Positions 1 to 26,790 of a DNA stretch of 26,790 nt are shown here, piece after piece (positions within the stretch are counted from its first letter, which is position 1; every line of letters starts with the position of its first letter). Under the pieces are notes generated by a model that saw only the letters and a list, made by a program, of their open reading frames with translations, had not been told where the DNA came from and did no database searches. Origin of the DNA: a virus; the IMG/VR virus record IMGVR_UViG_3300025671_000421, positions 1-26,790 of that record, one strand, 5' to 3'. A program made the translations under genes and the position numbers.

Positions 1-65
1 ACGAGGGCACACGCACCCGACAAAAATAAAAACGCCCCCGCACCGAAACCGATACGAGGGCAGGC

Positions 66-119
66 ACTACGGGACAAGGGAGACTGACCCGCGTTAGGGG
101 ATACGCGACTGCCCGTAGT
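66..119. repeat. Nested inverted repeat in the left intergenic stretch
   Basis: ACTACGGG (66-73) is the exact reverse complement of CCCGTAGT (112-119), and inside it CGCGT (90-94) pairs with ACGCG (103-107). A direct repeat ACGAGGGCA is at 1-9 and 54-62. I see no convincing coding frame in 1-205. The structure lies just downstream of the minus-strand regulator gene, so it could be a transcript end or a small RNA, but neither strand has a T-run that would make it a classical terminator. Function unknown. Confidence 0.45.
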
Positions 120-205
120 TAAACTTAATCTGGCCGTTACTGGCGCAAGCATCCTGTGATGCAATTCCCTTCCCCTTTGCACAAAACACCCTCTCGGGTT
201 ATTCG

Positions 206-391
206 CTACCGTTCCTGCAATTTGAGGGGGTCAAGTCCGTACTGCTCACCCACCCTCTTGGCAAACTCGAAACTCAGAAACCCGCGATTGACCTGCCAAT
301 AGACCGTGCGCCGTTTAAGGCCGGTCTGTTCAGCTAAACGGGCTGTATTGCCCGCCAGTTCTAGCGCTCGTTGAAGTTCTGCATTTGCCAC
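206..391 (-). CDS. Cro/YdaS-like helix-turn-helix regulator
   Basis: A 61-residue protein made almost entirely of a Cro/CI-type helix-turn-helix. The segment around residues 15-40 (NTARLAEQTGLKRRTVYW followed by QVNRGFLSFEFAKRV) has the expected pattern of helix 2, turn and recognition helix, and the C-terminus (YGLDPLKL) resembles the end of YdaS/Cro-type proteins. Such proteins bind operator DNA as dimers and set the lysis-lysogeny switch. It is transcribed leftwards from the same intergenic gap as the divergent gene at 476. That gap holds GCAA/TTGC dyads that are plausible operators. No CI-type repressor with a peptidase domain is visible in the window; it may lie to the left. Whether this is the Cro or the repressor role cannot be decided from sequence. 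Confidence 0.72.
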   Translation of the reverse strand: MANAELQRALELAGNTARLAEQTGLKRRTVYWQVNRGFLSFEFAKRVGEQYGLDPLKLQER

Positions 392-434
392 AGCGCAAGA
401 TTGCCATAATGCTGCTGTATATGCAAGACTTTGC
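381..434. promoter_or_regulatory. Operator-like dyads in divergent control region
   Basis: Between the divergent genes at 391 and 476 there are two short dyads with the same arms: GCAA-GA-TTGC at 395-404 and GCAA-GACT-TTGC at 423-434. A related GCATTTGC is at 381-388. A third perfect copy, GCAA-TCTG-TTGC, occurs at 1249-1260 in the next control region. The 12-bp form with a 4-bp centre is thus found once in each region. These are candidate binding sites for the HTH protein at 206-391. I could not pick out a clear -35/-10 pair. The motifs are short, so chance is a real alternative. Confidence 0.4.
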
Positions 435-475
435 TACTTGTAGGCAGATAGAATCCCTCGCAGAAGGGAGAGGCC

Positions 476-916
476 ATGCCAAACGCCAGAGCAGTCAGCG
501 ACCTGACATCCACCATTGCGCTTCAAAAGGCTGTGGACAGGAACAACACCACCCTCGCGCAAGTCAGGCGCGACATGGTGAAGGCCGGCTTTTTTTCGGA
601 CAGGACTTTCGGCTACCGCCTACAGCTTGGCGGCTGGAAGGCCGATGAAGCCAAGTGGTTAGCGCAACGGCTCCCTGGATTGTCCCGCACCGCCCTGCTC
701 GACCCGAAAGCAGCACCAGAGCCAGTAGACTCCGAACTACTGAGCGAGTGCTACCTGATGTTCATTACCGCACTCGCGGAGGATGACCTGCTAGAGCATC
801 TGACCCCGGACAGGCAAGCTGATGCCTTCTCCGCTTGGTTTAGGCAATGTAACGCGATTGGGACGGCAGACCCCTCCATCCTGCACGACTGGCTGCGAAT
901 CCTCGCGGAGAAGTGA
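476..916 (+). CDS. Putative phage regulator in the early (CII-like) position
   Basis: A 146-residue soluble protein that I do not recognise by family. It begins at ATG 476 behind a good GGGAGAGG ribosome site. The first 80 residues are alpha-helical and basic and may be DNA-binding (TLAQVRRDMVKAGFFSDRT, then WLAQRLPGLSRTALLDP); the second half is acidic and helical. It is the first plus-strand gene, divergent from the HTH regulator, which is where Cro or CII-type regulators sit in lambdoid phages. That positional argument is the only functional evidence. Its last 126 bases overlap, antisense, the 3' end of the minus-strand gene at 791-1138. Confidence 0.6.
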   Translation: MPNARAVSDLTSTIALQKAVDRNNTTLAQVRRDMVKAGFFSDRTFGYRLQLGGWKADEAKWLAQRLPGLSRTALLDPKAAPEPVDSELLSECYLMFITALAEDDLLEHLTPDRQADAFSAWFRQCNAIGTADPSILHDWLRILAEK

Positions 917-1138
917 CCGCGCTAGGCTGGCAACTCGCTGATCGTAGTAGTCGAGGGCTTCATGGTACTTACCCACCCCTTGAACGGTTAGAAAAGCGCC
1001 CACCAGAGCGCCTGTAACGCTCGACACGGCCATAATAGCCAGCCGCCGCCTAACCTCCCGCTGCTCCCTGTCCTTTCGCGCTACAGCGGCTCCTGACAGC
1101 GCCTCCAAGAACTCTGAACGGTTCCTCTCGTATCCCAT
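791..1138 (-). CDS. Small single-pass membrane protein, antisense-overlapping
   Basis: A 115-residue protein. The frame is open further upstream, but ATG 1138 is chosen because GGGAGG lies 6 bases before it, one of the best ribosome sites in this region. Residues about 20-30 are highly charged (KDREQREVRRR) and are followed by a hydrophobic stretch (LAIMAVSSVTGALVGAFLTV), as in a small inner-membrane protein with a cytoplasmic basic N-terminus. After that comes a soluble helical tail. It lies convergent with the gene at 476-916, sharing 126 bp. A small membrane protein in the immunity region could serve in superinfection exclusion, but nothing in the sequence proves this. The C-terminal part lying inside the other gene is less protein-like. 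A run of nine G (minus strand) at 1175-1183 lies upstream. Confidence 0.5.
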   Translation of the reverse strand: MGYERNRSEFLEALSGAAVARKDREQREVRRRLAIMAVSSVTGALVGAFLTVQGVGKYHEALDYYDQRVASLARSLLREDSQPVVQDGGVCRPNRVTLPKPSGEGISLPVRGQML

Positions 1139-1312
1139 CAATATCCTCCCGTAATTGACGCGATACAACATATACCCCCCCCCTAACGCGCTGCAATAAG
1201 CATTTCTGCTCTTTTCGCCCATATATGGCATGGGTAAAAAATAAAGCTGCAATCTGTTGCACTTTCCGCAGCGTTATGGCAATCTGTCTCCACAGTCAAC
1301 GGGAGATAAGCA
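1139..1312. promoter_or_regulatory. Second divergent control region
   Basis: This gap separates the minus-strand membrane gene from the long plus-strand operon and must hold the operon's promoter. It contains the GCAATCTGTTGC dyad (1249-1260), a second GCAATCTGT at 1279-1287, the perfect palindrome CCATATATGG (1219-1228) nested in CCCAT/ATGGG (1218-1222/1230-1234), and a nine-base C tract (1175-1183). The spacing of the GCAATCTGT copies is 30 bp, close to three helical turns, as for repressor sites. No promoter hexamers are clear enough to call. Confidence 0.4.
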
Positions 1313-1645
1313 ATGGCAACACGTTCACGCGATTTAGAGAACCACATGGTTGTTGGGGATGTCGAGCAAGGCTCGACTCTCGACAATCACTCGGATGAGG
1401 AACTTGTGAACCTCTATCTGGAATCCCTCAAGGATGACCGCGATGTGATGGCAGACCTCGCATCGGAAATCTTCTACGACCCGGACGCGGCCCGCACCTT
1501 CGTATTCAAAGCCCTCGACCGTCTGAACATTCATGACGATGAGTGGCTGATGAACCACGCCAGAGGAATCATCGTGAACTTCTGCCGCGACATGGCTGTG
1601 GCATGGGCAAAGGAACGTGAAGCTAACGGGGAGTGGGAACAATGA
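1313..1645 (+). CDS. Hypothetical acidic protein, first gene of the plus operon
   Basis: A 110-residue soluble, acidic protein that I do not recognise. ATG 1313 has GGGAG seven bases upstream. The sequence is helical (EELVNLYLESLKDDRDVMADL; ALDRLNIHDDEWLMNHARGI) with no membrane segment, signal peptide or metal motif. Its stop overlaps the next start as ATGA, so the two are translationally coupled. As the first gene after the control region it should be expressed early with the recombination genes. It might be an accessory to the recombination module; that is only positional. Confidence 0.7.
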   Translation: MATRSRDLENHMVVGDVEQGSTLDNHSDEELVNLYLESLKDDRDVMADLASEIFYDPDAARTFVFKALDRLNIHDDEWLMNHARGIIVNFCRDMAVAWAKEREANGEWEQ

Positions 1646-1773
1646 GACTCCGCGAATTACTCAAAGAATACAGCTACGGGCAGATTGCACTCGGCATCGC
1701 ACAAATGTTCGTGGCCGCTTTCGTGATCTACGCCTATCTGGTTTTTTTACTGGCACTTGGAGGTGTGAAGTGA
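1642..1773 (+). CDS. 43-residue single-pass membrane protein
   Basis: Starts at ATG 1642 in an ATGA overlap with the previous stop and ends in a GTGA overlap with the next start. The short N-terminus (MRLRELLKEYSYG) is basic, then residues 15-40 form one hydrophobic helix (IALGIAQMFVAAFVIYAYLV). There is no other domain. The two-sided coupling to neighbours supports it as a real gene. No function can be assigned. Confidence 0.6.
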   Translation: MRLRELLKEYSYGQIALGIAQMFVAAFVIYAYLVFLLALGGVK

Positions 1774-2015
1774 ATCACGATGAATACCACCAGCAGCAAC
1801 AGGAGCAACAGCAAATGGACGAATTCACAGTAACCGTCATGCAGCGCGAATACCGCTGCGTGACATCTGGCGACGGTTCCGAATTCCTGATTGAAGCCTG
1901 TTTCGATGATGCAGGCCGGGAGATTGAGGCCGATCTGGACATCTATGACGCGGCAATGATTGAGCGCATTGAGCGCCTTATAACAGCCGCCGACATCTTG
2001 GGAGACAACGCATGA
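1770..2015 (+). CDS. Hypothetical acidic protein with Gln-rich N-terminus
   Basis: An 81-residue protein read from GTG 1770. GGAGG (1759-1763) lies six bases before this GTG, and the start overlaps the preceding stop (GTGA). The frame is open upstream to 1617, but that part lies inside the two preceding genes and lacks a ribosome site. The N-terminus has glutamine runs (HQQQQEQQQ); the rest is acidic with beta-strand character (FTVTVMQREYRCVTSGDG) and a C-terminal helix. An alternative start is ATG 1815. No family recognised. It precedes the ERF gene with a 4-bp overlap. Confidence 0.65.
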   Translation: MNHDEYHQQQQEQQQMDEFTVTVMQREYRCVTSGDGSEFLIEACFDDAGREIEADLDIYDAAMIERIERLITAADILGDNA

Positions 2016-2578
2016 TTATCAAATCCGACAGCATCACGAAGATTTCAGCCGCACTCGGCAAGGCGCAGAGCCAGATGGGCAAAGCCATCACCGAGTCCGT
2101 TAATCCTCACTTCAAATCCAAGTACGCCGATCTGTCTCAGGTGCTGGATACCGTCCTGCCGCCGCTTAATGCGAACGGCATCGCCCTGACGCAATTGCCG
2201 GGGAGCCGTGACGGCCTCGTCACCGTGACCACCATGCTACTGCATGAGTCCGGTGAGTTTATCGGCATGGAAGCGGCTATGGCTCCGGCCAAACCCGGCC
2301 CACACGCCTACGGCAGCTGCATCACCTACTTGCGCCGCTACAGTGCTGCGGCGGTCTGTGGGCTGACTCAGGCCGATGATGACGGCAATCAAGGGCAGGG
2401 CAAGGCCGCCGTGGACACATCCGGCGCAGAGCAAACCCTCCGCGCTGCTGCGATGAAGTCCTATGATGACTTTGCCGCTGCATGGGGCGCGCTGGATGGT
2501 GGTGTCAGGACTGCGATCAGCGAGGGCAACCCGCAACTGATTGCTGAACTGAAAGCACTCTGTCAGGAAGCGGCATGA
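2012..2578 (+). CDS. erf: ERF-family single-strand annealing recombinase
   Basis: A 188-residue protein matching the ERF family (P22 Erf, Essential Recombination Function). The family hallmarks are visible: the N-terminal KITESVNPHFKSKYADLSQV type segment (here ITESVNPHFKSKYADLSQVL, residues about 27-46), the central beta region, and GSCITYLRRYSAAAVCGLTQADDDGN (residues about 101-126), the most conserved ERF stretch. ERF proteins form rings that anneal complementary single strands and circularise or recombine phage DNA. The start at ATG 2012 has GGGAG seven bases upstream. Its immediate partner is the exonuclease at 2575 (ATGA overlap), then an SSB-like protein, giving a complete phage recombination module. 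Confidence 0.93.
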   Translation: MIIKSDSITKISAALGKAQSQMGKAITESVNPHFKSKYADLSQVLDTVLPPLNANGIALTQLPGSRDGLVTVTTMLLHESGEFIGMEAAMAPAKPGPHAYGSCITYLRRYSAAAVCGLTQADDDGNQGQGKAAVDTSGAEQTLRAAAMKSYDDFAAAWGALDGGVRTAISEGNPQLIAELKALCQEAA

Positions 2579-3126
2579 GGCTGACATCAAGCAACTTTGC
2601 CGCCGCTATGGGGCTGTCGCCGTGGATGTCCCGGCAGAAACTTTACCGCGTGATGGTGGGCGAGGAAAACCGCGACCCACTAAACGCGAATATGCAATGG
2701 GGCATCGACAACGAACACCGCGCCGTTTCAGCAGCGGAAGCAATCACCGGCTTGCTGTTCATGGAAACCGGCGAGAACCAGGTGCATCACGCTCTGGACT
2801 GCTACGGCACAACCCCGGACGGCAGGTTTCGCGCCACAGGCTTAGAGGTGAAATGCCCGCAGAAACTCACGGACGAGGTTCCAGACCACTACCTGCCGCA
2901 AGTGCAGGGGCAAATGTGGATTGCTGACCTTGACCGCGTGGTGTTCTGCCAATGGACACCGGACGAGTCACGCGCATGGTGGGTTATTCGCTCTGACGAA
3001 TACATTGATGCCATGCAGCCCCTTCTCGCTGATTTTGTCGCCTGTGTGGAGTCCGAGACACCACCCAAGCGCCGGAAGAAGCCCGTATTACCCACAATCG
3101 AAACGCAAAGGATAGATCATGCCTGA
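2575..3126 (+). CDS. YqaJ/lambda-type phage exonuclease
   Basis: A 183-residue PD-(D/E)XK nuclease of the YqaJ viral recombinase type. Visible motifs: MQWGIDNE (residues 40-47, with the family acidic residue E47), TTPDGRF (79-85, catalytic D82), LEVKCP (90-95, E91-x-K93), and the QVQGQM block (109-114) that closes the active site in lambda exonuclease relatives. The enzyme would digest one strand from a duplex end to expose 3' single strands for the ERF protein encoded just upstream. It is close to the usual short phage length. It overlaps ERF by 4 bp and the SSB-like gene by 8 bp, so all three should be made in concert. Confidence 0.9.
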   Translation: MRLTSSNFAAAMGLSPWMSRQKLYRVMVGEENRDPLNANMQWGIDNEHRAVSAAEAITGLLFMETGENQVHHALDCYGTTPDGRFRATGLEVKCPQKLTDEVPDHYLPQVQGQMWIADLDRVVFCQWTPDESRAWWVIRSDEYIDAMQPLLADFVACVESETPPKRRKKPVLPTIETQRIDHA

Positions 3127-3442
3127 CCATTCAAACGACACCAAACTCGCGCTCTGGAAGAACAACAATCGCCAGAAACCCACGCAGCCCATTCTCAAAG
3201 GCGGCAAGCCGCAGACCATCAATGGGCAGGAGTTTTGGGTAAGTGCCTGGATTAACGCGCCGAAGGATGACCCTGCACTCGCTGAAGCGATTGAGCGGAT
3301 GGTGGATACCATGACGAACAAGAACGGGAACTACCCGCTCGTCACGGTCAGCCTGTCGCCGGTTGAGGGTCAGGGGTATGCACCGTCCACTGCCCCCGCA
3401 CAAGGCGGGTTCGATGCGCCGCAAGACGAAATCCCATTCTGA
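3119..3442 (+). CDS. SSB-like phage protein with DEIPF C-terminal tip
   Basis: A 107-residue protein of a small phage family with the pattern ALWKN..., INGQEFWVSAWIN (residues about 34-46), a strand VTVSLSP, a disordered linker, then the acidic tip DEIPF at residues 103-107. That tip is the signature of bacterial SSB proteins, where it docks RecO, exonuclease I, PriA and others. It follows ERF and exonuclease directly, so a role in binding single strands or recruiting SSB partners is likely. It is much shorter than host SSB (about 170-180 residues) and no full OB fold can be confirmed by eye. ATG 3119 has AAGGA upstream. Confidence 0.75.
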   Translation: MPDHSNDTKLALWKNNNRQKPTQPILKGGKPQTINGQEFWVSAWINAPKDDPALAEAIERMVDTMTNKNGNYPLVTVSLSPVEGQGYAPSTAPAQGGFDAPQDEIPF

Positions 3443-3711
3443 TGCGCACCACCCTACTCCTGCTCTGCTTCTCCACGCCAGCACTCACCACCATGAGTGC
3501 GTTGCCGTGTGAGCCGCAGAGCATGGAGTGGTTCGTATGTCTCGACATCCACACGCACATAGATCGGCAGTGGTGCGAGACAGAACACGGGTGGGAAGGG
3601 GAAAATCAGGTAAAAAAAAACGGACAAGAGCGGCAACTCTTCATCCGTTTCACATCACCAGTGTCCAAGGTAAAAGCGCCGAGAGCCGTCGCGGTCTGGG
3701 TGCTCTTGTGA
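3442..3711 (+). CDS. Hypothetical small protein with possible signal peptide
   Basis: An 89-residue frame that starts in a TGATG overlap with the SSB-like gene. The N-terminus (MRTTLLLLCFSTPALTTMSA) looks like a short signal peptide, followed by three cysteines (C23, C33, C45) that would suit an exported protein. The second half is less convincing: it runs over a long A tract and a stem-loop (3618-3650) that reads as an intrinsic terminator on the opposite strand. No ribosome site stands out apart from coupling. It may be real only in part. No family recognised. Confidence 0.4.
   Translation: MRTTLLLLCFSTPALTTMSALPCEPQSMEWFVCLDIHTHIDRQWCETEHGWEGENQVKKNGQERQLFIRFTSPVSKVKAPRAVAVWVLL
3611..3650 (-). 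terminator. Minus-strand intrinsic terminator inside the plus operon
   Basis: AAACGGA (3618-3624) pairs with TCCGTTT (3644-3650), and inside it AAGAG (3626-3630) pairs with CTCTT (3637-3641) around a CGGCAA loop. Read on the minus strand the stem is followed by nine T (complement of the A run 3612-3620), a textbook intrinsic terminator. On the plus strand only TTT follows, so read-through is likely. No minus-strand gene is seen to its right before 7360, so it may stop antisense transcription or mark a small antisense RNA. Confidence 0.6.
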
Positions 3712-3782
3712 CGAGGAACTATGTGACCTAACACTTTAATCATAGTTCCTTTAAGGTCGATTGTAAAGACCCCTGTCACAAG
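3705..3782 (+). promoter_or_regulatory. Nested perfect inverted repeats upstream of methyltransferase
   Basis: CTTGTGAC (3705-3712) is the exact reverse complement of GTCACAAG (3775-3782). Immediately inside, AGGAACTATG (3714-3723) is the exact reverse complement of CATAGTTCCT (3741-3750). A third pair, GACCT (3725-3729) with AGGTC (3754-3758), cannot form together with the inner stem. The element lies 48 bp before a 19-codon leader peptide and the methyltransferase. It could be a switchable leader RNA or an operator for a DNA-binding regulator, possibly the methyltransferase itself, as several C5-methyltransferases repress their own promoters. No T-run follows either stem. Confidence 0.55.
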
Positions 3783-3829
3783 TTCTGTGTTCGCCGCGAC
3801 GCAGTGAAAGACAGAAAGGAGCTCATATT

Positions 3830-3889
3830 ATGAGTACTTCTACCGATGACTATTTTGTATACACCGAGAAGGGGTTTGTGCCGAAGTGA
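3830..3889 (+). CDS. 19-residue leader peptide coupled to methyltransferase
   Basis: ATG 3830 opens a 20-codon frame encoding MSTSTDDYFVYTEKGFVPK. It has the best ribosome site nearby (AGAAAGGAG, ending 8 bases upstream) and its stop TGA overlaps the methyltransferase start as GTGA. The methyltransferase GTG itself has no Shine-Dalgarno other than sequence inside this peptide. So translation of the enzyme probably depends on translation of the leader. The leader follows a region of nested stem-loops, which suggests control at the RNA level. Whether the peptide has its own function is unknown. Confidence 0.55.
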   Translation: MSTSTDDYFVYTEKGFVPK

Positions 3890-4806
3890 CCTACCGCGTC
3901 CTCGACCTCTTTAGCGGTATCGGCGGCTTTAGTTTAGGCCTGGAGCGAACTGGCGGCTTTGAAACGGTCGCTTTTTGCGAGATCGAAGAATGGCCTCGCA
4001 GGATACTGGCAAAGCATTGGCCCGATGTTAAGCAGTATACGGACGTAAGAGAACTGACATATGAGCGACTCGCAGCAGACGGAATTGCAGTTGACGTTAT
4101 TACCGCAGGATTCCCCTGCCAAGACATTTCCACCGCAGGTAAAGGCGCGGGTATTGAGGGCGAGCGGTCAGGGCTCTGGTCAGAAGTTGCCCGACTTACT
4201 GGCGAACTACGACCCAGATACGTCATCCTGGAGAACGTCGCAGCGTTGCTTGGTCGAGGGCTGGACAAGGTTCTCGCAGACTTGGCCGAGATCGGGTATG
4301 ACGCGGAATGGCATTGCATACCAGCTTCCCACATTGGCGCCCCTCACCGCAGGGATAGATTCTGGTGCTTGGCCTACGCCTCGAGCGAACAGCGCGATGG
4401 CAGCGACCATTACACCCGAATCAGCGCACGACCCGAAGCGGCGCCTGAATCTGGAAACTGTGGTGGGGCAGAGGTTATGGCCCACGCCGACAGCCCGCGA
4501 CTACAAGGGCGGGCGCACACCGGAAGCACTGGAAAAATCAGGGCGCGGAGCCAGCAATTCACTAAACGATGCGTTGACCGTGAACAACCAGCATGGACAA
4601 CTGAACCCCGCATGGGTCTGCTGGCTGATGGGCTATCCGCTGGACTATCTCGATCTGGATGGCTGGCAGAACCCGGAATTGGAAGGATTGCCAGCGGAGT
4701 ACCTGACCGAACCCAAAAGCTGAAAGCTTTGGGTAATTCCATCGTGCCGCAGATGGCGACACTGATAGGTCAGGCCATTATTGAAATGGAGCAGGGCAAT
4801 GACTGA
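3886..4806 (+). CDS. C5-cytosine DNA methyltransferase
   Basis: A 306-residue DNA (cytosine-5) methyltransferase, which transfers a methyl group from S-adenosylmethionine to cytosine in a specific site. Motif I DLFSGIGGFSLGLE (residues 7-20) binds AdoMet, motif IV GFPCQDIS (75-82) carries the catalytic Cys78, motif VI is ENV (116-118), motif VIII is HRRDRFW (154-160), and motif X is LKALGNSIVPQ (279-289). Start is GTG 3886, overlapping the leader peptide stop. The segment between motifs VIII and IX (about 165-270), which should read the target site, is low-complexity and also encodes another protein in the +1 frame. No restriction endonuclease partner is seen, so it is an orphan enzyme, probably protecting phage DNA from host restriction. 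Confidence 0.93.
   Translation: MTYRVLDLFSGIGGFSLGLERTGGFETVAFCEIEEWPRRILAKHWPDVKQYTDVRELTYERLAADGIAVDVITAGFPCQDISTAGKGAGIEGERSGLWSEVARLTGELRPRYVILENVAALLGRGLDKVLADLAEIGYDAEWHCIPASHIGAPHRRDRFWCLAYASSEQRDGSDHYTRISARPEAAPESGNCGGAEVMAHADSPRLQGRAHTGSTGKIRARSQQFTKRCVDREQPAWTTEPRMGLLADGLSAGLSRSGWLAEPGIGRIASGVPDRTQKLKALGNSIVPQMATLIGQAIIEMEQGND
4061..4723 (+). CDS. Protein fully nested in the methyltransferase gene (+1 frame)
   Basis: A 220-residue frame lying wholly inside codons 59-280 of the methyltransferase, shifted by one base. It does not look like a shadow: it contains DPDTSSWRTSQRCLVEGW (residues 51-68), FSQTWPRSGMTRNGIAYQLP (71-90), two WPTP boxes (104-107 and 140-143, the second as LWPTPTARDYKGG) and LNPAWVCWLMGYP (181-193). 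I recognise these boxes as recurring in phage proteins found next to or overlapping C5-methyltransferase genes; that is from memory and not searched. Function is unknown; association with the methyltransferase suggests an accessory in target choice or protection. ATG 4061 has only a weak purine-rich upstream stretch, so the true start is uncertain. Confidence 0.62.
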   Translation: MSDSQQTELQLTLLPQDSPAKTFPPQVKARVLRASGQGSGQKLPDLLANYDPDTSSWRTSQRCLVEGWTRFSQTWPRSGMTRNGIAYQLPTLAPLTAGIDSGAWPTPRANSAMAATITPESAHDPKRRLNLETVVGQRLWPTPTARDYKGGRTPEALEKSGRGASNSLNDALTVNNQHGQLNPAWVCWLMGYPLDYLDLDGWQNPELEGLPAEYLTEPKS

Positions 4807-4879
4807 GAACGACTACGTGCTACTGCTTAGTGCGTGTTGGATGATTATCTTAATTGTGCTGACGCGATGGCCGAAATGA
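4799..4879 (+). CDS. 26-residue membrane microprotein
   Basis: ATG 4799 lies before the methyltransferase stop (8-bp overlap) with GGAG (4788-4791) seven bases upstream. It encodes a short acidic N-terminus, one hydrophobic segment (YVLLLSACWMIILIVLT, residues 6-22) and a basic end RWPK. Its TGA overlaps the next start as ATGA (4876). Ribosome site, overlaps on both sides and composition support a real microprotein. Function unknown. Confidence 0.5.
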   Translation: MTENDYVLLLSACWMIILIVLTRWPK

Positions 4880-5208
4880 CTAACAAAATCCTATCGCCCG
4901 CCGAAGTGGCTGAGATACAGGCGCGGCATGATGCTGACCATGAAGTAACTAATGGATTGCAGCTATTACGCGACCGCGCCGCCCTGCTGGCCTCGCATGA
5001 AGCGTTGCGGGCTGAACTGCTGAACCGTGACGCTATACAACTGCCCGACAAAGACGCCGAACTGGATGCCGCCCATAAAGAGATAGCGCGGCTGCGGGAC
5101 GCCCTGAAGTTAGCAGGGACGTTGCTGCGACCTTCTCAAAAAGAGTGGCTGATAAAGCGTTCTGATTGGGAAGGCTACAAGGACATAGTGCCGGAGTTGC
5201 TGAAATGA
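4876..5208 (+). CDS. Hypothetical coiled-coil phage protein
   Basis: A 110-residue protein read from ATG 4876, which overlaps the microprotein stop (ATGA). The frame is open upstream to 4834, but that part lies within the microprotein gene. The sequence is rich in Ala, Leu, Glu and Arg with heptad-like spacing (LLRDRAALLASHEALRAELLNRD and DAELDAAHKEIARLRDALKLAG minus one residue each side), a typical coiled coil, as in Ead/Ea22-like phage accessory proteins. The end (KEWLIKRSDWEGYKDIV) is more globular. No enzymatic motif. Coupled to the next gene by ATGA. Confidence 0.65.
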   Translation: MTNKILSPAEVAEIQARHDADHEVTNGLQLLRDRAALLASHEALRAELLNRDAIQLPDKDAELDAAHKEIARLRDALKLAGTLLRPSQKEWLIKRSDWEGYKDIVPELLK

Positions 5209-5777
5209 CCACCAAGCACAAGCGCCCTGACGGGCATAAACCGAATTGCCCGCTCAACCGCCCGTCATGGGAAGCGCCCCGCTATGGCGATAAATGCACC
5301 TGCCAAGACACCGCGCCCCTTGTAACAACGGAAGAATCAGGCGCGAGAAACGTAGATGTTGACAGGTTAATGGAAATGCCAGCGGGGCAGAAGGTTCTGG
5401 ATGATGTCGCGGGACTGCGGGAGGCACAAGCGCCCACGGATGCGGAGATTGAGGCAGCGATTGATGCAGTTCGCTGCTTTCCTGACAGTCCTGAAGGTTG
5501 TTACGAATGGTGGCCTAAGCCCGCAGTCGAGGAACTACTCCGCGCCTACCGCGCCAAGTGTGCGGAAGTGGATGCATTGCGGGTACAGGTAGATGGCCTG
5601 TGCAGTACGCTGCGCGGCTCAAAGCAACATCACGCCGCCGAGAAACAACGCGCTGACCGGCTGGCTGAGTATGCGCGGCATAAACTGCACTGCGTAAGGC
5701 TTGACCCTATGGAAACAGAAACCAAATGCAACTGTGGCCTTGCTGAACTGATGGAGGGTGAGGTTCCTTGTGACTGA
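5205..5777 (+). CDS. Hypothetical Cys/His-containing phage protein
   Basis: A 190-residue protein from ATG 5205, coupled (ATGA) to the gene before it. The N-terminus has cysteines in a proline-rich stretch (HKPNCPLN ... GDKCTC), the middle is helical with a coiled-coil-like segment (RAKCAEVDALRVQVDGL), and the C-terminus again carries close cysteines and histidine (HKLHCVRLDP, TKCNCGL). This pattern is typical of accessory early phage proteins that vary between isolates. Zinc binding is possible but there is no recognised finger. A frame open from 5166 begins inside the previous gene without a ribosome site. Confidence 0.62.
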   Translation: MTTKHKRPDGHKPNCPLNRPSWEAPRYGDKCTCQDTAPLVTTEESGARNVDVDRLMEMPAGQKVLDDVAGLREAQAPTDAEIEAAIDAVRCFPDSPEGCYEWWPKPAVEELLRAYRAKCAEVDALRVQVDGLCSTLRGSKQHHAAEKQRADRLAEYARHKLHCVRLDPMETETKCNCGLAELMEGEVPCD

Positions 5778-5853
5778 GTTGCCTAGCCGATTAGAGGCGG
5801 GCTACATCCGCAAATTCCGACCGCTATACAATGTGATATACAACCATGATTGA
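5770..5853 (+). CDS. Possible 27-residue coupling peptide
   Basis: GTG 5770 lies just before the previous stop and has GAGG (5760-5763) six bases upstream. The 28-codon frame ends at TGA 5851-5853, overlapping the start of the excisionase-like gene (ATG 5846) by 8 bp. The excisionase ATG has no ribosome site of its own, so this short frame may serve to carry ribosomes to it. The peptide is basic with aromatic residues and otherwise unremarkable. Confidence 0.33.
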   Translation: MTELPSRLEAGYIRKFRPLYNVIYNHD

Positions 5854-6208
5854 ATTACCAAAACTCTACACGGATGCAGAGGCCGCGAAGCTGCTGGATG
5901 TGAGCAAAAGCACGGTCAAGCGGTTGCGGCTGTCGGGGCAGATTGGCTCCATCAAGATAAGCCCGCGCAAACCACGGATTCGGAGTGACCAATTACAACA
6001 ATACATTGAAGATATGAGGGTTGACCCATGCCCGAAAGATTCCAGATCGGAGACTACTGGCTCTCAAAGAGGAAAGGCCGCAAGTTCTGGCACAGAACGT
6101 GGTTCGACCAGAAAACTAGACAGACGCGCAGGGAGTCACTTGGTACAGAATCTTACGAAACCGCCAAGAAAGCCCTTGCGGAGTGGTACGCCAAGCACGG
6201 CGAGTTAA
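5846..6208 (+). CDS. xis: Excisionase-type MerR-like HTH protein
   Basis: The first about 60 residues are a winged-helix DNA-binding domain of the excisionase/HTH_17 type: LYTDAEAAKLLDVSKSTVKRL (residues 7-27, minus one residue) then the wing and a helix (RIRSDQLQQYIEDM). Such proteins bend attachment-site DNA and bias the integrase towards excision, or act as regulators. The gene lies directly upstream of the integrase, as expected for xis. The frame continues to 120 residues, but the part after residue 60 is basic and low in complexity and overlaps the integrase by 181 bp in another frame. The extra tail may be a by-product of overlap rather than a folded domain. Confidence 0.75.
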   Translation: MIELPKLYTDAEAAKLLDVSKSTVKRLRLSGQIGSIKISPRKPRIRSDQLQQYIEDMRVDPCPKDSRSETTGSQRGKAASSGTERGSTRKLDRRAGSHLVQNLTKPPRKPLRSGTPSTAS

Positions 6209-7113
6209 GGAAGGAAGCCCCGGAGTCGGTGCTTCTGGATGAACTGCTGGCACGGTACTACGAAGGCCACGCGATACAGACCGCGAGTGCCGAGCAAGCC
6301 TATTACGCGATTCAAAGGCTCTCCGCGATGCTTGAGGGCATCACCGTGGCAGAGTTCGACCACGCAGAACAAACCCGCTTCATCACCGAGTGCCGCGATG
6401 AGGGGCTGTCAGACGGGTATATCAGCCGCACGCTCACCGTGGCGAGAGCCGCGATAAACAGGGCATACAAGCGTGGAGAATTGGCCTCTGCCCCATTTGT
6501 GATGTCAGCAGGGGAAAGCCCCGCGAGGGACAGGGTGCTGTCTGCGGAGGAAATGGTCGCATTTCTGAGCGCGATTGATCGCCCTGTTATCGCCCATTTC
6601 TGCCTGTGGAGCCTCAATACCACAGCAAGGCCGAGCGCCATTCTGGAGCTAAAGCATTTTCAGGTGGACAGTCGGGCGGGATTCGTTGCCCTCAACCCCC
6701 CAGGGAGGAAGCAAACCAAGAAGCACCGCCCCACCGTTCCCCTCACGGACTCCATGCGGGCGCTATACAGCCGTTTTAACGGCTCCGAATACGTCATAGG
6801 CAAGCGCCTACAATCCGTCAAAACGCCCTTTAGGACGCTCTCACGGCGCTCTGGCGTGGACAGGGTGACACCCTACACGTTACGGCATACGATGGGGGCA
6901 GAATTACGGGCGAGAGGGGTTCCCGCATGGGAAGCTGCGGGCATCATGGGTCACAAGATCGGGGGAACTACAGAGATCTATGCCAAATACGCCCCGGACT
7001 ATCTCAGCCACGCACGACAGGCGATTGATGCCTATATGGGTGAAATCCTGCCGCACGTTGCATGGGTCGAGGGGTGGCACGCAGATGGCACGCACGGCGC
7101 GGTAAGTCTTTGA
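6028..7113 (+). CDS. int: Tyrosine-recombinase integrase
   Basis: A 361-residue site-specific tyrosine recombinase that would integrate the phage at a tRNA-Val gene. An N-terminal arm-binding region (residues about 1-60) is followed by a core-binding domain (about 65-160) and the catalytic domain. Active-site residues: R201 (NTTARPSAIL), Y283-T-L-R286 (PYTLRHTMG, with tyrosine in the usual His position), H309 (IMGHK) and the nucleophile Y318 (GTTEIYAKY). ATG 6028 has GAGGG seven bases upstream. The last codons contain two arm-type repeats, which forces the odd C-terminus WHADGTHGA. attP follows within 70 bp. The gene points towards attP, so its transcript crosses the core. Confidence 0.95.
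   Translation: MPERFQIGDYWLSKRKGRKFWHRTWFDQKTRQTRRESLGTESYETAKKALAEWYAKHGELRKEAPESVLLDELLARYYEGHAIQTASAEQAYYAIQRLSAMLEGITVAEFDHAEQTRFITECRDEGLSDGYISRTLTVARAAINRAYKRGELASAPFVMSAGESPARDRVLSAEEMVAFLSAIDRPVIAHFCLWSLNTTARPSAILELKHFQVDSRAGFVALNPPGRKQTKKHRPTVPLTDSMRALYSRFNGSEYVIGKRLQSVKTPFRTLSRRSGVDRVTPYTLRHTMGAELRARGVPAWEAAGIMGHKIGGTTEIYAKYAPDYLSHARQAIDAYMGEILPHVAWVEGWHADGTHGAVSL
7075..7094 (+). repeat. Integrase arm-type sites, left pair
   Basis: Two copies of TGGCACGCA at 7075-7083 and 7086-7094, start-to-start 11 bp, within the last codons of int. The same pair with the same spacing and orientation is at 7272-7291, on the other side of the tRNA core. Paired 9-bp direct repeats flanking the crossover region are what arm-type integrase sites look like. 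The motif is not seen elsewhere in the attachment region. Confidence 0.8.
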
Positions 7114-7124
7114 ACTGTATGAGC

Positions 7125-7161
7125 CGTTATTGCCCCTCAAATAACGTAAATACCTGTTATT
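7125..7161. repeat. GTTATT inverted/direct repeats in the left attP arm
   Basis: CGTTATT (7125-7131) pairs with AATAACG (7140-7146), and GTTATT occurs again at 7156-7161. These sit between the left arm sites and the tRNA-Val core. Candidate roles are excisionase or host-factor sites; the inverted pair could also be the end of the int transcript, though no T-run follows. Confidence 0.35.
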
Positions 7162-7175
7162 ATTGGGATTCACCG

Positions 7176-7223
7176 ACCTTGACATGGTAGGGGTCGGCAG
7201 TTCAATCCTGCCCGCGCCTACCA
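7176..7223 (+). other. attP core: 3' half of tRNA-Val(GAC)
   Basis: The segment holds the anticodon loop TTGACAT between ACC and GGT (anticodon GAC), the variable loop, a T arm with stem GGCAG (7196-7200)/CTGCC (7208-7212) and loop TTCAATC, the acceptor 3' strand CGCGCCT (7213-7219), discriminator A and CCA (7221-7223). The 5' half of a tRNA is missing upstream, so this is not a functional gene. Phages that integrate into tRNA genes carry exactly such a 3' fragment to restore the gene after insertion. The position just after int and between arm sites supports attP. Confidence 0.85.
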
Positions 7224-7227
7224 ATCT

Positions 7228-7240
7228 TATCAATAGTTTA
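7228..7240 (+). promoter_or_regulatory. IHF-consensus site in attP
   Basis: TATCAATAGTTTA matches the IHF consensus WATCAANNNNTTR at every defined position. It lies 5 bp beyond the tRNA CCA, between the core and the right arm sites, where IHF bending would bring the arm-bound integrase onto the core, as in lambda attP. Confidence 0.7.
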
Positions 7241-7271
7241 GACGGCAATCAGCAAAACCTGCGCACCCTAC

Positions 7272-7291
7272 TGGCACGCAAGTGGCACGCA
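7272..7291 (+). repeat. Integrase arm-type sites, right pair
   Basis: TGGCACGCA at 7272-7280 and 7283-7291, 11 bp start to start, same orientation as the left pair at 7075-7094. No gene is evident between the integrase stop and 7360; the stretch is occupied by attP. Confidence 0.8.
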
Positions 7292-7359
7292 GAGTGGTAT
7301 TCTGCAAAGAATCGACTGCTGTACGCCTATCCACTACTGGATGCCCGTACAGGCATCAA

Positions 7360-7602
7360 TCAGTACAGAACGGTTATTCCGCTTGCGGTCGTCCCTGTGG
7401 CGTAAATCCGTTTCACGTTGGCGGGGAATACGCCGCCCGCCGACACATAGACAGGGACGTTGGATGAGCCATTTTCCCAATCGGCGTAAACCAGACCGGA
7501 GGACTCCACGTTAATACCTCGCGTGACCGAGAAGGTTGCCGAATCGCTAGGGGTGATACGAACCGCGCCAGATGCGGGCCTGTTGCTGCTTGTTGATGCC
7601 AT
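7360..7602 (-). CDS. Small spike-base-like structural protein
   Basis: An 80-residue beta-rich protein resembling the RCAP_Rcc01079 'spike base protein' family known from gene transfer agents and many phages: N-terminal polar arm, ITPSDSATFSVTRGI, alternating strands (LVYADWENG, VPVYVSAGGVFPANVKRIYATGT minus the ends) and a short hydrophobic C-terminus. It follows the beta-helix protein gene by one base, so the two are a late structural pair and it may form part of the attachment of that spike to the particle. It is the last gene of the leftward late region before attP. Confidence 0.65.
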   Translation of the reverse strand: MASTSSNRPASGAVRITPSDSATFSVTRGINVESSGLVYADWENGSSNVPVYVSAGGVFPANVKRIYATGTTASGITVLY

Positions 7603-7603
7603 G

Positions 7604-9169
7604 TTAGATACCTATTCCAAATGAACCATTGCCGCTGCCGCTCTCCGGCTTTGCCGCAGCAGATCGGTAGTTAGCCACCAGCGCGTCAATGTCGGCCTGG
7701 GGAAGTTGCATAATCCTGTCGCCCGTCACCCGACTGTCAGCAAGCCAGCCCGTTAGGTTGGTCGGCGTACCGTTCACGCGGAAGTAGTTAGCGGTTGCGG
7801 AAGCCGAGTCAGGGATGATGTAAAGGTTGTTGTCAAAATTACAGACGTTGCCAGTATCCACCGCCGCCAAGAAACCCCCAATATCGGAAACGTCCTGCAC
7901 AATCACCGTATTATTCTGGATGGTCGCCGCAGTCGTGTTGCCCGTCTGGTTGGTTACATGGAGGATGCCAAGAACGCGCTGCAAGACACCAGACGACACA
8001 ACGCAGACGTTATTCTCTACAGTCGCGCCAGCAACGCCCTTGATGTAAATGCTCGACCCGTAGTTGTCAAAAAGCAGGTTGCCCGTACATTCGCAACTGG
8101 TCGTTTCGTTGAGCAAGATGCCAACATATGAATCACGGCTAACATTGCCAGAGCAAACGCCCGTAGTCTGGGTGCGCATGGCAATGTTATGCGGAGTGCT
8201 GGAAAGGTAATAGCTGCCCGTCACATGGTTTCCGACAACTGCGCCGCCGCTAATGTATGAGTTAGTGGCTGGCGAATCACCGTACCCGATGCCATAACCC
8301 GCCGGGGAATCGAAGTGAATCACGTTATCGGCAACCGTTGCGCCCGTTGTCGTGTAGGTGCTTTTGCCGAGTATCTGGATGCCGAAGGCTTCATTAGCTG
8401 TATGCGTGTGCGTGAACTTGAAATTACAGTTACGCACCACAGGGGAATCCGTGCCATACATAAAGATGACAGGACAACCTCCGGGGGTCGCGGAGAAGTC
8501 CACATTGCCGAAAACGCCATCAACAAAACCGGATACGCGGAAAGTGGCTGTATTTGCCCTCTCCACGCGAACGCATGACGCGGAGCTTGTTAGCAGGGTC
8601 GTGCCGTTTACATCCAGTTTACGGACGTTGACAACCTGATCGCCCGAAGTGCCGGGGCCGGTTGAAGTTGTTGAAACGCCGCCCTGGGTGTCTCCGTCAA
8701 TCTTGCAGTTAATATACTCCTGCACACCAGCAGGACGGTCATTGTTGAAGTGCATTGAAGTCGCACCCCTCGCGGTGACGTTAATCCACTGCATGACCTC
8801 AGAAGCCGTTGCGCTGCCCGTAGTATTAAAACAATAGGTACAAAGCCCCTCACCGTCCACCGTCATATCCCGCCAAGTCGGCTCATCCGTTGTTGTGGTA
8901 GATGCAGACAGGTAAACAATGCGAACTGAGTGGGCGGGGTCTTTCCTGAGAACGGTAGAACGAGACTCGCCCTTAACCGTCACATCCTTCGTTGTGTTGA
9001 TGTAGTTGCCCGAAGGGATGTCATACTCAGAACCGAGAATAACAATCGTGTCGCCATCACTCGCCGCCGCTTCCGCAGCGCCGTATGTAAGGTATGGCGT
9101 AGCCGGGTCAGTCCCGTCGAGCGTGGCATCATCACCTAGCGGGGCTTCTGCAATGTAATATGTCGGCAT
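7604..9169 (-). CDS. Parallel beta-helix spike protein
   Basis: A 521-residue secreted-type beta-helix protein. From residue about 25 on it shows the short-turn repeats of pectate-lyase-like right-handed beta helices (DGDTIVILGSEYDI, DVTVKGES, then many rungs with N/V/T/D patterns such as GNHVTG, NNVCVVSSG, IQNNTVIVQD, FDNNLYII). Proteins like this form trimeric phage spikes that bind and often cleave surface polysaccharide. There is no signal peptide and no obvious catalytic triad by eye. Its neighbour is the spike-base-like protein. A second, longer spike is at 12428. It may decorate the head or baseplate, or be a second receptor-binding protein. Confidence 0.75.
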   Translation of the reverse strand: MPTYYIAEAPLGDDATLDGTDPATPYLTYGAAEAAASDGDTIVILGSEYDIPSGNYINTTKDVTVKGESRSTVLRKDPAHSVRIVYLSASTTTTDEPTWRDMTVDGEGLCTYCFNTTGSATASEVMQWINVTARGATSMHFNNDRPAGVQEYINCKIDGDTQGGVSTTSTGPGTSGDQVVNVRKLDVNGTTLLTSSASCVRVERANTATFRVSGFVDGVFGNVDFSATPGGCPVIFMYGTDSPVVRNCNFKFTHTHTANEAFGIQILGKSTYTTTGATVADNVIHFDSPAGYGIGYGDSPATNSYISGGAVVGNHVTGSYYLSSTPHNIAMRTQTTGVCSGNVSRDSYVGILLNETTSCECTGNLLFDNYGSSIYIKGVAGATVENNVCVVSSGVLQRVLGILHVTNQTGNTTAATIQNNTVIVQDVSDIGGFLAAVDTGNVCNFDNNLYIIPDSASATANYFRVNGTPTNLTGWLADSRVTGDRIMQLPQADIDALVANYRSAAAKPESGSGNGSFGIGI

Positions 9170-9357
9170 TAGGCCGCATCCTCAACAATGTAATCTCTGT
9201 CCTGGCACATCAGGCGAATCTGCCCCTGTGCCACCTCTAGCGCGTGTTTCAGCGCCACGTTCTCTGCACTCACTTCCTCAAGGGTTAAGTGCAGTTCGTG
9301 AATCTGTTTTTTCTGGCTATCAACCAGTTCCGTTAGACCTTGTTTCTCGTAGTCCAT
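9169..9357 (-). CDS. Short coiled-coil protein
   Basis: A 62-residue protein composed of one long amphipathic helix (residues about 4-50) with heptad spacing of Leu, Val and Ile (LVDSQKKQIHELHLTLEEVS then ENVALKHALEVA). The stop overlaps the next start (TAATG). Its start lies 38 bp inside the end of the previous gene. It may be a structural linker or a chaperone for the spike that follows. No family recognised. Confidence 0.6.
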   Translation of the reverse strand: MDYEKQGLTELVDSQKKQIHELHLTLEEVSAENVALKHALEVAQGQIRLMCQDRDYIVEDAA

Positions 9358-9523
9358 AACCGCCCCTCCAATCTGAGTTCAGGGCTAAAAGATAGGCTTG
9401 CATCTCGTAGTAAGATCGCTCGCCGGTTTCATTCAGGGCTTCCATACCCGTGAATTGATTGCAGCGCGGGCCGTTCTTCTCTTTGGGAAGGCCGCACTGA
9501 AGGCAAAGGCGGTAGAATTTCAA
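9320..9523 (-). CDS. Hypothetical Cys-containing small protein, TTG start
   Basis: A 67-residue frame starting at TTG 9523 in a TTGA overlap with the phosphoesterase stop, with AGAGGT upstream inside that gene. The N-terminus has CLQCGLPKEKNGPRC (residues 7-21), a CxxC-x(10)-C pattern that could bind a metal together with another ligand. The C-terminal part is Gly/Arg-rich and overlaps the next gene by 38 bp. An internal ATG start would remove the cysteine motif. Confidence 0.5.
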   Translation of the reverse strand: MKFYRLCLQCGLPKEKNGPRCNQFTGMEALNETGERSYYEMQAYLLALNSDWRGGYGLRETRSNGTG

Positions 9524-10440
9524 GCCTTGACCTCTTTAACCGCGTCAATCTGCCCGCCGCGAATCTCCGCAATCAGGTAGCCGGTCGGCATCGGCTCATA
9601 CATGGCAACGCGGGCATATTCCGCATACCGCATGAAGGAGCCGGTTCTACAAAACCAAACCTGTGACCAGTGTTCGTCACCGTTCTCGTCGTACTCCATC
9701 CCGCCCTTCTGAGTCCCGTAAAGGTCATGCGTGTGGCCTAAGTGGTACAGGTCGCAGTTGGGGTAGACGTTGCGGAGTTTGTGAAGCTCTAAGAGGGTGT
9801 TCTTGGCCCCCGACTTGCCATGCCCGCCGCAAATCTTGATAACGCCCTCTGGCGTCTTGTACTGAACCACAGTCGGCACAGTTGAATAGTTGACACCCAA
9901 CATCCCCGTCAGGATTAAGTCAGGGTCAATCCCGACCCTCGGCAGTATCCTTTTGCCGCCGTGATTGCCGGAGTAAATCAGGTCAATCTTGTCCTTCACC
10001 GGCTGGAGCGCATTGCCCGTCCTGACAATCTGATGGTCAATGTCAGAGTCGGACGTTCGCCCGCCATCGTGATAACCAGGGGGAGTTACCTCCATCTGGT
10101 CGCCACCGATAATCATTCGGGCTGTCGGGTCTGCCTCAACCCGCGCAATCATCTTGCGAAGCCCTGCGTAATCGCAGACCTCTGCCCCGCAGTGCCAATC
10201 TGAAGTCAGGTAGAGGTCAAAGTCCGAAGGCGCGTCAACTACTAATCCCTCAGAGATTGGTAGTTGGGTAGTACCTCGGTTTCTGTATTCCTCGTAATTC
10301 CTCCCCGCCGTGGTTTCACCTGTCGCCGCATCAAATAGACGCCGGTAGGTGGTGCGGGGGATGCCTAACAGTTCAGCAGCGGCGGTTTTGTTCTGCCCTG
10401 CCTGATGAAAGGCGCTTATGACTTCTTCATGTGTTGCCAT
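9520..10440 (-). CDS. Metallophosphoesterase with N-terminal Fis-type HTH
   Basis: A 306-residue protein read from ATG 10440. The N-terminus (residues about 4-36: VISAFHQAGQNKTAAAELLG then IPRTTYRRL) is a Fis/NtrC-type helix-turn-helix. The rest is a calcineurin-like phosphoesterase with all metal motifs: D81-x-H83 (SDWHCG), GGD114, GNH160, GGH207, GH236-T-H238. Such enzymes hydrolyse phosphodiesters in DNA or nucleotides with Mn or other metals. The HTH suggests it acts on DNA, for example end processing before packaging, but the substrate is unknown. It overlaps the metallopeptidase by 14 bp. The frame is open to 10500, but the extra 20 residues lie inside the previous gene and lack family similarity. 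Confidence 0.85.
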   Translation of the reverse strand: MATHEEVISAFHQAGQNKTAAAELLGIPRTTYRRLFDAATGETTAGRNYEEYRNRGTTQLPISEGLVVDAPSDFDLYLTSDWHCGAEVCDYAGLRKMIARVEADPTARMIIGGDQMEVTPPGYHDGGRTSDSDIDHQIVRTGNALQPVKDKIDLIYSGNHGGKRILPRVGIDPDLILTGMLGVNYSTVPTVVQYKTPEGVIKICGGHGKSGAKNTLLELHKLRNVYPNCDLYHLGHTHDLYGTQKGGMEYDENGDEHWSQVWFCRTGSFMRYAEYARVAMYEPMPTGYLIAEIRGGQIDAVKEVKA

Positions 10441-10732
10441 ATCTACGGGACTTCTCCGCATGATGAAAGGCTTGGCCGACACGCTCCACAAAGGACTCAT
10501 CGGCAGACAGGTCTGAGTGACCCGTCAGGTCGAGGATGGCGTGGGTTACTTCATGGTAGAAGGTGGCGAATATCACATCGTTGGGAACACCCTTCCCTAG
10601 TGACTGCACCCGAATCGTGTTTGTCCGGTTGCACCAATCGCCAAACCTGTCGCCAATGTTGGCGAGGTTATCCACTTGCTCGACTGTAATCTTGTTCCCC
10701 AAAATCTCTATTGATGTGGGGAGTTTTCTCAT
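10427..10732 (-). CDS. Small zinc metallopeptidase-like protein (HExxH)
   Basis: A 101-residue protein with a zincin motif HEVTHAILDLTGH (H60-E61-x-x-H64, with a third histidine at 72) and an acidic residue downstream (ADESFVE). This pattern matches small phage metallopeptidase-like proteins related to ImmA/SprT types. The N-terminus (RKLPTSIEILGNKITVEQVD) is a beta strand region typical of that family. It could process a virion or host protein; target unknown. Start overlaps the stop of the 48-residue membrane protein (ATGA). Confidence 0.75.
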   Translation of the reverse strand: MRKLPTSIEILGNKITVEQVDNLANIGDRFGDWCNRTNTIRVQSLGKGVPNDVIFATFYHEVTHAILDLTGHSDLSADESFVERVGQAFHHAEKSRRYGNT

Positions 10733-10875
10733 CCTAAAAACTTCCAGATAAGGCCGCAGTTAGCGACACCGTATGCGCCAAACGTCAGACAGCCCGCGTA
10801 GTCACCCTCGCGGAGCATCAAAACGCCAGAAATCAGATAGCAGATGGTCGGTATGACCAGCAGCCAGAACGTCAC
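10729..10875 (-). CDS. 48-residue membrane protein
   Basis: GTG 10875 overlaps the holin stop (GTGA) and the stop overlaps the next start (ATGA). It encodes two hydrophobic segments, FWLLVIPTICYLISGVLML (residues 3-21) and ALTFGAYGVANCGLIWKF-like residues 29-46, separated by a charged REGD turn. Couplings on both sides and clean composition make it a likely gene. Next to holin and lysozyme, it may be an accessory of lysis. Confidence 0.6.
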   Translation of the reverse strand: MTFWLLVIPTICYLISGVLMLREGDYAGCLTFGAYGVANCGLIWKFLG

Positions 10876-11225
10876 TTCTTCCAGTTCGCCGCGATGTTCT
10901 TAGCGAAGTAGAAGCCAACCACAAGGTAAAAGACCGGATTAACCACCGACTCCATGAAGGCCAAAACAGCCTCCGCTATAGGGGCAAGGCCGACCAGCGT
11001 TAAAAGCAGGAGCGTGATGGCAGATACAACCCACACCGCCGTGATCGCAATGGCGATGATTCGACGCGAAAGGTTCTGAGGCTGTGTGGCTTCCAGGTAT
11101 CTCAGGAACCACTCAGACTGCTCCTCTTTGGTAAACCACGCAGCATCCGCGCCCTTAATCACCGCATCAGCCACCTTCGTAGCTTGGGCGGGCGTGTTAA
11201 ATATCGCCTTGAGCGCCTTAATCAT
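10872..11225 (-). CDS. Holin of the GTA 3-TM type
   Basis: A 117-residue membrane protein of the 'holin of 3TMs, for gene-transfer release' type. Family hallmarks: N-terminal amphipathic KVADAVIKGADAAWFTKEEQ (residues 17-36), then ATQPQNLSRRIIAIAI (46-61), and hydrophobic segments at about 56-80, 82-100 and 95-112, ending FYFAKNIAANWKK. Holins form holes in the inner membrane and time the release of endolysin; the lysozyme at 11966 lacks a signal, so it needs one. The gene overlaps the coiled-coil membrane protein by 8 bp. Confidence 0.8.
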   Translation of the reverse strand: MIKALKAIFNTPAQATKVADAVIKGADAAWFTKEEQSEWFLRYLEATQPQNLSRRIIAIAITAVWVVSAITLLLLTLVGLAPIAEAVLAFMESVVNPVFYLVVGFYFAKNIAANWKK

Positions 11226-11499
11226 TGCCCGCTCTCATTTTTATCGACCGTACTTCGTCAATGACTTGCTGACTCAGGCGCTCAATGCCTTCCTGCCGCC
11301 CTTTGACAACACCGAAATCTTCCTTCAATGCAGCGAAGTTTTTATTCGCTTCAGCCAGCCCTTCCTCGCATTTTTTGTGCTGTGCTTTTGTGTCCTTGTA
11401 CTGTCCTTTAACATCCCGCCACAGGTAGACGATAGCCGCGCAAAGCCCGCCAAAAGCGGGAATGATTAACTCAGCGTAAATAAAGGTAGCGGGCAGCAT
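11218..11499 (-). CDS. Membrane-anchored coiled-coil protein, possible spanin-like
   Basis: A 93-residue protein with one N-terminal transmembrane helix (YAELIIPAFGGLCAAIVYLW, residues 8-27), then a highly charged coiled coil (DVKGQYKDTKAQHKKCEEGL to residue 85). N-in/C-out topology with a periplasmic coiled coil is what an Rz-type inner-membrane spanin has, and it sits in the lysis cluster. It is shorter than most Rz proteins and no embedded Rz1 lipoprotein frame was identified, so the function is open. Its start overlaps the previous stop (TAATG). Confidence 0.65.
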   Translation of the reverse strand: MLPATFIYAELIIPAFGGLCAAIVYLWRDVKGQYKDTKAQHKKCEEGLAEANKNFAALKEDFGVVKGRQEGIERLSQQVIDEVRSIKMRAGND

Positions 11500-11936
11500 T
11501 AGAACACCATCAAGATTGTGAGACAGATAGCGGCACTCGCTGTCGCCTTAGCGATCAGCTTGAGCAACTCCCACTTCTCTTTTTTGCTAATCATGATGGG
11601 ATACAAGTGGAAAGAACCAGCCACAATGCCCGCCGTTTGTCGGAAAGGCACGTTACTCAGGACTCCGTTCTTGAACCAAAGTGGCGCACTGCTTGAACCA
11701 ATCATCTCATGGAACCACGCAAGCCCCCAGTAGACGTTATCCACAACAGCGCCCGTAAAGCCGATGGTGATGCCGATAATCAGCATCTCTGTCTCGCTCA
11801 TCTTATCAACGGGCTTTCGCAGGGAAGCGAGAGCGCGAGGCGAGTAGTACCAGACCACCAGTACGCCCAATATTACTGTCGGCACGGTAAGCACGAGGCT
11901 TACAAACTCAGCCGATGTGTAAAACATATCAATCAT
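11499..11936 (-). CDS. Multi-pass membrane protein in lysis cluster
   Basis: About 145 residues with hydrophobic segments after the start (FVSLVLTVPTVILGVLVVWY), in the middle (EMLIIGITIGFTGAVVDNVY) and at the C-terminus (ATASAAICLTILMVF). It is not a family I can name. ATG 11936 is chosen since it begins the membrane helix cleanly. A TTG at 11969, overlapping the lysozyme stop as TTGA, would add 11 residues and is possible because the 9523 gene seems to use the same type of start. Position between lysozyme and holin suggests a second holin or antiholin. Confidence 0.65.
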   Translation of the reverse strand: MIDMFYTSAEFVSLVLTVPTVILGVLVVWYYSPRALASLRKPVDKMSETEMLIIGITIGFTGAVVDNVYWGLAWFHEMIGSSSAPLWFKNGVLSNVPFRQTAGIVAGSFHLYPIMISKKEKWELLKLIAKATASAAICLTILMVF

Positions 11937-11965
11937 TTTATGTAGCCCAAACTGTCTGCAATGCG

Positions 11966-12400
11966 TCAATCATGACAATCCTCAGCGAGAACCCCATCAC
12001 GCATTGCCTTAGCCAATCTGATAGCCCTGACGCCAACCTGCTTTGCCCACAGGCTGTCAAGCATTTCATCGGCTGCTGTTACGTAGTCTGCAACGGCCAG
12101 GGCTTGCCACATCCGCTTAAACTTATTAAGCCTGGGGATGCCTAAGTTGTAGGCCATCTCCGTTAGTACATCCTTACGGGTCTGGGTCAGTTCATCCCAA
12201 CACTGACGCTGGCGTAATGCGAAAGCGCAATTAACCAGATCGCGTTTAAGAAAAAACTCCGCGAAGTGTTCAGGGAAGTCGGACAACTCCTGAAGGTTTG
12301 TCCCGTAGCCAATTGTCCAGACGCCCGCGCTGCACTGGTAAGCCTTATTCCGATAGCCTTCGTGACGCTTCACGCTGGCTATCAGTTCGTTGCTAATCAC
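11966..12400 (-). CDS. T4-type lysozyme (endolysin)
   Basis: A 144-residue glycoside hydrolase family 24 endolysin that cleaves the glycan strands of peptidoglycan. The catalytic triad spacing E-x8-(D/C)-x5-T is exact: E14, C23, T29 in HEGYRNKAYQCSAGVWTIGYG; here Cys replaces the Asp of T4 lysozyme, as in P22 lysozyme-type enzymes. The middle motif MAYNLGIPRLNKF (about 82-94) is also typical. No signal peptide or SAR helix is seen, so it should cross the membrane through a holin made from the same cluster. It ends a few bases before the next gene start. Confidence 0.92.
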   Translation of the reverse strand: MISNELIASVKRHEGYRNKAYQCSAGVWTIGYGTNLQELSDFPEHFAEFFLKRDLVNCAFALRQRQCWDELTQTRKDVLTEMAYNLGIPRLNKFKRMWQALAVADYVTAADEMLDSLWAKQVGVRAIRLAKAMRDGVLAEDCHD

Positions 12401-12427
12401 TGATCGCGCAGTTCCCTGGACATTTCC

Positions 12428-14623
12428 TTATGCCCACCTCATAAACACGACGCGGTTGCCGGTGGCGCAGTCGCCCGTCAGCGTTCCCGTGAGCGCGACT
12501 GTATAGGGGCCAGAGCCTGAAGGAGAGCCATTTACCACGTCCCAATCAGTCACTTCCAGATCGTCGTTCAAAATTCCTACCACGTCTCCGCTGTTCACGG
12601 TAGAAGCGTCATCAACCGAGATAGAGGACGCACCGGCGCTGGCGGCAGAGTCAAGCGTGGTGTCTACGGAATTAGTGACAGTCCAGCGGTTTGTGCCATC
12701 AACGTCATCCACCGTGAAACCCAAAGGCGCGAAACCCTCTGTCGGCACACCACTAACAGCGTATGGCCCGTCATTTAGCAGCGGGATGTTTGACCGAAGC
12801 GTTAACCGGTTGTCGTAGGGTTGGCGTCGAACATAGAGCGATATTGAACCCGCATTAAGGGTGTCTGAGGGCGAGGTCGCGTAAACCTGCAACCGGCACC
12901 AAGCAAGATCATCTTCATCCGCCACGACAAAGGACGCAGACTCGACTCCGGTGCTGGAGAAAATAACATTGCCGCTCACCGTATTGACCGAGCCATTTAC
13001 TGATATGTAGTTCTCTCCGGGTGCGGGAAGGCCAGTTGCCGACCTAACGGGCGATGCTACAGCGCCGGTCGAATCCCACAATTCCGCTCTCAGTCGGTAT
13101 TGGGGCGTGTTTGAATCAACGGCATCTGTTATAAAGCCGATTACATCGCCCTTGCGGATTCTGAACTTCTTGGTTGAAAGAACGCGGCCAGCGGGAGCAC
13201 TTGACTGAACAACGGCAAGTGAAGGCTGACGATTCTCATAAACGCCAACAGTGGTGTCAAAAACCAAGTCATCATGCGCCGCATGACCGACCACACTATG
13301 CTCTCGCAGAATAGAGTCCTGCTTAACAACGACATTACCAACGCCGTTGTCGGTTATATTGTCATTGTTAATGTTGCCATAGATGGCCTCTGTTGCGTAA
13401 TCAGAAAACGATGATGTCCAAGTCTGGAATATCTTGTTAAAGCGGGCGCTGCTATCAAAAGTTATCTCTACGGGAGTCTGACCCGAACCACTATTGTACT
13501 CAAACCGTAGGTCATACCAGACATTGCTCGACCCGATGTTAAAGTCTATGGACGCGGGAGTGTTGTTCGTTGTGTCCCATTCAAGGTTTCCCCCATAAAA
13601 GCGGTTGTGGTTGTGGCCGTAAGTCCCGCCGCAGATGAAATGGCAAAGCCTGTTGATGAAAAACTGGTTTTCGTTAATCCACTGACCCTCCGGAAGGCCA
13701 ACAGGGCTTGGATTAGTGCCAAATTCAAGCGTATTGAGATTGTTCAGATGGTAAGTCGAGTAAGCCGAGACTCCCGACGCATAAGGAGTTGTTACGTCAA
13801 CGTCGCCGTAAATCTGGAACCATCCGGTTTTATAAACATGAATATGCTGGCCGTATGCACCCATCACACGAACGGTCGGCGTGGATGCTGAGTCCGTGCC
13901 AACAGATCGCTCAACCTTGCCGAACTTCTGGCGCGGATTCGTTGCGGCGTTACGGTTGCCACCGATAATCAGGCCGATGCCTGAGTGAGTAATGTTTAAT
14001 TCCGCATTTTCTAAATCAATCTCCGCGCCGCGCATATTCACAACAGAAGCCAATGCAAACCGTCCGACGCCCGTTACCCTAGACCCGTTTGTTTCCCTAC
14101 TCTGTAAAACAGCGGCACTAAAAGCATCAGCAGAATTCGTGCTGTTATCGTCGATAGCACCATAGCGCCGTATATCGCCTGGGCGATACTCAGGGTTCGT
14201 AATGTCGCCTGCATTATTGTCGGCAGCGTATTCATCAATACCAGCGGCAGCTTCAGCATCCGTTCTCGGCCATATGACGCTACCGAGATTCGCCTGAGTT
14301 AAGGCGCTCGACAAGTCAGCCCACTCCAAGACCTCCTCTTGATACCTGTCATCGCTATAGACAGGCGTACCCGCACCGTCAGCTTGGGGGTACAGGACAA
14401 CCTTCACACCCGCCCTCAAGTCGGAAGGGTCGAAAAATACGGGGCCAAAACGACCTTGAGAATCCGCGTTTAACGGGTTCGCATTAGCCGTATTCCGGTC
14501 ATAGTCGGAATAAGTGGTGATCGGTGTACTTGTGCCCGTCTGGTAGAAGCCGAGCGAACCTACAATAGGGTCGCCGTTAGCGTCTACGTGCTGAAGCCGG
14601 GAGAGGTGGAGTTTGGTTTGCAT
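12428..14623 (-). CDS. Tailspike / receptor-binding protein
   Basis: A 731-residue late structural protein in the place of P22 gene 9. The N-terminal about 110 residues are a tail-fibre-type particle-binding domain (LHLSRLQHVDANGDPIVGS, then YQTGTSTPITTYSDYDRNTA, NPLNADSQGRFGPVFF). The centre (about 130-430) has beta-helix-like repeats with many Asn and Gly, beginning with IRRYGAIDDNSTNSADAF, the loop that starts many pectate-lyase-type spikes. The C-terminal part is beta-sandwich-like, ending in repeats of strand and turn. It should bind, and perhaps degrade, host surface polysaccharide. An intrinsic terminator lies just upstream, so it may have its own promoter. Confidence 0.82.
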   Translation of the reverse strand: MQTKLHLSRLQHVDANGDPIVGSLGFYQTGTSTPITTYSDYDRNTANANPLNADSQGRFGPVFFDPSDLRAGVKVVLYPQADGAGTPVYSDDRYQEEVLEWADLSSALTQANLGSVIWPRTDAEAAAGIDEYAADNNAGDITNPEYRPGDIRRYGAIDDNSTNSADAFSAAVLQSRETNGSRVTGVGRFALASVVNMRGAEIDLENAELNITHSGIGLIIGGNRNAATNPRQKFGKVERSVGTDSASTPTVRVMGAYGQHIHVYKTGWFQIYGDVDVTTPYASGVSAYSTYHLNNLNTLEFGTNPSPVGLPEGQWINENQFFINRLCHFICGGTYGHNHNRFYGGNLEWDTTNNTPASIDFNIGSSNVWYDLRFEYNSGSGQTPVEITFDSSARFNKIFQTWTSSFSDYATEAIYGNINNDNITDNGVGNVVVKQDSILREHSVVGHAAHDDLVFDTTVGVYENRQPSLAVVQSSAPAGRVLSTKKFRIRKGDVIGFITDAVDSNTPQYRLRAELWDSTGAVASPVRSATGLPAPGENYISVNGSVNTVSGNVIFSSTGVESASFVVADEDDLAWCRLQVYATSPSDTLNAGSISLYVRRQPYDNRLTLRSNIPLLNDGPYAVSGVPTEGFAPLGFTVDDVDGTNRWTVTNSVDTTLDSAASAGASSISVDDASTVNSGDVVGILNDDLEVTDWDVVNGSPSGSGPYTVALTGTLTGDCATGNRVVFMRWA

Positions 14624-14641
14624 AAATTACTGTTTTCCAAC

Positions 14642-14665
14642 AAAAAACCCGCTCAGGGCGGGTTT
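14642..14665 (-). terminator. Intrinsic terminator after the ejection-protein operon
   Basis: AAACCCGC (14645-14652) pairs with GCGGGTTT (14658-14665) around a 5-base loop. On the minus strand the stem is followed by six T (complement of 14642-14647). It ends transcription coming from the ejection genes and separates them from the tailspike gene. It has only TTT on the plus side. Confidence 0.82.
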
Positions 14666-14676
14666 GTGGGATACTT

Positions 14677-14853
14677 ATGTATATGTGGAGCCTTACGAAA
14701 AGAGCCGCGCTGATTTACTACCGAGTAAACCTTGTGGCGATATATGCCGCTCTCACGGTTGCTGCGTTTATGCTGCACCCGCTGTTAGCTGCGCCAACTG
14801 CCCTACTGCTTACCTTTGCTGCTGTTCTCGTTTGGACGCCTGAGATTCGGTAG
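14677..14853 (+). CDS. Possible plus-strand 58-residue membrane protein
   Basis: ATG 14677 opens a 59-codon frame that fills the gap between tailspike and ejection genes and overlaps the latter's 3' end by 44 bp antisense. The product would have a basic start (MYMWSLTKRAALIYYR) and two hydrophobic segments (VNLVAIYAALTVAAFML and LLAAPTALLLTFAAVLVW). It would be the only plus-strand gene in 19 kb of minus-strand late genes. The ribosome site is weak (GTGGGA) and no promoter is clear. Composition is membrane-protein-like rather than random, but a 59-codon frame can arise by chance. Confidence 0.35.
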   Translation: MYMWSLTKRAALIYYRVNLVAIYAALTVAAFMLHPLLAAPTALLLTFAAVLVWTPEIR

Positions 14854-16663
14854 CGCCCAATCCGAGACCTCTAGCCACTCGCCGCAACTCAATACTCAGG
14901 GAGCGCATATTCTTAGGAGTCGCCCGCTTCAAAAGCTTTGAGGCAATTTCCGGCTGAAGCATGGCCTCTTTAAGAATCTCGCCAACCTTCGCATCAGGGT
15001 ATTTGTACATCCAGTTAATAGGGCGCAATAGCGTTTGCACAATAGGATGAACGTCTGTAGCAGTTCTCCCAACCATCGCATTAAGCAACGTAGCAGAGGA
15101 TATATTCTGGAAGGTATCCGAGCCTGGAGTTCTCAACAGACTGCTATTGATAGCGGAAGCCAAATCCAGATCAGTTGCAACCGCTTCTAACGTGGCCCTT
15201 TGCTCAGGGGTTAGCTTTTCAAGGTCGCCATCCACAGCCGCCTTTTCCAAGCGATTGCGGAACTTCGCTTGAGAGAGGAAATCTCTACCAGTAGTCGGGT
15301 CAGGAGCCGCCAGCCTTGAGCGGCGACGAATCTCCTGCATAACCTCCATCTGATTAATCGGCCTCGATAGCGAACGGTAACGCTCTAGGTAAGCCTTAAA
15401 CCCCGGCGCAACCGCATCAATGGCGTTATCAAGCTGCTCACGCACTTCAATCAACTGCGAACGGGCAAGCCGAAAATTAGCCTTCTCCCCCTTGACCTTG
15501 CCCGACATCATATCGCCAATGTTCTGACGGATTGAGTAGAGCGTTTCGGGGTCAGTCTCGCCCTCAATGTCATTCCTTACTTGGCGAAGCGCCTCACCAA
15601 CTGCTGTGCGCTTGCCCTTCGGCCCCGCAAGAATCTCATCAATTTTACTAATGACAGGTGAGACATCCGCATCACTGGAGTTTGCAAAAGACGCATCGCG
15701 CATAGGGGATGTCTCTGCATCCCGCGCCTGTTTCGCGGCCTTTACGTCTGCCTTATTGCCAGAGACAGAATCAAGCGCCTCTTGACGAGCCAAGTTCTGC
15801 TCTGAAAGTCGCTCACCAAACTCTGTACGGTTCTGCTGTGCAACGCCCTTCTGTAAAGACAAAAGCCCTACATCGCCGGATGCGGGGCCGGTTGTCTGAA
15901 CCGAGCCGGGGACTATCTCTGTTGCCGCATCCAAAGCCTCCGCAGCCGCTACAGAATCAGACGCCTGATCGCGCAACACCTCTCCGGCAATACGCTCCTG
16001 CCCGCTGCGAGTAAAGGGGGCAGCGGCAGCCCTGACGCCCCTAGAAGAGCCCCGCATAGAGCCGAGCGTACCAATAGTAGCGCCGCCGCCAAAAAAGCCA
16101 CCGCCCATGCCAGCAGCCGTCTGCGCTAACGGAGATGCGCCTTGCTGTCTAGCAATGTCAGCCGCAGCGCCGCCCGTAGCAGCGCCTATAGCCTGTGCTT
16201 CGGGGGCTTGTGCTAGAAGGCTGGCAACGCCGCTAGTTACGTCATCAACGCCCTTAACAGATTGCGCCCATCCAAGCGGAACGGCAGCGCCGGATACAGC
16301 CCTTGAAGCCGCAGCAACACCCTCCTCCAAACCGCCGTTAGGCTCTGGCAATCCGGCATCAGTCAAGACCTCCGAAACCGCCTCAGACGCGGGCATAAGC
16401 CGGTACTCACTACCGGACGCCTCAAGCCCTTGATTGATTAGCGCGTTAAGAGGGTCAGCGAACAGAGTGCCAGCAGATAACGCGCCCTCAGTCACATGGC
16501 GAACCGTCAGGCCAAGCTGCCTCCCCAACTGCTCCAACATCGGCAAATCAGCGATACGAGCCGATTCGTCAAACTTCTCAAGCAATTCCCTCGCGGTCTG
16601 ATCGCGGGCGGGAGCCTCCTGCTTTTCGTCAAATTCGCTTAGTAACTCTCTAGCTGTTTTCAT
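14810..16663 (-). CDS. Large DNA ejection protein (P22 gp16 position)
   Basis: A 617-residue virion protein in the place of P22 gene 16. It has a repeated N-terminal motif: TARELLSEFDE (residues 3-13) and TARELLEKFDE (24-34). A Gly/Ala-rich, membrane-compatible region follows (about 140-215, GAATGGAAADIA and AAGMGGGFFGGGATIGTLG), then long helices. Ejection proteins of P22-like phages leave the capsid ahead of DNA and form a conduit across the envelope; the glycine-rich helix region fits insertion into membrane. No enzymatic motif is seen. ATGA-coupled to the preceding gene. Family assignment rests mainly on gene order. Confidence 0.72.
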   Translation of the reverse strand: MKTARELLSEFDEKQEAPARDQTARELLEKFDESARIADLPMLEQLGRQLGLTVRHVTEGALSAGTLFADPLNALINQGLEASGSEYRLMPASEAVSEVLTDAGLPEPNGGLEEGVAAASRAVSGAAVPLGWAQSVKGVDDVTSGVASLLAQAPEAQAIGAATGGAAADIARQQGASPLAQTAAGMGGGFFGGGATIGTLGSMRGSSRGVRAAAAPFTRSGQERIAGEVLRDQASDSVAAAEALDAATEIVPGSVQTTGPASGDVGLLSLQKGVAQQNRTEFGERLSEQNLARQEALDSVSGNKADVKAAKQARDAETSPMRDASFANSSDADVSPVISKIDEILAGPKGKRTAVGEALRQVRNDIEGETDPETLYSIRQNIGDMMSGKVKGEKANFRLARSQLIEVREQLDNAIDAVAPGFKAYLERYRSLSRPINQMEVMQEIRRRSRLAAPDPTTGRDFLSQAKFRNRLEKAAVDGDLEKLTPEQRATLEAVATDLDLASAINSSLLRTPGSDTFQNISSATLLNAMVGRTATDVHPIVQTLLRPINWMYKYPDAKVGEILKEAMLQPEIASKLLKRATPKNMRSLSIELRRVARGLGLGATESQASKREQQQR

Positions 16664-17838
16664 TGATTCGCCAGAAGGTGAGCCTCAAGCCGCCCCTGTT
16701 CAGCCGGAGACAATTCATCAACGCCAGGGATACCCTCTAAAACACTAGGCTCATAGTCGAAGGTGGGAACCACAACCGGACGGTAAAGCCCCCTCAGAGA
16801 TGCGAAATCATCGGGAATAGCTGAGATAGTTTCATTGTAAACCTCAAACTTCCTTGCTTGTGCGCGGGCATTGAGGTCAATAATGCGTAGCATTGCTTTA
16901 GGGGTGAGCGAAACCTCACCACCGGCCATAATCTTTGCAAACTCCAAGTCTCGGTCAGATAGCCCTGTGCCGGAACCGAACAGTTTGATAACATCGCCAA
17001 CCAGTTTAGCCGTAGCCGCGATATATTCCTGAGTCCGTGCCGCGCTGCCATCGCCAAAGCCTAGCGTTTCAAGACCACGAGCAAAAGAGAGGCGCATATC
17101 GGCAGCCGTGCCAGAGATTACGCCCTGCCTAACAAGGTCTTTTGCGCGACCAAGAAACAGCATCGTTCCTTCAGCATCTCGAACACCCTGCCTCTGCTCA
17201 TTAAGTTGGGTAACGGCTTCTTTTGCGAATACCTCTAACCCCTTCTCATTAGCGCCGCTCACGCTCACAGGGACTTTTACAGTCATGCCGCCGCCGCCAA
17301 TCTGCTTCCACTGGCCTGTCTTGGTGTTCCGCTGGTAGAACTTGTTAGGGTCGCCACCTTGAAGCTGCCCGCCAGAAACCGGCTCAGACCACTCCGGCCC
17401 CTCCTGAAACAGCTGCTCCATAGCCAACTCAGGGTTACGCTGCATGATCGTGTTACGCGCCGCTTGATTGGCTGCCTCACGCTCTGCAACCTGATTTTGG
17501 ATGGCTTGCGCGTACTGGTTAAAGCCTTCCTGCGTAACAGCCCCGCCAATGCCCTCATCAACGGGCAAGCCGTACTGCTGATGCACTTGCGCCTGATAGT
17601 CAGGCTCCGGCTGAGTCAGTGTGCCAATGGCCTCCATCGTGGCCTGACGGTCAGCCATCTGGTTACGAGCGGCTTCCATCTGCAAGCCACGTAGATCGGC
17701 CTGCTGCTCTCTCGCCGCAAGAATGGAATCCAACTCCTGCCGACGGTCACGAGCGTCGAGGAAACTAGCCCCCGGCCCCGGAGAGGAATTGGCTGAACGG
17801 AAAGCCGTGGCAATAATGCTGTTAAGTGCTGCGCCCAT
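16660..17838 (-). CDS. DNA ejection protein (P22 gp20 position)
   Basis: A 392-residue helical, Gln- and Ala-rich protein. The N-terminus has a Gly/Pro turn (SANSSPGPGASFLDARD) followed by a long charged helix (LDSILAAREQQADLRGLQME) rich in Gln, the type seen in P22 gp20-like internal proteins. The C-terminal half has a conserved-looking stretch FGSGTGLSDRDLEFAKIMAGG (about residues 287-307), known to me from several phage ejection/structural proteins. It lies between the gp7-like and gp16-like genes, as in P22. It should enter the host with the DNA. Overlaps the next gene by ATGA. Confidence 0.72.
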   Translation of the reverse strand: MGAALNSIIATAFRSANSSPGPGASFLDARDRRQELDSILAAREQQADLRGLQMEAARNQMADRQATMEAIGTLTQPEPDYQAQVHQQYGLPVDEGIGGAVTQEGFNQYAQAIQNQVAEREAANQAARNTIMQRNPELAMEQLFQEGPEWSEPVSGGQLQGGDPNKFYQRNTKTGQWKQIGGGGMTVKVPVSVSGANEKGLEVFAKEAVTQLNEQRQGVRDAEGTMLFLGRAKDLVRQGVISGTAADMRLSFARGLETLGFGDGSAARTQEYIAATAKLVGDVIKLFGSGTGLSDRDLEFAKIMAGGEVSLTPKAMLRIIDLNARAQARKFEVYNETISAIPDDFASLRGLYRPVVVPTFDYEPSVLEGIPGVDELSPAEQGRLEAHLLANQ

Positions 17839-17845
17839 AATCTAC

Positions 17846-18472
17846 CTAGTTAGTCGGAGGCATGAACTCATCGCCACGCCGATAAGTTCCGCCTGGAGGG
17901 GTGTAAGCGCCCGGACGTTGCGCAAACGCATCGCCCAAGACCCTCGACAAATCTGTGACGGCGTTCTGCCACGCGCCCGCCTGACCCAACTGACCCGCTG
18001 CAATCGCGTCACCCGCGCCCACAGTCAAGTTAGACTGTAAAGCAGAGTTATTGCCGATGATGTTGCCAAGCGTCCCGCCTAAAGCGGATGAGGTCTGACC
18101 CGTTCCCGCCATAGCGGATAAACGGTTCATGTAGTCGGAGTAAGCAGGGAAAGCGAGATTGTTGCCGACGAACTTACCCAAGTCGCCCGCAGTCACGCCG
18201 GACTTCCTCAAGCCCAATGCAGAGGCATTGTTTAAGATCGCGTCCGTACCTTCCTCTTTGGCAAACTGATAGCCTGGGGTATTGGCAATACGCGCCATCT
18301 GCTGATTCGGAGCAACATAGTTAGATGCAGGGGCTTGCAGTTCCGACATTGCGGTTGCAATGGCATCCATTAGCTGATCGCGCTCTGGCGTAACGGCACC
18401 GCCACGTTTACGACTCTTGCCGCCACCAAGTAGCCTGCCAACCGGCTTTAGGACTTTGCTAAGAAGGCCCAT
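17846..18472 (-). CDS. DNA transfer protein (P22 gp7-like)
   Basis: A 208-residue protein with the central pattern typical of phage DNA transfer proteins: IANTPGYQFAKEEGTDAILN (residues 62-81), then NASALGLRKSG and the AYSDYMNRLSAMAGTGQTSS block (about 109-128), followed by Gly/Ala-rich segments. The N-terminus is basic (KSRKRGG), fitting DNA contact or a processing site; P22 gp7 is cleaved near its N-terminus. Gene order (small gp14-like, gp7, gp20, gp16) supports the role in forming the ejection channel. Starts within the last codon of the previous gene. Confidence 0.82.
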   Translation of the reverse strand: MGLLSKVLKPVGRLLGGGKSRKRGGAVTPERDQLMDAIATAMSELQAPASNYVAPNQQMARIANTPGYQFAKEEGTDAILNNASALGLRKSGVTAGDLGKFVGNNLAFPAYSDYMNRLSAMAGTGQTSSALGGTLGNIIGNNSALQSNLTVGAGDAIAAGQLGQAGAWQNAVTDLSRVLGDAFAQRPGAYTPPGGTYRRGDEFMPPTN

Positions 18473-18777
18473 TACTTAGCCCCCTGCTTATAGCCCGGAG
18501 ACATCAACTGAGCCGCCTTGCGATAATCCGTTGCGGGGGTTCTCAGCCCAAGCATCCCCGCCAATTCAGATCGCGCAATGTTCTGTGAATTGACAGCGGG
18601 CGCGTTTAGCAGGATGTTCTGAAGCATGGAAATCTTCGCCTGACGGTCTGCCAGTTGCGCGGCTTCCGTCTGCGACTTAGCCGATTTTTTTGCTGCGCTC
18701 TTAGCGCCTTTACTGGCTAAAAACCCGCCGCCTATAGCTCCAGCGGAGCCAATCAGGGCTGCTGTTACAAATGACAT
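18472..18777 (-). CDS. Small ejection/assembly protein (P22 gp14 position)
   Basis: A 101-residue protein with an N-terminal Gly/Ala-rich hydrophobic segment (FVTAALIGSAGAIGGGFLAS), then a strongly basic Lys/Ser/Ala stretch (KGAKSAAKKSAKSQTEAAQ) and a helical C-terminus. Short proteins like this precede gp7-like genes in many podoviruses and are virion or assembly components. The glycine-zipper-like start could insert in the membrane. It is coupled on both sides. Confidence 0.65.
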   Translation of the reverse strand: MSFVTAALIGSAGAIGGGFLASKGAKSAAKKSAKSQTEAAQLADRQAKISMLQNILLNAPAVNSQNIARSELAGMLGLRTPATDYRKAAQLMSPGYKQGAK

Positions 18778-19250
18778 TACTCGTTCTCCAACGCATCCAA
18801 GTGCGTTTCCGAAATTAAATCCTGTTCTATTTCGTCGGGTTCTGTTTCATTGGTTGCATGAACAGTTACCCAAACCGAATCTTCTAAAATCCTAAAGGCG
18901 CGTTTCGTTCCCGCCTTCGTTTTGAACATACATGGCGCTTCCATTAACTCAGCGCCAGAGTTCTCGTCAATCACCAGAGCCTTCCCTTTTAGAATGAAAA
19001 GAAAGTGGCTTTTTTTGTGTATCTTGCCCGTAGCGACAAAGCCAGCAGGCATCGCTAACTCGCGCCCGTATAATCCCTCTGCAAAATGGTTTACGTGATC
19101 GGGAACTTCTACCCGGAGGTCTGACTGTAAAATCTCATCCTCAACATGGGCAGTAAGTTCTCGGATAAGCAACTTGTCCTCATTGCTGACAACCTGACTA
19201 GAAGGCTTGTGCAGCAGTGATGGAGCAACCTCAACACTAGGCAGCGTCAT
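18777..19250 (-). CDS. Cupin-like phage structural-region protein
   Basis: A 157-residue protein with a single cupin-type beta barrel: HFAEGLYGRELAMPAGFVAT (residues about 54-73), GKIHKKSHFLFILKGKALV (74-92), a second strand set, then FKTKAGTKRAFRILEDSVWV and VTVHATNETEPDEIEQDLI. This is a recurrent phage protein family; the histidines (IHKKSH) could bind metal, but only part of the classical cupin metal site is present. Its role in virions is not established. The N-terminal 45 residues are helical. Confidence 0.8.
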   Translation of the reverse strand: MTLPSVEVAPSLLHKPSSQVVSNEDKLLIRELTAHVEDEILQSDLRVEVPDHVNHFAEGLYGRELAMPAGFVATGKIHKKSHFLFILKGKALVIDENSGAELMEAPCMFKTKAGTKRAFRILEDSVWVTVHATNETEPDEIEQDLISETHLDALENE

Positions 19251-19252
19251 AT

Positions 19253-19591
19253 CTATTCCGTTGGGATGTCATCTTCATAACCGTTCACGGTAAACGCCGT
19301 GTCGGCTTGGTCTGATTCAACCGTTACCACATCGCCAGCACTCAAGAGAATGGTGCCAACCTCGGGATACTGGTTAGAACTGTTAAGCAGCACTGAGGCG
19401 CTACAAGCAAGGCATTGTTTAGCTGCCGAAGCCTCGCCCGCCTTGCGTATCTTTACGTCAATCGCAGCCGCCGTGACTGTTGCCACGTAAATCCGCACAC
19501 TAGCGCGCCTACCTGTCGGAACCGTGTAAACGTCCGACTCTGTGGCCGCTGAAGGGACTAGCTGCTCTAATACAACTGAATCAACTGCCAT
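19253..19591 (-). CDS. Small beta-sandwich structural protein
   Basis: A 112-residue beta-rich protein of a kind common in phage structural operons (SDVYTVPTGRRASVRIYVAT, then VLLNSSNQYPEVGTILLSAG, DVVTVESDQADTAFTVNGYED). The pattern of YTVP...GDVV.V....FTV.G fits small decoration- or fibre-knob-like domains. Its start overlaps the preceding coiled-coil gene by 11 bp, so the two products may act together as stalk and knob. No enzymatic features. Confidence 0.65.
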   Translation of the reverse strand: MAVDSVVLEQLVPSAATESDVYTVPTGRRASVRIYVATVTAAAIDVKIRKAGEASAAKQCLACSASVLLNSSNQYPEVGTILLSAGDVVTVESDQADTAFTVNGYEDDIPTE

Positions 19592-19877
19592 ACCACTGCC
19601 TTAGAAAATTGGCCTTTTTAAGCATTGCCGTGTTTGATTCAGCCATGTCCTGAACCTGACCCAGAGCCAAAGTCGCGTCGGCTTGAGCGGCTTCAGCCGT
19701 TGTCTGAGCCGTTTCAGCCGACGCTTGAGCGGTAGCCGCGTCATCAACGCCCTGATTAACCTTGTCGGAGGTGCCGCCCGTCCTCTCTACAATGTCCTGC
19801 CAGTAGGATTGCCATGCAGGGTCAGTTAGAGGGGTTCCGGGTAGCGGTTCCCGTACCTCAATATCCGCCGACACCAA
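19581..19877 (-). CDS. Coiled-coil stalk protein in tail-needle position
   Basis: A 98-residue protein. The N-terminal 35 residues (MVSADIEVREPLPGTPLTDP) are polar and could attach to the gp10-like protein. Residues about 40-85 repeat heptads of Ala, Thr and Gln (AATAQASAETAQTTAEAAQA), as in trimeric phage fibre stalks. It follows the gp10-like gene, where P22 encodes the tail needle gp26. It is much shorter than gp26 (233 residues), so it may be only a stalk with the next protein as tip. It overlaps the gp10-like gene by 20 bp. Confidence 0.6.
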   Translation of the reverse strand: MVSADIEVREPLPGTPLTDPAWQSYWQDIVERTGGTSDKVNQGVDDAATAQASAETAQTTAEAAQADATLALGQVQDMAESNTAMLKKANFLRQWYGS

Positions 19878-21216
19878 TCAAGCCCTCCGCACCGAGAAAA
19901 TTGCGCTTCACGTTGTCAGAGATCGACACCTCATACACGCGGTTTTTCGCACGACCGAGATTCTGATGAATCGACACCCGTTCCGAGTATTCGCCGGTAT
20001 CACCCAATGAGCGCCTTAATTCGGGCTGCCAGTTAAAGCCATCGTCAGACCAGCGAACCATGACCTCTGCACCATCGGCTCCGCCTGTCTCAAAGTCGAG
20101 ATAGATGCCTTTATGGAACAGCCACCTGTTACCTTCAGCGACAGGGGCAGACACCATCTTAAAGACCACCTGGGAACCAAACTCCGTATAAGTGTCCTTA
20201 TCTAACTCACCCACCTTCGATGATTCAGTGTCGAGAATGTAGGTCTTACCATAGGCTCTAACCGCATCCGAACCGCGCCAATGGCCTACGCCAAAGGATT
20301 CGCGCTCATTCCATAAGCCCGTCACAAAGGAGTATTCCCAAGTCTTACCCTCAGTCGGGAAGGTCAGGACATACACACCCCTACCGGCATGGACATAGGT
20401 AAAGCCGTAAGCATCGTCTACGGTCGTGTAATTCTGGAACTCAGTCTCGACGCCCTCGGTTGAAATCTTAGCCAACTGGCCTGAAATCATACGGACAGTC
20501 AAATCATCCGCTAACCAAACCGCGATATTGTCGAGTTTTGCAGGGCTGTTCTTCGCCGCGCACCCAACGTCAAACACGCCGTTGGGGAAGCGCACAAAAG
20601 GAAATGCCCCGCCTCTAAGCCCCCAGACCTCCGTAGAAGTCTCGCCAAAGAAAATCACGTTAGTCGAGTCGGTTAAGACTGCAATCGTGTTATCCGGCTG
20701 TGCTTCAGCCGTGGCGAAGTCCAGGGCATCTATGTCATTCGGGTCATCAGGAGCCGACACATAGAAAACGCCCGTATTCGGCTTCACATAAATGTAGTAA
20801 CCAGCCAGCCACGCGACATCAGAAGCGCCCTGAAAGTTAGAATCAGTGACCTTCGTAATGTTCACCCCGTCAAAGATGTGAACTTGGTTATGGGCACAGA
20901 TAGCAACCGTTTCACCCACGGCAATACGGCACCTATCCGCACCCGGAACGGAGCCAACTAAGCTGTTCCCGCCCAGAGAATTGACGCGGTAAAGCTCATC
21001 CCCGGAAACCACGTATAGGAAGTTCTGATAATAAAAAGAACCCCTTAACGGACCAGAGCCAACCGTCACGAAGTCCTTAACGCCGGGAGTCCCATAGATC
21101 GGGGTCTGCGTCTTGGAGCCTTCTGGCGACTTCTCCATGTACCCGTTAACAAGCCTCTGCCGTGAGACAAGCCGTGACGAACTCAGGTACGAGTGAACGG
21201 CAAAGGGAATCCGCAT
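19858..21216 (-). CDS. Packaged DNA stabilisation protein (P22 gp10-like)
   Basis: A 452-residue tail hub protein. The start has the family pattern SYLSSSRLVSRQRLVNGYME, then KTQTPIYGTPGVKDFVTVGSG with GPLRG; later beta repeats (SFYYQNFLYVVSGDELYRVN) fit a propeller-like body. In P22 gp10 hexamers bind below gp4 and close the portal after packaging, and the tail needle and tailspikes attach to it. Placement between the gp4-like gene and the needle-position gene is as in P22. Length is near that of P22 gp10 (472 residues). Confidence 0.88.
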   Translation of the reverse strand: MRIPFAVHSYLSSSRLVSRQRLVNGYMEKSPEGSKTQTPIYGTPGVKDFVTVGSGPLRGSFYYQNFLYVVSGDELYRVNSLGGNSLVGSVPGADRCRIAVGETVAICAHNQVHIFDGVNITKVTDSNFQGASDVAWLAGYYIYVKPNTGVFYVSAPDDPNDIDALDFATAEAQPDNTIAVLTDSTNVIFFGETSTEVWGLRGGAFPFVRFPNGVFDVGCAAKNSPAKLDNIAVWLADDLTVRMISGQLAKISTEGVETEFQNYTTVDDAYGFTYVHAGRGVYVLTFPTEGKTWEYSFVTGLWNERESFGVGHWRGSDAVRAYGKTYILDTESSKVGELDKDTYTEFGSQVVFKMVSAPVAEGNRWLFHKGIYLDFETGGADGAEVMVRWSDDGFNWQPELRRSLGDTGEYSERVSIHQNLGRAKNRVYEVSISDNVKRNFLGAEGLIGVGGY

Positions 21217-21584
21217 CAGAAGTAACTGGTCGGTGCCGTGTAGTCCACGTAATCAGCGGCTAACAGCTTTCTTAGCTGCCTCTCAGCCAATGACGCAGAA
21301 GGCTCAAACAGACCGCCCTCCACCTTCAGTTTCGCCAAATCCTCTTGCGGGATAGCAAAGTCATCAGCCAACTGATACGCCACGATAGCGGTCAACGGAA
21401 TGGCGAACTTGTCGGGGATGGCCTCAGTCACACCCCACTCAACAAGACCCTCAGAGAGCAGCATGGCGTGAACCTGGGGATACACGCTCTGCACCCGCGC
21501 AAGGTCGCCCGATAACGCCGCACCATTCGGCGGCACTACCTTCAGCTTACGCAGGACATTCTCGTAAAAATCGTTGAGGGTCAT
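21216..21584 (-). CDS. Head completion / tail accessory factor (gp4-like)
   Basis: A 122-residue, mostly helical protein: MTLNDFYENVLRKLKVV, then YPQVHAMLLSEGLVEWGV, a hydrophobic middle helix (AIPLTAIVAYQLADDF), and a C-terminal ASLAERQLRKLLAAD. Such proteins bind the portal ring after packaging and form the adaptor for gp10; P22 gp4 is 166 residues and also has muramidase activity. No catalytic motif can be seen. It is directly upstream (in transcription) of gp10 with a 1-bp overlap. Assignment relies on order and size. Confidence 0.75.
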   Translation of the reverse strand: MTLNDFYENVLRKLKVVPPNGAALSGDLARVQSVYPQVHAMLLSEGLVEWGVTEAIPDKFAIPLTAIVAYQLADDFAIPQEDLAKLKVEGGLFEPSASLAERQLRKLLAADYVDYTAPTSYF

Positions 21585-21605
21585 GTATAGAATCCTGAGA
21601 GGTCA

Positions 21606-21625
21606 GGGCGGGGAAGCCCCCGCCC
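21606..21625 (-). terminator. Strong hairpin after the major capsid gene
   Basis: GGGCGGGG (21606-21613) pairs perfectly with CCCCGCCC (21618-21625) with a four-base loop. It lies 22 bp past the capsid stop and before the gp4-like gene. No T-run follows on the minus strand, so it is more likely a partial terminator or mRNA stabiliser that raises capsid mRNA relative to downstream genes. Confidence 0.55.
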
Positions 21626-21647
21626 ATCCCTCAGTTAAGGTCTAGCC

Positions 21648-22721
21648 TTAAGCGTCAGCAGGCGAAGAAGTCCAGACGGTTACAACACCGTTGTCCTTCA
21701 GATCGTCCGTATCAGCGGAGCCTGAGCCAAAGGTCAGTTTCTCAATGCCGCGAATTTCTTCGATAGCAACGCCCTGCTTATCACCGTAGTCGAAGGTTTC
21801 CTGCTTCGACGTAGTGCGCTTGGCCCAACCCATGCCGACAGCCTGTGCACCGCAAAGGAACGCGGGAGCAATCGGGGCCGATGCAGCGCCAGAGTTCTCC
21901 ACAAGACTGTTCATGTCGGAGATGTGGCGAACAATCACGCCATCCCAAAGGATTGACTCACCCGAAAAGATCGGGTTCTCCTTGCCGCGAACATTTGCAT
22001 CAGTGTTCGAGGCTTTGAGGTCAACCTTAAGGTCGCGGTACTGCTGCGAGTTGACGAACATCACATACCACTCTTCGTCACCGTTCACCGTCACCGGACG
22101 GATTTTCGGGTCAGCAGAGAGGGCAATGCGCTTCGCCAACGAAACGATGTCACCACTCAGCGTCATACCAGCGGTAACTGCGGCAAGGTCGGTCGCATGA
22201 GTCGTGTAACCACCGTTACCAATCGCATCACCGAACAGAACGCGGTCAGCGTTGTCCACCAGCCAAGCATTACGCGCAGCAGCATTAGCCGACCCGTAAG
22301 CCGTGCCGTTGATGCTGTGGAGGGCGGCGATGATGTCATCGCGGGTCTGCTCCATAATCCACGTTTTCAGCGTGGCGCGGGCTGCGTTACGGAGAGAGAT
22401 AGCGGAACGCTGTTCCTCCATTTCAGCAACCAGAACACCGTTACGAATCTTGTCAACGGTCAACTGGTGAGAGCGCGAGGCCAAATCTTCCTCTGAACCT
22501 TCCAGAGAAGTCGTGCCAGTAACGCCAGCACCCGTCAGGCGGTTGACAAGCGCATAAGTCAGGCTGTCGCCCTTCTTCTTCGTCAGGTCTTGCTTAACCT
22601 GGATGATGGAGTTTTCGTTGGTGCCAAAATACTTGGCAAAGCGGTTAGCCTGGACGTATTCAGTAAAGAACTTATCGTCCCACTGCTGAACAGTAAGGCC
22701 GGTTGCGGCTGTGGTAGCCAT
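21648..22721 (-). CDS. Major capsid protein (DUF4043 / N4-gp56 type)
   Basis: A 357-residue major head protein. The N-terminal start (TVQQWDDKFFTEYVQANRFA) and IIQVKQDLTKKKGDSLTYAL with VNRLTG, then GSEEDLASRSHQLTVDKIRN and WYVMFVNSQQYRDLKVD match the DUF4043/N4-gp56 capsid family, a HK97-fold group seen in many podoviruses. ATG 22721 has GAGG upstream on the minus strand. It follows a scaffold gene, as expected. It differs in type from the P22 gp5 coat, although the gene order is P22-like. Confidence 0.9.
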   Translation of the reverse strand: MATTAATGLTVQQWDDKFFTEYVQANRFAKYFGTNENSIIQVKQDLTKKKGDSLTYALVNRLTGAGVTGTTSLEGSEEDLASRSHQLTVDKIRNGVLVAEMEEQRSAISLRNAARATLKTWIMEQTRDDIIAALHSINGTAYGSANAAARNAWLVDNADRVLFGDAIGNGGYTTHATDLAAVTAGMTLSGDIVSLAKRIALSADPKIRPVTVNGDEEWYVMFVNSQQYRDLKVDLKASNTDANVRGKENPIFSGESILWDGVIVRHISDMNSLVENSGAASAPIAPAFLCGAQAVGMGWAKRTTSKQETFDYGDKQGVAIEEIRGIEKLTFGSGSADTDDLKDNGVVTVWTSSPADA

Positions 22722-22732
22722 AATGAATTACC

Positions 22733-23527
22733 TCAAAAATTATTGAACATGGATTCAAGGGGCGTCTGAGTCGGCTCTTTGTCCGTCCTCTGAGTCGCCC
22801 CCGTTACGGTTGAGAGCGATTCGGGAACGTCTGCCGCACGACTCGCCGGGGTAGGGTTCTTTTGCAGGTATTCAGCGACCGCAGCCTCACGCTGTTGCTG
22901 GACAAAGGCGTCAAAGTCGCCACCAGCCGCGTTAATCTGCGCTAACCGTTTACCCAATCTATAGGCGTATTCCGCAGGGTTGGAAGCCTGTGCAGCTTCC
23001 ATCTGCAATGCCGAATTGTGCTGTGCTGCTTGGGCAAAGAACTGAATCGCCTCGTCATAGTCGGGATGACTTTCCTTAGCGATGCGCTCAAAGTCTTGCA
23101 GCCGTTGTAGGCTGTTCTGGTACTGAATCTCTTGAAGGCGCTGCTCGTACTTCGCCTCCAGGTTGTTTGCCCACTTTTCCGGGTCGTCGAGGAAGTCAAC
23201 AGGCTCCTCCACTTTTTCCGGTTCAGTGGGCTGATTCAGTTGCGTGAAACGGCCATTAAGTTCGTCAATCTGACGTTGCAACTCTTGGCGCTTGCTACGC
23301 TCATCCAGTAAAGCCGTTTGGGGCACAAACCCTTCCGGCGGCCTCTCTGGTTCTGATGCTGGCGGCTCATCAGGGGTTTCGGCTTCCGCTTCAACCTGTT
23401 TTTCGCCCTCAGACTCTTGTGGTGCATCCTCAGTTTCGGCAACAGCCTCTACTTCGGGGGTTTCAGCAACAGACTCCGAAGGAACCTCACCACTCAAAAT
23501 CTCATCCAAAGATGCTTCTTCGTTCAC
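22733..23527 (-). CDS. Scaffolding protein
   Basis: A 264-residue protein, very acidic in the first half (Glu/Pro-rich; SESVAETPEVEAVAETEDAP) then helical with coiled-coil stretches (RSKRQELQRQIDELNGRF, NNLEAKYEQRLQEIQYQNSL), and with a short C-terminal segment. This composition and the position just before the capsid gene are typical of podoviral scaffolds, which direct procapsid assembly and are then lost. Start is GTG 23527, with AAGGAG seven bases upstream. It follows a terminator at 23619-23641, so it needs read-through or its own promoter. Confidence 0.82.
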   Translation of the reverse strand: MNEEASLDEILSGEVPSESVAETPEVEAVAETEDAPQESEGEKQVEAEAETPDEPPASEPERPPEGFVPQTALLDERSKRQELQRQIDELNGRFTQLNQPTEPEKVEEPVDFLDDPEKWANNLEAKYEQRLQEIQYQNSLQRLQDFERIAKESHPDYDEAIQFFAQAAQHNSALQMEAAQASNPAEYAYRLGKRLAQINAAGGDFDAFVQQQREAAVAEYLQKNPTPASRAADVPESLSTVTGATQRTDKEPTQTPLESMFNNF

Positions 23528-23618
23528 TTTTCACTCCTTCTCGTATCGTGAGAAAAACGAATCAACCGTTTCGTCGTTGGCACGTTCAAACGCCCGTAAA
23601 AGCCCCGGCGGCGGGCAC

Positions 23619-23641
23619 AAAAAAACCCGCAGAAGCGGGTT
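23619..23641 (-). terminator. Intrinsic terminator after the tmRNA-like element
   Basis: AACCCGC (23624-23630) and GCGGGTT (23635-23641) pair around AGAA. On the minus strand a run of seven T follows (complement of 23619-23625). It lies 9 bases beyond the CCA of the small RNA element, so it would define that RNA's primary 3' end. It also splits portal from scaffold and capsid. Confidence 0.85.
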
Positions 23642-23650
23642 CAGGTAAAT

Positions 23651-23715
23651 TGGTGGACTTGGTGGGACTCGCACCCACATCCGCGACTAGCGCCGCGTCG
23701 AATCTAATCAAGCCC
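23651..23715 (-). ncRNA. Tag-less miniature tmRNA-like RNA (tRNA-like domain only)
   Basis: A 65-nt element with acceptor stem GGGCTTG/CAAGTCC (7 bp, with G3-U70 wobble in tRNA numbering), discriminator A and encoded CCA (23653-23651). The T arm is GTGGG/CCCAC with loop TGCGAGT. In place of a D arm it has ATTAGATTCGACG, which matches the conserved tmRNA 5' block (TGGATTCGACG in most bacteria) in 10 of 11 positions. A short stem CGCG/CGCG with loop GCGCTAGT stands where tmRNA has helix 2, the pseudoknots and tag frame. The 3' part (GGATGTGGGTGCGAGTCCCA, CCAAGTCCACCA) also fits tmRNA 3' ends. G3-U70 and A73 are the alanine identity elements read by alanyl-tRNA synthetase. It starts at the last base of the previous stop codon and a terminator follows. 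It has no tag reading frame. Function unknown; a decoy for SmpB/alanyl-tRNA synthetase or a modulator of trans-translation are hypotheses. Confidence 0.75.
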
Positions 23716-23858
23716 TAGAAATGGACTTCCAGGCAGTAGTTCAGGAAGTAGATAAACACCGCCCACTTGTGAGTGCGGCGACCCCAGTTATCGTCGTAGA
23801 TCGAAACAGTCGGAAACAGGAAAAACTCCGTTTCAGACTTCTCGACCGCTGTTCTCAT
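23715..23858 (-). CDS. 47-residue protein upstream of the tmRNA-like RNA
   Basis: ATG 23858 overlaps the previous stop as ATGA. The product begins polar (MRTAVEKSETEFFLFPTVSI), has IYDDNWGRRTHKW in the middle and an aromatic hydrophobic end (AVFIYFLNYCLEVHF). The TAG stop ends exactly on the first base of the RNA element, so processing of that RNA would cut the mRNA at the end of this gene. Not recognised. Confidence 0.5.
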   Translation of the reverse strand: MRTAVEKSETEFFLFPTVSIYDDNWGRRTHKWAVFIYFLNYCLEVHF

Positions 23859-24052
23859 ATCGCTTCAGACACTTCCACAAGACCGGCAGAAAACAAGCGC
23901 CGATGCACTCGCGGCCCGACTACCACGGAGCCGCCATCCTTGAGCCGCACCAGATAGAGCCGTCCGTGGCCTTTTAGGTATACCCGGTGAACGTGAATAG
24001 CCGCATAAACAACTGCGCCCGTCACAATCGCGGAGAAAAACAGACTAAGCAT
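23855..24052 (-). CDS. Small membrane protein after portal
   Basis: A 65-residue protein that overlaps the portal gene end by 8 bp and is ATGA-coupled to the next. The N-terminus is a membrane helix (LSLFFSAIVTGAVVYAAIHV, residues 2-21); the rest is basic with beta character (GRLYLVRLKDGGSVVVGPRV). No family recognised. The location in the packaging operon is unusual for a membrane protein. Confidence 0.6.
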   Translation of the reverse strand: MLSLFFSAIVTGAVVYAAIHVHRVYLKGHGRLYLVRLKDGGSVVVGPRVHRRLFSAGLVEVSEAI

Positions 24053-25814
24053 CCTGGGCTAATCCATACAGGCCAGCCTTGCCAGCCATGTTCTCAATCT
24101 CGGTCTGCTCGGCTTCCGCGTTGTATTTACGCGCCTGCGCCATGTCCTTCTCAATCTCCGCCATCCGTTCCTGCATCGCAGTCATTTGCTCCTGCTGCAT
24201 CATGGCAGCGGCTTCGGGGTTATCACCACCCGTAAGTTTCTCAACGAGCGCCGACTTGTTCCGCAAGGAACTGGCTTCCAAGTAAACTTCTGGCGGGAAC
24301 ACCACACCGGCCTGCGCAAGGGAAACAAGGTTCTGGAACTGCTCAGCTTGCAGGTTAATCACATCCGGCGATTCGTCGATGATGATGTCCACATCCAACT
24401 CGGTCACATCATTGCGCTTGCCGACGATTGCGTTGGGGTTGGGCAGGAAACGCGGGTCTACACCCATCATTTCAGCCTGTTCCGCAGCAGTCACAGGTGC
24501 ATTAAGCTGCGCGAACTTCGCCCTGCCCTCATCGTCACGCACCCGCACCCACTTCTCATCCGTCCAGAACTGCTGGACGCGATGCCAGATTTTGCGGTAG
24601 ATCGTGCGCTTCAGCGCCCGTATCTGGTCGAACTGCCGCCCAACCTCAATGAAGTCCAACTGCTGACCGACAATCTTGGAGCGACCAGAGGCGCTAGAAG
24701 CCGCATCAGCGGCACTCGGACTGACAGAGGACAACGAACCACGCGCATCAGCCAGTAATTGCGCCTGACCGGCTGCAAGGTCATTGTTCTTCTCAATGTC
24801 GAACCGCGTACCCGGAACAATCTCAATCACGCCGTCAGGACGGTTAGCCTCGCGCCGCGCAACCTTCACAGACTGCACCGCACCAGTCTCCATAATCACC
24901 TGATTGGTGTTCAGGATGTGCAACGCCTTAGAGCGGCGATGGTTAACCTCGTCCTGAAGGTCTTTGTAGCGCCGCACAATGCCGTAACGTGCGCCGTCAC
25001 GGTCTACATAGGCCGACATCCAGCAATAGGGGTCATCCGTTTCGCCCTCTGCGTTGTACGCCGACAGGCTCGGCTTCTCAATCCATTGGCCTTTAACGAA
25101 CTTGCAGGAATACCACTCGCCGCCCTTGATGTAATACTGCTCAACAATACGCACACGCTTACGCTGAGTGTCGTACCAGCGAGTACGGGGCTTGTCATCC
25201 GATGTCTCAAAGGCTGACCGAGACTGATCGCTCGCAATGCCGGAAAAATCCACATCCGGCCAGCGGCTCTGCGCGTCCTCAACATCCAGCCAAACAAACG
25301 TGCCGCGATAACGTGCGTCAGAAAAGTCCTTTTTGACCGAATGAGGGTCAAAGTAAGTCCTGTCCCACGGATTCAGAATTACCCGTATTTCTACGTCATC
25401 ACCCTTCGGCCTTGCGACAACCTCACAGCCACCATAGCCCTCAACGAACATATGCTCGGCAATGTCCGAGACAACCTGGTCAATGTCGTTATTCTCACCG
25501 ACATAGCGGAGCGCGTCCGTAGCGGCCTCGGCAGCGTCATCGTCTTGCGGGGTTCTGGGGTACGCCTTCGGGTCTGAGCGTGACTGCACCTCCATGCCGA
25601 TAAGAGTCTCAATCTTATCCTTCAGCATATTGTCAGTGACGCACGGCTGGCGGCGCGCTTTCAGTTCGTTGCGCTCTTCCGCAGTCCACTGCACACCGTC
25701 GAAATAGTCGCGGGCAGTCTCAGCCTCGTCGCGATAGTCAACAGTCGCCTGTTCAGCGGCCTCAAAGTTCTGACATACCCATGTCAGCAAGTCTGTATTG
25801 TCTTTTTCAGCCAC
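24045..25814 (-). CDS. Portal protein (P22-like)
   Basis: A 589-residue portal that forms the dodecameric channel for DNA. The N-terminus has ARDYFDGVQWTAEERNELKA and RRQPCVTDNMLKDKIETLIG, classic for the P22-like portal family, then IDQVVSDIAEHMFVEGYGGC, AYVDRDGARYGIVRRYKDLQ, DEVNHRRSKALHILNTNQ and a C-terminal coiled-coil rich in Met, Gln and Glu (MQERMAEIEKDMAQARKYNA), matching the barrel seen in P22. GTG 25814 with AGGG upstream is the start. It follows terminase by 12 bp. Confidence 0.92.
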   Translation of the reverse strand: MAEKDNTDLLTWVCQNFEAAEQATVDYRDEAETARDYFDGVQWTAEERNELKARRQPCVTDNMLKDKIETLIGMEVQSRSDPKAYPRTPQDDDAAEAATDALRYVGENNDIDQVVSDIAEHMFVEGYGGCEVVARPKGDDVEIRVILNPWDRTYFDPHSVKKDFSDARYRGTFVWLDVEDAQSRWPDVDFSGIASDQSRSAFETSDDKPRTRWYDTQRKRVRIVEQYYIKGGEWYSCKFVKGQWIEKPSLSAYNAEGETDDPYCWMSAYVDRDGARYGIVRRYKDLQDEVNHRRSKALHILNTNQVIMETGAVQSVKVARREANRPDGVIEIVPGTRFDIEKNNDLAAGQAQLLADARGSLSSVSPSAADAASSASGRSKIVGQQLDFIEVGRQFDQIRALKRTIYRKIWHRVQQFWTDEKWVRVRDDEGRAKFAQLNAPVTAAEQAEMMGVDPRFLPNPNAIVGKRNDVTELDVDIIIDESPDVINLQAEQFQNLVSLAQAGVVFPPEVYLEASSLRNKSALVEKLTGGDNPEAAAMMQQEQMTAMQERMAEIEKDMAQARKYNAEAEQTEIENMAGKAGLYGLAQDA

Positions 25815-25826
25815 TAAAAACCCTGA

Positions 25827-26790
25827 TTAAACCCGCCAGCTTTCGCCGTCATCATCGTCAAAGGCATCGTCCCACCTGTCCCGGCTCGTAACGGGCTGCT
25901 GTGGGAGATTTACCAGCGGATGCGCTTCATTCACGGCCCTCGCCATCAACGCGCACATATCCACATCGTCGTCGTGCTTGCCGTTAGGAAACGCCACCAG
26001 CGCCTCCAGAACAGCATCACCAAAAGCGCCCCGCGCAATACCCACCTGACCCAACTCGGACAAGTCCTGCAAGGCTCTCGCGTTGGCGATCTTGTCGCCA
26101 ATGTGCGGCATCCACTCCACGCGCCCAAAGGCCCGCTTTTCACGCCGCTTACGGGTTAATACGCCCTCAATCGCACGACGTATAACCCCAACCTCGGCAA
26201 ACTCCACCATCGGCTTGTGCCGCAGCACTAAGGCAAAGTAGTTGTTAATCCAGCCACCACCCTCGCCGTCAAACTGCCGCTGACCCCTCCAGCCGTCAAA
26301 GCACAGCCACAGGCGCATCATGCCGTCAGCGTCCTGTGCGACCTTGTGAGCGCCTATCGAGGTGTAGTCCGGGTCGTTGTCGTCATCCGGCTCGGTGACC
26401 GCAAAATCGCCGGTCTGGTAAACGCGGCCCTCGGCCTCCTCGGGGTCAAACCGCCAGAAGTTCTCCCGCTTGAAGAACGTGCCTTCCTCGGGGGTCGGGT
26501 TCTGCAAGTAGAGGCTGTTCCATTGCCGCGAACCTGTATTCGCTCGGATACGCTCCAACGCCTTAGCGTCATAACGCTCCGGCCAGGGCGGGTTGTCCAG
26601 ATCGGCAGGTATCTCGACAACCTCCCAACGGTCGCCGCCTTCCTCCTGCGCCTTCAGCAGCCGTCCAGCCAGGTCATCCTCGTGCATCCTGTGTTGAATC
26701 AGGATAATCGGCTGACCGGGCCTTATTCGGTTGTAGAGCGTTCCTCTGAACCAATCCCAGACCCTCTCGCGCTGTCTTTCTGACTGAGCA
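25827..26790 (-). CDS. terL: Terminase large subunit (partial, N-terminus off the edge)
   Basis: The C-terminal 320 or so residues of the packaging motor. The frame is open to the right edge; visible start is SERQRERVWDWFRGTLYN, then PIILIQHRMHEDDLAGRLL, the end of the ATPase domain (coupling region). The nuclease domain follows: VYQTGDFAVTEPDDDNDPDY holds the first catalytic Asp, and KHDDDVDMCALMARAV the C-terminal acidic cluster. The ATG at 26687 is internal and is not the start. The ATPase Walker motifs must lie beyond the window. Headful packaging is expected from the P22-like context. Confidence 0.92.
   Translation of the reverse strand, partial: AQSERQRERVWDWFRGTLYNRIRPGQPIILIQHRMHEDDLAGRLLKAQEEGGDRWEVVEIPADLDNPPWPERYDAKALERIRANTGSRQWNSLYLQNPTPEEGTFFKRENFWRFDPEEAEGRVYQTGDFAVTEPDDDNDPDYTSIGAHKVAQDADGMMRLWLCFDGWRGQRQFDGEGGGWINNYFALVLRHKPMVEFAEVGVIRRAIEGVLTRKRREKRAFGRVEWMPHIGDKIANARALQDLSELGQVGIARGAFGDAVLEALVAFPNGKHDDDVDMCALMARAVNEAHPLVNLPQQPVTSRDRWDDAFDDDDGESWRV

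Follow-up and report, generated by a model that had tools for sequence, protein, structure and literature searches.

A tmRNA reduced to its tRNA-like domain in a phage genome, and its relatives in viral contigs

What could a tmRNA still do for a phage after the part that encodes the tag is gone? The question is raised by a 65-nt element on the minus strand of an IMG/VR virus record (IMGVR_UViG_3300025671_000421), of which 26,790 nucleotides, here called the window, were analyzed. An earlier note made from the sequence alone had described the element as a tag-less miniature tmRNA, and the position (23651..23715) and sequence given there are exact. The answer that we favor, with a joint probability of roughly 55% for identity and mechanism, is that the RNA is a tmRNA consisting of the tRNA-like domain (TLD) only, which would act as a charged decoy against trans-translation.

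Anatomy and surroundings of the element

The fold of the RNA comprises an acceptor stem, a P2 hairpin and a T arm, all encoded on the minus strand. The 5' strand of the acceptor, GGGCTTG (23709..23715, G3 at 23713), makes 7 of 7 pairs with the 3' strand CAAGTCC (23655..23661, U70 at 23657). The latter is followed by the discriminator A73 and an encoded CCA (23651..23654), so that G1-C72, G2-C71, G3-U70 and the A73-CCA end of a TLD acceptor are all retained; G3-U70, A73 and CCA had been pointed out before and can be read directly from the sequence. Next to the 5' strand lie the D-loop spacer ATTAGA (23703..23708, A18 at 23705) and TTCGA (23698..23702), which belongs to the block GATTCGACG and matches the tmRNA consensus. 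The D-loop block typical of a TLD without a D stem, GGATTCGACG, is present as AGATTCGACG, with a single change from G18 to A18. The earlier note had counted 10 of 11 matches to the tmRNA block. The place of the mRNA-like domain and the pseudoknots is taken by the 16-nt P2 hairpin CGCGGC-GCTA-GTCGCG (23682..23697). In the fold this hairpin has six base pairs closed by a loop of 4 nt, which corrects the 8-nt loop suggested previously, and P2 covaries in related elements. A GAT spacer leads to the T arm, GTGGG-TGCGAGT-CCCAC (23662..23678, G55 at 23672), which is covered by the Rfam match. Its stem had been recognized correctly; what had been overlooked is the T-loop, TGCGAGT, which departs from the tmRNA sequence TTCRANT by a G for U55. 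The same variant occurs in permuted phage tmRNAs.

The Rfam tmRNA model RF00023 matches the element from end to end (model positions 1 to 374) with 32.4 bits and an E value of 8.9e-12 for 221 bases searched. The 312 model positions that are missing correspond to the whole mRNA-like domain, with its resume codon and tag, and to the pseudoknots PK1-PK4; the loss of the mRNA-like domain explains why the score stays under the curated 47 bits. The element is thus not a full-length tmRNA. Nor is it a canonical tRNA: there is no anticodon arm and no D stem, the Rfam matches with E values up to 10 include no tRNA family, and ARAGORN called neither a tRNA nor a tmRNA in the window. With a model that we built from TLD-only RNAs the element scores 59 bits (E 6e-10, 685 kb searched); this score is not independent, since the element is one of the 32 training rows. 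We regard its identity as a TLD-only tmRNA encoded by the phage as nearly certain.

The upstream neighbor is the portal protein gene (24045..25814, minus strand; PHROG 156, E 3e-92), and between the two lies a small ORF of 47 amino acids (23715..23858, minus strand); the final G of its TAG stop codon is at the same time G1 of the RNA. Downstream follow a gene for a 264-aa protein (22733..23527, minus strand) and the major capsid protein gene (21648..22721, minus strand; PHROG 334, E 6e-79). Of the location between portal and scaffold that had been proposed, the portal is borne out; the 264-aa protein, which has no PHROG match, is a scaffold candidate by position only. The terminator that had been placed 9 bases after the RNA exists as a terminator-like hairpin, GAACCCGC-TTCT-GCGGGTTT with a T run (23623..23642, minus strand), which starts 8 nt past the CCA; one such match compares with 0.7 expected by chance. 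The window phage also has an integrase gene (6028-7113). Just past it a fragment resembling a tRNA 3' end (7185-7222; GGCAG-TTCAATC-CTGCC, CGCGCCT-ACCA) is probably an attP corresponding to a tRNA gene.

On the downstream side of the RNA, a near-twin contig (L008/L057) matches the window with 99.7% identity over 14.3 kb; just upstream of the RNA the two diverge, which places a mosaic boundary at the mini-tmRNA (window 23651-23923). Inside the RNA the two differ in just three bases of the D-loop spacer (ATT/CCT). When 80 loci of capsid relatives were searched with our own model, the RNA was found in the near-twin alone; a second twin stops short of the place. Relatives whose capsid protein is 47-60% identical are without the RNA, and it was therefore an accessory acquisition in the lineage of the window phage.

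A class of tag-less tmRNAs in viral contigs

We scanned 2.9 million IMG/VR viral contigs with patterns that combined the TTCGAC block with the T-loop and the 3' end and that did not require pairing. The scans gave 96 distinct TLD-only elements at 148 loci (145 without duplicate loci, one of these in a bacterial metagenome-assembled genome, MAG), that is in about 144 viral contigs. The elements are about 60 to 97 nt long and use 21 distinct acceptor-stem sequences. Nine further pattern matches were dropped as tRNA overlaps, permuted tmRNAs, or att or contig ends. Standard annotation mostly overlooks the class, with ARAGORN returning nothing, a spurious tmRNA or a tRNA; four of the TLD-only elements (L036, L049, L410, L469) were misread, either as tRNA-Glu or as tmRNAs carrying a spurious tag.

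The conservation and compensatory changes that the earlier note had proposed to look for in other phages were found, and its sequence-based tests were passed. Among the 31 unique matches to a pattern with U at position 70, the acceptor has at least 6 of 7 pairs in 28 (24% in shuffled sequences), and the first four pairs of P2 are complete in 26 (8% in shuffles). A pattern that barred the commonest second base of P2 returned 88 matches; the acceptor is formed in 83 of these, and in 82 all four P2 pairs are made with other pairs substituted. In an alignment of 32 rows both sides have changed in 11 of 17 pairs; these rows were pre-filtered for pairing and their P2 loops truncated, and it is the unfiltered pattern tests that carry the weight. 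Overall, covariation in the acceptor, P2 and T stems is strong.

G1-C72, G2-C71 and G3-U70 occur in 96/96 elements, a count that has to be read with the fact that most patterns demanded TCC in the 3' strand and the census demanded GGG; for this reason position 70 was checked separately. With the first pattern, in which positions 66-72 were free, all 12 of the unique elements that pair have U70. A pattern that admitted only A, C or G there matched no viral contig, as compared with 51 for U. Recognition by alanyl-tRNA synthetase (AlaRS) depends on G3-U70 together with A73 (PMC3968760). Acceptor positions 4-7 vary freely while U70 is kept; the conserved U70 therefore points to charging with alanine.

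The departures in the two loops belong together. A18, which turns the GG of the D-loop into AG, accompanies G55 in 32/32 elements and U55 or C55 in 0/64, although shared ancestry inflates these counts. The permuted phage tmRNAs covary in the same way, with A18 in 91 of 98 that have G55 and G18 in 35 of 36 that have U55. The alphaproteobacterial consensus in Rfam likewise combines AG in the D-loop with G at 55, and so do the loops of the permuted tmRNA of Caulobacter phage CcrSC. The window RNA may derive from such a two-piece tmRNA, the halves having been rejoined in linear order. Viral contigs very commonly contain two-piece permuted tmRNAs (L265-L373), many of them with the G55/A18 loops.

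Members of the class differ in P2 and in their surroundings. A simple P2 hairpin is found in the window element, in the group with the acceptor GGGGGAA, several members of which lie directly upstream of a terminase, and in the group with GGGTAGC; other members have a P2 with an inner loop and a hairpin. In ten larger members (L161 among them) the P2 stem contains an inner, A-rich internal loop as well as a small hairpin, and (U)AAA-GCC is often present. Five others and their kin (L387 for example) have C55 in the T-loop (TCCGATT) and often stand shortly before an ATG. The neighbors include genes for terminase, protease, tape measure, helicase, primase, ribonucleotide reductase and tRNAs, and neither gene context nor downstream sequence is constant among the members. 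The timing of expression is therefore uncertain: action late in infection, which the earlier note had assumed, is suggested for the window RNA by gene position only, and other members lie near helicase, primase or tRNA genes.

The window element and seven other representatives were also used as BLAST queries against 50,697 phage records. Most of the matches examined belonged to tRNAs, to permuted or full-length tmRNAs or to an ssrA attachment site, and the only TLD-only RNA among them was in the cultured Streptomyces phage BRock (KX925554.1; L469 1494-1574). This unannotated RNA lies in a tRNA cluster and scores 64.5 bits with RF00023; its acceptor, GGGTTTG/CAAATCC, is unique in the class and contains G3-U70, and CCA is not encoded. 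The tmRNA model was applied to 19 phage records. It had a match in 18, passed Rfam's own cut-off on the TLD alone in 16, and found a full-length tmRNA in none. Likewise, no SmpB gene was found in 20 phage records checked; in both cases the records may be fragments.

When 84,980 genomes of bacteria and archaea were searched with the same pattern, 26 matches resulted. Twenty-five of these (in Nocardioides and others) failed the test for a 5' acceptor strand, and ARAGORN, applied to 10 of them, assigned each to the 3' end of a full-length tmRNA. The remaining match is a TLD-only copy in a Bacillota MAG (L161 4765-4844), on a contig with phage-family genes; this MAG contains a full-length tmRNA as well. 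The TLD-only class is phage-borne and almost never occurs in bacterial chromosomes.

Relation to known tmRNAs

TLD-only tmRNAs are not new as a kind. According to two papers that cite Mao et al. 2009 (PMC4131195, PMC11915505), one has been described in mycobacteriophage DS6A. They also report that a DS6A-like molecule is a strong inhibitor of tmRNA in E. coli irrespective of whether it can be charged, and that titration of SmpB has been proposed for this type of RNA, perhaps as the cause of the inhibition. The DS6A RNA, as described, and the window element are both phage tmRNAs cut down to the TLD; DS6A belongs to a different phage group, and features of the window element are its A18-G55 loop pair and 16-nt P2 hairpin. 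What is new is the breadth of the class, the conserved alanine identity and the covariation of the loops; the literature that we searched contained none of these, nor the restriction to phages, nor anything specific on A18-G55 pairs.

With full-length tmRNA (ssrA, RF00023; well known also from phages, PMC9004378) the element shares the TLD anatomy, G3-U70, A73, CCA, the TTCGACG block and the contact between D- and T-loop, but it is without the mRNA-like domain, tag and pseudoknots. The two-piece tmRNAs of Alphaproteobacteria and marine phages (RF01849, RF04321) have the same A18/G55 signature, whereas the window RNA is one piece in linear order without a coding piece. The tag-less mitochondrial tmRNAs (RF02544) and those of Mallomonadaceae plastids also keep the TLD and have lost the tag frame (PMC11915505), two plastid tmRNAs measuring about 65 bp (PMC4131195, PMC11915505). 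Unlike the window element these are organellar genes, usually permuted in mitochondria, and served by an organelle-targeted SmpB.

Possible action on ribosome rescue

The mechanism that we favor would begin with a late-operon transcript that contains the RNA. RNase P would cut the 5' end at G1 and the 3' end would be trimmed to the CCA. Host AlaRS would then add alanine by way of G3-U70 and A73, and host SmpB and EF-Tu would bind the charged RNA, which would rival the host tmRNA for SmpB and stalled ribosomes. An RNA without a resume codon cannot switch the ribosome to a tag, and trans-translation would therefore be blocked: tagging, proteolysis and the decay of nonstop mRNAs would fail during infection. 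Such a decoy or inhibitor is plausible, and the DS6A-like RNA is a published precedent. It is also favored by the end-to-end tmRNA match, the compensatory changes, the invariant U70 (in BRock too), the A18-G55 pairs, the lack of a full tmRNA and of SmpB in the phage records checked, and the MAG with both a full tmRNA and a TLD-only copy; the published inhibition without need of charging, variable gene context, capsid relatives without the RNA and G55 count against it. With G55 the residue that TruB converts to pseudouridine is lost.

A less probable reading is that the RNA actively rescues ribosomes. Ala-TLD with SmpB and EF-Tu would enter stalled ribosomes and take over the nascent chain, another factor would release the peptidyl-TLD, and ribosomes would be freed while phage proteins are neither tagged nor destroyed. 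Tag-less mitochondrial tmRNAs are thought to aid rescue in some such way. The invariant alanine set and the conserved D/T elbow fit this reading, since they make it likely that charging and ribosome entry are under selection, beyond what a mere sponge for SmpB needs; mitochondrial tmRNAs without a tag frame also persist alongside SmpB (PMC11915505). The peptide-release step, however, is purely hypothetical here, and a similar RNA is reported to be inhibitory to tmRNA in E. coli (PMC4131195).

It is unlikely that the RNA only titrates SmpB, with no need for charging or ribosome entry. The inhibition by a DS6A-like RNA, chargeable or not, agrees with a sponge (PMC4131195). But as the published inhibition is said not to need charging, a pure sponge would not explain the invariant G3-U70: position 70 should then drift, yet G3-U70 is universal and A, C and G are missing there, while positions 4-7 vary. 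Less likely still is a processing or 3'-end element, a target of RNase P and tRNase that trims the phage mRNA between portal and downstream genes and leaves trans-translation untouched. The tight intergenic fit, the overlap of the 5' end with a stop codon and the hairpin behind the RNA would suit such a role; processing needs neither the TTCGACG block, nor G3-U70, nor the loss of the anticodon arm, and gene contexts and downstream sequences are not constant among members. Finally, an ssrA attachment-site remnant, which the earlier note had also rejected, or a decaying captured tmRNA is very unlikely. The genome does encode an integrase, and ssrA is known to be used by prophages (L261; PMC9004378), but in place of a 3' part of ssrA beside the integrase we find both tmRNA halves, paired and covarying across the class, with the integrase 16 kb off next to a better attP candidate, the tRNA fragment at 7185-7222, and a full tmRNA kept in 0 of the 18 phage records with a match.

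For the class as a whole we would give even odds to a broader proposal. Tag-less tmRNAs, with their 21 acceptor stems and from many lineages, would be a widespread, phage-specific class selected for alanine charging and for the elbow. As charged counter-rescue RNAs they would enter ribosomes that have stalled and turn trans-translation of the host to a tag-free outcome under phage control.

The single phage example that we found in the literature, DS6A, is thereby extended to a class in which 96 distinct members, invariant in alanine identity and covarying between the loops, are spread over about 144 viral contigs; at least one member belongs to a cultured phage, BRock. This raises the testable question of whether phages use such an RNA to fight or redirect bacterial ribosome rescue. 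Probably the mini-tmRNA serves the phage to jam or bypass ribosome rescue in the host.
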